NCBI GenBank assembly: GCA_030682415.1
Contig: JAUXOE010000186.1
Coordinates: forward strand, 1-51,556
Length of the DNA stretch: 51,556 bases
Direction of reading: 5' to 3'
DNA from: Parvibaculum sp.
Lineage (GTDB): Bacteria; Pseudomonadota; Alphaproteobacteria; Parvibaculales; Parvibaculaceae
The translations under genes were made by a program, and so were the position numbers. Of the stretch, positions 1 through 51,556 are shown piece after piece. The notes under the pieces were generated by a model. That model made no database searches. It was not told the DNA's origin and saw only the letters and a program-made list of their open reading frames with translations. Numbering within the stretch: the stretch's first letter is position 1; every line of letters starts with the position of its first letter.

Positions 1-38
1 TCCGCTTCGAGCTTTTCAAGATCGGCTTTGTCGGTCAT
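1..38 (-). CDS. pheS: Phenylalanyl-tRNA synthetase alpha subunit, N-terminal fragment
   Basis: Only the first 12 codons lie in the window (MTDKADLEKLEA on the minus strand); the gene runs off the left edge. The call rests on gene order: rpmI-rplT-pheS-pheT is a widely conserved bacterial cluster, and this frame starts directly downstream of rplT. The short N-terminal stretch is charged and helical, which suits the coiled-coil N-terminus of PheS but is not diagnostic. PheS would carry the aminoacylation site of the alpha2beta2 enzyme that charges tRNA-Phe. A large stem-loop lies in the leader between rplT and this start. Confidence 0.6.
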   Translation of the reverse strand, partial: MTDKADLEKLEA

Positions 39-63
39 GGCTTCATCCGCTCACATCATATCG

Positions 64-113
64 CTCAATCGTCCCGGCGCCGCTTTATCTTGCGGCGGCT
101 CCGGGCGATTGAG
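64..113 (-). other. Long stem-loop in the rplT-pheS intergenic region
   Basis: Two arms face each other. CTCAATCG (64-71) pairs with CGATTGAG (106-113), CCCGG (73-77) with CCGGG (101-105), and CGCCGC (78-83) with GCGGCG (92-97). One-base and three-base bulges interrupt the stem, giving about 19 pairs around an 8-base loop. No T-run follows on either strand, so it is not a standard intrinsic terminator. It lies in the pheS leader, about 25 nt before the start codon. It could be an attenuator or processing element, or a protective 3' hairpin for rpmI-rplT mRNA. The rest of 39-236 shows nothing coding. Confidence 0.6.
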
Positions 114-236
114 GGAAACGGCGTGCGAGCGAAAGATCGACCGGCGGTCCGCCTCACCCCCCGGACAACGGCATGCACACAAGGCGCAAGCCCCGGACGG
201 GTGACCGGCTCTTGTCTCAGGCGTCGTCCGTGCTCG

Positions 237-593
237 TCAGTTGAGCGCGGCCTGGGCCTGGGTGACCAGAGCCTTGAAGGCCTCGGGCTCATGGATGGCG
301 AGATCGGAGAGAACCTTGCGGTCCACCTCGATGCCAGCCTTGGCGAGGCCGTCGATAAATCGCGAATAGGTCAGGCCATGCTCGCGGACGCCGGCGTTGA
401 TGCGCTGGATCCAGAGGGCGCGGAAGTTGCGCTTCCTGGTGCGACGGTCGCGATAGGCATATTGACCAGCCTTCTCGACCGCCTGATTGGCGGTGCGGAA
501 GGTGTTCTTGCGACGGCCATAATAGCCCTTCGCCTTCTTGATGATCTTGCGGTGGCGGGCGTGTGCGGTAACGCCCCGTTTGACGCGTGACAT
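237..593 (-). CDS. rplT: 50S ribosomal protein L20
   Basis: This 118-residue protein has the L20 length and signature: [20 protein letters not shown] at the start, then the [13 protein letters not shown] and [14 protein letters not shown] segments. L20 is a primary binder of 23S rRNA needed early in large-subunit assembly; its basic N-terminal arm threads into rRNA. It lies 33 nt downstream of rpmI on the same strand and upstream of pheS, so the three are probably co-transcribed. In E. coli and Bacillus L20 also represses its own operon by binding leader RNA; nothing in this leader clearly mimics the rRNA site. The start is the conserved Met. Confidence 0.98.
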
Positions 594-626
594 GTGCTCA
601 GCTCCTTTTCAGGGACAATTCCGGGT

Positions 627-827
627 TCACGCGTAAGGCATGAAGTTCTTGATCACGCGGGCGGCATCGGCATCAGCCATGATGGTCGTCCCGCGCTTGT
701 TCCGGATCTGCTTGTTGGTCCGCTTGATCATTCCATGGCGTTTGCCGGTCTGACCGCGCTTGACCTTGCCTGAAGCGGTGAGCTTGAAGCGCTTCTTGGT
801 CCCGCTTTTGGTCTTCAGTTTGGGCAT
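627..827 (-). CDS. rpmI: 50S ribosomal protein L35
   Basis: The protein has 66 residues starting [20 protein letters not shown], the canonical L35 N-terminus, followed by a basic tail including [20 protein letters not shown]. An open frame continues 17 codons upstream to position 878, but L35 proteins start at MPKLKT and a GGAGAG Shine-Dalgarno lies just before that ATG, so the shorter start is used. L35 is a late-assembling component of the large subunit. It is the first gene of the rpmI-rplT-pheS cluster, with a good sigma-70-type promoter about 140 nt upstream. The leader carries two GAATTC copies that could form a small hairpin. Confidence 0.98.
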
Positions 828-968
828 TTCGCTCTCCGTATCGTCAAAGGAACCCGCGCTTGAAGACCTTGAATTCATTGAAGAATTCTAGTTTTTTGCG
901 GGTTCGGGTCATGGCATTTCGGACGGCCACGGCATGCCCTACAGGCCGGACCGCCCCGAAGGCGCGGA

Positions 969-996
969 TTTATAAGGGAAAAAGGCGGCAGGTCAA
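969..996 (-). promoter_or_regulatory. Sigma-70-type promoter of rpmI-rplT-pheS
   Basis: On the minus strand TTGACC (991-996) is followed after 16 bp by TATAAA (969-974). Both boxes are close to consensus. Transcription would begin near 962 and leave a leader of roughly 135 nt before rpmI, long enough for regulatory structure. Confidence 0.65.
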
Positions 997-1045
997 GCGC
1001 AGGCGATCGGGTTATAAGACCGCCTGAAGACAGGAAGGAACCCCA

Positions 1046-1573
1046 ATGAGCCGCTTTTTCGGAAAGGTCTGCCAGAACGGCTATGTGGTGCGCGACATCG
1101 AGGCCGCGCTGAAACACTGGACCGAAGTTCTCGGTGTCGGACCCTTTTTCTATATCGACCGCGTGCAATGCGACTGGTTCACCTATCGGGGGGCGCCTTC
1201 GCCCGTCGAAATGAGCATCGCGCTGGCGAACACCGGCGACCTGCAGATCGAACTGATCCAGCAGCGCAACGATGCGCCCTCGATGTATCTCGATTTTCTG
1301 AATGCGGGCCGTGAGGGCCTGCAGCACATGTCCTACTGGACGGTCAACTATCAGGCCGATTACGACCGCGCGCTGGCCGCCGGCTACAAGATCGGCCATG
1401 AGGGACAGATCGGCGGCGATCAAGGCCGCTTCGTCTACTTCGACACCGAGACGCATCCCGGCACCGTCATCGAGATGTCGGATATCAGCGGCGCGAAGGG
1501 CAAGTTCTTCACGCATATCCGCCGTGCCGCCGAGAACTGGGACGGGACGGACCCGGTCCGCCCCGTCAAATGA
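1046..1573 (+). CDS. VOC (glyoxalase/dioxygenase fold) family protein
   Basis: This 175-residue protein has the vicinal-oxygen-chelate fold pattern. It opens with a beta-alpha unit (VCQNGYVVRDIEAALKHWTEVLGVGPFF), continues with a metal-ligand-like DLQIELIQQ strand, then GLQHMSYWT, and a C-terminal repeat ending HPGTVIEMSDI. The candidate metal ligands are the His of LQHM and the Glu residues of IELIQ and VIEMS. Family members include glyoxalases, methylmalonyl-CoA epimerases and dioxygenases; the substrate here is unknown. A strong AGGAAGGAA ribosome site precedes the ATG. The gene diverges from rpmI and converges on the I78 lipoprotein, with only 4 nt between stops. Confidence 0.85.
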   Translation: MSRFFGKVCQNGYVVRDIEAALKHWTEVLGVGPFFYIDRVQCDWFTYRGAPSPVEMSIALANTGDLQIELIQQRNDAPSMYLDFLNAGREGLQHMSYWTVNYQADYDRALAAGYKIGHEGQIGGDQGRFVYFDTETHPGTVIEMSDISGAKGKFFTHIRRAAENWDGTDPVRPVK

Positions 1574-1577
1574 CGTC

Positions 1578-1961
1578 TCAGCCGCAATAGATGCGCGTCA
1601 CGATGTCGTTTTCGTCGAGCTCGACATTGAGGCGGTCGGTGCGGTAGTCCATCGTCACATTGTCACCCGGGCGGATGACGCGGATCGTCGCAATGGCACC
1701 TCGGGTCAATGTGTCCTCGGCCTCGATCCAGGGGCGCGCGGTCCAGATCGCCAGCGCATCGGCAACGGCGCGGCAACCCGCTTCGGCCTTCTCGAATTCA
1801 GCCTGCATCTCATCGGCGTCAACGTCGGCAGACGTTTCATCGGCGACGGATTCGTTGACGATTGTTTCGTCGGCGGCGGCCTCCTCTTCCTTCTGGTCGC
1901 AGGCCGCAACCAGCAAAATGCCCGCAAACGCAATTGTGCCAAACAGATATTTCTTCATCAT
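1578..1961 (-). CDS. Lipoprotein with peptidase-inhibitor I78 domain
   Basis: The protein has 127 residues. Residues 1-20 form a signal peptide ending in a lipobox (ILLVAAC), so it should be a diacylated envelope lipoprotein anchored at Cys21. An acidic, low-complexity linker (about 22-55, rich in E, D, A and V) follows. The C-terminal half matches the I78 inhibitor family: ARPWIEAEDTL, then RVIRPGDNVTMDYRTDRLNV, ending with the typical IVTRIYCG. Known I78 members inhibit elastase or subtilisin-type serine proteases. Here it may protect the envelope from exogenous proteases, which is inference. A GGAGACG ribosome site precedes ATGATG; the second ATG is an equal alternative start. Confidence 0.85.
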   Translation of the reverse strand: MMKKYLFGTIAFAGILLVAACDQKEEEAAADETIVNESVADETSADVDADEMQAEFEKAEAGCRAVADALAIWTARPWIEAEDTLTRGAIATIRVIRPGDNVTMDYRTDRLNVELDENDIVTRIYCG

Positions 1962-1985
1962 TTTCGTCTCCTTGGGTTCAACGTC

Positions 1986-3233
1986 CTACTCCGCCGCGCT
2001 CGTCTGGTTGACCTGTGCTTTCTTGACGGAGGCTTGCACCACAGGAATCTCGTGATCGGCGAGCGGCTTCATCCAGCTCTTGCGCGCCAGCGCCGCCTTG
2101 ATGAAGGGCGCCAGCTCCTTCTGCTTCTTCGCTTCGCGTTCGGCGAGCTCGGCCTTGAACTCCGGCATTACCTCGGCCGCGAAAAGCTCCAGCGACTCGC
2201 AGATATGTGCGTGCTTGTTGCGGCCGGCCTGCTGCATGAAGATCACCTGGTCGACACCGGCTGCCTGAAAAGCGCGGAGATGCGCGCGCATGTCGTCAGG
2301 GGTGCCGATGCCGGTGGCAATGGCGTCGGCGCGCTTGCCGGCGTCGATGATTTCCTGCGTGCGGTTGCCGCGCGCCTTGATGTAGTCGCCCCACATGTCG
2401 GTGCGGCCGGGCACGGTGTCGTGCGCGACAAGCGCGTTCAGCGCATAGCCGAAAAACTCGAAGCCCTCATGGCCGCGACGGATCGCCTCGGCGCGGTCCT
2501 CGTGCAGCGAGAAATTCGAGACCATCGCGATGTTGGCATTGACCGTGTGGCCAATGGGCTTGCACTCATCTGACTTGATGATGCCGTAATAGATTTCCGA
2601 CCAGTGATGCGCTTCCTCCGGATCGAGAAACGAAAATGCCAGCGCGCCGACGCCGAGCGAGGCCGCCACACGGATCGTGTCGCGGTTGGTGCAGGCCATC
2701 CACATCGGCGGATGCGGTTTCTGCACGGGCTTCGGCAGCACGTTGCGGCAGGGCATCGAGAAATACTTGCCCTCGAAACCCGGATAAGGATCGAGCACCA
2801 TCATGTTGGCAATCTGCTCGCCGGCTTCGATCGCCATGGCGCGCTTTTCCTTGGCCGGAATGTTGAAGCCGCCAAGCTCAAGCCGCGTCGCGCCCTCGCC
2901 GATGCCGAATTCGACGCGGCCATGCGACATGATGTCGAGCGTTGCAAGTCCTTCGGCGGTGCGGGCGGGGTGATTGTAGTTCGGAATCACCTGGCGGATG
3001 CCGTGACCGAGACGGATGTTCCGGGTGACGGAAGCGGCGGCGGCGAGAAAAACTTCCGGCGCCGAGGAATGAGAATATTCGTCGAGAAAGTGATGCTCGA
3101 CTTCCCATGCATGGTCGAAGCCAAGCCTGTCGGCCAGCACGATCTGTTCCAGCGCTTCGTGAAAGAGCCGCGCCTCGTCGCCCTCGTTCCAGGGTTTGGG
3201 CAGTTGAAGCTCGTAGAACACTCCGAATTTCAT
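1986..3233 (-). CDS. LLM-class flavin-dependent monooxygenase
   Basis: This 415-residue luciferase-like (TIM-barrel) protein starts MKFGVFYELQLPKPW and includes FDHAWEVEHHFLDEYSH, IRLGHGIRQVIPNYNHPARTAEGLATLD and GRVEFGIGEGATRLE, all typical of bacterial luciferase-like FMNH2- or F420-dependent oxidoreductases. The enzyme would use reduced flavin supplied by a separate reductase to oxygenate an organic substrate; the substrate cannot be inferred. The frame is open upstream to 3560, but the family N-terminus and a GAGAGAG stretch just before the ATG at 3233 fix the start. The last 40 or so residues are a charged, Lys- and Ala-rich tail. It lies 24 nt downstream of the I78 lipoprotein start on the same strand, with no obvious functional link. 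Confidence 0.9.
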   Translation of the reverse strand: MKFGVFYELQLPKPWNEGDEARLFHEALEQIVLADRLGFDHAWEVEHHFLDEYSHSSAPEVFLAAAASVTRNIRLGHGIRQVIPNYNHPARTAEGLATLDIMSHGRVEFGIGEGATRLELGGFNIPAKEKRAMAIEAGEQIANMMVLDPYPGFEGKYFSMPCRNVLPKPVQKPHPPMWMACTNRDTIRVAASLGVGALAFSFLDPEEAHHWSEIYYGIIKSDECKPIGHTVNANIAMVSNFSLHEDRAEAIRRGHEGFEFFGYALNALVAHDTVPGRTDMWGDYIKARGNRTQEIIDAGKRADAIATGIGTPDDMRAHLRAFQAAGVDQVIFMQQAGRNKHAHICESLELFAAEVMPEFKAELAEREAKKQKELAPFIKAALARKSWMKPLADHEIPVVQASVKKAQVNQTSAAE

Positions 3234-3328
3234 GATCTCTCTCCCCGCATTTCCGGTTTCTTGTTGGAGAGAGTATCGGCGATCCGGCCGGAACAATGCA
3301 AAGGGGTCGATATCCCGGGCAGGCCGCC

Positions 3329-3577
3329 TCAGCCACGCCTTGCCGCAGGGGAACGGCCGGACGCCTCGCGCCGGGCCTGCTCGCGCTCGATAAGCCGGCG
3401 GCGCGCGGTGTCGGTTTCGGTGGCAAGGCGCTGGCGCAGCCGCTCGTCGTCGAGCGTGTGCAGCTCTTCCTCCAGTGCCGCCATCTCCACCGCGCGGCGC
3501 ATCACGTCCTGCGTCTCGTAGAAGGAGCGTCTGGCGCCCCTCCGCCGGAAGCGGCGCCATATTGAAGCGATCGGCAT
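3329..3577 (-). CDS. Small hypothetical coiled-coil protein
   Basis: This 82-residue frame is not a family I recognise. Codon use is strongly G/C at third positions, like neighbouring real genes, which supports coding. The N-terminus (MPIASIWRRFRRRGARR) is very basic. The middle, from about residue 30 to 70, is an alternating Glu/Arg/Leu helix (EEELHTLDDERLRQRLATE) that looks like a coiled coil, and the tail is basic. No membrane segment or signal peptide is visible. It lies upstream of the LLM gene on the same strand with a 95-nt gap. Other frames in the region give poorer codon use. Confidence 0.55.
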   Translation of the reverse strand: MPIASIWRRFRRRGARRSFYETQDVMRRAVEMAALEEELHTLDDERLRQRLATETDTARRRLIEREQARREASGRSPAARRG

Positions 3578-3873
3578 GTCATCACCCGTGTTGCCCGTGG
3601 GCCGCCACGCGAACGCCGCGGGCGCTCGCGCGCCGCTCTTTCGATTTCGCCGCCCGGTCGCCGCAAAAAGTACGGCCCCGCGCGATCAAGCTTCTTGGTG
3701 ATACGCCCGGCAGTATAGCCACACATCGGCGCGACGTCAGCGTCAAACGTACGTCCATGACACCTCCGCAACGCTGTTTCATTTTGACGCGGGCGGCCGT
3801 AGCGGGTCACATGGCAGCCATTAATTATAGAAAGCACCCGGTCCATATCCGGGTGGCACAGGGGGGAACCGGC
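3578..3873. other. Intergenic region without a convincing gene
   Basis: These 296 bases separate the minus-strand small gene from the plus-strand glycerophosphodiesterase. Short frames of up to 66 codons exist on the minus strand, but none has recognisable content or neighbour-like codon use. A TTGACG box near 3787 and an AT-rich patch AATTATAGAAAG near 3825 may belong to the promoter of the phosphodiesterase gene, but no spacing is convincing. Confidence 0.4.
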
Positions 3874-4830
3874 ATGCGGAAGCCGTTACAGATCGCGCAT
3901 CGCGGCGGCGCGGGGCTCTGGCCCGAGAACACGATGGAAGCCTTCGAGCGTGCCATCGCCATGGGGGCGGACGGTATCGAACTCGATGTGCATCTGAGCC
4001 GCGACGGGCAGCTCATCGTCCATCACGACGAGAGCCTGAAGCCGGCCATTGCGCGCGGAACCGACGGCGAATGGCTTGTCCGTCCGACGCCACTTCTCAA
4101 GGAACTGTCCGCCGCCGAGCTCGGCGTCTACGATATCGGGCGGCTTCGGCCCGGTGCGCGCTATGCGTCACGCTATCCCGAACAGACGCCCTTCGATGGC
4201 GCACGAATTCCGCTGCTGGCCGATGTCTATGCGCTGGTGAAGCGCAAGGCGAAGTCCGGCTTCCGCCTCTATGTGGAACTCAAGACGGCGCTGCTCGATC
4301 TTTCGCAATCGGCCGATCCGGTCGCACTTGCCGATGCGGCGGTGGCGCTCACGCGCGCAGAGGGGCTTTCGGAAACCGTCACCTTCGTTTCCTTCGACTG
4401 GCGGGCACTCAAACGGGCAAAGGAGACCGCGCCCGATATCCTCAACGCCTTCACCACACTCCCGTTCTTCCAGATCGATCCGGCCGATGCGTCTGCCGCG
4501 CGCGACAAGCCCGGATCGGAAGATGAAGCGATCCGGCGTGCCTCGGCTGCAGGCGCCTCATGGGCGGCCGGCTTCGACTGGCGGACACAGGCGGGGGCAA
4601 GCTTTGCAGAGCGCATGCTGCGCGGTATCGCCTCAGGGCCCGCCGATGGCTGGTTCTCGTGGCATGGCGACGTGACGGCGGAGACGGCGGCGCTTGCGGC
4701 CGAACTTGGCCTTGCCGTTTCCTGCTGGACGGTCGACGAGGAGCCTGAAATGAAAAGGCTCGCCGCGCTCGGCGTCGAGGCGATCCTGACCGACCGGCCG
4801 GACCGCCTGAAAAAACTCATGGACAGCTGA
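3874..4830 (+). CDS. Glycerophosphodiester phosphodiesterase
   Basis: This 318-residue GDPD-family enzyme would hydrolyse glycerophosphodiesters (from phospholipid head-group turnover) to sn-glycerol 3-phosphate and an alcohol. The catalytic signature is clear: IAHRGGAGLWPENTMEAF at residues 7-24, then DGIELDVHLSRDGQLIVHHDE, which supply the metal ligands and the two essential His. The C-terminal part SCWTVDEEPEMKRLAALGVE and ILTDRPDRL closes the TIM barrel. There is no signal peptide, so it resembles the cytoplasmic UgpQ type rather than periplasmic GlpQ. The frame is open back to 3475, but homologous sequence starts at MRKPLQIAHRGG and a GGGGGGAA box precedes that ATG. It ends just before a bidirectional terminator. 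Confidence 0.92.
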   Translation: MRKPLQIAHRGGAGLWPENTMEAFERAIAMGADGIELDVHLSRDGQLIVHHDESLKPAIARGTDGEWLVRPTPLLKELSAAELGVYDIGRLRPGARYASRYPEQTPFDGARIPLLADVYALVKRKAKSGFRLYVELKTALLDLSQSADPVALADAAVALTRAEGLSETVTFVSFDWRALKRAKETAPDILNAFTTLPFFQIDPADASAARDKPGSEDEAIRRASAAGASWAAGFDWRTQAGASFAERMLRGIASGPADGWFSWHGDVTAETAALAAELGLAVSCWTVDEEPEMKRLAALGVEAILTDRPDRLKKLMDS

Positions 4831-4838
4831 ATGAAAAA

Positions 4839-4861
4839 GGCCCGGCGAGCATCGCCGGGCC
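4839..4861. terminator. Bidirectional intrinsic terminator between GDPD gene and infC
   Basis: A perfect 10-bp stem (GGCCCGGCGA, 4839-4848, with TCGCCGGGCC, 4852-4861) closes a 3-base loop. It has AAAAA on its left (4834-4838), which reads as a T-run for the minus-strand infC transcript. On the plus strand only TTCC follows, so termination is probably stronger for infC. Confidence 0.75.
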
Positions 4862-4886
4862 TTCCATTCTCATGCGGCGGCTGCCG

Positions 4887-5423
4887 TTATTTCGGCGCCA
4901 GCACCATAATCATCTGGCGGCCTTCGAGGCGGGGCCAGGTTTCGACCTTGGCGATCGCTTCGAGCTCCTCCTTGACCTTGTTCAGGAGCTGCATGCCGAG
5001 CTCCTGATGCGCCATTTCACGGCCGCGGAAGCGCAAGGTCACTTTGACCTTGTCGCCTTCCTCGAAGAAGCGATGGATGGCGCGCATCTTCACGTCATAG
5101 TCATGCGTGTCGATGTTCGGGCGCATCTTGATTTCCTTGACCTCGACGGTCTTCTGCTTCTTGCGCGCCTCGTTGGCCATTTTCTGGGCCTGATATTTGA
5201 ACTTGCCGTAATCGAGAAGCTTGCACACGGGAGGCTTCGCGTTGGGCGACACCTCAACCAGATCCAGTCCAGCCTCTTCGGCCATCCTGATCGCTTCGTC
5301 GGTGGGAATGACGCCGCGCTTTTCGCCCTCGGCGTCGATCAGCAACACGGTCGGCTCATCGATCATGTCGTTTATGCGCGGGCCCTCTCGCGTGGGCGGC
5401 GCCTGCATCGGTCTGCGAGCTAT
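4887..5423 (-). CDS. infC: Translation initiation factor IF-3, probable AUA start
   Basis: IF-3 binds the 30S subunit, blocks premature 50S joining and checks start-codon pairing. The N-domain is seen in [20 protein letters not shown] and the linker and C-domain in [32 protein letters not shown] and [23 protein letters not shown] could start the frame at 5471 and an ATG at 5408. However, an AAGGAG box is placed 8 nt before an ATA codon at 5423, while neither ATG nor TTG has a good site. Starting there gives 178 residues, close to the 180 of E. coli IF-3, which itself starts with AUU as part of autoregulation. I therefore infer an AUA start; the initiator would read as [12 protein letters not shown]. 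Confidence 0.93.
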
Positions 5424-5513
5424 GAACTCTTCTCCTTCAATCTGGCCCGGCCGCCGGACATGGCGTTTCAAGCGGTGGCCGGTACCGGCACAATGCGCGG
5501 GCTTGCGGCAACC

Positions 5514-5549
5514 GCCCGACGGAACCCGGCTTCGGGTTCCCTGACGGGC
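5514..5549 (-). other. Stem-loop in the infC leader
   Basis: GGAACCCG (5521-5528) pairs perfectly with CGGGTTCC (5533-5540) around a 4-base loop. An outer GCCCG/CGGGC pairing (5514-5518 with 5545-5549) extends the structure. It lies about 90 nt before the IF-3 start codon and has no T-run after it, so it is more likely a leader structure than a terminator. Confidence 0.5.
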
Positions 5550-5568
5550 ATTCCAAGGTGACAGCTAT

Positions 5569-5597
5569 AGATTTGAAGGCCGCCGCCCGCAAGTCAA
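5569..5597 (-). promoter_or_regulatory. Candidate promoter of infC
   Basis: On the minus strand TTGACT (5592-5597) is followed after 17 bp by AAATCT (5569-5574), with TATAGC just downstream. The -35 box overlaps the stop codon of the upstream gene. The leader to infC would be about 135 nt and would include the stem-loop at 5514-5549. Confidence 0.4.
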
Positions 5598-5956
5598 GAA
5601 AGCGGCAGGATTTCCTGCCCGGGCACGACCAGGCGCCATTGTGGCCTCGGCCACACACAAAAGCGCAGAAAGCGCGTCGCCGGGCTGCCCTCCAGATCGC
5701 AGACAAAGACCGGGCTGGCCCATGAAAGACGGCGGGCGCGCGCCAGAAATGCCGCTGCGCCCCGCGCCGCGCCATCGGCCCAGACCTCGTCGGCAAGCCC
5801 CTCCACTTGCCGCGCGGCCTCAGCTGTCGTCAGCAGGATCAGCCGCGAACCGGCATGACGCATGCGCAATGCACCGAGCACCGCGGCCGCATACTCCGGA
5901 CCTCCGGCGCCAAGCCAGATGGCAATGGCAGGTTCAGCGGGCCAGGAGGCGGTCAT
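5594..5956 (-). CDS. Stand-alone N-terminal domain resembling GT9 heptosyltransferases
   Basis: The protein has 120 residues. Its segments follow the start of ADP-heptose:LPS heptosyltransferase (GT9) proteins in order: IAIWLGAGGPEYAAAVLGAL, RLILLTT, LADEVWADG, and FVCDLEGSPATRFLRF, the last resembling the YDLQ..RS..YFRLF stretch of alphaproteobacterial GT9. Full-length members have about 300-350 residues with a nucleotide-sugar-binding C-terminal domain, and this one stops after the N-terminal domain. Codon use is neighbour-like with no sign of decay. It overlaps the end of the GT4 gene by 23 nt, suggesting translational coupling. It may be an accessory partner of that glycosyltransferase or a remnant; no activity can be claimed. 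Confidence 0.55.
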   Translation of the reverse strand: MTASWPAEPAIAIWLGAGGPEYAAAVLGALRMRHAGSRLILLTTAEAARQVEGLADEVWADGAARGAAAFLARARRLSWASPVFVCDLEGSPATRFLRFCVWPRPQWRLVVPGQEILPLS

Positions 5957-7109
5957 AAATGGCGAGCGTCGCATCGCACATGGCCGTGACCGAATAATGG
6001 GCCGCTGCATGGATGCGGCCGCGCGCGCCCATCGCCGCGCGCGCGTCGGGGCCCATCGTCATCAGCCGCGCCATGGCATCGGCCAACGCGGCCGCATCGC
6101 CTGGGGGCACGCAAAGACCTGTCGCCGCCTCATCCGCCGTCAGTACGGTTTCGCGCTGACCGCCCGCGTCGCTGACGATGACCGGACGCGCCGCCGCCTG
6201 CGCCTCGACCGCCGTGCGGCCGAACGGTTCGGGCTCGATCGAGGGCGAGAGCACCGCATCCGACAGCGCATAGGCCGCCCCCATGTCGTCGCAGTGGCCC
6301 ACGAGACGCACATGGCTTTCGAGACCACCCTGCGCAATCGCCTGCTGCAACTCGGCCACGTAGTTATCGCGGCCCTGTGCATCGCCGGCCAGAAGCAGCA
6401 TGAACCCGTCGATGCCGCGGGCGCGCAACAACCGTGCCGCTTCGACAGAAACCGCCTGGCCCTTCCAACGCGTCAGGCGCGCCGGGTGAAGGAAGATGAC
6501 ACCGGATGAACCGCCGAGTCCCCAACGGCTGCACAAAGATTCGATCCGTCCGGGCGTGATGGCGGCGGGCGCCAACCCCTCGATGTCGATGCCGCGCGGC
6601 ACCGTGAAAATCCGGGCCTCGTCCGGCGCATGCACCGCGCGAATGCGCGCGGCTGTGTATTCCGAATTGGCGATCACAGCATCGCCGCGTGTCATCACCG
6701 AATTATAGAAGACCTTGAGGCGCGGCTTTTCGTGGACGCGCGAATGATAGGTTGTGACAAAAGGAAGTCCGGCGCGGTGCGCAGCGGCAAGTGCGCTCCA
6801 GGCCGGCGCACGGCTGCGGGCATGAACGAGACCGATTTTCTCACGCGCAATCAACCGCGTCAGCCGCTCGACATTGAGCGCCATCACGACCGGATTCTTC
6901 GAGTGGGCCGCCAATTCAACATGCCGCGCGCCGGTGGCTTCAAGCTCGGCTACCATCCGCCCGCCACGGCTCGCGACGATGGCGCGACCGCCGGCAGCGA
7001 CAATGGCGCGGGCGACATCGACAGTCGTGCGTTCGGCGCCGCCGGTTTCGAGCGCCGGCACGATCTGCAGGACCGTGGCATTTCGAATATGTTCGAACGA
7101 TTTGGACAC
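5934..7109 (-). CDS. GT4-family glycosyltransferase
   Basis: This 391-residue GT-B fold enzyme has an N-terminal acceptor domain (VLQIVPALETGGAERTTVDVA, then LVHARSRAPAW and TYHSRVHEK) and a C-terminal donor domain (VIFLHPARLTRWKGQ, FMLLLAGDAQGRDNY, RLVGHCDDMGAAYALSDAVLSPS). The EPFGRTAVEAQAAARPVIVSDAGGQRETV block supplies the E-x7-E nucleotide-sugar motif. It should transfer a sugar to a surface polysaccharide or LPS core, but donor and acceptor are unknown. An open frame extends to an ATG at 7184, but that overlaps the divergent hydrolase gene and adds unrelated residues, so I prefer the GTG at 7109 (MSKSFEHIRNATV). This start is uncertain. Confidence 0.88.
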   Translation of the reverse strand: MSKSFEHIRNATVLQIVPALETGGAERTTVDVARAIVAAGGRAIVASRGGRMVAELEATGARHVELAAHSKNPVVMALNVERLTRLIAREKIGLVHARSRAPAWSALAAAHRAGLPFVTTYHSRVHEKPRLKVFYNSVMTRGDAVIANSEYTAARIRAVHAPDEARIFTVPRGIDIEGLAPAAITPGRIESLCSRWGLGGSSGVIFLHPARLTRWKGQAVSVEAARLLRARGIDGFMLLLAGDAQGRDNYVAELQQAIAQGGLESHVRLVGHCDDMGAAYALSDAVLSPSIEPEPFGRTAVEAQAAARPVIVSDAGGQRETVLTADEAATGLCVPPGDAAALADAMARLMTMGPDARAAMGARGRIHAAAHYSVTAMCDATLAIYDRLLAR

Positions 7110-7168
7110 GCGGATTTCTCTGTTGGATGTATGATTTTGCAGAAGAATGACGGGCGACAAGTGAGACA

Positions 7169-7963
7169 ATGACCGAGGCTTCAATTTCCCGCAAGCTCGA
7201 CCGGCTTGGCCATGACGGCAGTGCCGGCGAACATCTCGCCTGCCTGATCGACGCGCCTGAAAGCCCGGCTGGTCCGGTCGGCCTCACCTGGCTTGGCGGT
7301 TTCAAGTCCGACATGACCGGCACCAAAGCGACGGCGCTCAGCAACTGGGCGCAAGGCGCAAGGCGGCATCTGCTGCGGTTCGACTATTACGCGCATGGCG
7401 CGTCGTCAGGGGACTTCCGCAAGGCAACTGTCGGCCGATGGCTCGACGATGCGCTCGCCGCCATCGACACGCTTGCCGCAGGTCCGCAAATTCTTATCGG
7501 CTCCAGCATGGGCGGCTGGATGGCGTTGCTCGCCGCGCTGGCACGGCCCGCGCGCATCAAGGGTCTGGTGCTGATCGCACCGGCGCCCGATTTCACGCAA
7601 GAGCTGATGTGGGCCGGATTCTCGGACGAGATAAAGGCCACGCTCGTGCGCGAGGGCGTTTACCGCGCCCCGTCCGACTACGAAGAAGCGCCCTACGAGA
7701 TCACGATGCGGCTGATCGAGGAGGGGCGAAACCACCTGTTGCTCGACAAGCCCATTGCGTTCGACAAGCCCGTGCGCATCCTGCAAGGCATGAAGGATCC
7801 CGATGTGCCATGGCAACATGCGATGCGGTTGGTCGACGCGCTGACAAGCACCGATGTGACGATCCAGTTGAGCAAGGAAGGTGATCACCGTCTGTCGGGG
7901 GCGGCCGACATCGCGCGCCTCCAGCAGACGATCGAGACGTTACTCACAGAGATCGAAAGCTAA
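7169..7963 (+). CDS. Alpha/beta hydrolase, ABHD10-like
   Basis: This 264-residue serine hydrolase has its nucleophile elbow at residues 111-117 (GSSMGGW, Ser113). The acid is probably the first Asp in GMKDPDVPW, and the catalytic His is in EGDHRLSG. The strand GPVGLTWLGGFKSDMTGTKA and the FDYYAHGASSGDF loop are typical of the group that includes mammalian ABHD10, which removes acyl groups from proteins and cleaves acyl glucuronides. It has no signal peptide, so it is cytoplasmic. The bacterial substrate is not known. The gene diverges from the GT4 gene and converges on the next gene with stop codons overlapping by 4 nt. Confidence 0.85.
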   Translation: MTEASISRKLDRLGHDGSAGEHLACLIDAPESPAGPVGLTWLGGFKSDMTGTKATALSNWAQGARRHLLRFDYYAHGASSGDFRKATVGRWLDDALAAIDTLAAGPQILIGSSMGGWMALLAALARPARIKGLVLIAPAPDFTQELMWAGFSDEIKATLVREGVYRAPSDYEEAPYEITMRLIEEGRNHLLLDKPIAFDKPVRILQGMKDPDVPWQHAMRLVDALTSTDVTIQLSKEGDHRLSGAADIARLQQTIETLLTEIES

Positions 7964-8358
7964 TCGATCTGCGGCAACATGCGGTCGGCCTTCCCGAAAT
8001 AGGCGCGCGCATATTTCAGCAATTCACCGTCACTTGGATGATCGACTGTCTCGACACCGACAACCCTGTCGGCCAGCGCCGCATGTTTCGTCTGCATGCG
8101 CTTCAGAAAGCCGAGCTTCGCGTTGGCCGGTCCGACGATCAGAATTTCGCCGATGCCATCGAGCTTTGCCGCCACTTCGTCGAAATAGCCCGTGTCTTCG
8201 GACTCGCGCCAGCTTGCGCGGCCGCCGAGCTTGCTGTGGCCGCGGCTCGCTGCATGCTTCAACTGAACGGCCGTCTTATGGGCGTCGTCGGCATTGAAAT
8301 CGAGAATGCGCGCCTCGTGATGGTCGATCCAGACGACGGCGTGGAAATGATGCGGCAT
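7960..8358 (-). CDS. eRF1 domain-3-like (translational machinery) protein
   Basis: The protein has 132 residues. It matches the bacterial group usually annotated translational machinery protein, a stand-alone fold resembling domain 3 of eRF1/Pelota. Visible features are HHFHAVVWIDHHEARILDFNADD at the start, the central GRASWRESEDTGYFDEVA, GEILIVGPANAKLGFLKRMQ, and VVGVETVDHPSDGELLKYA at the end. Its function is not established. An excellent GGAGGTTCC ribosome site precedes the ATG at 8358; a longer open frame to 8415 is ignored for that reason. It converges on the ABHD10-like gene. Confidence 0.75.
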   Translation of the reverse strand: MPHHFHAVVWIDHHEARILDFNADDAHKTAVQLKHAASRGHSKLGGRASWRESEDTGYFDEVAAKLDGIGEILIVGPANAKLGFLKRMQTKHAALADRVVGVETVDHPSDGELLKYARAYFGKADRMLPQID

Positions 8359-8426
8359 GGAACCTCCAGAGTTGGTTTCATTATAGCCATGCCGGCCGCA
8401 ACCGCCCTGCGGCACAATGGCTCTGC

Positions 8427-9302
8427 TCAGGGATGGTCCAGCAGCGCCTTCAGTCCTTCGCGATAAGTGGGATATTGCAGCGTCACGCCCAATTCCTCGC
8501 GGACCAGACGGTTCGAAACGCGTTTCGAGTCGGCATAAAAACTCCGCGCCATCGGCGTCATTTCCGCCTTGTCAAAGGGGATTTCCGGCGGCGGCTCGCA
8601 GCCGAGAAGCTTGGCTGCATAGGCCACCACCTCCTGCGGCGGGGCGGGTCCGTCGTCACAGACATTATAGGCAGCGCCCGGCCGGGGCTTTGCGATCGAG
8701 GCTTCGAGTATGGCTGCAATGTCGTCGACATGGATGCGCGAAAAGATCTGGCCTGGCTTGACGATGCGCCGTGCCGTGCCTTCGCGCAGGCTGCGCAGCT
8801 GGTTGCGGCCCGGCCCGTAGATCCCCGCAAGACGGAAAATGTGGAGCGGCGGCGCGCTGCGCAGGGCGAAGGCGCGCCATGCTTCTTCCGCTTCGAGGCG
8901 GCGCCGGCCGCGCGTGGTGCCGGGGGCGAGTGGCGTTCTCTCATCGACCCAGCCGCCACTCCGGTCGCCATAGACGCCGGTGGTCGAGAGATAACCCATC
9001 CATTCGAGCTGCGGCGCGATGCGGGCGATGTCGGCCTCATGCGCGGCGAGCACCGGATCGCCGGTCTCGCCCGGTGGCACCGAGAGCAGCAAATGCGTCG
9101 TGCCGGCCAACGCCGCCGCCGGATCGGCAAGCGGCGTCTCGCCGAAGATGAAAGCGTCGATGCCTTCGGCGCGCAGAACCGCTGCTTTTTCTTCGCTCCG
9201 GCAGGTGCCCGCGACGGCAAAGCCGCGCGCGGCCAGGCGGCGGCCGAGCGCCGCCGCGCTGAAGCCATAGCCGAAGCAGAAAAGACGCGGGTGCAAATTC
9301 AT
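8427..9302 (-). CDS. NAD-dependent epimerase/SDR family protein (YeeZ-like)
   Basis: This 291-residue extended short-chain dehydrogenase has an N-terminal nucleotide-binding segment FCFGYGFSAAALGRRLAARGF, LLLSVPPGETGDP, and WMGYLSTTGVYGDRSGGWVDE, where the usual YxxxK is not conserved in its standard place. These match the YeeZ-like proteins found in many proteobacteria. RIHVDDIAAILEASI and AYNVCDDGPAPPQEVV form the C-terminal substrate region. The reaction is unknown. The frame extends upstream to 9929 opposite the TPR gene and is ignored. Three ATG codons (9317, 9308, 9302) are possible; the last has an AGGA box 5 nt upstream and is used here, but the choice is weak. Confidence 0.82.
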   Translation of the reverse strand: MNLHPRLFCFGYGFSAAALGRRLAARGFAVAGTCRSEEKAAVLRAEGIDAFIFGETPLADPAAALAGTTHLLLSVPPGETGDPVLAAHEADIARIAPQLEWMGYLSTTGVYGDRSGGWVDERTPLAPGTTRGRRRLEAEEAWRAFALRSAPPLHIFRLAGIYGPGRNQLRSLREGTARRIVKPGQIFSRIHVDDIAAILEASIAKPRPGAAYNVCDDGPAPPQEVVAYAAKLLGCEPPPEIPFDKAEMTPMARSFYADSKRVSNRLVREELGVTLQYPTYREGLKALLDHP

Positions 9303-9361
9303 CGGCATCCTGTCCATGGTTTCACTTGCCAGATTGTACAGCCTGAACGAGGCTGGCGCGC

Positions 9362-10105
9362 ATGAAAGCCATACCGATCCCCATCTTCCTTTTGGCGCTT
9401 GCCGTCGCCGCTCCGGCGGCCTGGGCCGAGCCGAGCTATGAGGCCTGCGCCGATCTTGCCGAAACCGACTCCGAGGCAGCGCTGAATATGGCGCAAACCC
9501 TGAAGCTTCGGCGCGGCGAGGCGGAGGCCGGGGGCATGCATTGCGAGGCGCTGGCGCTGACAGCGCAAGGCCGGCCGGCTGATGCCGCAGCGGTCTTCTA
9601 CCAGCTGGCCGAGCGCATGCTTCAGGCCGACGACGAATTACGGGCGCCGATCTATGCGCAGGCGGGCGATGCCTGGGCGCTGGCCGGCAATGTGGCGCAG
9701 GCGCGCCGGGCCTATGACCAGGCCATTGCGCGGATGCCCGAGGCCGCCGACTACCGGCTCGGACGGGCGCGGATGCAGGCGCTTGGCGAAAACTGGGAGG
9801 GCGCGCGCGATGACGCGGCCGAGGCGCTGGCGCTCGATCCATGGCTGATCGAGGCGCTGATGCTGCGTGCGGCGGCCAATCGCACGCTCGGCTATCCACA
9901 GGCCGCCCTTGTCGACGCCAACAAGGCAATCGAGCTCAGGCCGCATAATCTCGAAGCGCTGGTCGAGCGGGGACGCGTGCATATGGCATTGGGTGATCGC
10001 AAATCGGCATGGGCCGACTGGCAAAGCGTCCTCGACTATGCGGCCGCGACCGGGCGCGCCGACGATCCCGCAGCGGCGGCCGCGCGGCAATATCTCAGCC
10101 GCTGA
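9362..10105 (+). CDS. Periplasmic tetratricopeptide-repeat protein
   Basis: The protein has 247 residues with a clear Sec signal peptide (residues 1-22, [22 protein letters not shown] before EPSYEACA), so it should be periplasmic. Residues from about 35 to 235 are TPR-type helical pairs: [61 protein letters not shown] and [18 protein letters not shown] are successive repeats with the small-residue spacing of TPRs. Such proteins act as protein-protein scaffolds; the partner is not evident. Two Cys residues in the N-terminal region (YEACAD and MHCEA) could form a disulfide. It converges on queG, overlapping its end by 11 nt. Confidence 0.85.
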
Positions 10106-11246
10106 CGCGCCGCCATTCGGCGCGCACATCTTCATCCATTTCCGCGCCGAGCGCTGCCGTGGCGCGCTGGCGCAACTCATCCCCCTGTCCGAGTTCGGCG
10201 AGCGCCCAGACCGCCATGGCGCGCACCAGCGCCGAAGCGTCACCGAGCAAGGGGCGCACGGTGTCGGCAAGGCCGGGCATCCCCGTATTGCCGATTGCGA
10301 TCAGCACATTGCGGACAAAGCGGTCGCGCCCGATGCGCTTGACCGGCGAGCCTGAAAAGCGCGCGCGAAAGCCCGCATCGTCGAGGGTGGCCAGTTCGGC
10401 CAGCAGCGGCGCCCGCAGATCGTCGCGCGCCACAAAGGCCGCCTCGCGCGCGGCCTGGGCAAATTTGTTCCACGGGCAGACGGCCAGACAATCGTCGCAG
10501 CCGTAAATGCGATTGCCCATGGCTTTGCGAAACTCGAGGGCAATATGCCCCTTGTGTTCGATGGTCAGATAGGAAATGCAGCGCCGCGCATCGAGTTCGT
10601 AGGGGGCGGGGAAAGCCGATGTCGGACAGATGTCGAGGCAGCGCCGGCAGTCGCCGCAGCGATCGTCATGGCGCGCATCGGGCGTCAAATCGAGTGTGGT
10701 GAAAATCGACCCGAGAAAGAACCACGATCCGAGTCGGCGCGAGACCAGATTGGTGTGCTTGCCCTGCCAGCCGAGACCGGCGGCCTCCGCCAGCGGCTTT
10801 TCCATCACCGGCGCCGTGTCGACAAAGACCTTCACCTCCGCCCCGCTTGTCTCTGCCAGCCAGCGCGCCACCTGCTTCAGGCGTTTCTTGACCAGATCGT
10901 GATAGTCGCGGTTGCGCGCATAGACCGAAATCGCCGCGCGATCGCGATGTGCCAGAATATCGAGCGGGTTGTCGTCGGGTCCGTAACTCATCGCCAGCAT
11001 CACGATGCTGCGCGCTTCGGGCCAGAGCGTTGCCGGCGATGCGCGGCGCATCGCCGTCTCTTCCATCCAGCCCATATCGCCGTGCCGGCCTTCGCCCAGC
11101 CACGCCTCGAGGCGGGCAGGCAGATCGGTCCGCGCATCGGCCCGCGCGATCCCCGCATCGTCGAAGCCCGCCTCTCTTGCGCGCCGGAAAAGTTCGGCGC
11201 GCAATTTGTCGAGATCCGTCGCTGCGTCAGAAGTCGAGATTGGCAT
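10095..11246 (-). CDS. queG: Epoxyqueuosine reductase
   Basis: QueG catalyses the last step of queuosine synthesis, reducing epoxyqueuosine at position 34 of tRNAs with GUN anticodons, using cobalamin and two 4Fe-4S clusters. This 383-residue protein has the cluster ligands [16 protein letters not shown] and [14 protein letters not shown], and the cobalamin-domain segments [13 protein letters not shown] and [29 protein letters not shown]. The C-terminal 100 residues form HEAT-like helices, as in longer QueG proteins. The start at [16 protein letters not shown] lies inside the last codons of fzlA (20-nt overlap), so translation is probably coupled. The longer upstream frame is a shadow of fzlA. 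Confidence 0.95.
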
Positions 11247-11907
11247 AGAGTTTCGGTGGCGGCATGCCGGGAATGTGGTCGGCGAGGATCTGCCGGAAGC
11301 CGGGCCGCGACTTGATGCGGACATACCAGTCCTTTGCCGCCTGGTACTGGCTCCACGGGACATCGCCGACATAGTCGAGACAGGAAAGATGCGCGGCGGC
11401 GGTCAGATCGGCCAGCGTCATATCCTCACCCGCGAGCCAACTGCGCGTTTCCATCAGGTAGCAGATGTAGTCGAGGTGATAGCGCAGATTGTGGAGGGCC
11501 GCCCGGACCACCGGCATTTCCGGCGCGCCGCCGCCTTCGGCCGCGCTCAGAAAACGGCGCGTCACTTTCTCGAAAATCAGGCCGTCGCTTACCTCGGTGG
11601 CGAATTTGCGGTCGAACCAGTCGACAAGGCGGCGTATCTCGGCGCGCGCGTCCGGGCTTCCCGGCATCAACGGAATTTCGGGCGCGGTCTCTTCGAGAAA
11701 TTCGGCGATCGCCGTCGCACCGCAAATCGGCGCGCCCTCCGTCTCGATCAGCACCGGTACCTCGCCGGCGGGGTTGAGCGCCAGAAATTCGTGACGGCGC
11801 TCCCAGTCGCGTTCCTCGACCAGTTCGAAGGGCAGGCCCTTTTCGGCCAGCACAAGACGCACCTTGCGGCAGGCCGGCGAAATCGGAAGATGGTAAAGCT
11901 GGCGCAT
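11227..11907 (-). CDS. fzlA: GST-fold protein resembling the cell-division factor FzlA
   Basis: This 226-residue protein has a thioredoxin-like N-terminal domain ([30 protein letters not shown], then [13 protein letters not shown]) and a helical GST C-terminal domain ([25 protein letters not shown]). Alphaproteobacterial FzlA is a GST-fold protein without known GSH chemistry that binds FtsZ and is needed for constriction in Caulobacter. The assignment here rests on the N-terminus, a long C-terminal helix and the tail [26 protein letters not shown], which from memory matches the conserved FzlA C-terminus. It is not proven; an ordinary GST is the alternative. It overlaps queG by 20 nt. Confidence 0.7.
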
Positions 11908-11924
11908 CGGCTCTTTTTCTTGCG

Positions 11925-12929
11925 TCAGTTGGCGCTGGCGCGTTCGAACTGCCCGGTGCGGCGGAAACGGTAAAGATAAGTCGGCAGCACCGACGCAAGC
12001 GCGCTCGGCGCGATGCCGAGGCCTTCGAGCGTGCGGCGTTCGGCCTGCGCGGCATCGCTTACCACGTTGTCGACAGCAAGCAGACGCACCTGGTCGACGG
12101 TCAGCAACGGGCGCGGCAGCAATTGCAGGAAGGCCGCATTCAGGCGGGCCAGGGCGAAGGGGACCGGCAGCAACAGACGGTTGCGTCCGATCTCATTGAG
12201 AAGGCGTTCCATCAGTTCACGGAAGGTCAGCACTTCGGGGCCGCCGAGCTCGTAGGTGCGGCCGGACGCGTCGGCGCGGGTCAGCACGGCCACGATCGCC
12301 GCGGCGACGTCTTTCACATAGACCGGCTGGAACCGCGTATGACCGCCGCCGATCAGCGGCAGCACCGGCGACAGGCGGGCGATGGCGGCGAAGCGATTGA
12401 AAAAATCATCCTCCGGTCCGAAGACGATCGAGGGGCGCAGAACGATGGCGCCCGGCAGCACGGCGCGCACGCCCGTCTCGGCCTCTGCCTTGGAACGGGC
12501 ATAGACCGACGGACTTTCGGGATCGGCGCCGATCGCCGACACCTGAACGAAAGTGGAAATACCCGCCGCCGCCGCGGCGCGCGCCACACGCGCGGCGCCG
12601 TCTGCCTGCACGGCGGAAAATTTCTGCTTTCCGCTTTCGTAAAGAATGCCGACCAGATTGATCACGGCATCGGCGCCGGCGACCGCGGCCGCCACCGAGG
12701 CGTCGTCGCGGATATTGGCCTGCACCGGCTCGACCTGACCGACCGCGCCCATCGGGCGCAGAAACTGTGCTTGGTTCGGGCGGCGCACCGCCACGCGCAC
12801 GCGGTAACCTTGTCGCGCCAGGGCCTGCACTGTGTGACGGCCGACAAAGCCCGAACCGCCAAAGACCGTGATGGTGGCACCTGAACGCAGCATTGCCCCG
12901 CTATTCGTGCCCGCGTCGTCTAAGCTCAT
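11925..12929 (-). CDS. Complex I NDUFA9-type NAD(P)-binding protein
   Basis: This 334-residue atypical SDR has the nucleotide-binding motif TVFGGSGFVGRHTVQALARQGYRVRV near the N-terminus. AVINLVGILYESGKQKFSAVQADGA, FVQVSAIGADPESPSVYARSKAEAE, ILRPSIVFGPEDDFFNRFA and FQPVYVKDVAAAIV follow. This pattern is that of the proteobacterial relatives of NDUFA9, the accessory subunit of mitochondrial complex I that binds NADPH. In bacteria the role is unknown, possibly in quinone or respiratory assembly. An AGAGG box precedes the ATG at 12929; an ATG 4 codons earlier (12941) is possible. It lies upstream of fzlA and queG on the same strand with a 17-nt gap, so the three may form one operon. Confidence 0.87.
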   Translation of the reverse strand: MSLDDAGTNSGAMLRSGATITVFGGSGFVGRHTVQALARQGYRVRVAVRRPNQAQFLRPMGAVGQVEPVQANIRDDASVAAAVAGADAVINLVGILYESGKQKFSAVQADGAARVARAAAAAGISTFVQVSAIGADPESPSVYARSKAEAETGVRAVLPGAIVLRPSIVFGPEDDFFNRFAAIARLSPVLPLIGGGHTRFQPVYVKDVAAAIVAVLTRADASGRTYELGGPEVLTFRELMERLLNEIGRNRLLLPVPFALARLNAAFLQLLPRPLLTVDQVRLLAVDNVVSDAAQAERRTLEGLGIAPSALASVLPTYLYRFRRTGQFERASAN

Positions 12930-13011
12930 TTTGCCTCTCATCTCATCTGCCGGTCGTCCGGTGGCTGCTCCGTGAGCCGTATTGCCGAAAACCCGCCCGC
13001 CAAGCGCTTCC

Positions 13012-13039
13012 TAGATAACCCATCGGCGGCGCGCGGCAA
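13012..13039 (-). promoter_or_regulatory. Candidate promoter of the NDUFA9-fzlA-queG operon
   Basis: On the minus strand TTGCCG (13034-13039) is followed after 16 bp by TATCTA (13012-13017), about 80 nt before the first gene. Both boxes are reasonable sigma-70 matches in a GC-rich background. Confidence 0.45.
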
Positions 13040-13095
13040 AGGGCTGGACGGGCGCCAGGCGGGTGGATGGCCGGCCGGGCGCCAAGCCTCCTCCA

Positions 13096-13122
13096 TTGAC
13101 ATTGTCAGAGCCCCTATTTAAG
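13096..13122 (+). promoter_or_regulatory. Candidate tRNA-Leu promoter
   Basis: A perfect TTGACA (13096-13101) is followed after a rather short 13-15 bp by TATTTAAG (13115-13122), just before the tRNA gene. The -10 register is uncertain. Confidence 0.35.
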
Positions 13123-13134
13123 CAACGCACAAGT

Positions 13135-13221
13135 GCCCAGGTGGCGGAATTGGTAGACGCACCAGCTTCAGGTGCTGGCGCTCGCAAGGGCGTGGAAGTT
13201 CGAGTCTTCTCCTGGGCACCA
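13135..13221 (+). tRNA. tRNA-Leu (anticodon CAG)
   Basis: The 87-nt gene folds as a type II tRNA. The acceptor stem GCCCAGG (13135-13141) pairs with CCTGGGC (13211-13217), followed by discriminator A and an encoded CCA. The D-loop contains GGTAGACGC. The anticodon arm CCAGC-TTCAGGT-GCTGG gives anticodon CAG, which reads CUG, the dominant Leu codon in this GC-rich genome. A long variable arm with a GCTCGCAAGGGC core and a T-arm with GTTCGAGTC complete it. The RNase D gene starts 79 nt downstream and may share the transcript. Confidence 0.97.
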
Positions 13222-13300
13222 TTCCTTTCTGGCGGCGACGGCCAAAATCCCTCACGGGAGGGCCCGCTGCCCGCCCTTCGGGGCCAAGCGGAGCCAGCAA

Positions 13301-13912
13301 ATGGCGGTCACGCTGCACAAGGGCGATCTGCCGGACGGGCTTTCCTTCGGCGCCAGCGTCGCCGTCGACACCGAAACGATGGGCCTGAACCCTGAGCGCG
13401 ACCCGCTTTGTCTGGTGCAGCTTTCGGCCGGCGACGGCAATGCCCATATCGTCCAGCTCGACCGGGCGACCTACCGCGCGCCCAATCTGCGCGCGCTGAT
13501 GGACGATCAGTCGGTCTTGAAGATTTTCCATTTCGCGCGTTTCGACATTGCGACGATCCAGCGTCATCTCGGTGTCGTTACGTCACCTGTCTATTGCACC
13601 AAAGTCGCTTCGAAGCTGGTGCGCACCTATACCGACCGCCACGGGCTGAAGGATCTGGCCCGCGAACTGGTCAATATCGACATGTCGAAGCAGCAGCAGA
13701 GCTCCGACTGGGGCGCCGGGAAGCTCAGCGAGGCGCAGCTTGCCTATGCCGCCTCCGATGTCCTCCACCTGCACCAGATCAAGTCGATCCTCGACGGGAT
13801 GCTGGCCCGCGAAGGACGGACCGAGCTTGCCAAGGCCTGTTTCGCCTTCCTGCCGGTGCGCGCCGCGCTCGATCTGGCTGGCTGGCCCGAGGAAGACATA
13901 TTCGCGCATTGA
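13301..13912 (+). CDS. rnd: Ribonuclease D, short single-domain form
   Basis: This 203-residue DEDDy-type 3'-5' exoribonuclease has all four acidic positions: VAVDTETMGL (Asp and Glu), FHFARFDIA (Asp) and AYAASDVLHL (Tyr and Asp). E. coli RNase D has about 375 residues with two HRDC domains, which are absent here; the short form is usual in Alphaproteobacteria. The enzyme trims 3' ends of tRNA precursors and other small RNAs, which suits its place just after tRNA-Leu. The open frame continues upstream into the tRNA gene, but MAVTLHKGDLPDG at 13301 is the proper start. Confidence 0.92.
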   Translation: MAVTLHKGDLPDGLSFGASVAVDTETMGLNPERDPLCLVQLSAGDGNAHIVQLDRATYRAPNLRALMDDQSVLKIFHFARFDIATIQRHLGVVTSPVYCTKVASKLVRTYTDRHGLKDLARELVNIDMSKQQQSSDWGAGKLSEAQLAYAASDVLHLHQIKSILDGMLAREGRTELAKACFAFLPVRAALDLAGWPEEDIFAH

Positions 13913-14024
13913 CGACGTTCGCGGCACGAGCCGGGATGCCCCGCTTCGTTGACGCTGTGCAAGGCATGCGCGCATACTCGCCGCCGGCAGGGCTTCGGGC
14001 TCGGACGATGTGGAGCGGATTTGA

Positions 14025-14741
14025 ATGAGCCAGGGGTCCGGCGAGACCGAGGCCGGGGAACGGCGGGAACGCGGACGGCCGGCACGTCCGGTCACGGCAC
14101 ATGCGGCGCCCCCCGCCAGGCGCGCAGCGCAGGGCCGTTACAGCTATTTCGTGTTGCTGATGAAGGTCGTGCTGCCGCTCGGTGCTGCGGCCCTTCTGGC
14201 GGTCGTCATTTACTATTCCGGTGTCTTTGACGGCGGCGACCGGCTGGACGTGACTTTCCGTGAAATCGAGACACGGCCCGACGACTTGCGGATGGTCAGC
14301 CCCCGCATCGCCGGCGTGACAGGCGACGGACGGCCCTATGTCGTCAGCGCCGACAATGCGACGCAGGATGTCAACCGGCCGAACTTCGTGGTGCTGGAAA
14401 ACATCAATGCCGAGATGAAGCTCGACGAACAGCCGGGCGCGGACGCTGAGTGGATTACGCTGACAGCGGCAGGCGGGCTTCTCGATTCCGAAAACCAGAC
14501 GCTTGAGCTGACACAGACAATCGACATCGCCACGGCCCAGGGTTACGCCTTCAGGGGCAGCCATGCCGTGGTCGATTTTTCTGCCGGCACGATAACCAGC
14601 GACAGCGAAGTGTCGGGCGAAGGGCCGCTTGGTACCTTGCGTGCCGACCGCATGACAGCCGATCATACGGGACGGGTCATGCGCTTCGAGGGCCAGGTGA
14701 AATTGCTGATCCATCCCGATCGGCCGAGCGAGGGGGACTGA
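14025..14741 (+). CDS. lptC: LPS export protein LptC
   Basis: LptC links the inner-membrane LptB2FG ATPase to the periplasmic LptA bridge. This 238-residue protein has a cytoplasmic N-terminal extension of about 44 residues, one membrane helix (about 46-66, YFVLLMKVVLPLGAAALLAV) and a periplasmic beta-jellyroll with LRMVSPRIAGVTGDGRPYVVSADNA and WITLTAAGGLLDSENQTLELTQ. The N-terminal region, rich in Arg, Glu, Gly and Pro, is longer than in E. coli LptC (191 residues). It begins the lptC-lptA-lptB-rpoN series and ends 4 nt before lptA, so they are surely co-expressed. Confidence 0.92.
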   Translation: MSQGSGETEAGERRERGRPARPVTAHAAPPARRAAQGRYSYFVLLMKVVLPLGAAALLAVVIYYSGVFDGGDRLDVTFREIETRPDDLRMVSPRIAGVTGDGRPYVVSADNATQDVNRPNFVVLENINAEMKLDEQPGADAEWITLTAAGGLLDSENQTLELTQTIDIATAQGYAFRGSHAVVDFSAGTITSDSEVSGEGPLGTLRADRMTADHTGRVMRFEGQVKLLIHPDRPSEGD

Positions 14742-14745
14742 CATA

Positions 14746-15312
14746 ATGGCGAAGACGGGGGGGATGACGGGCGCATGGCGCCGGCGGGCAGGGCTGGCCG
14801 GATTTGCGCTGCTTCTTGGTGTCGGGCTGGGCGGCGGCAGCGCTGCGGCCCAATCGGGCATCGTCGGTGGCGGCTTTTCCAACGACCCGAAACAGCCGAT
14901 CGCGGTCGAAGCCGATGCGCTGGAAATCGAGGACGCCAAGCAAAGCGCCACCTTCACCGGCAATGTGCTGGTGACGCAGGGCGCGGTCAGGATGCGCGCC
15001 GACCGGCTGACCGTTTTCTATACATCGCGGCAAAGCGGCGACAGTTCCGGCATCGACCGGATCAGAGCGACCGGCAATGTTCATCTCGCAGCGCCGGACG
15101 ACCAGTCGGCCAGCGGCGATTGGGCCGACTACAAGGTCGAAGGCCGGCAGATCGAGATGGGCGACAGCGTCGTTCTGCGCCAGGGCGAGAACGTCATCCG
15201 GGGCTCGAAGCTGCAGGTTGATCTTAACAGCGGACGGGCGCGGGTGGTCGGCGGCGCGCCGGCCGAAGGTGGCGGAACAGGCCGGGTTCGCGGCCTTTTT
15301 CACCCCGACTGA
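14746..15312 (+). CDS. lptA: LPS transport periplasmic protein LptA
   Basis: LptA polymerises into the periplasmic bridge that carries LPS to LptD. The protein has 188 residues with a signal peptide of roughly 35 residues ending near GGGSAAAQ. The OstA-type jellyroll follows: QPIAVEADALEIEDAKQSATFTGNVLVTQGAVRMRADRLTV, GIDRIRATGNVHLAAPDDQSASGDWADY and the last strand pair VVLRQGENVIRGSKLQVDLNSGRARVVGG. A GTGRVRGLFHPD tail is typical of alphaproteobacterial members. It starts 4 nt after lptC; lptB follows after a 100-nt gap that holds a candidate promoter. Confidence 0.93.
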   Translation: MAKTGGMTGAWRRRAGLAGFALLLGVGLGGGSAAAQSGIVGGGFSNDPKQPIAVEADALEIEDAKQSATFTGNVLVTQGAVRMRADRLTVFYTSRQSGDSSGIDRIRATGNVHLAAPDDQSASGDWADYKVEGRQIEMGDSVVLRQGENVIRGSKLQVDLNSGRARVVGGAPAEGGGTGRVRGLFHPD

Positions 15313-15334
15313 AACTGTTTCCGGTCCGAAAAGG

Positions 15335-15362
15335 CTTGGTTAATCGCTTCACTTCATACAAT
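15335..15362 (+). promoter_or_regulatory. Candidate internal promoter upstream of lptB-rpoN
   Basis: CTTGGT (15335-15340), 16 bp, then TACAAT (15357-15362), in the 100-nt gap between lptA and lptB. It would let lptB and rpoN be expressed apart from lptCA. Confidence 0.4.
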
Positions 15363-15412
15363 TTTAATGCCAAGTACCGTTTGATGGCATGGATTGATGA
15401 AGTGGGGACCCT

Positions 15413-16204
15413 ATGACGGGCGATGCGGGGCTGGACAATGTAGCGGGGGGCGCAGATGCGCGCCCGCACCTGGTTGCCGACAATCCGGGGCTTTCGGTCG
15501 AGAAAATCGGCAAGAGCTTCAAGGGGCGGCCGGTCGTGCGCAGCGTCAGCTTCCATGTCCAGCGCGGCGAGGCCGTCGGCCTTCTGGGCCCCAACGGCGC
15601 CGGCAAGACCACCGTTTTCTACATGATCACCGGGCTCATTCAGCCGGACTACGGCACCATCCTGCTCGACGGGCAGGATGTGACGGGCCTGCCCATGTAT
15701 CGCCGCGCCCGCCGCGGCATCGGCTATCTGCCGCAGGAAGCCTCGATTTTTCGCGGCATGACGGTCGAACAGAATATCCGCGCCGTGCTCGAAGTGGTCG
15801 AGCATGACCGCGACCGGCGCGAGGCCGAGCTTGACGATCTGCTTGCCGAATTCTCGATCACCCATCTCCGGCGGACACCGGCCATCGCGCTTTCGGGCGG
15901 CGAACGGCGGCGCGTCGAGATTGCGCGCGCGCTGGCCACGCAACCCTCCTTCATGCTGCTCGACGAGCCTTTTGCCGGCATCGACCCGATTGCCATCGGC
16001 GACATCCGCGATCTGGTCGCGCATCTGAAGGATCGCGGTATCGGCGTATTGATCACCGACCACAATGTTCGCGAGACGCTGGAACTCATCGACCATGCCG
16101 TCATCATTCATGACGGCGCCGTGCTCATGGAGGGCGAACCTTCCGCCATCGTGGGCAACGAGGACGTACGCCGGCTCTATCTCGGCGAACGGTTCAGTCT
16201 GTAG
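15413..16204 (+). CDS. lptB: LPS export ABC transporter ATPase LptB
   Basis: LptB is the ATPase of the LptB2FG complex that extracts LPS from the inner membrane. This 263-residue protein has Walker A LGPNGAGKTTVFYMITG, Q-loop GIGYLPQEASIFRGMTVEQNI, signature LSGGERRRVEIARALA, Walker B FMLLDEPFAGIDPIA and H-loop ITDHNVRETLELIDHA. The YLPQEASIF stretch and the end EDVRRLYLGERF are specific to LptB. About 22 extra residues precede the ABC domain. It lies between lptA and rpoN, the standard proteobacterial order, and ends 23 nt before rpoN. Confidence 0.96.
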   Translation: MTGDAGLDNVAGGADARPHLVADNPGLSVEKIGKSFKGRPVVRSVSFHVQRGEAVGLLGPNGAGKTTVFYMITGLIQPDYGTILLDGQDVTGLPMYRRARRGIGYLPQEASIFRGMTVEQNIRAVLEVVEHDRDRREAELDDLLAEFSITHLRRTPAIALSGGERRRVEIARALATQPSFMLLDEPFAGIDPIAIGDIRDLVAHLKDRGIGVLITDHNVRETLELIDHAVIIHDGAVLMEGEPSAIVGNEDVRRLYLGERFSL

Positions 16205-16227
16205 GCGGCGGGGAGGCGGCATAGATC

Positions 16228-17769
16228 ATGGCGCTTGCACCGCGACTTGAGATGCGCCAGGGGCAATCCCTGGTGATGACGCCGCAGCTCCAGCAAGCGA
16301 TCAAGCTGCTGCAGCTTTCCAATCTCGAACTTGCCGAATATGTCGACCAGGAACTCGAGCGCAATCCGCTGCTCGAAAACGGCGTCGCCAATCCCGAGCG
16401 CGCAGCCGACGAGCGCGAAGCGCCGGCTGAAACACACGACCAGGTGACGACGTCCGAGACCGCGCTGACGCTCAACGAGGACGGGCCGCCGCCCGGCCGC
16501 GACGGCGATCTCGATACCGACTACGAGAATGTCTATGCCGACGAGGCGCGCGCCGATACGCAGAACAACGAGGCCGCGGGCGAGACGCCGGGGCCAACCG
16601 GTTCCGACTGGCAAAGCATGCGGACGAGCGGTGGCGGCGGAAGCGGCGATGGCGACTATGATTTCGCCGCGACGCTGACGCGCGAGGCGACGCTGGCCGA
16701 ACATCTGACCGATCAGATGAACATGGCGCTGAAGATGCCGGGTGACCGCATGATCGCGGCCTTCCTGATCGACCAGGTCAACGAGGCGGGTTACATGACC
16801 GCCGAGCTCGCCGAAGTGGCGGAACGACTCGGCGTCGATGTCGAAGATGTCGAGGCGGTTCTCGGTGTGCTGCAGACCTTCGAGCCGACCGGCATCTGCG
16901 CGCGCAATCTGAAGGAATGTCTGACGCTGCAGCTTGCCGAGCAGGACCGGCTCGACCCGGCGATGCGGGCCTTTCTCGACAATCTCGAACTTTTCGCGCG
17001 GCGCGATTTCGACACGCTGATGAAGTTGACCGGCGCCGACCGCGACGACATCGCCTCGATGATCGACGACATTCGCGGCTGCAATCCGAAACCCGGTCTG
17101 GCCTTTGGCGGCGAGCCCGTGGTGCCGGTCATTCCCGATGTCTTCGTGCGCGCGCGTTCCGATGGCGGCTGGGCGATCGAGCTCAACACCGAAACGCTGC
17201 CGCGCGTGCTGATCAATCAGCAATATTATGCCGAGGTCAGCAAGTTCTCGAATGACCCGAAGGCGAAAGCCTATCTCTCCGAATGCCTCAACAACGCCAA
17301 TTGGCTGGTCAAGAGCCTCGACCAGCGGGCGCGCACGATTTTGAAAGTCGCGTCCGAAATCGTGCGCCAGCAGGACGGCTTTCTGGTTCACGGCGTGCAG
17401 CATCTGAAGCCGCTCAATCTGAAGACCATCGCCGAGGCGATCTCTATGCATGAATCGACGGTCAGCCGGGTTACGGCGAACAAATACATCGCCACGCCGC
17501 GCGGCATTTTCGAGATGAAGTATTTCTTCACCTCCTCGATCGCCTCGTCGGAAGGCGGCGCCGCGCATTCGGCCGAGGCTGTGCGCCACCGCATCAAGGA
17601 CCTGATCGACCGCGAATTGTCGGATGCGGTGCTCTCCGACGACAATATCGTCGACATTCTGAAGGGTCAGGGCGTCGACATTGCGCGGCGCACGGTCGCC
17701 AAGTACCGGGAAGCGCTCAACATTCCCTCCTCGGTGCAGCGCCGGCGCGAAAAGAAGGCCTATGCATGA
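16228..17769 (+). CDS. rpoN: RNA polymerase sigma-54 factor
   Basis: Sigma-54 directs RNA polymerase to -24/-12 promoters that need an AAA+ activator, controlling nitrogen and other responses. The 513-residue protein has region I at the N-terminus (LEMRQGQSLVMTPQLQQAIK, rich in Gln and Leu), an acidic region II of about 100 residues (60-150, DGPPPGRDGDLDTDYEN and GGGGSGDGDYD), the core-binding region, the HTH around ISMHESTVSRVTANKY, and the RpoN box ARRTVAKYR at residues 486-494. The acidic linker is longer than in E. coli. It follows lptB by 23 nt and precedes hpf and ptsN. Confidence 0.97.
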   Translation: MALAPRLEMRQGQSLVMTPQLQQAIKLLQLSNLELAEYVDQELERNPLLENGVANPERAADEREAPAETHDQVTTSETALTLNEDGPPPGRDGDLDTDYENVYADEARADTQNNEAAGETPGPTGSDWQSMRTSGGGGSGDGDYDFAATLTREATLAEHLTDQMNMALKMPGDRMIAAFLIDQVNEAGYMTAELAEVAERLGVDVEDVEAVLGVLQTFEPTGICARNLKECLTLQLAEQDRLDPAMRAFLDNLELFARRDFDTLMKLTGADRDDIASMIDDIRGCNPKPGLAFGGEPVVPVIPDVFVRARSDGGWAIELNTETLPRVLINQQYYAEVSKFSNDPKAKAYLSECLNNANWLVKSLDQRARTILKVASEIVRQQDGFLVHGVQHLKPLNLKTIAEAISMHESTVSRVTANKYIATPRGIFEMKYFFTSSIASSEGGAAHSAEAVRHRIKDLIDRELSDAVLSDDNIVDILKGQGVDIARRTVAKYREALNIPSSVQRRREKKAYA

Positions 17770-17854
17770 GTCGGGGCGCGGCCCTTCAAAGGCCGTGCAA
17801 ATGCGCTATATATAGTTGGAAGATATGGGGTTTCCGCCCTTCTCCGGCATCCGG

Positions 17855-17883
17855 TTGACACCCATGATGCGGCCCACTAGTTT
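17855..17883 (+). promoter_or_regulatory. Promoter upstream of hpf
   Basis: TTGACA (17855-17860), a 17-bp spacer and TAGTTT (17878-17883) form a good sigma-70 promoter. A short hairpin follows in the leader (CCCCGG 17902-17907 with CCGGGG 17915-17920, T-rich loop). The hpf start codon is about 135 nt downstream. The rest of the 254-nt rpoN-hpf gap shows no gene. Confidence 0.5.
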
Positions 17884-18023
17884 CCCCCTCGCTCAAAAGA
17901 CCCCCGGTTGTTTTCCGGGGCGCGGCGGCGGACACGGAGCAAACGGATTCCGGAACACGCCGGATCCGGGCGACCTCGTCAGGCAGTCACTATTTGTAGC
18001 GTAGCGACCCGGAAAGGTCTTTC

Positions 18024-18605
18024 ATGCAGGTTCAGGTCAGCGGTCATCATCTCGACGTCGGAGATGCGCTCCGCACCCATGCGACCGAACGCCTTCAGGC
18101 GGCGGTGACAAAATATTTCGACCGGCCGGTAGACGGCCAGGTCACGTTCAGCAAACAGGGCCACGAGTTTCGCGCCGACGCCTCGGCGCATCTCAGCTCC
18201 GGCATGCGCGTCAACGCGCAGGGCGCGGCCAACGAAGTCTATGCCTCGTTCGAGGCCGCGCTGGAGCGCCTCGAAAAGCGCCTGCGCCGCTACAAGCGCC
18301 GGCTGAAGAACCACAATCACGCCAACAAGGTGGAATTGCCGGCCGAGAGCTTTCCCTCTTTCGTTATCGAAGCGGGTGACGAGCACGAGGAAGTGCCGGA
18401 AGATGCGCAGCCCATCATCATCGCCGAGGGAACGACGTCCGTGCCGGTTTTCTCCGTCGGCGATGCGGTGATGCAGATGGATTTGAGCGACGCGCCGGTT
18501 GTGGTTTTCCGCAACCGTGCCGGCGGCGGTCTCAACCTCGTCTATCGCCGCACCGATGGACATATCGGCTGGATCGACACAGGTCGCGATATTGCAAAAG
18601 CTTGA
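18024..18605 (+). CDS. hpf: Ribosome hibernation-promoting factor, long form
   Basis: HPF binds the 30S decoding region in stationary or starved cells and, in its long form, dimerises ribosomes into 100S particles. This 193-residue protein has the N-terminal S30AE domain (MQVQVSGHHLDVGDALRTHA to KRLRRYKRRLKNH, residues 1-95), a linker, and the C-terminal dimerisation domain with IIIAEGTTSVPVFSVGDAVMQMDLSDAPVVVFRN and GGLNLVYRRTDGHIGWID. It is therefore the long type, as usual in Alphaproteobacteria. AAAGG precedes the start. Sitting between rpoN and ptsN is the standard order. Confidence 0.95.
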   Translation: MQVQVSGHHLDVGDALRTHATERLQAAVTKYFDRPVDGQVTFSKQGHEFRADASAHLSSGMRVNAQGAANEVYASFEAALERLEKRLRRYKRRLKNHNHANKVELPAESFPSFVIEAGDEHEEVPEDAQPIIIAEGTTSVPVFSVGDAVMQMDLSDAPVVVFRNRAGGGLNLVYRRTDGHIGWIDTGRDIAKA

Positions 18606-18723
18606 CGAATTGAAAGCGAACCCGACCATAGCCGGGGCCTCCCGGACGACGACCGTGTCTCATGCACGCCGCATGACGCCGCGTCCCGTCCCGACAAATG
18701 CCCCGCAAAGCAGGACCCGGACC

Positions 18724-19188
18724 ATGGAGCTTGAAGATCTGGTGCAGCCGGAGGGGGTCATCGCTCACCTCAAGGTCACCAGCAAAAAGCAGGCACTGCA
18801 GGAACTCGCCGAACGTGCGGCGAAGCTGACAGGCCTTTCGGAGCGCGCCATTTTCGAAACGCTGCTGGAGCGCGAGCGTCTCGGCTCGACCGGCGTCGGA
18901 CAGGGCATCGCCATTCCACATGGCAAGCTCGGCGAGCTCGATCGCTTGCACGGGCTTTTCGCACGGCTCGACACGCCGATCGATTTCGAATCCGTCGACG
19001 ACCAGCCGGTCGATCTGATGTTTCTGCTGCTGGCGCCGGAATCGGCGGGCGCCGATCATCTGAAGGCGCTGGCGCGCATCTCGCGCCTGTTGCGCAATCC
19101 GGCCGTGGTCGAGAAGCTGCGCGCCTCCGAAGACGCCTCGGCGCTCTTTTCCATTCTCACCGAACCGGTGGCAACCAGCGCGGCTTGA
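18724..19188 (+). CDS. ptsN: PTS-Ntr EIIA protein (nitrogen regulatory)
   Basis: EIIA-Ntr accepts phosphate from NPr in a regulatory, non-transporting phosphotransfer chain affecting potassium uptake, nitrogen and carbon control. This 154-residue protein has the EIIA fructose/mannitol-type domain with the phosphorylated His at 66 (GQGIAIPHGKLGEL) and the downstream LFARLDTPIDFESVDDQPVDLMFLLLAPE. The frame is open back to 18499, but homology starts at MELEDLVQPEGVIAHLKVTS and an AGGA box lies 8 nt before that ATG. It lies 118 nt after hpf and is followed by a strong intrinsic terminator that closes the block. Confidence 0.95.
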   Translation: MELEDLVQPEGVIAHLKVTSKKQALQELAERAAKLTGLSERAIFETLLERERLGSTGVGQGIAIPHGKLGELDRLHGLFARLDTPIDFESVDDQPVDLMFLLLAPESAGADHLKALARISRLLRNPAVVEKLRASEDASALFSILTEPVATSAA

Positions 19189-19210
19189 TCCGTTTATCCC
19201 TTCACCGACA

Positions 19211-19242
19211 AAAAGCCCCGTTCTCGCGAACGGGGCTTTTTT
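19211..19242 (+). terminator. Intrinsic terminator after ptsN
   Basis: A perfect 13-bp stem (19211-19223 with 19228-19240) closes a TCGC loop and ends in TTTTTT. The AAAA on the left side makes it symmetric, so it can also terminate the convergent DUF1150-side transcript. Confidence 0.9.
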
Positions 19243-19265
19243 CGTGCGCGCCGGAACAATGTCCC

Positions 19266-19583
19266 TTAATGGACGCTGACCGGCTCCAGGTCGTATTGCC
19301 GGGCGCCGGCAAAAGCCGCGTCGCGGCTGTCGAGCACGGCCATGCGAATACCGTTGGCCGCATGCACCGCATAGAGGCGCGTATCGGCGGGCAGGTTCAG
19401 TTCGTCGCCGGTTTCGCCCTCGATCTCGCTCGCGCGCACTTCGCGCACATAGACGATGTTGGGCACGCCGACATTGGCGAACATTTCGGGCGTCAGGGCG
19501 CGGAAATCCTCCGTGCCCCAGCCGCTGACCGGTTCGATGTTCTCGGCCGCGTCGTTGTCCGTTTCGTTGCGCATGGTACTCAC
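19266..19583 (-). CDS. DUF1150 family protein
   Basis: This 105-residue protein belongs to the DUF1150 family, found in Alphaproteobacteria and usually encoded next to a small heat-shock protein, as here. Recognisable stretches are DFRALTPEMFANVGVPNIVYVREV and LYAVHAANGIRMAVLDSRDAAFAGA. It is acidic, has no signal peptide or membrane helix, and its function is not known. It starts 38 nt after the hsp20 stop, and a GAGTGAG box precedes the ATG, so the two genes form an operon driven by the sigma-32-type promoter upstream of hsp20. A role in stress physiology follows only from this linkage. Confidence 0.85.
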   Translation of the reverse strand: MSTMRNETDNDAAENIEPVSGWGTEDFRALTPEMFANVGVPNIVYVREVRASEIEGETGDELNLPADTRLYAVHAANGIRMAVLDSRDAAFAGARQYDLEPVSVH

Positions 19584-19621
19584 TCCTTATCCACCCTTCC
19601 TTCTTTAACGAAGCAAAGGGA

Positions 19622-20086
19622 TTACTCCGTCGCGCCGGCGCGGCGCGTGTCCGACACCGGACGGCCGGCGGCGGCCGGCATCTCTTCGACGATCTCGATC
19701 GTCTGAACGGTCTTTTCCGGCGCCGGCCGTTCAAGGTCGATTTTCAGCAGGCCGTTTTCGAGCCGCGCGGTCCGCACTTTCATGCCGTCGGCCAGCACGA
19801 AGGCGCGCTGAAACTGGCGCGCGGCGATGCCGCGATGGAGATAGGTGCGGTCGTCTTCCTCGCGTTGCCGCCCGCGAATGACCAGCTCGCTGTTCTCGAC
19901 CGTGACCGACAATTCGTCGCGCGAAAATCCGGCGACCGCCAGCGTGATCCGCAGCGCCGCACCGGCCTCGGCCGCCAGTTGCTCGACATTGTAGGGCGGA
20001 TAGCCGTCGGAGGCCTTGGCGGCCCGTTCGAGCAACCGTTCCATCTGCTCGAAGCCCAGCAGGAAAGGGCTGTTGAACTGAATCAT
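19622..20086 (-). CDS. Hsp20 / alpha-crystallin small heat-shock protein
   Basis: This 154-residue sHSP binds unfolding proteins and holds them for refolding by DnaK. The N-terminal arm is typical of the IbpA/HspA class (MIQFNSPFLLGFEQMERLLER, YPPYNVEQ). The alpha-crystallin domain runs from ALRITLAVAGFSRDELSVTVENSELVIRG through TYLHRGIAARQFQRAFVLADGMKV to LENGLLKIDLERP. The usual C-terminal I-x-I anchor is probably IEI in TVQTIEIVEE. The open frame extends to 20116; the ATG at 20086 has GGAG 9 nt upstream and is preferred over the ATG at 20092. It is followed by DUF1150 and is preceded by a heat-shock promoter. Confidence 0.93.
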   Translation of the reverse strand: MIQFNSPFLLGFEQMERLLERAAKASDGYPPYNVEQLAAEAGAALRITLAVAGFSRDELSVTVENSELVIRGRQREEDDRTYLHRGIAARQFQRAFVLADGMKVRTARLENGLLKIDLERPAPEKTVQTIEIVEEMPAAAGRPVSDTRRAGATE

Positions 20087-20156
20087 GCGCATCGTCTCCA
20101 AAGCCCTGTTTGGCAAGCGACTTTGTTTCCGGCCCTTTTGCGGCGCCGTTGATTAC

Positions 20157-20186
20157 TATGTGGGGATTCGCGTTTTGCGTTGCAAG
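20157..20186 (-). promoter_or_regulatory. Sigma-32 (RpoH) type promoter of hsp20
   Basis: On the minus strand CTTGCA (20181-20186), a 15-bp spacer and CCCCACATA (20157-20165) match the alphaproteobacterial RpoH consensus (CTTGAA and CCCCATnTA) closely. Transcription would start near 20150, giving a 63-nt leader. In it CAAAG can pair with CUUUG directly before the GGAG ribosome site, a possible weak thermosensor. Confidence 0.75.
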
Positions 20187-20310
20187 AAGAGGGCTTGCCC
20201 TCGGGGTTGGCGGCCGTTGCGGCGGGGTTTTGTCCGGTTCTGCCTTGAAATCGCCCCATCGGCGGGTCATCGTCGCATTTACGGGCGGGGCAACGGCCGG
20301 AGGACAATCG

Positions 20311-20934
20311 ATGTTCAAACTCGCCCCCCTTCCCTTTGCAAAAGACGCGCTTGAGCCGCATGTCTCGGTCGAGACGCTCGCCTGTCATTACGGCAAACAC
20401 CACAAGGCCTATGTCGACAAGGTCAACGAACTGACCAAGGGCACGGATCTCGCCGATCTCGATCTGGTCGCGCTCATTCGCAAACTGGCGCATGACACAA
20501 CCAGAAAGATCCTCTTCAACAATGCGGCGCAAGTCTGGAACCATGATTTCTACTGGCAATCGCTCGCGCCCGATGGCGGCGGCGCGCCCGGCGGGGCCCT
20601 GGCCGAGCGGATCGAGCACGACTTCGGCGGCTATGACAATTTCAGGAAAGCGTTCAGCGAAGCGGCGGTCGGCCAGTTCGGTTCCGGCTATTGCTGGCTC
20701 GTCTGCGGCGCCGACGGCAAGCTGAAAATCCAGGCGACCGCCAATGCCGAAACGCCGATCGCCGATGGCAAGGATGTGCCGCTGCTGACAACGGATGTCT
20801 GGGAACACGCCTATTATCTCGACTACCAGAACAAGCGTGCCGACTATCTCGACACCTTCCTCGATCATCTCGTCAACTGGGCCTTCGCCGAGGCAAACTT
20901 CGCCGCCGTCGTCCGGCGCCAGGCGGCCGCGTAG
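20311..20934 (+). CDS. sodB: Superoxide dismutase (Fe type)
   Basis: The enzyme converts superoxide to hydrogen peroxide and oxygen. The 207-residue protein has the metal ligands in context: HYGKHHKAYVDKVN (His), NNAAQVWNHDFYW (His) and LTTDVWEHAYYLDYQNKRADYLD (Asp and His). The Gln of AAQVWNH and the GGYDNF region point to the iron-type subfamily rather than Mn. No signal peptide, so cytoplasmic. The frame extends to 20110 but the strong GGAGGACAA box and the family start MFKLAPLPFAKDALEPH fix 20311. It diverges from hsp20. The nearby ferric-iron transporter may make iron supply relevant, which is only context. Confidence 0.96.
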   Translation: MFKLAPLPFAKDALEPHVSVETLACHYGKHHKAYVDKVNELTKGTDLADLDLVALIRKLAHDTTRKILFNNAAQVWNHDFYWQSLAPDGGGAPGGALAERIEHDFGGYDNFRKAFSEAAVGQFGSGYCWLVCGADGKLKIQATANAETPIADGKDVPLLTTDVWEHAYYLDYQNKRADYLDTFLDHLVNWAFAEANFAAVVRRQAAA

Positions 20935-21019
20935 GCGCGCCAAATCGGCGCTTGGTTGCCGCGCCCGCTTTTGCCAGACTGTGCGCCGGTTGAACGCGGC
21001 AAAACAGGGGGTACGGGGC

Positions 21020-22480
21020 GTGGAGACGGAGACGATCGAGGCCGAGCGCGTCTCCTACAATCCGAAAGCCATTGTCGCGGGGCTTGCCGTATTCGCTCTG
21101 ATGCTGGCCTTGCCGGCGCCCGAAGGTCTCTCGCCCGAAGGCTGGCGGCTGGCGGCGCTGGTCGCACTGATGGCGATCTGGTGGGTCACCGAAGCGATCC
21201 CGGTCTACGCGACCGGCCTTCTGCCGCTGGTCGGTTTTCCGCTGCTCGGCATCGCCGCGATCGGCACGGCGGCGGCACCTTACGCCAACCCGATCATCTT
21301 TCTCGTTCTCGGCGGCTTTCTGATTGCCGCCGCCATGCAGGCGACCGGCCTGCATCAGCGCATCGCGCTGCATGTACTCGCCCGCACCGGCACCGGCTCG
21401 CGTCAGCTTGTCGGCGGTTTCATGCTGACCGCCGCTTTTCTCTCGATGTGGGTCTCGAACACCGCGACCGCCGTGATGATGGTGCCGATCGCGATGTCGG
21501 TCATTGCGATCACGGTTGCCGATGACGGCGTTCATGCGCCCAGCGGCGGTCTCGATGTGGCGCTGCTGCTGGCGGTTGCCTATGGCGCCAGCATCGGCGG
21601 CATCGCCACCCTCATCGGCACGCCGCCCAACGCCTTTCTGGCCGGCTACATGGCGCAGGAGCACGGTCTTGAAATCGGCTTTGCGCAATGGATGCTCTTC
21701 GCGCTGCCGCTGTCGCTGGTGATGCTCGGTTGCTGCTGGCTGGTGCTGACGCGGCTTGCCTTTCGTCTCGACGGGCGGCCGATCGCCGGCGTCGCGGCGA
21801 CGCTCGGCCGGGCGCTGGACGGTCTCGGCCCGATCCGGCGGCCGGAAAAGACCGTTGCCGCCGTCTTCTTTTGCGCCGCCGCCGCCTGGATCGCGCAGCC
21901 GCTGATCGCCACCGTCATTCCCGATCTCTCCGACACGGTGATCGCGATGCTGGCGGCGCTGGCGCTTTTCATCATCCCGACGGGCGGCGGCAAGCCGGCG
22001 CTCAACTGGGAGCATGCGAGCCGCGTCCCTTACGGCTTGCTGCTGCTGTTCGGCGGCGGCTTGAGCCTTGCCGCCGCTTTCGGCTCGACGGGGCTGGCGC
22101 TCTGGCTCGCCGGCGGTCTGGGCGCTGCGGCGGGTCTGCCGGCGATCCTCGTCATCCTGCTGATCGTCGCCACCATTGTCTTCCTGACCGAACTCACCAG
22201 CAATATCGCGACAACGGCGGCGATGGTGCCGCTGCTTGCCGGTGTTGCCGTCGGCGCCGGCATCCATCCGCTGCTTCTCTGCGCGCCGGCGGCGCTGGCC
22301 GCCAGCTGCGCCTTCATGCTGCCGGTCGCCACCCCGCCCAATGCCGTCATCTTCGGCGCCGGCCATGTCACGATCCCGCAAATGGCCAAAGCCGGCATCT
22401 GGCTCAACATGTTCGCCATTATCGTCGTGACCCTGATGGCCTATGCGCTGCTGGGGCTCGCCTTTCCGCTGGTGGGGTGA
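21020..22480 (+). CDS. DASS (SLC13) family anion/dicarboxylate transporter
   Basis: This 486-residue inner-membrane protein with about 11-13 membrane segments belongs to the divalent anion:sodium symporter family, which takes up succinate, malate, citrate or sulfate. The first Na-binding motif is present (FLSMWVSNTATAVMMVP). The second is TELTSNIATTAAMVPLL, with Ile in place of the usual Thr of SNT. ATPPNAVIFGAGHVTIPQM is the conserved C-terminal loop. Two inverted repeats are evident from the pairs TLIGTPPNAFLAG and VATPPNAVIFG. The start is a GTG at 21020 (METETIEAERVSYN) after CAGGGGG; the upstream frame overlaps sodB and is discarded. It converges on fbpA with 3 nt between stops. Confidence 0.88.
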   Translation: METETIEAERVSYNPKAIVAGLAVFALMLALPAPEGLSPEGWRLAALVALMAIWWVTEAIPVYATGLLPLVGFPLLGIAAIGTAAAPYANPIIFLVLGGFLIAAAMQATGLHQRIALHVLARTGTGSRQLVGGFMLTAAFLSMWVSNTATAVMMVPIAMSVIAITVADDGVHAPSGGLDVALLLAVAYGASIGGIATLIGTPPNAFLAGYMAQEHGLEIGFAQWMLFALPLSLVMLGCCWLVLTRLAFRLDGRPIAGVAATLGRALDGLGPIRRPEKTVAAVFFCAAAAWIAQPLIATVIPDLSDTVIAMLAALALFIIPTGGGKPALNWEHASRVPYGLLLLFGGGLSLAAAFGSTGLALWLAGGLGAAAGLPAILVILLIVATIVFLTELTSNIATTAAMVPLLAGVAVGAGIHPLLLCAPAALAASCAFMLPVATPPNAVIFGAGHVTIPQMAKAGIWLNMFAIIVVTLMAYALLGLAFPLVG

Positions 22481-22483
22481 GGC

Positions 22484-23533
22484 CTATTTCCACCCGGCGC
22501 GGTCGAAGATGCGCACCGCTTCGGGCTGGTTGCGGCCAAGCGCACTGGCGTTCAGCGCGTCTTCCCTGAAATCGCCGAAACCGGTGACCGGACTGTCGAT
22601 GACGACGCCGGGTACGGCCGCATATTCATGGTTCTGTTCGCTGAAGGCGCGCTGCGCCCAGTCGCCGGTCAGGAATTCAATGAAGCGCACGGCGTTGTCG
22701 CGGTTCGGCGCCTGCACGAGAACACCGGCGCCGCTGATATTGACATGCGTGCCGTTGCCCTGCTGATCGGGGAACACAAGTTCGACCGCTTCGGCAACCG
22801 CGCGGTCCTCGGCCTTGTCCGATCCCATCAGGCGGCCGAGATAATAGGTGTTGACCAGCGAGATGCGGCATTCGCCGGCGGCGACCGCCTGGATATTTCC
22901 GGTGTCGTTGCCTTGCGGCTGCCGTGCGAAATTGGCGACCACGCCCTTCGCCCAGCTTTCGGCCTCCTCCGTACCCTGATGTTCGATGATCGCGGCCAGC
23001 AGCGACAGGTTGTAGATGTTCGAGGAGGAGCGCATGCAGATTTCGCCTTCATGCACCGGGTCGGCGAGATCGGCATAGGTTTCGAGTTTCTCGGGGCGCC
23101 CCTGGGCTTTGTTGTAGATGATGATGCGGGCGCGCTTCGACAGGCCGAACCACAAGCCATCCGGATGACGCAGATGTTCGGGAATGCGCGTCTGCAGAAT
23201 TTCGGATGCCACCGGTTGAAAGAGCCCTTTCTCCTCGGCGCGCCACAGCCGCCCGGCATCGACCGTGATCAGCAGGTCGGCGGGGCTTTGTGCCCCTTCG
23301 CGTTCGATGCGCGCGATCAGCTCGTCGCTGTCGCCTTCGATCAGGTTGATCGCAATGCCGGTCTCTTCGGTGAACTTGTCGTAGAGCGCCAGGTCGGTGT
23401 CGTAGTGGCGTGCCGAATAGATATTCAGCGTTGCGCTGGCCGATACCGCGTTTCGGTCGGTGCCCATTTGCGTGCCGACGATGAGCGCGATGGCGAGACC
23501 GAGGATAAGTATGCCGGCATAGAGACGTGACAT
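22484..23533 (-). CDS. fbpA: Ferric-iron ABC transporter substrate-binding protein
   Basis: This 349-residue periplasmic iron-binding protein of the FbpA/AfuA/FutA type starts with a hydrophobic signal or anchor (residues 1-25, MSRLYAGILILGLAIALIVGTQ). The mature domain begins LNIYSARHYDTDLALYDKF, the typical start with iron-ligand Tyr/His residues. RISLVNTYYLGRLMG contains the paired Tyr that coordinate iron, and YNLSLLAAIIEHQG belongs to the hinge region. It delivers Fe3+ to FbpB and FbpC. The gene follows fbpC by 122 nt on the same strand, and that gap holds both a Pho box and a Fur-like site, so this gene probably has its own regulated promoter. Confidence 0.93.
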   Translation of the reverse strand: MSRLYAGILILGLAIALIVGTQMGTDRNAVSASATLNIYSARHYDTDLALYDKFTEETGIAINLIEGDSDELIARIEREGAQSPADLLITVDAGRLWRAEEKGLFQPVASEILQTRIPEHLRHPDGLWFGLSKRARIIIYNKAQGRPEKLETYADLADPVHEGEICMRSSSNIYNLSLLAAIIEHQGTEEAESWAKGVVANFARQPQGNDTGNIQAVAAGECRISLVNTYYLGRLMGSDKAEDRAVAEAVELVFPDQQGNGTHVNISGAGVLVQAPNRDNAVRFIEFLTGDWAQRAFSEQNHEYAAVPGVVIDSPVTGFGDFREDALNASALGRNQPEAVRIFDRAGWK

Positions 23534-23580
23534 GGATGTTCCCGGGTTCGAGGAGGAGGATTCGGCGTCTGGACTAACTT

Positions 23581-23599
23581 GATAACGACTATCATTCGC
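23581..23599 (-). promoter_or_regulatory. Fur-like box upstream of fbpA
   Basis: On the minus strand the site reads GCGAATGATAGTCGTTATC. It matches 15 of 19 positions of the classical Fur box (GATAATGATAATCATTATC) and contains a TGATA/TATCA inverted pair. It lies about 50 nt before the fbpA start, where -10/+1 would be expected for the Pho box above it. Iron repression is inferred. Confidence 0.6.
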
Positions 23600-23616
23600 G
23601 CCATCACTTCGTCATG

Positions 23617-23644
23617 TGACAGATTTATGACAGTTTTGTGACAG
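23617..23644 (-). promoter_or_regulatory. Pho box (PhoB site) upstream of fbpA
   Basis: On the minus strand CTGTCA occurs three times with starts exactly 11 bp apart (23644, 23633, 23622), separated by CAAAA and TAAAT, and followed by CATGA. This is the tandem 11-bp repeat structure of a PhoB-binding Pho box and points at fbpA. The repeats begin only 11 bp beyond the fbpC stop. Confidence 0.75.
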
Positions 23645-23655
23645 AGGGGGTGTTT

Positions 23656-24702
23656 TCAGGTTTTGGCAGCGAAGATGAAGCTGCCTTGCGGCTCGAAATA
23701 AACGGCCGCCGAGGCGCCGATTTTCAGCCCGCCGGGGTCGGGCACGCGGGCGCGCAACGGTTCGGTGGCGGGCGCGCCGGTGGCCGAGAGCAGCACCAGC
23801 CAGTCCCGCCCGAGAAACCGCAAGTCACTGATTGTGAACGTGTTTTCGTCGCCGTTTGCCGGTGCGAGGCGGACCGCTTCGGGGCGCATGATCACCTCCA
23901 CGGCGGCGCCGTCGTGGAAATCGGGCGCCGGCAGCGGCCCATAGGCGGTCACCGCATGACCACCCGACACCGTTGCCGGAAAGCGCTGCGCCTCGCCGAA
24001 AAGCGAGGCCACAAGGGCACTTGCGGGATGTGCATAGAGTTCGGCCGGCGTCGCGCATTGGGCAATGCGGCCGCCCTCCATCACCGCGATCCGGTCGGCG
24101 ATTTCCATCGCTTCCATGGGGTCGTGCGTGACGACAAGTGTAATAACGCCAGCGCTTTTCAGCGCCCGGCGCGCGTCCTCGCGCAAGGCGCGGCGGCGCG
24201 TCACGTCGACGCTCGCAAAGGGTTCATCGAGCAGCATCGCCGCCGGTTCCGGCGCCAGTGCGCGGGCCAGCGCCACGCGTTGCTGCTGGCCGCCCGACAG
24301 GGTGTGCGGGTAGCGCGGCTCGAAGCCCGAAAGGCCAACGGCGGCAAGCCTTTGGGCGATGATGCGGGCCTGCTCGTCCTTCGGGCGACGGTTGATGCCG
24401 AAGGCGATATTCTCGGCCACGGTCAGATGCGGAAAGAGCGCGTTGTCCTGAAAAACCATGCCAAACGGCCGTTTTTCAGGCGGCAGCGCGCGGCCGGGCA
24501 TTGCCAGCATCGCGCCGTCGAGATCGATCGATCCCTCCTGCAGCACCTCCAGTCCAGCCGCCAGCCGCAACAGCGTCGTCTTGCCGCTGCCCGAAGGCCC
24601 CAAAAGGCAGAGAATCTCGCCCGCCCGCGCCTCCAGCGAGACGCCGGACAGCACCTGATGGTCGCCATATCTGTGTCCGACATTGCGGAACGCCAGCGTC
24701 AT
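23656..24702 (-). CDS. fbpC: Ferric-iron ABC transporter ATP-binding protein
   Basis: The ATPase of the FbpABC iron importer has 348 residues. Walker A LLGPSGSGKTTLLRLAAGLE, Q-loop GMVFQDNALFPHLTV, signature LSGGQQQRVALARALA, Walker B AAMLLDEPFASVDVTRRR and H-loop VVTHDPMEAMEIADRIAV are intact. The last 110 residues form a TOBE-type domain (VIMRPEAVRLAP, ISDLRFLGRDWLVLL). The start at MTLAFRNVGHRYGDHQ has GAGGCAAGG just upstream; a longer frame to 24786 adds unlike residues. It diverges from fbpB across 93 nt that must hold both promoters, and is followed by fbpA on the same strand. Confidence 0.93.
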   Translation of the reverse strand: MTLAFRNVGHRYGDHQVLSGVSLEARAGEILCLLGPSGSGKTTLLRLAAGLEVLQEGSIDLDGAMLAMPGRALPPEKRPFGMVFQDNALFPHLTVAENIAFGINRRPKDEQARIIAQRLAAVGLSGFEPRYPHTLSGGQQQRVALARALAPEPAAMLLDEPFASVDVTRRRALREDARRALKSAGVITLVVTHDPMEAMEIADRIAVMEGGRIAQCATPAELYAHPASALVASLFGEAQRFPATVSGGHAVTAYGPLPAPDFHDGAAVEVIMRPEAVRLAPANGDENTFTISDLRFLGRDWLVLLSATGAPATEPLRARVPDPGGLKIGASAAVYFEPQGSFIFAAKT

Positions 24703-24795
24703 CCTTGCCTCACCCGGCCCTTTCCCTCGGAAACTCTTGCAAATGCGTAGCAAAATTACTTTGCCGCAGGGAGCGGTATTTGTCACAAAGGCCGC

Positions 24796-26523
24796 ATGGC
24801 AGTCACGGAAAAAGATCGGATTTCCGCCGGGATGAGACGTCGTGTCGCTTCAGGATGGACGCTGGGGGCGCTCGCGATCGCGCTGGTGCTGCTGGCGCCG
24901 TCGCTGACGGTACTGGCGAGCCTGGCGCTGCCGGCCAGCGAAAACTGGGCGCATCTGCGCGCCACCGTGTTGCCGGGCTATGTGGCGAATACGCTCTGGC
25001 TGATGGCGCTGGTCGCGCTGATGGCCGGTACGATCGGCGTCGGCACCGCATGGCTCGTCGTCTCGACGCGTTTTCCGGGTCAACGCCTGTTCAATTGGGC
25101 CCTGGTGCTGCCGCTGGCGGCGCCCGCCTACATCGTCGCCTATGTCTATACCGATCTACTGGCCTTTGCCGGACCGGTGCAGACGGCCTTGCGGGCGCTG
25201 ACCGGCTGGAGCGGCGGCGACTACAGCTTTCCCAACATTCGTTCGCTGCCGGGCGCAGCGATCGTGCTGAGTCTCGTGCTCTATCCTTATGTCTATTTGC
25301 TGGCGCGAACGGCTTTTCAGCGGCAATCGGCGGCGCTGTTCGAAGCGGCGCGCATGCTCGGCGCCCGGCCGTGGCGCGCCTTCATTCGCGTGGCGTTGCC
25401 TTGCGCGCGACCGGCGATCGCCGGCGGACTGGCGCTGGCGCTGATGGAAACGATATCCGATTTCGGCGTCGTCGATTATTTCGCCGTGCCGACGCTGACG
25501 ACCGGTGTTTTCCGTACCTGGTTCAGCCTTGGCGACGCGCTGGCCGCGGCGCAAATCGCCGCCTGGCTGTTCCTGTTCGCCATAGCGCTGGTCATGATCG
25601 AAATGGTCAGCCGCCGCGGCCGCGTCGCCAATCCGCTGGCGCGCGACATGGCGGCGCAGCCGGTGAGGCTTCAGGGCGGCCGCGCCATCGGTGCGACCGT
25701 CGCTTGCGCGCTGCCGGTCATCCTCGGCTTCGTTGTGCCTGCGATCGTGCTTGTGCGCTACGCATTGATCGAAGGCGACCCGCTGGTGGGGCGCAACTTC
25801 CTCGATTTCGCCTCGAACAGTCTTTTCGTTGCCGGTATTGCAGCGGCGCTGGCGACCGCACTGGCACTGCTGCTCGCCTATGGCGAGCGCCTTCATCCGA
25901 CGCCCTTCAACCGCATTTCGATCCGGCTGGCGACGCTCGGCTATGCGTTGCCCGGCGCGATGATCGCCATCGGTATCCTGACGCTGACGACCGATATCGA
26001 CCGCGCATTAGCGGGCTTTGCGCAGACCTATCTCGGCTTCTCGCCGGGTCTCCTGATCACCGGTTCGGCGGCGGGCCTTGTCTTTGCCTATGTCGCGCGT
26101 TTTCTGACCGCCGCTTTCAATGCCTGTCACAGCGGGCTTGAGAAAATCCATCCCTCGCTCGATGCCGCCGCACGCAGCCTCGGCGCACCGCCGGGACGCG
26201 TTCTCGGTGCCGTTCACATTCCTTTGTTGCGCAGCGCACTTGCGAGCGCAGCCCTGCTGGTGTTCATCGACGTGATGAAGGAGCTGCCGGCGACGCTGCT
26301 GCTGCGGCCCTTCAATTTCGAGACGCTGGCAACACGTACCTACCGGCTCGCGTCCGACGAGCGATTGGCCGAAGCCTCGACGGCGGCGCTGACCATCGTC
26401 GCACTCGGGCTCATTCCGACGATCCTGCTCAGTCTGTCGATCGCACGATCGGGCATCCGGCCGCCCGCATCGCCGGCCCTGACCGGTGCCACACACGCAA
26501 ATGTGACGCCGTCGGCGGTCTGA
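24796..26523 (+). CDS. fbpB: Ferric-iron ABC transporter permease, fused two-domain
   Basis: This 575-residue inner-membrane protein has two fused permease domains of six helices each. The EAA-type loops that contact the ATPase are FEAARMLGARPWRAFIRVALP (about residue 195) and LDAAARSLGAPPGRVLGAVHIPLLRS (about 460). Other typical segments are LVLPLAAPAYIVAYVYTDLL and LRRPFNFETL-like LLLRPFNFETLATRTYRLASDERLAEAS. It is the channel for Fe3+ delivered by FbpA. It is transcribed away from fbpC and fbpA, unlike the usual fbpABC operon. An ATG 12 codons later (Met13) could also start it. Confidence 0.92.
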   Translation: MAVTEKDRISAGMRRRVASGWTLGALAIALVLLAPSLTVLASLALPASENWAHLRATVLPGYVANTLWLMALVALMAGTIGVGTAWLVVSTRFPGQRLFNWALVLPLAAPAYIVAYVYTDLLAFAGPVQTALRALTGWSGGDYSFPNIRSLPGAAIVLSLVLYPYVYLLARTAFQRQSAALFEAARMLGARPWRAFIRVALPCARPAIAGGLALALMETISDFGVVDYFAVPTLTTGVFRTWFSLGDALAAAQIAAWLFLFAIALVMIEMVSRRGRVANPLARDMAAQPVRLQGGRAIGATVACALPVILGFVVPAIVLVRYALIEGDPLVGRNFLDFASNSLFVAGIAAALATALALLLAYGERLHPTPFNRISIRLATLGYALPGAMIAIGILTLTTDIDRALAGFAQTYLGFSPGLLITGSAAGLVFAYVARFLTAAFNACHSGLEKIHPSLDAAARSLGAPPGRVLGAVHIPLLRSALASAALLVFIDVMKELPATLLLRPFNFETLATRTYRLASDERLAEASTAALTIVALGLIPTILLSLSIARSGIRPPASPALTGATHANVTPSAV

Positions 26524-26649
26524 AAGGCCCTGAAGCTGCCGGTCTTGCTTGAAATCGCCGCCCCGTCGGCCAAACTTGACCTACTGTCACAATTCAGCCG
26601 GATGATTACGGGATCATTCACGCATTCCTTGCCCCGAACCGGAGCTTTC

Positions 26650-27726
26650 ATGCGCCTGCCCATGCCTGCCGCCCTGTTTCTCGCCGCGCTGATTACCGGC
26701 GCCGGCCTTTCGGGCGCACAGGCGCAGGAGGGAGCGGTACAAAACGTCATCGTGGCACCGGCCATCATCGACCGTTTCGTCGATCAGGTCGAGGCGCTCG
26801 GCACGACCTTCGCCAATGAAAGCGTCACCATCACCGCCAATGTGTCGGACAAGGTGGTGGAGATTCTGTTCGAGGACGGACAACAGGTCGAGCAGGACCA
26901 GGTGCTGGTGCTGCTCCGGCGCGACGAGCAGCGCGCGGAGCTGGAAGCGGCGGAAGCCGTTCTGGCCGAGCGGCGGACCGCCTATAACCGCGCCAGCGAA
27001 CTGGAGCGGCGGCAATATACGGCGACAGCACAGCTCGAAGAACGGCGGGCGGCGCTGCGCCAGGCTGAGGCCAATCGCGACGGTGCAAAGGCGCGTCTCG
27101 ATGACCGCGAGATCCGCGCACCTTTCGAGGGCGTGGTGGGCTTGCGCAATATCAGCCCGGGCACGCTGGTGACACCGGGCAGCGTCATCACGTCGCTCGA
27201 CGATCTCGATCCGATCAAGCTCGATTTCACGGTGCCGGCTGCCTATCTTGCCAATATCCAGCCCGGACTGGCGATTGTCGCGACGACGACGGCACTGCCG
27301 GGCAAGGAATTTCGCGGCACGGTGCGCAGCGTCGCGACGCAGGTCGACCGCGTCACACGCTCGATCACGGCGCGCGCTTTCATTGCCAATGAGGACCATG
27401 CGCTGAAGCCGGGCCTGCTGATGACGGTGCGGCTTCTGAAAAACCCGCGCGACTCGATCATGATCCCGGAAGAGGCGCTGGTGCCGTCGGGCACACAGAA
27501 CTTCGTCTTCGTCATCGACCGCGCCAGCAACAAGGCCGAGCGGCGCGAGATCGAGACCGGCGGGCGGCGCCCCGGCGCCGTCGAGGTGGTGAGCGGGCTC
27601 GAGCGCGGCGAACTCGTCGTCACGCATGGCACGATGCAGGTGCGCGACGGACAAACGGTCAACATCGTCAAGGAAGAAACGCCGGAACAGACGCTCGGGC
27701 GCCTCGGCACGACGGTGGTCCAGTAG
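26650..27726 (+). CDS. RND efflux periplasmic adaptor (MFP), first system
   Basis: This 358-residue membrane-fusion protein links an RND pump to an outer-membrane channel. A signal peptide (about residues 1-25, MRLPMPAALFLAALITGAGLSGAQAQ, no lipobox Cys) is followed by the split lipoyl domain (VTITANVSDKVVEILFEDGQQVEQDQVLVLLRR and APFEGVVGLRNISPGTLVTPGS), a coiled-coil hairpin, and barrel and membrane-proximal parts ending VVSGLERGELVVTHGTMQVRDGQTV. GGAG lies 5 nt before the ATG; the longer frame starts at a TTG at 26545 and is not used. The pump gene follows after 21 nt. Confidence 0.92.
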   Translation: MRLPMPAALFLAALITGAGLSGAQAQEGAVQNVIVAPAIIDRFVDQVEALGTTFANESVTITANVSDKVVEILFEDGQQVEQDQVLVLLRRDEQRAELEAAEAVLAERRTAYNRASELERRQYTATAQLEERRAALRQAEANRDGAKARLDDREIRAPFEGVVGLRNISPGTLVTPGSVITSLDDLDPIKLDFTVPAAYLANIQPGLAIVATTTALPGKEFRGTVRSVATQVDRVTRSITARAFIANEDHALKPGLLMTVRLLKNPRDSIMIPEEALVPSGTQNFVFVIDRASNKAERREIETGGRRPGAVEVVSGLERGELVVTHGTMQVRDGQTVNIVKEETPEQTLGRLGTTVVQ

Positions 27727-27747
27727 GACGCGAGGGGGAGGGGCCAT

Positions 27748-30700
27748 ATGAAACTTTCCGACGTTTCGGTCACACGGCCCGTCTTTGCCGCCGTCGTCAG
27801 CATGCTGCTGGTGGCTTTCGGTCTCGTCGCCTTCGACCGGCTTCCTTTGCGCGAATATCCCGATATCGACCCGCCGATCGTTTCGATTACCACCGATTAT
27901 CGCGGTGCGGCCGCGGCCGTGGTCGAGACGCGCATCACCGAGGTCATCGAGGAGCGCATCGCCGGCATCGAAGGCATTTCCTTCGTGCAATCCTCGAGCG
28001 AGGATGGACGCTCGCGTATCACCATCGAGTTCAATCCCGGCCGCGACATCGACGCCGCCGCCAACGATATTCGCGACCGCGTGTCGGGCATACTCGACGT
28101 CCTGCCGACAGAGGCCGATCCGCCGGACATTCAGAAGGCCGATTCCAGCGACGACGTCATCATGTGGCTCAACGTCGTCAGCGACCGGCTATCGATGCTG
28201 GAACTGACCGACTATGTGGAGCGCCATCTCGTCGACCGGTTCTCGACGCAGGACGGTGTGGCGCGGGTCAGGCTCAGCGGCGCGCGCAGTTATTCGATGC
28301 GCATCTGGCTCGACCGCACCGCGCTTGCGGCGCGCGCACTGACGGTGGGCGATGTCGAAGCGGCTCTGATCGCCGAGAATGTCGAACTGCCGGCCGGCAG
28401 CATCGAATCGGTGCAGCGGCAATTCACCGCGCGCGTCGAGCGTGGTTTTCGCAGCGAAGCGGATTTCCGCCAGCTCGTGCTCGGCCAGGGGAGCGACGGT
28501 TATCTGGTGCGGCTCGGCGATGTCGCCCGCGTCGAGCGCGCGGCCGCCGAAGAGCGGACATTCTTTCGTGGCAACCGCATTCCGATGGTCGGCATCGGCA
28601 TCATCAAACAGTCGCAGGCCAACACGCTGACGGTGGCACGCGCGGCCAAGGCCGAGGCCGAACGTCTGGCGCCCGGCCTGCCCGAGGGCATGGATATTCG
28701 CCGCAGCTACGACACCAGCGTCTTCATCGAAGGGGCGGTCAACGAAGTCTACAAAACGCTCGCGATCGCCATTGTCCTCGTCATCCTGACGATTTTCGTC
28801 TTTCTCGGCAGCGCGCGGGCGACGCTGGTGCCGGCCGTCACCGTGCCGGTGTCGCTGATCGCGCCCTTTCTGGTGCTGTTCGCGCTCGGCTTCTCGGTCA
28901 ACCTGCTGACATTGCTGGCGCTGGTGCTGGCCATCGGGCTCGTGGTCGACGACACCATCGTGGTGCTTGAGAACATTTACCGGCGTATGGAGGAGGGCGA
29001 GACGCCGCTCGTCGCCGCCTATCGCGGGGCGCGACAGGTCGGCTTCGCGGTCATCGCGACCACCGTGGTTCTGATCGCGGTCTTCGTGCCCCTCGCCTTT
29101 GTCGAAGGCGCCATCGGTCGCCTGTTCTCGGAATTCGCGATCACCATGGCCGCGGCGGTTGCCTTTTCGAGCCTTGTCGCGCTCAGCCTGTCGCCGATGC
29201 TGTGCTCGAAAGTCCTGCGCCCGACATCCAATCGCACCAGGTTCAACATCGCCGTCGACGAGGGCTTCGACAAGCTCAAGGCGCGCTACCGCGAGGTTCT
29301 GGGGCGCGCGCTTCTCAAGCCGTCGATCACGGCCGCGACCTTCGGCGGCCTGGTCGTCGCCGCACTTGGCCTTTTCATCATTATCCCGTCGGAATATGCA
29401 CCCCGCGAGGATCGCGGCATCTTCTTCGTCATCGTCAACGGGCCGGAAGGTGCGTCGTTCAATTATATCAACGAGTACATGACCGAGATCGAGGACCGGC
29501 TGATGCCGCTGGTCGAGAGCGGCGAGATCAACCGGCTGCTGGTGCGCGCGCCGCGCTCGTTCGGCAATCTGTCGAGCTTCAACACCGGCGTCGCCGTCAT
29601 CGTGCTCGCCGACTGGAGCGAGCGCCGCTCGGCCTGGGAGATCATGGCCGATGTACGCGCCCGCGTTGCCGACCTGCCGGGCGTCACCGCCTCGCCGATG
29701 ATGCGGCAGGGCTTCGGTCGCGGCGCGGTCAAGCCGGTGCAGTTCGTCATTGGCGGCGGCTCCTACGAGGAGCTCCGGGAATGGCGCGACATCCTGATCG
29801 CGGCGATTGAGGCGGACAATCCCGGCCTCGTCAATATCGACCACGACTTCAAGGAAACGAAGCCGCAGCTTCGCGTCGAGATCGACCGCAACAATGCCGG
29901 CGATCTCGGCGTGACGGTCGGCAATATCGGGCGGACGCTCGAGACCGTCTTCGGCTCGCGCCGGGTGACGACGTTTGCCGATGGCGGCGAAGAATACGAT
30001 GTCATTCTGGAAGGGGAGCGCTCCGCACAACGCACGCCGAGCGACATGAGCAATGTCTTCGTGCGCTCGGAGCGAACGGGCGAGCTGATACCGCTCGCCA
30101 ATCTCGTCACCGTCAACGAAGCGGCGGGGCCGGCGAGCCTCAATCGCTACAACCGGATGCGCGCCATCACCATCGATGCCAACCTTGCCGACGGCTACAC
30201 GCTGGGCGCCGCCCTTGACCATTTGCGCAACCTCGCGCGTACACATCTGCCCCCGAATGTCGCTATCGACTATCGCGGCCAGTCGCTTGATTTCATGCGG
30301 GCCGGCGGTGCGCTCGGTTTCATCTTTGTGCTCGGCCTCGTTGTCGTCTTTCTGGTGCTGGCGGCGCAGTTCGAGAGCTTCGTCCATCCCGTCGTCATCA
30401 TCCTGACGGTGCCACTGGCAATTACCGGCGGGCTATTCGGTATCTGGATTACCGGTGGCACGATCAATCTCTATACGCAGATCGGCCTGATCATGCTGGT
30501 CGGGCTTGCGGCCAAGAACGGCATCCTGATCGTCGAATTCGCCAACCAGTTGCGCGATGAGGGGCGCGAGTTCGGCGAAGCGCTGGTCGAGGCTTCGGCG
30601 ATCCGGCTGCGCCCGATCCTGATGACAGCGATCACGACGATCGCGGGCTCCGTGGCGCTGATCCTGTCCTTCGGCGCCGGCGCCGAGACGCGCACGGCCA

Positions 30701-30888
30701 TTGGTGTCGTCATTTTCTCCGGCGTCATCGCCACCACGATTTTTACACTCTTCGTGGTGCCGGTGGCCTATCAGGCGCTGGCGCGCCGGACCGGGTCGCC
30801 GGGCGATACGCAGCGTCGGCTCGAAGACGAGATCGAGCGAATCGATGGCGCGAGCTTGCGGCCGCGCCCCATGGAAGGCGCAGAGTAG
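27748..30888 (+). CDS. RND efflux pump permease, first system
   Basis: This 1046-residue inner-membrane pump of the hydrophobe/amphiphile exporter type uses proton import to expel substrates. The proton-relay residues are all there: paired Asp401-Asp402 in GLVVDDTIVVLENIYRRM and Lys923 in LAAKNGILIVEFANQLRDEG. The duplicated N-half start MKLSDVSVTRPVFAAVVSMLL, DRLPLREYPDIDPPIVSITTDYRGA, and the large periplasmic loops are typical. No TolC-like gene is nearby, so it probably uses a shared outer-membrane channel. Substrates cannot be predicted. It ends 6 nt before the CoA-hydrolase start, so read-through is likely. Confidence 0.94.
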   Translation: MKLSDVSVTRPVFAAVVSMLLVAFGLVAFDRLPLREYPDIDPPIVSITTDYRGAAAAVVETRITEVIEERIAGIEGISFVQSSSEDGRSRITIEFNPGRDIDAAANDIRDRVSGILDVLPTEADPPDIQKADSSDDVIMWLNVVSDRLSMLELTDYVERHLVDRFSTQDGVARVRLSGARSYSMRIWLDRTALAARALTVGDVEAALIAENVELPAGSIESVQRQFTARVERGFRSEADFRQLVLGQGSDGYLVRLGDVARVERAAAEERTFFRGNRIPMVGIGIIKQSQANTLTVARAAKAEAERLAPGLPEGMDIRRSYDTSVFIEGAVNEVYKTLAIAIVLVILTIFVFLGSARATLVPAVTVPVSLIAPFLVLFALGFSVNLLTLLALVLAIGLVVDDTIVVLENIYRRMEEGETPLVAAYRGARQVGFAVIATTVVLIAVFVPLAFVEGAIGRLFSEFAITMAAAVAFSSLVALSLSPMLCSKVLRPTSNRTRFNIAVDEGFDKLKARYREVLGRALLKPSITAATFGGLVVAALGLFIIIPSEYAPREDRGIFFVIVNGPEGASFNYINEYMTEIEDRLMPLVESGEINRLLVRAPRSFGNLSSFNTGVAVIVLADWSERRSAWEIMADVRARVADLPGVTASPMMRQGFGRGAVKPVQFVIGGGSYEELREWRDILIAAIEADNPGLVNIDHDFKETKPQLRVEIDRNNAGDLGVTVGNIGRTLETVFGSRRVTTFADGGEEYDVILEGERSAQRTPSDMSNVFVRSERTGELIPLANLVTVNEAAGPASLNRYNRMRAITIDANLADGYTLGAALDHLRNLARTHLPPNVAIDYRGQSLDFMRAGGALGFIFVLGLVVVFLVLAAQFESFVHPVVIILTVPLAITGGLFGIWITGGTINLYTQIGLIMLVGLAAKNGILIVEFANQLRDEGREFGEALVEASAIRLRPILMTAITTIAGSVALILSFGAGAETRTAIGVVIFSGVIATTIFTLFVVPVAYQALARRTGSPGDTQRRLEDEIERIDGASLRPRPMEGAE

Positions 30889-30894
30889 GTGCCG

Positions 30895-32730
<1,836 letters not shown>

Positions 32731-32763
32731 AAATTTGCTGCTACACGCTGGGAGGGCGTCCGC

Positions 32764-33489
32764 ATGATCGATCTCTATTACTGGCCGACGCCCAACGGCA
32801 AGAAGGTGACGATCCTGCTCGAGGAATGCGGTCTCCCCTTCAATCTGATCGCGCTGCATATCGGGCGCGGCGACCAGTTCAGCCCCGAATTCCTGAAGCT
32901 CAACCCCAATCACCGGATGCCGGCCCTGATCGATCACGACCCGATGGGCGGCGGCGCGCCGATCGGCATTTTCGAATCCGGTGCGATGATGATGTATATC
33001 GCCGAGAAAGCCGGGAAGTTCTTTCCCCAGGACCCGCACGGCAAGTACCAAGTGATCCAGTGGGTCATGTGGCAGATGGCCAATCAGGGCCCGAAGCTCG
33101 GCGAGTGTGGCCATTTCCGCCGGCTGGGTGAGCGCGAGGGCGATCAGTCCTACGCCGTGCGCCGCTTCACCGACGAGGCCAACCGGCTCTACGGCGTCAT
33201 GAACAACCGTCTCTACGACCGGCGCTACATGGCCGGCGACGACTACACGATCGCCGACATGATCTGCTACCCGTGGGCCGTCAACTGGAAGGCGCAGGGA
33301 CAGGACATCGAAGAGTTCAAGCATTTCAAGCGCTGGCTGGAGGAGATCGGCGAGCGGCCGGCCGTCCAGCGCGGCATGGCGGCTGGCAGCGACCTGTCGA
33401 TGGATCTCTCGAAAATGACCCCCGAGGAGCAGGAGGCGGTCCGCAAGATGCTCTACAACCAGCGTGCGCGACCGGCGCCGGATGCCTGA
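32764..33489 (+). CDS. Glutathione S-transferase family protein (YfcG/YghU-like)
   Basis: This 241-residue GST has an N-terminal thioredoxin-fold domain (MIDLYYWPTPNGKKVTILLEE, EFLKLNPNHRMPALIDHD, IFESGAMMMYIAEKAGKFFP) and a helical C-terminal domain with QWVMWQMANQGPKLGE and YMAGDDYTIADMICYPW. The TPNGKKV active-site region and the QMANQGP loop are features of the nu-class (YfcG/YghU) proteins, which act as glutathione-dependent disulfide oxidoreductases. A GGGAGGGC box precedes the ATG. It follows the CoA-hydrolase gene by 33 nt on the same strand and ends before a promoter region for padR. Confidence 0.9.
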   Translation: MIDLYYWPTPNGKKVTILLEECGLPFNLIALHIGRGDQFSPEFLKLNPNHRMPALIDHDPMGGGAPIGIFESGAMMMYIAEKAGKFFPQDPHGKYQVIQWVMWQMANQGPKLGECGHFRRLGEREGDQSYAVRRFTDEANRLYGVMNNRLYDRRYMAGDDYTIADMICYPWAVNWKAQGQDIEEFKHFKRWLEEIGERPAVQRGMAAGSDLSMDLSKMTPEEQEAVRKMLYNQRARPAPDA

Positions 33490-33584
33490 AACACGGCCAT
33501 ATTCCGCTGCGTCGCGCTGGTGTTGCGCGTTTACCGCAGTGCAAAAAAATACAGAAAAGAGCGCGAAAAACGCGCGTCTGGCTC

Positions 33585-33612
33585 TTGGAATTCAGTATAT
33601 CGGTCCTATATA
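33585..33612 (+). promoter_or_regulatory. Promoter of the padR-RND operon
   Basis: TTGGAA (33585-33590), 16 bp and TATATA (33607-33612) form a good sigma-70 promoter. The -10 box is the centre of the palindrome CCTATATAGG, so repressor binding there would block polymerase. Confidence 0.6.
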
Positions 33613-33637
33613 GGCTCGATATATCGGCCCGTTATAT
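33594..33637 (+). promoter_or_regulatory. Palindrome array, probable PadR operator
   Basis: Two perfect 10-bp palindromes, CCTATATAGG (33605-33614) and CGATATATCG (33617-33626), are flanked by similar TATAT cores at 33596-33600 and 33633-33637. Their centres are spaced about 12, 12 and 13 bp, roughly one helical turn, so bound dimers would lie on one face. The array spans the promoter -10 and precedes padR, which suggests autorepression. Confidence 0.6.
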
Positions 33638-33662
33638 GGGGCCGCGACATGGACACCCCCCG

Positions 33663-34223
33663 ATGCAAGTCACGACGCTCTGTCTCGGCGCGTTGGTTTT
33701 CGGCGAAGCCACAGGCTACGAGATCAACAAGATGTTCGAGGATGGCCCCTTCAGCCATTTCCTCGACGCCAGCTATGGCTCGATCTATCCGGCGCTGACG
33801 CGGCTGACGGATGAAGGGCTTGTCACCTGCAAGGCGGAGCAGCAGGAGCGCCGACCCGACAAGAAAATCTATGCCCTGACCGACAGAGGCCGGGAGAGCC
33901 TGCGCGATGCGCTGCATACGCCGCTGGCCGAAGACAAATTCAGGTCCGAATTCCTGTTCGCAGTGCTTTTCGCCCATCTGCTGCCGCGCTCGCGCGTGGT
34001 CGAGCTTGTCGATCAGCGTCTTGCGGCAATGAAGGCGAAAACCGAAGAGCTTGCGACGAAGGATCCGGGCGACACGCCGGGAACGGACTTCGCGCGCCTC
34101 TACGGTCACGCCGTCTATTCGGCATCCGTCTCCTTTCTCGAGAACAACCGGCACCTGATCGAAGACATCGCGGTGGACGACAAGCCGCAGGACAACCCCA
34201 AAGCAGTACATTCTCATGTTTGA
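33663..34223 (+). CDS. PadR-family transcriptional regulator
   Basis: This 186-residue regulator has the PadR winged-helix domain at the N-terminus: TLCLGALVFGEATGYEINKMFEDGPF, ASYGSIYPALTRLTDEGLVTCKAEQ and RRPDKKIYALTDRGRESL. The C-terminal part (about 95-170) is a helical dimerisation and ligand-sensing domain. PadR proteins usually repress a neighbouring transporter or stress gene until an inducer binds. The gene overlaps the adaptor start by 8 nt, so padR, adaptor and pump are one coupled unit. The start MQVTTLCLG is favoured by family comparison; an ATG at 33636 within the operator is possible. No clear ribosome site precedes it. Confidence 0.88.
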   Translation: MQVTTLCLGALVFGEATGYEINKMFEDGPFSHFLDASYGSIYPALTRLTDEGLVTCKAEQQERRPDKKIYALTDRGRESLRDALHTPLAEDKFRSEFLFAVLFAHLLPRSRVVELVDQRLAAMKAKTEELATKDPGDTPGTDFARLYGHAVYSASVSFLENNRHLIEDIAVDDKPQDNPKAVHSHV

Positions 34224-35349
34224 GCGTCAGCGGAATATTATCGAACAGACCGGAAGCAAGCTTCACCGCTCGCATTTGATTGCCATCGGCATCGGGGTGG
34301 CAATCGGCCTCTGGTTCGTCAGCGGCGTCTTCGGCGGTTCGAACGGCGACAACAACGAAATGACGGCAGCTGAGCGCGACGCAGCCAATGCAGTCGTTCC
34401 TCAGGTGCGCGTTGTCACTTCGACCGCGGTCGCCCGGCAGGGAATGGTGGCTGTCCGCGGACGCACGGCGGCGAAGCGTGCCGTCGAAGTGCGTGCCGAG
34501 ACGCAAGGGACAGTGTCGGAGCTGCCCGTCGAAAAAGGCGCCCCGGTCAAGGCCGGCGAGGTTCTGTGCGGCATCAATCTCGATGCCCGCGATGCGCAGC
34601 TTGCCGAAGCCAAGGCGTTGGCACGGCAGCGGCAACTCGAATATGACGCGTCGCGACAACTGGCCGAGAAGGGCTATCGCGCACCGACCGCGGCGGCGGC
34701 CTCGAGGGCCGCACACGATGCCGCGCAGGCGCGACTGAAGCAGATGGAGATCGCGGTCAGCCAGACACGGCTCGTCGCTCCGTTCGACGGCATCTTCGAC
34801 GACCGTCGCGTCGAGGTTGGCGACTATCTGCGTGTTGGCGATGTGTGCGGCCTCGTTGTGGAGCTCGATCCGCTGCTGGTCATCGGTCAGGTTTCCGAAG
34901 ACCGGGTCAGCGCGTTGCGGATCGGTCTGCCGGGCCGGGCCCGGCTGATCACAGGTGAAACCGCAGAGGGCATCGTCAGCTTTGTCGCCAAGACAGCCGA
35001 CCCGGCGACGCGCACATTCCGCGTCGAGCTTGAAGTTCCCAATCCGGAATTCACGATGCGCGCCGGTATCACGGCCGAAATCATCGTACCGGGCGACGCA
35101 ATCCAGGCGCATCGCATTCCCAGCTCGGTGATCGCGCTCGACGACAAGGGCGTGATCGGCGTCCGCACGGTGGATGAAGACAGCCGCGTCAGGTTCAACC
35201 CGGTGCAACTGGTCGACGATACGCCCGAAGGTCTCTGGGTTGCCGGTCTTCCGCATACGGTGACACTCATCACCGTCGGCCAGGATTATGTGATCGAGGG
35301 TCAAAAGGTCGAGGCAATGCCCACCGCACAACTGGGAGCCGGCCTGTGA
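34216..35349 (+). CDS. RND efflux periplasmic adaptor, second system
   Basis: This 377-residue membrane-fusion protein is held in the inner membrane by one helix (about 20-37, HLIAIGIGVAIGLWFVSGVF) instead of a cleaved signal. The lipoyl halves are KRAVEVRAETQGTVSELPVEKGAPVKAGEVLCGI and TRLVAPFDGIFDDRRVEVGDYL. The coiled coil lies between them (ALARQRQLEYDASRQLAEKG to ALKQMEIAVSQ-like QARLKQMEIA). The barrel follows with TAEGIVSFVAKTADPATRTFRVELE. Its start overlaps padR by 8 nt, and its stop overlaps the pump GTG by 4 nt. Confidence 0.92.
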   Translation: MFERQRNIIEQTGSKLHRSHLIAIGIGVAIGLWFVSGVFGGSNGDNNEMTAAERDAANAVVPQVRVVTSTAVARQGMVAVRGRTAAKRAVEVRAETQGTVSELPVEKGAPVKAGEVLCGINLDARDAQLAEAKALARQRQLEYDASRQLAEKGYRAPTAAAASRAAHDAAQARLKQMEIAVSQTRLVAPFDGIFDDRRVEVGDYLRVGDVCGLVVELDPLLVIGQVSEDRVSALRIGLPGRARLITGETAEGIVSFVAKTADPATRTFRVELEVPNPEFTMRAGITAEIIVPGDAIQAHRIPSSVIALDDKGVIGVRTVDEDSRVRFNPVQLVDDTPEGLWVAGLPHTVTLITVGQDYVIEGQKVEAMPTAQLGAGL

Positions 35350-38300
35350 ACGGCTTTATCGACGCCATCCAGGGACGTACCCGCACCGTCATGACGACCA
35401 TGGTGTTGATGGTCGTCGCCGGCATCATTGCCTATGTGACCATTCCGAAGGAAGCCGACCCCGATATCCCGATTCCGATTTTCTACGTTTCGATCACGCA
35501 TCAAGGCATCTCGCCGGAAGATGCCGAACGACTGCTGATCCGTCCGATGGAGACGGAGCTGCGCTCGCTCGAAGGGCTTGAAGATATCACGGCCACAGCC
35601 TCGCAGGGTCATGCCGGTATTGTGTTGCGTTTCGATGTCAGCTTCGACAAGGACAAGGCGCTGCTGGATGTGCGCGAGAAAGTCGATCTCGCCCGCTCCA
35701 AGCTTCCGGCCGACACCGACGAACCGACGGTGCGCGAATTCAATGCCGCGCTTTTTCCTGTTCTGATCGTGACGCTTTCGGGCGAAGTGCCGGAACGGAC
35801 GCTCTACGAGGCGGCGCGGCGGCTGAAGGACGAGATCGAAGCGGTTCCAACCGTGTTGCAGGCCGAGCTGATCGGTCACCGGGAGGAGTTGCTCGAGGTT
35901 GCGATCGATCCGGCCAAGCTCGAATCCTATGGCATCGCCCAGGCCGAACTCATCAACATCGTGACGATGAACAACCGGCTGGTCGCGGCGGGCAGCATCG
36001 ATACCGGCCAGGGCCGTTTTTCGGTCAAGGTGCCCGGTCTCTTCGAGACGCGCGAAGATGTTCTGACTTTGCCGGTCAAGGTTTCCGGCGACGGGATCGT
36101 GACGCTTTCGGACGTCGCCGAAGTTCGCCGGACCTTCAAGGACCCGGACGGCTATGCGCGCTTCAACGGCCATCCGGCAATCGCCATCGAAATCACCAAG
36201 CGGATCGGCACCAACATCGTCGACAACAACACGCATGTCCGCGCCGTCGTCGATGAATTCACGACCGACTGGCCTGAAGCCATCCATGTCGATTTCACGC
36301 TCGACGCGTCGAGCTGGATCCATCGTTCCCTCGGTTCGCTGCAATCCTCGATCACGACGGCCATCGTGCTGGTGATGATTGTCGTCGTCGCCGCGCTTGG
36401 CTTGCGTTCGGCGCTGCTCGTCGGCGTCGCCATTCCGACCTCCTTCATGATCGGCTTCCTGTTCCTTTCGGTGACGGGCTACACGGTCAACATGATGGTC
36501 ATGTTCGGCATGCTGCTCTCTGTCGGCATGCTGGTCGACGGCGCCATTGTGCTGGTCGAATATGCCGACCGCAAAATGTCGGAGGGGCTCGACCGCCGTG
36601 CGGCCTACGGACTTGCCGCCAAGCGCATGTTCTGGCCGATCGCCGCGTCCACCGCGACGACGCTCGCCGCCTTCCTGCCGATGCTGCTGTGGCCGGGCGT
36701 CAGCGGCAAGTTCATGAGCTATCTGCCGATCACGCTGATCGTCGTGCTTTCGGCCTCGTTCCTTACCGCCCTTGTCTTTCTTCCCGTGCTCGGCTCGCTG
36801 GTCGGCAAGGCCGAAAGCGCCGACAGCGAGGTGTTGAGACTTCTCGCCGGCGCGGAGACGGGCGACATCCGCTCGCTTCCCGGCTTCACCGGCGCCTATG
36901 TCCGGCTGCTCGACCGGCTGATCTACTATCCGGGGCGGATTCTCGCCGGAACCGCCGTCATTCTCGTCGGCACGATCGCGCTCTTCTCCAACTTCAACAA
37001 TGGCGTCGAGTTCTTCGTCGACACCGAGCCGGAACAGGCGATCGTTCTGGTGAGCGCGCGCGGCAATCTGTCGGCGCAGGATACGTTGACGCTGGCGCGC
37101 GACGTCGAAGACATTGTGCTTTCGACCGATGGCGTCAGGACCGTTTTCACGCGCACCGGACCCGGCCTCGGCTCGGGCCCCGTCGGCCGCGGCGACGTAC
37201 CGAAGGATCTCATCGCCCAGCTGATGATCGAATTGAAGCCCTATGAAGAACGGGCCAAGGGTGCTGTCGTTCTCGATGAAATTCGCCAGAGGACCGACAA
37301 GGTCCCCGGTATCAAGGTTGAACTGCGCAAGGTCGAGGACGGTCCACCGACCGGCAAGGACATTCAGATCGAGCTGACGTCCAACGATTATGGCCGGCTG
37401 CTGCAGGCCGCCGCCACCGTTCGCGATCATCTCGACCGGAATGTCGACGGGCTGATCGACGTCGAGGACGGAAGGCCGCTGCCGGGGATCGAATGGGTGA
37501 TGACGGTCGACCGGGAACTGGCCGGACGTTTCGGCGCCGACGTCACGTCAGTCGGCGCGACCATCCAGCTCGTCACCAATGGCATTCTGATCGGCAAGTA
37601 CCGGCCCGACGATGCGCAGGACGAGGTCGACATCCGGGCGCGCTTCCCCGGCGACTATCGCGTGCTCGACCAGCTCGACCAGTTGCGCGTTCAGACCCCG
37701 CATGGCCTCGTGCCGATTTCGAATTTCGTCACGCGAACGGCGCAACCGCAGGTTGGCTCGATCGAGCGCATCGACGGCTTTCGTCGGATCATGGTCAAGG
37801 CCAATACCGCTTTCGACCGCGAGACGCAGGCAAAGATCAATGTCGACGAGAAGACGCGCGAGATACAGGAATGGATCGAGACACAGGATTTCGGCGCCGG
37901 CGTTCGCGTGAAGTTCCGCGGTGCCAATGAAGAGCAGGAGAAGGCGTCGAACTTCCTCGGCGGGGCGCTTGTCGGCGCCCTGTTCCTGATGTTCGTGATT
38001 CTGCTGACGCAGTTCAACAGCTTCTACCATTCAGTGCTGACGCTCTCGACCGTGGTGCTCTCGACCGTCGGCGTGCTGATCGGGATGATGGTCACCGGCC
38101 AGCCCTTCTCCGTCATCATGACGGGCACAGGCATCGTTGCGCTGGCCGGTATCGTGGTGAACAACTCGATCGTGCTGATTGATACCTATCAGCGCCTGCT
38201 TGGCGAAGGCATGGACGTCGTCGAGGCGGTGTTGCGCACGGCGGGGCAGCGTCTCAGGCCGATCATGCTGACCACGATCACCACCATGTTCGGCCTCTTG

Positions 38301-38567
38301 CCGATGGCGTTGCAGATCAATTTCAATTTCGCGACGCGCGAGATCATATTCGGCGGACCGGTCTCGGTGTGGTGGGTGCAGTTGTCGACCGCGATCATTT
38401 TCGGTCTCGGTTTCTCGACGCTGCTGACGCTGGTGCTGGTGCCGGTGCTGCTGGCCGCGCCGTCGGTCGCACGCGAAAACCGGCTGCGCGGCGAGCGGCC
38501 GACGCTGCCGCGGATGCTGCGCTGGGGCAAACGCGCCGCGGGTCCGGCCGGGCGCGCGGCCGAATAG
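35346..38567 (+). CDS. RND efflux pump permease, second system with variant proton-relay residues
   Basis: This 1073-residue inner-membrane RND pump starts at a GTG inside the adaptor stop. TM4 reads LLSVGMLVDGAIVLVEYADRK, so Asp398 is kept but the second Asp of the AcrB pair is Gly399. TM10 reads LAGIVVNNSIVLIDTYQRLL, with Asn939 where AcrB has Lys940. This combination occurs in a divergent RND subfamily, so coupling chemistry differs from AcrB but the protein is not broken. It is led by an unusual FIDAIQGRTRTVMTTMVLMVV helix and the loop IPIPIFYVSITHQGISPEDAERLL. No outer-membrane partner is adjacent. Regulation is presumably by the PadR protein at the start of the operon. Confidence 0.93.
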   Translation: MNGFIDAIQGRTRTVMTTMVLMVVAGIIAYVTIPKEADPDIPIPIFYVSITHQGISPEDAERLLIRPMETELRSLEGLEDITATASQGHAGIVLRFDVSFDKDKALLDVREKVDLARSKLPADTDEPTVREFNAALFPVLIVTLSGEVPERTLYEAARRLKDEIEAVPTVLQAELIGHREELLEVAIDPAKLESYGIAQAELINIVTMNNRLVAAGSIDTGQGRFSVKVPGLFETREDVLTLPVKVSGDGIVTLSDVAEVRRTFKDPDGYARFNGHPAIAIEITKRIGTNIVDNNTHVRAVVDEFTTDWPEAIHVDFTLDASSWIHRSLGSLQSSITTAIVLVMIVVVAALGLRSALLVGVAIPTSFMIGFLFLSVTGYTVNMMVMFGMLLSVGMLVDGAIVLVEYADRKMSEGLDRRAAYGLAAKRMFWPIAASTATTLAAFLPMLLWPGVSGKFMSYLPITLIVVLSASFLTALVFLPVLGSLVGKAESADSEVLRLLAGAETGDIRSLPGFTGAYVRLLDRLIYYPGRILAGTAVILVGTIALFSNFNNGVEFFVDTEPEQAIVLVSARGNLSAQDTLTLARDVEDIVLSTDGVRTVFTRTGPGLGSGPVGRGDVPKDLIAQLMIELKPYEERAKGAVVLDEIRQRTDKVPGIKVELRKVEDGPPTGKDIQIELTSNDYGRLLQAAATVRDHLDRNVDGLIDVEDGRPLPGIEWVMTVDRELAGRFGADVTSVGATIQLVTNGILIGKYRPDDAQDEVDIRARFPGDYRVLDQLDQLRVQTPHGLVPISNFVTRTAQPQVGSIERIDGFRRIMVKANTAFDRETQAKINVDEKTREIQEWIETQDFGAGVRVKFRGANEEQEKASNFLGGALVGALFLMFVILLTQFNSFYHSVLTLSTVVLSTVGVLIGMMVTGQPFSVIMTGTGIVALAGIVVNNSIVLIDTYQRLLGEGMDVVEAVLRTAGQRLRPIMLTTITTMFGLLPMALQINFNFATREIIFGGPVSVWWVQLSTAIIFGLGFSTLLTLVLVPVLLAAPSVARENRLRGERPTLPRMLRWGKRAAGPAGRAAE

Positions 38568-38573
38568 ACGACG

Positions 38574-39413
38574 CTATTCGGCGACAATGGGGTTGGCCAG
38601 CAGGCCGACCCCTTCGATCTCGATTTCGATGCGGTCGCCCGGCTTCATCCAGACGGGTGGCGTGCGGGCGAAGCCGACGCCGGCCGGCGTGCCCATCACC
38701 AGAACGTCGCCGGCCTCCAGCGTCATGCAGTCGCTCAAGAGCGCGATCGTCTCATCGACCGGAAAAATCATGTCGCGCGTATTGGCGCTTTGCATCGTCA
38801 CGCCGTTGAGGCGCGAGGCGATGGCGAGCCCCGTCGCGCCCGGCGGCAATTCATCCGCCGTCACGAAGACCGGGCCGAAGGGGCCGGTGGTGTCGAAATT
38901 CTTGCCGATGGTCCATTGCGGCGTCCGGCGCTGATAGTCGCGCACCGAGACATCGTTGAAGCAACTGTAACCGGCCACATAATCAAGCGCCTCGGCGCGG
39001 GCGACATGGCGCGGCACGGTGCGGCCGATGACGGCCGCCAGCTCGGCCTCGAAATCGAGCTGTTCGGAAACGCGCGGCCGCAGCACCGGGCGTCCGTGAC
39101 CGACCAGCGAGGTCGCGGCGCGCATGAAGAAATTCGGATAGTCGGGCTTTTCGCGACCGCCTTCGGCGGCGTGTTCGGCGTAGTTGAGGCCCAGACAGAT
39201 GATCTTGCCGGGCCGCGGGATGACCGGCAGCAGCGTCAGCCCGTCAAGCGGCAGGCGCGGGCCCGTTGCCGCCTTTGCCGCTTGCGCGAGACCCGTCGCG
39301 CCGGCGCGGATCGCGTCGATCAACGCGCCACTGCCGAGATCGGCGACCTCGCTGCCCTCGACCAGTCCAAGCCGCGCCGCGCCCGCCGTCTCGAATGTCA
39401 CAAACCGCATCAT
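38574..39413 (-). CDS. Fumarylacetoacetate hydrolase (FAH) family protein
   Basis: This 279-residue protein has the FAH-fold catalytic region: IICLGLNYAEHAAEGG, QLDFEAELAAVIGRTVPR (metal-ligand acids), YVAGYSCFNDVSVRDYQRR and WTIGKNFDTTGPFGPVFVTADEL, ending DVLVMGTPAGVGFARTPPVWMKPGDRIEIEIEGVG. Such enzymes are hydrolases, isomerases or decarboxylases of small keto-acids in aromatic degradation. The substrate is not evident. It converges on the second RND pump with 6 nt between ends and diverges from recQ across about 130 nt. The start MMRFVTFETAGAARLGL could be either of two adjacent Met codons. Confidence 0.9.
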   Translation of the reverse strand: MMRFVTFETAGAARLGLVEGSEVADLGSGALIDAIRAGATGLAQAAKAATGPRLPLDGLTLLPVIPRPGKIICLGLNYAEHAAEGGREKPDYPNFFMRAATSLVGHGRPVLRPRVSEQLDFEAELAAVIGRTVPRHVARAEALDYVAGYSCFNDVSVRDYQRRTPQWTIGKNFDTTGPFGPVFVTADELPPGATGLAIASRLNGVTMQSANTRDMIFPVDETIALLSDCMTLEAGDVLVMGTPAGVGFARTPPVWMKPGDRIEIEIEGVGLLANPIVAE

Positions 39414-39542
39414 ATCCTCCGCTTATTGCCGCCGTTTATCCCACGGCGGTGAGCCGCGCGCCAGATCGCAACTTTCCCCGGGGCGCTCCTCATGCGACGG
39501 TAAGGTCCCGATTCGCCTCTCCTTCCCGGATAGTGTCCCCCG

Positions 39543-41369
<1,827 letters not shown>

Positions 41370-41425
41370 ACCGCGCCGCCCTTGCGCTACCTTTCTGTTC
41401 GGGCAGGACCAGGACGGAAAAGGCA

Positions 41426-42334
41426 ATGAGACATATCGAAAGACCGTGCCGGCGACATCTCGCGCCGCTCGTCCTTGCCGCGCTGCTCGTTCTGGCCGCG
41501 CCGCCGCGCGCCTCGGCCAGCGACGGGATCGCCGTGCCGGGCGGCACCGAGGTCGATCTCACCTATCATGTCTATGGCGGCGGCCTGCTGGTGCTCTCGC
41601 TCGACACAAGGGCCGCCTTCGGCACCGGCCAATATGCGATCGCCTCCGACATTGCGACCGAAGGTCTTGTCGACCGGTTTTTCCATGGCCGGATGTCGAG
41701 CCGCGCGCATGGGCTGCTGACCGATGCCGGGCCGCAAATGCAGCATTATGCGCAGGCCTATAAGGGCCGCTTCGGCGCGCGTTCGGTCGACATGCGGCGC
41801 GCCGCGGATGGCGGCTACGACGTCGAGGCCGAACCCGACGCCGGATATATGGAGCATGGCCCGCTCGATCCGAAAAAGATCGTCGGCACCGTCGACCCCC
41901 TGACCGCCTCGATCTATGCCGCGCTGACCGGCGCCGCCAGGCCGTGCACGTCGAGCGTCCCGGTCTTCGACGGCCGGCGCGTCTACGATCTCGATTTCTC
42001 GATGCTGCAAACCGATCGGCTGGAACCGCGCATCGCCGGCGAATATGCGGGCGAGGCGTGGCGCTGCAAGGTCGTCTACAAACCGGTCTCGGGTTTCAGC
42101 CGCGAGTGGCATATCCGCCGGATCAAGGATCCGCTGCAGCCGGCCACCGTCTGGATGGCCCGTTTCGACGGCGGCGAAAACGGCGACGGCGAGGCGCAGA
42201 GCTTCCTGATACCGGTGCGGCTGCAGATCGAGTCGACCTGGTTCAACGCCGTCGCCCATCTGACGCGGGCCAGCATCGACGGGCGCGAACTCATCGCCAG
42301 CGCCGCCGCCGATGCCGACGTCGCGGGCGACTGA
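41426..42334 (+). CDS. Periplasmic DUF3108 protein
   Basis: The protein has 302 residues. Residues 1-31 are a Sec signal peptide (HLAPLVLAALLVLAAPPRASA before SDGIAV), so the product is periplasmic. The rest resembles the DUF3108 family: VDLTYHVYGGGLLVLSLDTRA, TEGLVDRFFHGRMSSRAHGLL, TVDPLTASIYAAL and PVFDGRRVYDLDF, all typical beta-sandwich segments. Its function is unknown; related proteins are envelope-linked. A paired Cys (RPCTSSVP and WRCKVVY) may form a disulfide. The frame is open to 41366 overlapping recQ; the signal peptide fixes the start at 41426. It converges on livK with 14 nt between them. Confidence 0.82.
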   Translation: MRHIERPCRRHLAPLVLAALLVLAAPPRASASDGIAVPGGTEVDLTYHVYGGGLLVLSLDTRAAFGTGQYAIASDIATEGLVDRFFHGRMSSRAHGLLTDAGPQMQHYAQAYKGRFGARSVDMRRAADGGYDVEAEPDAGYMEHGPLDPKKIVGTVDPLTASIYAALTGAARPCTSSVPVFDGRRVYDLDFSMLQTDRLEPRIAGEYAGEAWRCKVVYKPVSGFSREWHIRRIKDPLQPATVWMARFDGGENGDGEAQSFLIPVRLQIESTWFNAVAHLTRASIDGRELIASAAADADVAGD

Positions 42335-42348
42335 GCGCCCGCATTCGG

Positions 42349-43542
42349 TCAGCTATCGCCGTCGACCGACATCGGTTCGGTCAGCGTCACCCAGCGGCCA
42401 TCCTTGATCTGCGCCAGGAAACCCGACTTGCTGCCCAGGTGATCGCCTTCATTGAAGTCGACCGGCACACCGCCGAGATCGGGATCGACCCAGGGTTCCA
42501 TATCGACCAGCGCCTGGGCCAGATTTTCCGGCGTCGGTTCCGGTCCGGCGCGCTCCAGCGCCTCGGCGAAAAGCCGGGCCAGCGTATAGGCGCCGACCGC
42601 CTGCACATTGGCGACCAGGTTGAAGCGCTCCTGATAGGCGGCCGTCCATTCGCGCAGTTTCGGATTGGGATCGTCTGGATAGGGGATCGGCGTCTGGGCA
42701 ACCGCATAAACGCCGTTGACCGTGTCGCCGCCGAGATCGTGAACCTCGGGCGTGTAACAGGCCTGCGAGCAGAGGAAGATCGGGTCCCAGCCGAGCGAAC
42801 GGGCCGATTGCATCGCGCCGATGGTTTCGCGCACCACCGTGCCCAGCACGACAAGCTCGACATCGGCGGCGCGCAGCCGCGCGATCTGGCTCGAAAAATC
42901 GGTCGCGCCGCGCTTGTAGGTGGTGCTTTCGACAATCTCGAATCCATGCGCGATGGCTTCCTGCTCGGCGCCGCGCTTGACGTTGAGTCCGAATTCATCG
43001 TCCTGATAAAGCAGACCGATCCTGGTCACGCCGGCGGTCTCGATGAAATGCCGCGTGCCGATGCGCATCGCATGCACGTAAGGAATGTTCGAGGCGAATT
43101 TCAGCGGATGATAGGGGTCGTAGGTCTGGTCGGCGGCGGTGAAGGGAAAGAGCACCGGCACGCCGCGCCTGAGCGCCAGCGGCATCGAGGCGATGACGGT
43201 CGGCGAACCGAGCGCGGCGATGATCGCAAACACCTTGTCGCGGTTGATCAGCTTCTGCGTCGCCAGCACCGCCCGGCGCGGATCGTAACCGGTATCCTCG
43301 ACCACGAGACGGATCTGACGGCCGTTGACGCCGCCGGCCGCATTGATTTCGTCGAAGGCCATCAGCAAGCCGTTGCGCACCGGCACGCCCCAGGAGGTCA
43401 ACGGACCGGAAAGGTCCTGATGCGTGCCGAGAACGATTTCGGTCGGGCTGACGCCCTGCGCATCGGCAAAGGCCGGCGTGGCGGCAGGCGCGGCGAGGAG
43501 AAGACCTGCGGCCAGCGCCATCCCGGTGTTCCTGATTGTCAT
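42349..43542 (-). CDS. Branched-chain-type ABC transporter substrate-binding protein (LivK-like)
   Basis: This 397-residue periplasmic binding protein of the type I (LivJ/LivK) fold has a signal peptide of about 26 residues ending AFADAQG. The mature part has IVLGTHQDLSGPLTSWGVPVRNGLLMAFDEINAAGGVNGRQI, VEDTGYDPRRAV and IAALGSPTVIASMPLALRRGVPVLFPF. It differs from amino-acid binders by SQACYTPEVHDLGGDTV, with a Cys pair, so its ligand may be another carboxylate; this is inference. Its ATGA start overlaps the fadD stop, making it the last gene of livHMGF-fadD-livK. Confidence 0.9.
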   Translation of the reverse strand: MTIRNTGMALAAGLLLAAPAATPAFADAQGVSPTEIVLGTHQDLSGPLTSWGVPVRNGLLMAFDEINAAGGVNGRQIRLVVEDTGYDPRRAVLATQKLINRDKVFAIIAALGSPTVIASMPLALRRGVPVLFPFTAADQTYDPYHPLKFASNIPYVHAMRIGTRHFIETAGVTRIGLLYQDDEFGLNVKRGAEQEAIAHGFEIVESTTYKRGATDFSSQIARLRAADVELVVLGTVVRETIGAMQSARSLGWDPIFLCSQACYTPEVHDLGGDTVNGVYAVAQTPIPYPDDPNPKLREWTAAYQERFNLVANVQAVGAYTLARLFAEALERAGPEPTPENLAQALVDMEPWVDPDLGGVPVDFNEGDHLGSKSGFLAQIKDGRWVTLTEPMSVDGDS

Positions 43543-45380
43543 GCGGCTTCTCCCTTGTACATACCCTCGATCAGCGTCGCATATTTCTCGTTGACCAGCG
43601 ACCGTTTCAGCTTGCCGGTCGCGGTGATCTCGTCGTCCTCGGCCTGAATCTGGTGTTCGATAACGCGGAACTTCTTGATCGTTTCGACGCGGGCGAATTT
43701 CTTGTTGGCGCGGTCGATCTCGGCCTGCAGCAGCTCCTGCACTTCCGCCGCGCGGCACAGGCTGCGGAAATCAGAAAAGGGCACATTGGCGTCCTGCGCG
43801 AATTTCTCGACATTGTCGCGGTCGATCATGATCAGCGCCGACAGGAACTTGCGCCGGTCGCCGATCACCACCGCGTCCTGGATGTAGGGCGAGAATTTCA
43901 GCTCGTTCTCGATTTCCGACGGCGTGATGTTCTTGCCGCCGGCCGTGATGATGATGTCCTTCTTGCGGTCGGTGATGCGCACCCAGCCTTCATTGTCGAT
44001 GGTGCCGATATCGCCGGTATGCAGCCAGCCATCGATGACCGTTTCGGCGGTCTTGTCGGGCTTGTTCCAGTAACCGAGAAAGACATGCGGCCCGCGCATC
44101 AGAATCTCGCCGTCCTCGGCAAGCCGGAGCTCGGTGTTCGGCACCGGCTTGCCGACAAGACCGAACTTGTAGGTGCCGAAGGGCTGCGGGATCGTCGCAA
44201 TGCCGGCATTCTCGGTCTGGCCATAGCCTTCGGCCATGTAGAGACCCAGCGCGAAGTACCAGCGGATCAGTTCGGGCGAAATCGGCGCCGCGCCGGAGAG
44301 AATATAGCGGCATGAATCGATACCGATCATCTTGCGGATGTTTTTCAGCACCAGCAGATCGGCAAGCTTGAAATACCAGTTGAGCACCGCGGACACCGGC
44401 TCGCCGGCGATCCGGCGGTCGGCCACTTTCTCGCCGACGCCGATGGCCCAGCGATAGGCCAGCCGTTCGGCCAGCGTCGCATCCTTCAGCGCGATCGAAA
44501 CGGTCGAATAGAATTTCTCCCAGATGCGCGGCACGGCGAAGAAGGCGGTCGGCTGCACCTCGCGCAAATTCTCCGGCACGGTTTCGAGGTTCTCGGCGAA
44601 GTTGACCGTCTGCCCGGTCATCAACTGGTTGAAGGTCGTGAAGGTGCGCTCGGCGATATGGCAGAGCGGCAGGAAGGCCAGCGAGCGGTCCTCCGGCGTA
44701 TGCGGCAACAGGTTCTGGTTGTTTTCGATCTGGAACATGATGTTGGCATGGCTGATCATCGCCCCCTTGGGCGGACCGGTCGTGCCGCTGGTATAGACCA
44801 GGATCGCGGTGTCGCCGGGTTCCGTCTTGCCGACCGCCTCGTCGAAGCGCTTCGGCGCATCGCGCGCTTCCTTGCGGCCGAGATCGATGAAGGCGTCGAA
44901 ACCCATCACCATCGGATCGTGGAAGTCGTGCAGGCCCTCCATGTCGAAAACGACGATACGTTTCAGCGAGGGAATGCGGTCGCGCACTTCGAGAATCTTG
45001 TCGAGCTGCTCTTCGTTCTCGGCGAAATAGAATTCGGCCGCGCAGTCGTTCATGATGTATTCGACCTGCGGCGCGGTGTCGGTCGAATAGATGCCCATCG
45101 AGACGCCGCCGACACCCATGCAGCCGAGATCGACGAAAAGCCATTCGGGGCAGACTTCCGAGACGATGGCGATGCGGCCGCCATCCGACAGGCCGAGCGC
45201 CTTCAGCGCCAGCCCCGAGGCGCGCGCCTTTTCATAATAATCGTTCCAGCTGATCGGCTCCCACAGCCCGAACTTCTTGTCGCGCATGGCGACACGGGGT
45301 CCGAGCTCCTTCGCCCGTTTGACGAAGAGCTTCGGAACGGTGTCGCAATCGGGAGAGATAACGAGTGGCGCGAGCTTCAT
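43539..45380 (-). CDS. fadD: AMP-forming acyl-CoA synthetase, long-chain type
   Basis: This 613-residue enzyme activates carboxylic acids with ATP and CoA. The AMP-binding motif is AILVYTSGTTGPPKGAMISHANI; YGQTENAGIATIPQP, HTGDIGTIDNEGWVRITDRKKDIIITAGGKNITPSEIE and the long C-terminal domain mark the FadD15/ACSL-like long-chain group. The typical length of this group is about 600 residues. It is encoded between livF and livK in the ABC operon, 14 nt after livF and overlapping livK by 4 nt. That suggests activation of the imported acid on entry. The substrate could be a fatty, aromatic or dicarboxylic acid. Confidence 0.9.
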   Translation of the reverse strand: MKLAPLVISPDCDTVPKLFVKRAKELGPRVAMRDKKFGLWEPISWNDYYEKARASGLALKALGLSDGGRIAIVSEVCPEWLFVDLGCMGVGGVSMGIYSTDTAPQVEYIMNDCAAEFYFAENEEQLDKILEVRDRIPSLKRIVVFDMEGLHDFHDPMVMGFDAFIDLGRKEARDAPKRFDEAVGKTEPGDTAILVYTSGTTGPPKGAMISHANIMFQIENNQNLLPHTPEDRSLAFLPLCHIAERTFTTFNQLMTGQTVNFAENLETVPENLREVQPTAFFAVPRIWEKFYSTVSIALKDATLAERLAYRWAIGVGEKVADRRIAGEPVSAVLNWYFKLADLLVLKNIRKMIGIDSCRYILSGAAPISPELIRWYFALGLYMAEGYGQTENAGIATIPQPFGTYKFGLVGKPVPNTELRLAEDGEILMRGPHVFLGYWNKPDKTAETVIDGWLHTGDIGTIDNEGWVRITDRKKDIIITAGGKNITPSEIENELKFSPYIQDAVVIGDRRKFLSALIMIDRDNVEKFAQDANVPFSDFRSLCRAAEVQELLQAEIDRANKKFARVETIKKFRVIEHQIQAEDDEITATGKLKRSLVNEKYATLIEGMYKGEAA

Positions 45381-45394
45381 TTGGGTCTCTTTCC

Positions 45395-46180
45395 CTACCG
45401 CCAGACTTTTCGTTTCTTCCAGCGCCGCTTGCCGCGCGCGCCCTGTTCCTTCAGTCCCAGATAGAATTCCCGGATATCCTCGTTCTCCAGCAGCCTTGTG
45501 CTGTCGCCTTCCATGACGATGCGGCCGACTTCGAGAACATAGCCGTAATCCGAAAGCTGCAGCGCCATGTTGGCGTTCTGCTCGACCAGCAGGATCGTCA
45601 CCCCCCGCTCCTCGTTGATGCGGCGAATGATGGCGAAAATCTCTTTCACAAGGCGCGGCGAGAGGCCGAGCGACGGTTCGTCGAGCAGCAGCACACGCGG
45701 GCGCGCCATCAGCGCGCGCGAAATCGCCAGCATCTGCTGTTCGCCGCCCGACAGCTGGCCGGCCTGCTGATGCATGCGCGTCTTCAGCACCGGGAAATAG
45801 GTGTAGACCAGCTCCAGATCTTCGGCGACGCCCTTGCGATCGTTGCGCAGATAGGCGCCCATCCTCAGATTGTCGCCGACCGACAATGTCGGGAAGACCT
45901 CGCGGCCTTCCGGCACATGGCTGACGCCGAGCCGCACGATCTTCGCCGGGTCGAGACCGTCGATGCGTTTGTCGCGATAGGCGATCGTGCCCTTTTGCGG
46001 GTCCATGATGCCCGATACCGTTTTCAGGATCGTCGTCTTGCCGGCGCCGTTGGCGCCCAGCACGGTGACGATCTGGCCCTCGCGCACATCGAGCGAGACG
46101 CCGCGGATCGCCATGATCGGCCCGTAAAAGGTCTCGACATTGCGCAGCGAGAGAATGACGGGTGCGTCGGGCCTGTTCAT
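45395..46180 (-). CDS. livF: ABC transporter ATPase LivF-like
   Basis: This 261-residue ATPase of the branched-chain-type importer has Walker A LGANGAGKTTILKTVSG, the LivF-specific VSHVPEGREVFPTLSVGDNL, signature LSGGEQQMLAISRALM and Walker B VLLLDEPSLGLSP. The H-loop region is ILLVEQNANMALQLSDYGYVLEVGRIV. The C-terminal tail is basic (LKEQGARGKRRWKKRKVWR), which is unusual for LivF. The start is at 46180, overlapping the livG stop by 4 nt. It forms the ABC pair with livG. Confidence 0.92.
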   Translation of the reverse strand: MNRPDAPVILSLRNVETFYGPIMAIRGVSLDVREGQIVTVLGANGAGKTTILKTVSGIMDPQKGTIAYRDKRIDGLDPAKIVRLGVSHVPEGREVFPTLSVGDNLRMGAYLRNDRKGVAEDLELVYTYFPVLKTRMHQQAGQLSGGEQQMLAISRALMARPRVLLLDEPSLGLSPRLVKEIFAIIRRINEERGVTILLVEQNANMALQLSDYGYVLEVGRIVMEGDSTRLLENEDIREFYLGLKEQGARGKRRWKKRKVWR

Positions 46181-46959
46181 GCGGCCTCCGTCTCGGTGTC
46201 GTCGCCGCCGAGATAGGCGCGGATCACTTCCGGATGCGCCTGCACCTCGGCCGGCGTGCCGGTGGCGATGACGCGGCCGTAATTCAGCGCCAGCACGCGG
46301 TCGGAGACCTCGTTGACGAGGTTCATGTCGTGCTCGACCATGATCACGGTGATGCCGAGAATGTTCTTGATGTCGGAAATCCAGAACGACATGTCCTCGG
46401 TCTCCTCGACATTGAGACCGGAGGAAGGTTCGTCGAGCAGCAGGATTTTCGGTTCGGTGCAAAGCGCGCGGCCAAGCTCGACCACCTTGCGCACGCCGTA
46501 GGGCAGATTGGCGATCATCTGGTCGCGGTAATGCTGCAGGTCGAGAAAGTCGATCACCTCCTCGATCTTGCGCCGATGCGCCAGTTCCTCGGCGCGCGTG
46601 GCCGGTCCGAAAAAGAGATGCGCGAAAGGCCCGGTGCGGCGATGCGCATGACGGCCCAGCATCATGTTGTCGAGCACGGTCGCCATGTCGAACAGCTCGA
46701 TATTCTGGAAGGTGCGCGCAATGCCGAGACCGGCGATGCGATGCGCCGGCAGGCCGGTAATGTCCTTGCCCTCGAAGCGAATGCGCCCGGATGTCGGCTG
46801 ATAGATGCGGCTGACCAGATTGAAGATCGTCGACTTGCCGGCACCGTTCGGGCCGATGATGGTGAAGATCTCACCCTTGTCGACGCCGAAGCTGACGCCG
46901 TCCACCGCCTTGATGCCGCCGAAATGAACCGCCAGATTTTCAACTTCGAGCAATGTCAT
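46177..46959 (-). CDS. livG: ABC transporter ATPase LivG-like
   Basis: This 260-residue partner ATPase has Walker A IGPNGAGKSTIFNLVSR, the LivG-type IARTFQNIELFDMATVLDNMMLGRH, signature region LPYGVRKVVELGRALC in place of LSGGQ, Walker B ILLLDEPSSGLNVEE and the H-loop IMVEHDMNLVNEVSDRVLALN. The divergent signature is normal for LivG. It overlaps livM and livF by 4 nt each (ATGA), so the genes are coupled. Confidence 0.92.
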   Translation of the reverse strand: MTLLEVENLAVHFGGIKAVDGVSFGVDKGEIFTIIGPNGAGKSTIFNLVSRIYQPTSGRIRFEGKDITGLPAHRIAGLGIARTFQNIELFDMATVLDNMMLGRHAHRRTGPFAHLFFGPATRAEELAHRRKIEEVIDFLDLQHYRDQMIANLPYGVRKVVELGRALCTEPKILLLDEPSSGLNVEETEDMSFWISDIKNILGITVIMVEHDMNLVNEVSDRVLALNYGRVIATGTPAEVQAHPEVIRAYLGGDDTETEAA

Positions 46960-48203
46960 CGGTTCTTCTCGCTGACCATGTAGCTCTTCTGGCGCCGGAA
47001 GGTGCCGCGTTTATAGAGCGGGAAAAGCTGGAAATAGGTTTTGATCTTCATCCAGCGGCCGTGCAGGCCCATCGGTTCGAGGATCACGAAGAGGATGATC
47101 ACCAGGCCGAAAATGCCGGATTCAAGGCCGGGCAGCTGGCCGACAACGGGCGGCAGGCTGTCTTTCGTCAACGAGATCAGCTGCGGCAGCACGACGATGA
47201 AGGCGGCGCCGAAAATCGCGCCATGCATCGAGGCCAGCCCGCCAATCACCGCCAGCACCAGCAGGTTGATCGACAGCAAGATCGTGAAGCCCTCGGGGCT
47301 GATGAAGAACAGCAGATGCGCATAGACGGCGCCGGCCAGTCCCGCCATGCCGGCCGAGATCGCGAAGGCGGTCGTCTTGTAGACGGCCAGATTGACGCCC
47401 ATGGCTTCGGCCGCCGTTTCGGAATCGCGAATGGCCATGAAGGCGCGGCCCGTCGAGGAGCGGCGGATGTTGAGCCCGGCCAGCAGTGTCAGCGCGAACA
47501 ACACCATGGCCAGGTAATACATCTTCTGCTCGCTGTCGAAGGTGTAGCCGAGGATCGAGGGATCGGAGAGCACGAAGCCCATATTGCCGCCGGTCAGCCC
47601 GTCCCAGCGCGCCAGCACTTCCTCGACGATGAAGGCGAAGGCATAGGTGGCGAAAGCGAGATAGATGCCGGTCATGCGGAGTGCCGGCAGGCCGATCACG
47701 ACGCCGAGCAGCGCCGACAGCAGGATCGCGGCCGGCAGCGTCACCAGCAGGTCGAAGCCCTGCGCCTGCAGCAGCGCCGCCGTGTAGGCGCCGCAGGCCA
47801 TGAAGGCCGCATGGCCGAGCGAAATCTGGCCGCACATGCCGAGCAGCAGGATCAAGCCGACACCGGCAATCGCATAGACATAGACAAAGGTGATCTGGCT
47901 CAGGAAATAGAGATCGAGCACGAAGGGCGCCGACAGCGCCGCAACGCCGAGAAGTCCGTACCAGAAGGCCGCATGGCCGCCCTCGCCATCGGCATTCTGG
48001 CGCAGGAGCACGGCGCCGAAGGCGACCGCATAGACGATCGCCAGCCCCAGCCAATGCGTCGAGGTCAGCGCGACCGGCGCGTAATGGGCCAGCGCGACAA
48101 GGATCGCCGCATAAAGCGCGAGCCCGGACCAGAAGCGTTTGGTGCCGCCAAAGGGAAAGAGGCGGGTGTCCTGGGCATAGTCGGTCTTGAACAGGAAGCG
48201 CAT
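46956..48203 (-). CDS. livM: ABC transporter permease LivM-like
   Basis: The permease has 415 residues and about ten membrane helices. The conserved LivM elements are LGMCGQISLGHAAFMACGAYTAALL, GLPALRMTGIYLAFATYAFAFIVEE, FMAIRDSETAAEAMGVNLAVYKTTAFAISA (the EAA-like ATPase contact) and NLLVLAVIGGLASMHGAIFGAAF. A polar N-terminal extension (MRFLFKTDYAQDTRLFPFGG) precedes the first helix. It starts 7 nt after the livH stop and overlaps livG by 4 nt. Confidence 0.92.
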   Translation of the reverse strand: MRFLFKTDYAQDTRLFPFGGTKRFWSGLALYAAILVALAHYAPVALTSTHWLGLAIVYAVAFGAVLLRQNADGEGGHAAFWYGLLGVAALSAPFVLDLYFLSQITFVYVYAIAGVGLILLLGMCGQISLGHAAFMACGAYTAALLQAQGFDLLVTLPAAILLSALLGVVIGLPALRMTGIYLAFATYAFAFIVEEVLARWDGLTGGNMGFVLSDPSILGYTFDSEQKMYYLAMVLFALTLLAGLNIRRSSTGRAFMAIRDSETAAEAMGVNLAVYKTTAFAISAGMAGLAGAVYAHLLFFISPEGFTILLSINLLVLAVIGGLASMHGAIFGAAFIVVLPQLISLTKDSLPPVVGQLPGLESGIFGLVIILFVILEPMGLHGRWMKIKTYFQLFPLYKRGTFRRQKSYMVSEKNR

Positions 48204-48210
48204 GTCGCTC

Positions 48211-49200
48211 TTACACCTTCTTGACGACGACGCGGCCGAAAATGCCCTCGGGCTTCAGCAGCAAGACGATCAGCAGCACCACATAGGCCGCCACATCCTT
48301 GAACCCTTCGGGCAGGTAGAAACCGGCCAGCGCCTCGACGATGCCGATGATCAGCCCGCCGACAATGGCGCCGGGGATCGAACCGAAGCCGCCCAGGATC
48401 GCGGCCGGAAAGGCCTTGAAGATGACGCCGAAACCCATCTGGGTATGAATGAAGGTGATCGGCGCCAGCAAGAGGCCGGCAAAGGCCGCGACACCGGCCG
48501 ACAGGCCCCAGATCAGCGTGTAGACGCGCTTGACGGGGATGCCCATGTAATAGGCCGCCAGCTGGTTTTCCGACGAGGCTTCCATGGCAACGCCGAGCCG
48601 CGTGTAGCGGAAGAAGAGAAAGAGAAAGCCGCAAAGCACGACGGTGCTGGCGATGATTGCCGCGTAATCCTGACTGACCACCAGCGCGCCGAGGCGCAGA
48701 TCGGCGCCCGAAAAGGGTGTCGCCAGCGCATAGGTGTCGGTGCCCCAGCCGGGCACCATGCTGACAACGGCGCGTATGACGAAACCGAAGCCCAGCGTCA
48801 CCATGACGATGGCAAAGACCGGCTGGCCGACCACCGGGCGAATGATGGCGCGGTCGGTCGCCATGCCGAACAGCACACCGCCCGCTACCGCCAGCGCCGC
48901 GCCGAGCCAGAAATTGAGGCCGTACATGGTGATGAAGGTGAAGGCGAGGAAGGCGCCGACCATCATCAACTCGCCTTGCGCGAAATTGATCGTTTCAGTG
49001 GCCTTGTAGATCAGCACGATGCCCAGCGCGACCAGCGCATAGACACAGCCATTGGCCGTGCCGCTGACGACCTGCTGCAGGTATTGCGTCAGCTGCGCGC
49101 CATCCATGACGCCGAAAAGCCAGAGTACCGGCGGCGAAAAGAACGCAATGACGGCGCTGGCCGAAAGCAGCCACCATATCCGTCCAAGAACTCTGTCCAT
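48211..49200 (-). CDS. livH: ABC transporter permease LivH-like
   Basis: The permease has 329 residues and about eight to nine membrane helices. QQVVSGTANGCVYALVALGIVLIYKATETINFAQGELMMVGAF is the family hallmark, followed by RPVVGQPVFAIVMVTLGFGFVIRAVV, MEASSENQLAAYYMGIPVKRVYTLIWGLSA (the ATPase-contact loop) and KAFPAAILGGFGSIPGAIVGGLIIG. A strong GGAGGGGA box precedes the ATG at 49200. It is the first gene of the minus-strand livH-livM-livG-livF-fadD-livK operon. Confidence 0.93.
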   Translation of the reverse strand: MDRVLGRIWWLLSASAVIAFFSPPVLWLFGVMDGAQLTQYLQQVVSGTANGCVYALVALGIVLIYKATETINFAQGELMMVGAFLAFTFITMYGLNFWLGAALAVAGGVLFGMATDRAIIRPVVGQPVFAIVMVTLGFGFVIRAVVSMVPGWGTDTYALATPFSGADLRLGALVVSQDYAAIIASTVVLCGFLFLFFRYTRLGVAMEASSENQLAAYYMGIPVKRVYTLIWGLSAGVAAFAGLLLAPITFIHTQMGFGVIFKAFPAAILGGFGSIPGAIVGGLIIGIVEALAGFYLPEGFKDVAAYVVLLIVLLLKPEGIFGRVVVKKV

Positions 49201-49510
49201 TCCCCTCCGCCCGCATCCCTTCCGTCGCACCGCCGGCCGCCGCCGGCGGCCTCCCCCTCCCAAGGGACGGCAAGCTTAGATAAACATGGGCGTGCCAATC
49301 AATTTTAATCGGCCGGTCGCCGCGAAAAAACAACCAGCTACACCTGACTGAATGTCAGCCCTATTCCTCTATCGGGTAGTGCCGCTGCGTCAGTCGGGCC
49401 CGGTTCATTTCTGCAGACCCGGCCGCACCCTCGCGGTCTTGTATTCAGCCGCCGGGCCGCTATGACTCTTGCAACCGAAACAGGCAGAGAACAACCGGGA
49501 GGCTCCGCTC
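49201..49510. promoter_or_regulatory. Divergent promoter region between livH and the crotonase gene
   Basis: These 310 bases hold no gene. For livH (minus) there is a perfect 7-bp hairpin GGCCGCC/GGCGGCC (49235-49251) in the leader and AT-rich TTGATT and TTTATC elements near 49270-49305, without convincing spacing. For the plus strand TTGTAT (49439-49444), 16 bp and TATGAC (49461-49466) is a fair promoter 45 nt before the crotonase start. A run of seven A lies near 49325. Confidence 0.4.
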
Positions 49511-50323
49511 ATGGAAGAGCGCATCAAGACGACAATCGTGGAAGGGGTCGCCGATGTGCGCCTCAGCCGCGCCGACAAGATGAACGCGCTCGACGATGCG
49601 ATGTTCATGGCCCTGCTCGAGACCGGCGAAAAGCTGAAAGCCGACAAGTCGGTCCGCGCCGTCGTTATTTCCGGTGAAGGCCGCGCCTTTTGCGCCGGGC
49701 TCGACATGGGCAATTTCGGCCGCATGGCCAGCGGCGAGCGCGAGGCGAACAAATCGGAGGTCACCGGCCGGCTCGAACAGCGCACCCATGGCATCGCCAA
49801 CCGGGCCCAATATGCGGCCCTTGTCTGGCGCGACGTTCCGGTGCCGGTCATTGCGGCGGTCCATGGCGTCGCCTTGGGCGGCGGCTTCCAGGTCGCGCTC
49901 GGCGCCGATATGCGCTTCGTGGCGCCCGGCACGCGTTTCTCGGTCATGGAAATCAAATGGGGCCTCGTCCCCGACATGGCCGGCATGTATCTGATGCGCG
50001 GTCTGGCGCGCGAGGACGTCATTCGCGACCTCACCTATACCGGCCGCATCTTCGAGACCGACGAGGCGCTGGCCTATGGTTTCGCCACCCGCATCTGCAA
50101 CGATCCTTACGCCGAGGCGCTGACGGTGGCGCGCGAGATCGCCGACAAGAGCCCGTCGGCCATTCGCGCCGCCAAGCGCATCCTCAACGACGCGCCGGAT
50201 GCTGACGCCGGTGCGATCCTGCTCGCCGAATCCGTCGAGCAGGACAAGCTCATCGGCGGCGCGCATCAGAAAGAAGCCATCATGGCCAATCTCGAAAAGC
50301 GCCGCCCGAATTTCGCCGGCTGA
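49511..50323 (+). CDS. Crotonase / enoyl-CoA hydratase family protein
   Basis: This 270-residue crotonase-fold enzyme acts on an acyl-CoA. The oxyanion-hole segments are GRAFCAGLDMGNFG and AAVHGVALGGGFQVALGADMRF. The acidic residues are Glu147 and Asp155 in VMEIKWGLVPDMAGM, the positions matching Glu196 and Asp204 of dienoyl-CoA isomerase, while the third acid of that enzyme (Asp176) is Gln127 here. So it may be an isomerase or hydratase variant. GGGAGG lies 8 nt before the ATG at 49511; the longer frame from 49469 is rejected. It diverges from the liv-fadD operon and precedes an NMO-like gene by 47 nt. Confidence 0.85.
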   Translation: MEERIKTTIVEGVADVRLSRADKMNALDDAMFMALLETGEKLKADKSVRAVVISGEGRAFCAGLDMGNFGRMASGEREANKSEVTGRLEQRTHGIANRAQYAALVWRDVPVPVIAAVHGVALGGGFQVALGADMRFVAPGTRFSVMEIKWGLVPDMAGMYLMRGLAREDVIRDLTYTGRIFETDEALAYGFATRICNDPYAEALTVAREIADKSPSAIRAAKRILNDAPDADAGAILLAESVEQDKLIGGAHQKEAIMANLEKRRPNFAG

Positions 50324-50370
50324 TCCGGCACTCCCGTATTCCACTCCATCGAAAACCGAAGGCAACACAC

Positions 50371-51345
50371 ATGAAGACGCGCATTACCGAACTTTTCGGC
50401 ATCCAGCACCCGATCATCCAGGGCGGCATGCATTTTGTCGGCCTCGCCGAAATGGCGGCCGCCGTTTCGAATGCCGGCGGGCTCGGCATCATCACGGCGC
50501 TGACGCAGCCGACGCCGAAGGATCTCGCCAACGAGATCGCCAAGTGCAGGAAGATGACCGACAAGCCGATCGGCGTGAACCTGACCTTCCTGCCGGGCTT
50601 CGCCAATCCGCCCTATCCTGAATATATCCAGGCGATCATCGATGGCGGTGTGCGCATCGTCGAAACGGCCGGCCGCAGCCCCGAAGCCTATATGCCGGCG
50701 ATGAAGGACGCGGGCATCAAGGTCATTCACAAATGCACGTCCGTCCGCCATTCGCTGAAGGCCGAGCGCATCGGCTGCGACGCGGTCAGCGTCGACGGGT
50801 TCGAATGCGGCGGCCATCCGGGCGAGGACGACATTCCGAACATGATCCTGCTGCCGCGCGCGGCCGAAGAATTGAAAATCCCCTTCGTCGCCTCGGGCGG
50901 CATGGGCACGGCCTCGCAGCTCGTCGCCTCGCTGGCGCTCGGTGCCGACGGCATCAACATGGGCACGCGCTTCATCGCAACGAAAGAAGCGCCGGTGCAT
51001 GACAATGTGAAGAAGGCGCTGATTGCGGCCAGCGAGCTCGACACCCGCCTGATCATGCGCCCGCTCAGGAACACCGAACGCGTGCTGGCGAATGCCGCGG
51101 TCGACAAGATCGTCGAGATCGAGCGCGAAAAAGGTGCCAGCCTCGGCATCGAGGACATTCGCGAACTGGTCGGCGGCGTCTATCCGCGCGTCATGCAGGG
51201 CGGCGAGATGGATGCGGGCGCCTGGAGCTGCGGCTTGGTGGCCGGCCTCATCCACGACATCCCGACCTGCAAGGAACTGATCGACCGCATCATGTCGGAA
51301 GCCGAAACGATCATCCGCCAGCGGCTCGACAAGCTCGTCGCCTGA
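50371..51345 (+). CDS. Nitronate monooxygenase (2-nitropropane dioxygenase) family protein
   Basis: This 324-residue FMN-binding TIM-barrel protein begins ITELFGIQHPIIQGGMHFVG and contains NAGGLGIITALTQPTPKDLANEI, CDAVSVDGFECGGHPGEDD (His of the NMO active site), VASGGMGTASQLVASLALGADGINMGTRFIA and GALSRG-like EAPVHDNVKKAL. Related proteins are nitronate monooxygenases and, by structure, FabK enoyl reductases. The function cannot be settled by sequence; placed after a crotonase it could act on an unsaturated CoA thioester. The clean ATG follows an AAGGCAACAC stretch. Confidence 0.85.
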   Translation: MKTRITELFGIQHPIIQGGMHFVGLAEMAAAVSNAGGLGIITALTQPTPKDLANEIAKCRKMTDKPIGVNLTFLPGFANPPYPEYIQAIIDGGVRIVETAGRSPEAYMPAMKDAGIKVIHKCTSVRHSLKAERIGCDAVSVDGFECGGHPGEDDIPNMILLPRAAEELKIPFVASGGMGTASQLVASLALGADGINMGTRFIATKEAPVHDNVKKALIAASELDTRLIMRPLRNTERVLANAAVDKIVEIEREKGASLGIEDIRELVGGVYPRVMQGGEMDAGAWSCGLVAGLIHDIPTCKELIDRIMSEAETIIRQRLDKLVA

Positions 51346-51350
51346 GCGCA

Positions 51351-51556
51351 ATGGCCTGGCGCCTCACCCATGGCCGCATCGCCGCGCATGTCGTTTCATG
51401 CGCGGCGGGCGCTGCCGTCGTCGTCGGCGCGGAGGCGCTGCTGCGTCTTGTGGGCGTGCCGCTGCCCTTCGATCCCGAATGGGCCTGGATCGACTTTCTC
51501 GGCATCGCGCTTGTCATCGGCGTGGTGACGGCGTCGTTCTTCTACAAGGATGTCGA
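51351..51556 (+). CDS. Membrane protein, N-terminal fragment
   Basis: An open frame starts at an ATG 5 nt after the NMO-like stop codon and runs off the right edge (68 codons). It has GC-rich third positions like its neighbours. Two hydrophobic stretches, HVVSCAAGAAVVVGAEALL and DFLGIALVIGVVTASFF, suggest a small membrane protein. No family is recognised from this fragment. Confidence 0.5.
   Translation, partial: MAWRLTHGRIAAHVVSCAAGAAVVVGAEALLRLVGVPLPFDPEWAWIDFLGIALVIGVVTASFFYKDV

Follow-up and report, generated by a model that had tools for sequence, protein, structure and literature searches.

The usual operator of PadR-family regulators is a single ATGT-N8-ACAT site (PMC4517056), and residues Y20 and Y42 of Bacillus subtilis PadR (BsPadR) are signature DNA-contacting tyrosines of the family (PMC6457526). 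AphA of Vibrio cholerae, a PadR-family protein with the operator ATGCAA-N4-TTGCAT, gives a 25-bp footprint on a single site and binds cooperatively to paired sites of tfoX and cqsS, where the footprint is 37 bp (PMC6855506). At its own promoter, LmrR of Lactococcus lactis binds as several dimers (PMC4534193), and one site takes up two dimers (PMC5428041).

In the window (the whole 51,556-nucleotide stretch of Parvibaculum sp. DNA that was analyzed), a padR gene is followed by genes for the adaptor and permease of an RND efflux pump (Table 1). The array upstream of padR departed from the ATGT-N8-ACAT operator in sequence (TATATCG-N3-CGATATA) but resembled it in half-site spacing (11 versus 12 bp). 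It contained three units where at least two adjacent inverted repeats at a promoter define a multi-dimer operator. It is a conserved regulatory element of the promoter that precedes padR, adaptor, and RND genes, and most likely the PadR operator. A literature search for the motif sequence yielded nothing relevant and no description of this operator.

The padR-adaptor-RND locus and its promoter

The winged-helix domain PF03551 of the padR product scored 60.6 bits against a curated cut-off of 27, and this was the only PadR above the Pfam cut-off in the genome. Searches with phmmer returned 6jyi, 3l9f, 5x11, and AphA, its relatives by sequence being BC1756, BsPadR, and AphA. Foldseek with the protein model found the BsPadR-DNA complex 5x11, BC1756, and AphA over approximately 170-180 columns, with a domain arrangement in the model that differed from these matches (rmsd near 18 Å). 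Its predicted C-terminal helices (90-102, 109-131, and 139-167; mean pLDDT of the model 88.6) and its length point to the PadR-1 class, whose members have about 200 amino acids and a C-terminal helical dimerisation domain. Y19 and Y42, which match the DNA-contacting tyrosines of BsPadR, were invariant in 16 orthologues. Among 76 fetched class-wide orthologues, an adaptor gene lay downstream in 72 and an RND gene in 71. The three overlapping genes, which are probably co-transcribed, stand downstream of the putative operator as in an autoregulated efflux operon. Further upstream on the same strand, the window carried another RND permease gene, of the AcrB type and unrelated to the first (27748-30888), an acetyl-CoA hydrolase/transferase-like gene that starts at 30889, the base after the AcrB-type stop codon, and a glutathione S-transferase gene.

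Table 1. Features of the padR promoter and operon in the window, with the basis of each assignment.
Feature	Position	Strand	Basis
-35-like hexamer TTGGAA	33585..33590	+	16 bp before TATATA
Operator unit I, TATATC-GGTCC-TATATA	33596..33612		exact TATAT-N7-ATATA
Operator unit II, TATATA-GGCTC-GATATA	33607..33623		exact TATAT-N7-ATATA
Putative -10 box TATATA, half-site common to units I and II	33607..33612	+	inferred from spacing
Operator unit III, TATATC-GGCCC-GTTATA	33620..33636		one mismatch; 20.4 bits, family matrix
GGA, Shine-Dalgarno remnant	33651..33653	+	alignment; relatives keep AAGGA/AGGGA
padR, PadR-1-type repressor, 186 aa	33663..34223	+	PF03551 E 1.5e-16; PDB relatives; start from orthologues
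RND periplasmic adaptor, 8-nt overlap with padR	34216..35349	+	TIGR01730 E 8.1e-42, above cut-off
RND permease, 4-nt overlap with adaptor gene	35346..38567	+	PF00873 E 1e-165

A sequence-only reading of this locus had described two perfect palindromes and two flanking TATAT cores with centres about 12 bp apart, and had placed the -10 box in one of the palindromes. These elements were all recovered. The palindromes CCTATATAGG (33605-33614) and CGATATATCG (33617-33626) each contain a TATAT core, starting at 33607 and 33620, respectively, and the outer cores occupy 33596-33600 and 33633-33637. Neighbouring core centres were 11.5, 12, and 13.5 bp apart, so that the four cores covered 37 bp, or approximately 3.5 helical turns, and the TATATA inside the palindrome lies at a -10 spacing from TTGGAA. 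A repeat finder, however, grouped three 17-bp copies, starting at 33596, 33607, and 33620. Judged from the sequence, the true repeat unit is not a 10-bp palindrome but a 17-bp inverted repeat, TATATCG-N3-CGATATA, whose half-sites are about 11 bp (one helical turn) apart. The window contained three overlapping units, two of which were exact TATAT-N7-ATATA matches while the third had one mismatch. The cores look palindromic because neighbouring units overlap and share half-sites.

The TTGG of the -35-like hexamer was conserved almost throughout the 15 Parvibaculum upstream regions, and an equivalent -35/-10 pair occurred across the genus. In Tepidicaulis (L016), the unit was placed identically relative to its -35. 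A promoter scan of the window with a stricter consensus reported no promoter, TTGGAA/TATATA being a loose match. Across the orthologous regions that contain a unit, a TTGNNN hexamer 16-18 bp from a -10 box inside the unit was found in 49 of 96; shuffling of the upstream flank gave 14.7 (sd 2.3). As a separate observation, a non-coding element, GTGTTRC...YGCCGCANTGCAAAAAA (window 33520-33549), was conserved in each of the 15 Parvibaculum regions, where it precedes the -35 by approximately 36 bp; its sequence CCGCANTGCANAAAA had a single exact occurrence in the genome, and the element is perhaps an activator site.

An alternative padR start at ATG 33636 had also been suggested. This codon is in frame with padR in the window, but the matching ATG was out of frame in the close relative L002 and other orthologues had no corresponding ATG. 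Translation of padR is therefore assigned to the ATG at 33663, and a leaderless start at 33636 was ruled out. The window indeed has no clear ribosome-binding site before padR, from which an unusual mode of translation had been proposed. This proposal lost its force, since L003 and L004 have AAGGA 8 nt before the padR start and other relatives have AGGGA at approximately 10 nt, whereas a deletion of about 19 nt in the padR leader (33636-33662), common to the window and L002, left only GGA. The missing site is thus a derived condition and not a special mechanism. An RNA hairpin in the padR leader was likewise rejected (z-score -0.21).

Rarity, conservation, and spacing of the 17-bp unit

By themselves, the 10-bp palindromes are weak evidence in a TA-rich stretch, as 182 (3.6%) of the sequences obtained by dinucleotide-shuffling 33585-33662 5,000 times had at least two. 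The 17-bp register, in contrast, is strong evidence. Dinucleotide shuffling of the 173-bp intergenic region gave two exact TATAT-N7-ATATA sites in none of 20,000 trials and one exact site in 12, and the 2.97-Mb genome as a whole contains only three such sites, of which the array holds two. A differently spaced pattern (N8) had zero matches. No wider regulon emerged from the genome, in which sites with up to two mismatches were no commoner than those of a control pattern (24 versus 22). The absence of extra sites above the control level, together with the presence of a sole PadR above cut-off, makes this PadR look like a local autorepressor. The exact pattern TATATC-N5-GATATA was found in 33 of 91 genomes with a padR orthologue and in 35 of 294 without one, while its reversed control occurred in 6 and 30 of these genomes, respectively. 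Operator sites elsewhere in other genomes had no padR homologue close by. In two genomes of one genus (L154:2167 and L157:2052), the 17-bp operator immediately preceded a metallo-hydrolase-like gene, and padR was absent from the vicinity; this gene is a possible second operator target in that lineage.

Alignment of regions upstream of orthologous padR genes, which the sequence-only reading had named as a check on the array, bore it out. A matrix over 98 such regions, including 76 class-wide regions from 42 families of Alphaproteobacteria, reproduced TATATCG-N3-CGATATA. A unit was present in 96 of the 98 regions, against 87 of 4,900 shuffled regions, although single-site scores are partly circular, the matrix having been built from the top site in each of these regions; this circularity weighs less on the second-site and genome-wide tests. 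No unit was scored for two orthologues. At least two units occurred in 64 of the 98 regions, some of which are duplicates or close relatives (the pairs L005/L058 and L017/L059 each come from one genome). About one third of the orthologues had a single unit, and arrays are thus not essential to the regulator. In the class-wide regions, 41 of the 42 families had a unit and 29 had at least two. Four more distant PadR homologues without pump genes had no units with zero or one mismatch. The TATAT array is therefore real, non-random, and conserved.

In the 15 Parvibaculum upstream regions, TATATAG was invariant and CGATATATCG all but invariant. Unit I was found in the closest relatives L002-L004 and was missing from other Parvibaculum, which had a unit equivalent to unit III at +13. 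On this alignment, units II and III are ancestral in Parvibaculum, and unit I is specific to the branch of the window. Thalassospira (L019), by comparison, carried two clean copies, TATATCAGTTCGATATA and TATATCGAGCTGATATA, 30 bp apart.

The spacing of units was analyzed by fixing the best unit, shuffling its flanks, and counting the offsets of second units. An offset of 15 bp was seen 31 times (0.18 expected; 20 families), 13 bp 18 times (1.35 expected; six families), and 30 bp 10 times (0.02 expected), while no second unit in the orthologous regions was offset by 16-19 bp. Overall, offsets of 11, 13, 15, 20-25, and 30 bp were observed. Since these are not whole helical turns and vary by lineage, helical phasing is not a conserved feature, and the earlier description of the array as helically phased did not hold; strict phasing was ruled out by the same variation. 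From the aligned sites, the conserved feature is the overlap of units, neighbouring ones having two bases in common at an offset of 15 bp and four at 13 bp. The strict preference for 15 and 13 over 16-19 bp points to geometric limits on how bound dimers sit relative to one another.

Occupancy of the putative operator by PadR

Taken together, the sequence comparisons make it very probable that 33596-33636 is the operator of the adjacent, autorepressing PadR-1-type regulator, covering the core promoter of the padR-adaptor-RND operon, with probable cooperative occupancy. One winged-helix PadR dimer would fit one 17-bp unit. The common half-sites would also serve as the -10 box and lie on either side of the predicted transcription start near 33619, and bound PadR would exclude RNA polymerase and so repress its own operon. 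Because -10 boxes lie inside units, occlusion of the polymerase would be the natural mode of repression. Neighbouring overlapping units probably let two dimers bind cooperatively, which would give tight repression and a steep response. As in other members of the family, a small molecule, probably a pump substrate, would release PadR and induce the pump.

The number of dimers that bind the array at one time is less clear. Cooperative occupancy of overlapping units is plausible, given that AphA and LmrR bind with more than one dimer. A more specific form, held at somewhat less than even chance, is that two dimers sit on 17-bp sites that overlap at an offset of exactly 13 or 15 bp and read the common central half-site from opposite sides. 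We hold with the same reserve the joint, class-wide reading of such a fused operator in this PadR lineage, in which the -10 box lies inside the common half-site.

The main rival is a single dimer that chooses between registers, and its probability falls only a little lower. Overlapping units would then serve as interchangeable registers, with rebinding increasing the affinity locally. At offsets of 11-13 bp, units have 4-6 bases in common, and even the four shared at 13 bp may sterically hinder simultaneous binding; moreover, three-arm arrays are too short for two non-overlapping dimers, and the one-unit orthologues evidently work with a single site. The preference for 15 and 13 over 16-19 bp speaks against a lone dimer, and the paired AphA footprint, although only about 12 bp longer than that of a single site, reflects cooperative binding (PMC6855506). 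The difference between the two AphA footprints implies that the paired sites are shifted by about 12 bp, which approaches the 11-15 bp of the present arrays.

Inverted repeats rich in TA are suitable targets for a wide range of regulators. Another DNA-binding protein, such as a global regulator or nucleoid protein, might accordingly use the array while PadR acts elsewhere, the binding of PadR to the array being predicted. This is improbable, as the motif accompanies the padR orthologue across 41 families, is virtually restricted to this promoter within the genome, and is lacking at the distant, pump-less homologues. Still less probable is that a dimer binds every palindromic core as a full site, with up to four dimers on successive turns. 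Although the cores are spaced at about 12 bp and two are perfect 10-bp palindromes, isolated 17-bp units with two half-sites 11 bp apart are conserved, isolated cores are not, and core spacing is unphased across orthologues. Furthermore, an LmrR dimer covers approximately 22 bp, which makes four dimers at 12-bp steps sterically unlikely (PMC5428041). Of the earlier proposal of cooperative PadR dimers, multi-site binding thus stays plausible, whereas the placement of single dimers on 12-bp palindromes at adjacent turns finds no support. A TA-rich promoter with chance palindromes, for which only their recurrence in array shuffles speaks, can be dismissed on the 17-bp register statistics and the class-wide conservation.

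Comparison with described PadR-family regulators

A defined operator sequence and architecture are now available for a PadR-RND system that occurs in 91 of 385 sampled alphaproteobacterial genomes, or approximately one quarter. The arrangement is kept across many families of Alphaproteobacteria and shows how the pump probably stays off until needed. Its interest lies in the operator sequence and in the fixed 13/15-bp overlap. If two dimers do share a half-site, the fused operator would represent a cooperative geometry of its own among winged-helix repressors, and how sharply the pump is induced would depend on half-site sharing. Natural variants with one, two, or three units, at offsets of 11, 13, 15, and 30 bp, allow a direct test of cooperative repression by PadR proteins.

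AphA resembles the regulator described here as a PadR-family dimer (predicted in our case) that uses adjacent inverted-repeat operators of similar size, and it represses by overlap with promoter elements or activator sites, promoter overlap being seen here too. However, AphA is a global quorum-sensing regulator with weakly matching paired sites at tfoX; the present PadR would be a local autorepressor of an efflux operon with units that are all strong. Several cooperating repeat elements also occur at the own and divergent promoters of the PadR-like Escherichia coli YqjI, which is nickel-responsive and controls a ferric reductase. LmrR, which controls lmrCD, is an autorepressing multidrug-pump repressor of the PadR family, as proposed here (PMC4534193, PMC5428041), but belongs to the PadR-2 size class, controls an ABC pump, recognizes ATGT-N8/10-ACAT, and has separate regulator and pump promoters. 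By sequence and fold, the closest DNA-bound structure is that of B. subtilis PadR (5x11), which has the PadR-1 architecture and whose two tyrosines are both kept in the present protein; the two differ in that identity is only about 30% and BsPadR controls a phenolic acid decarboxylase.
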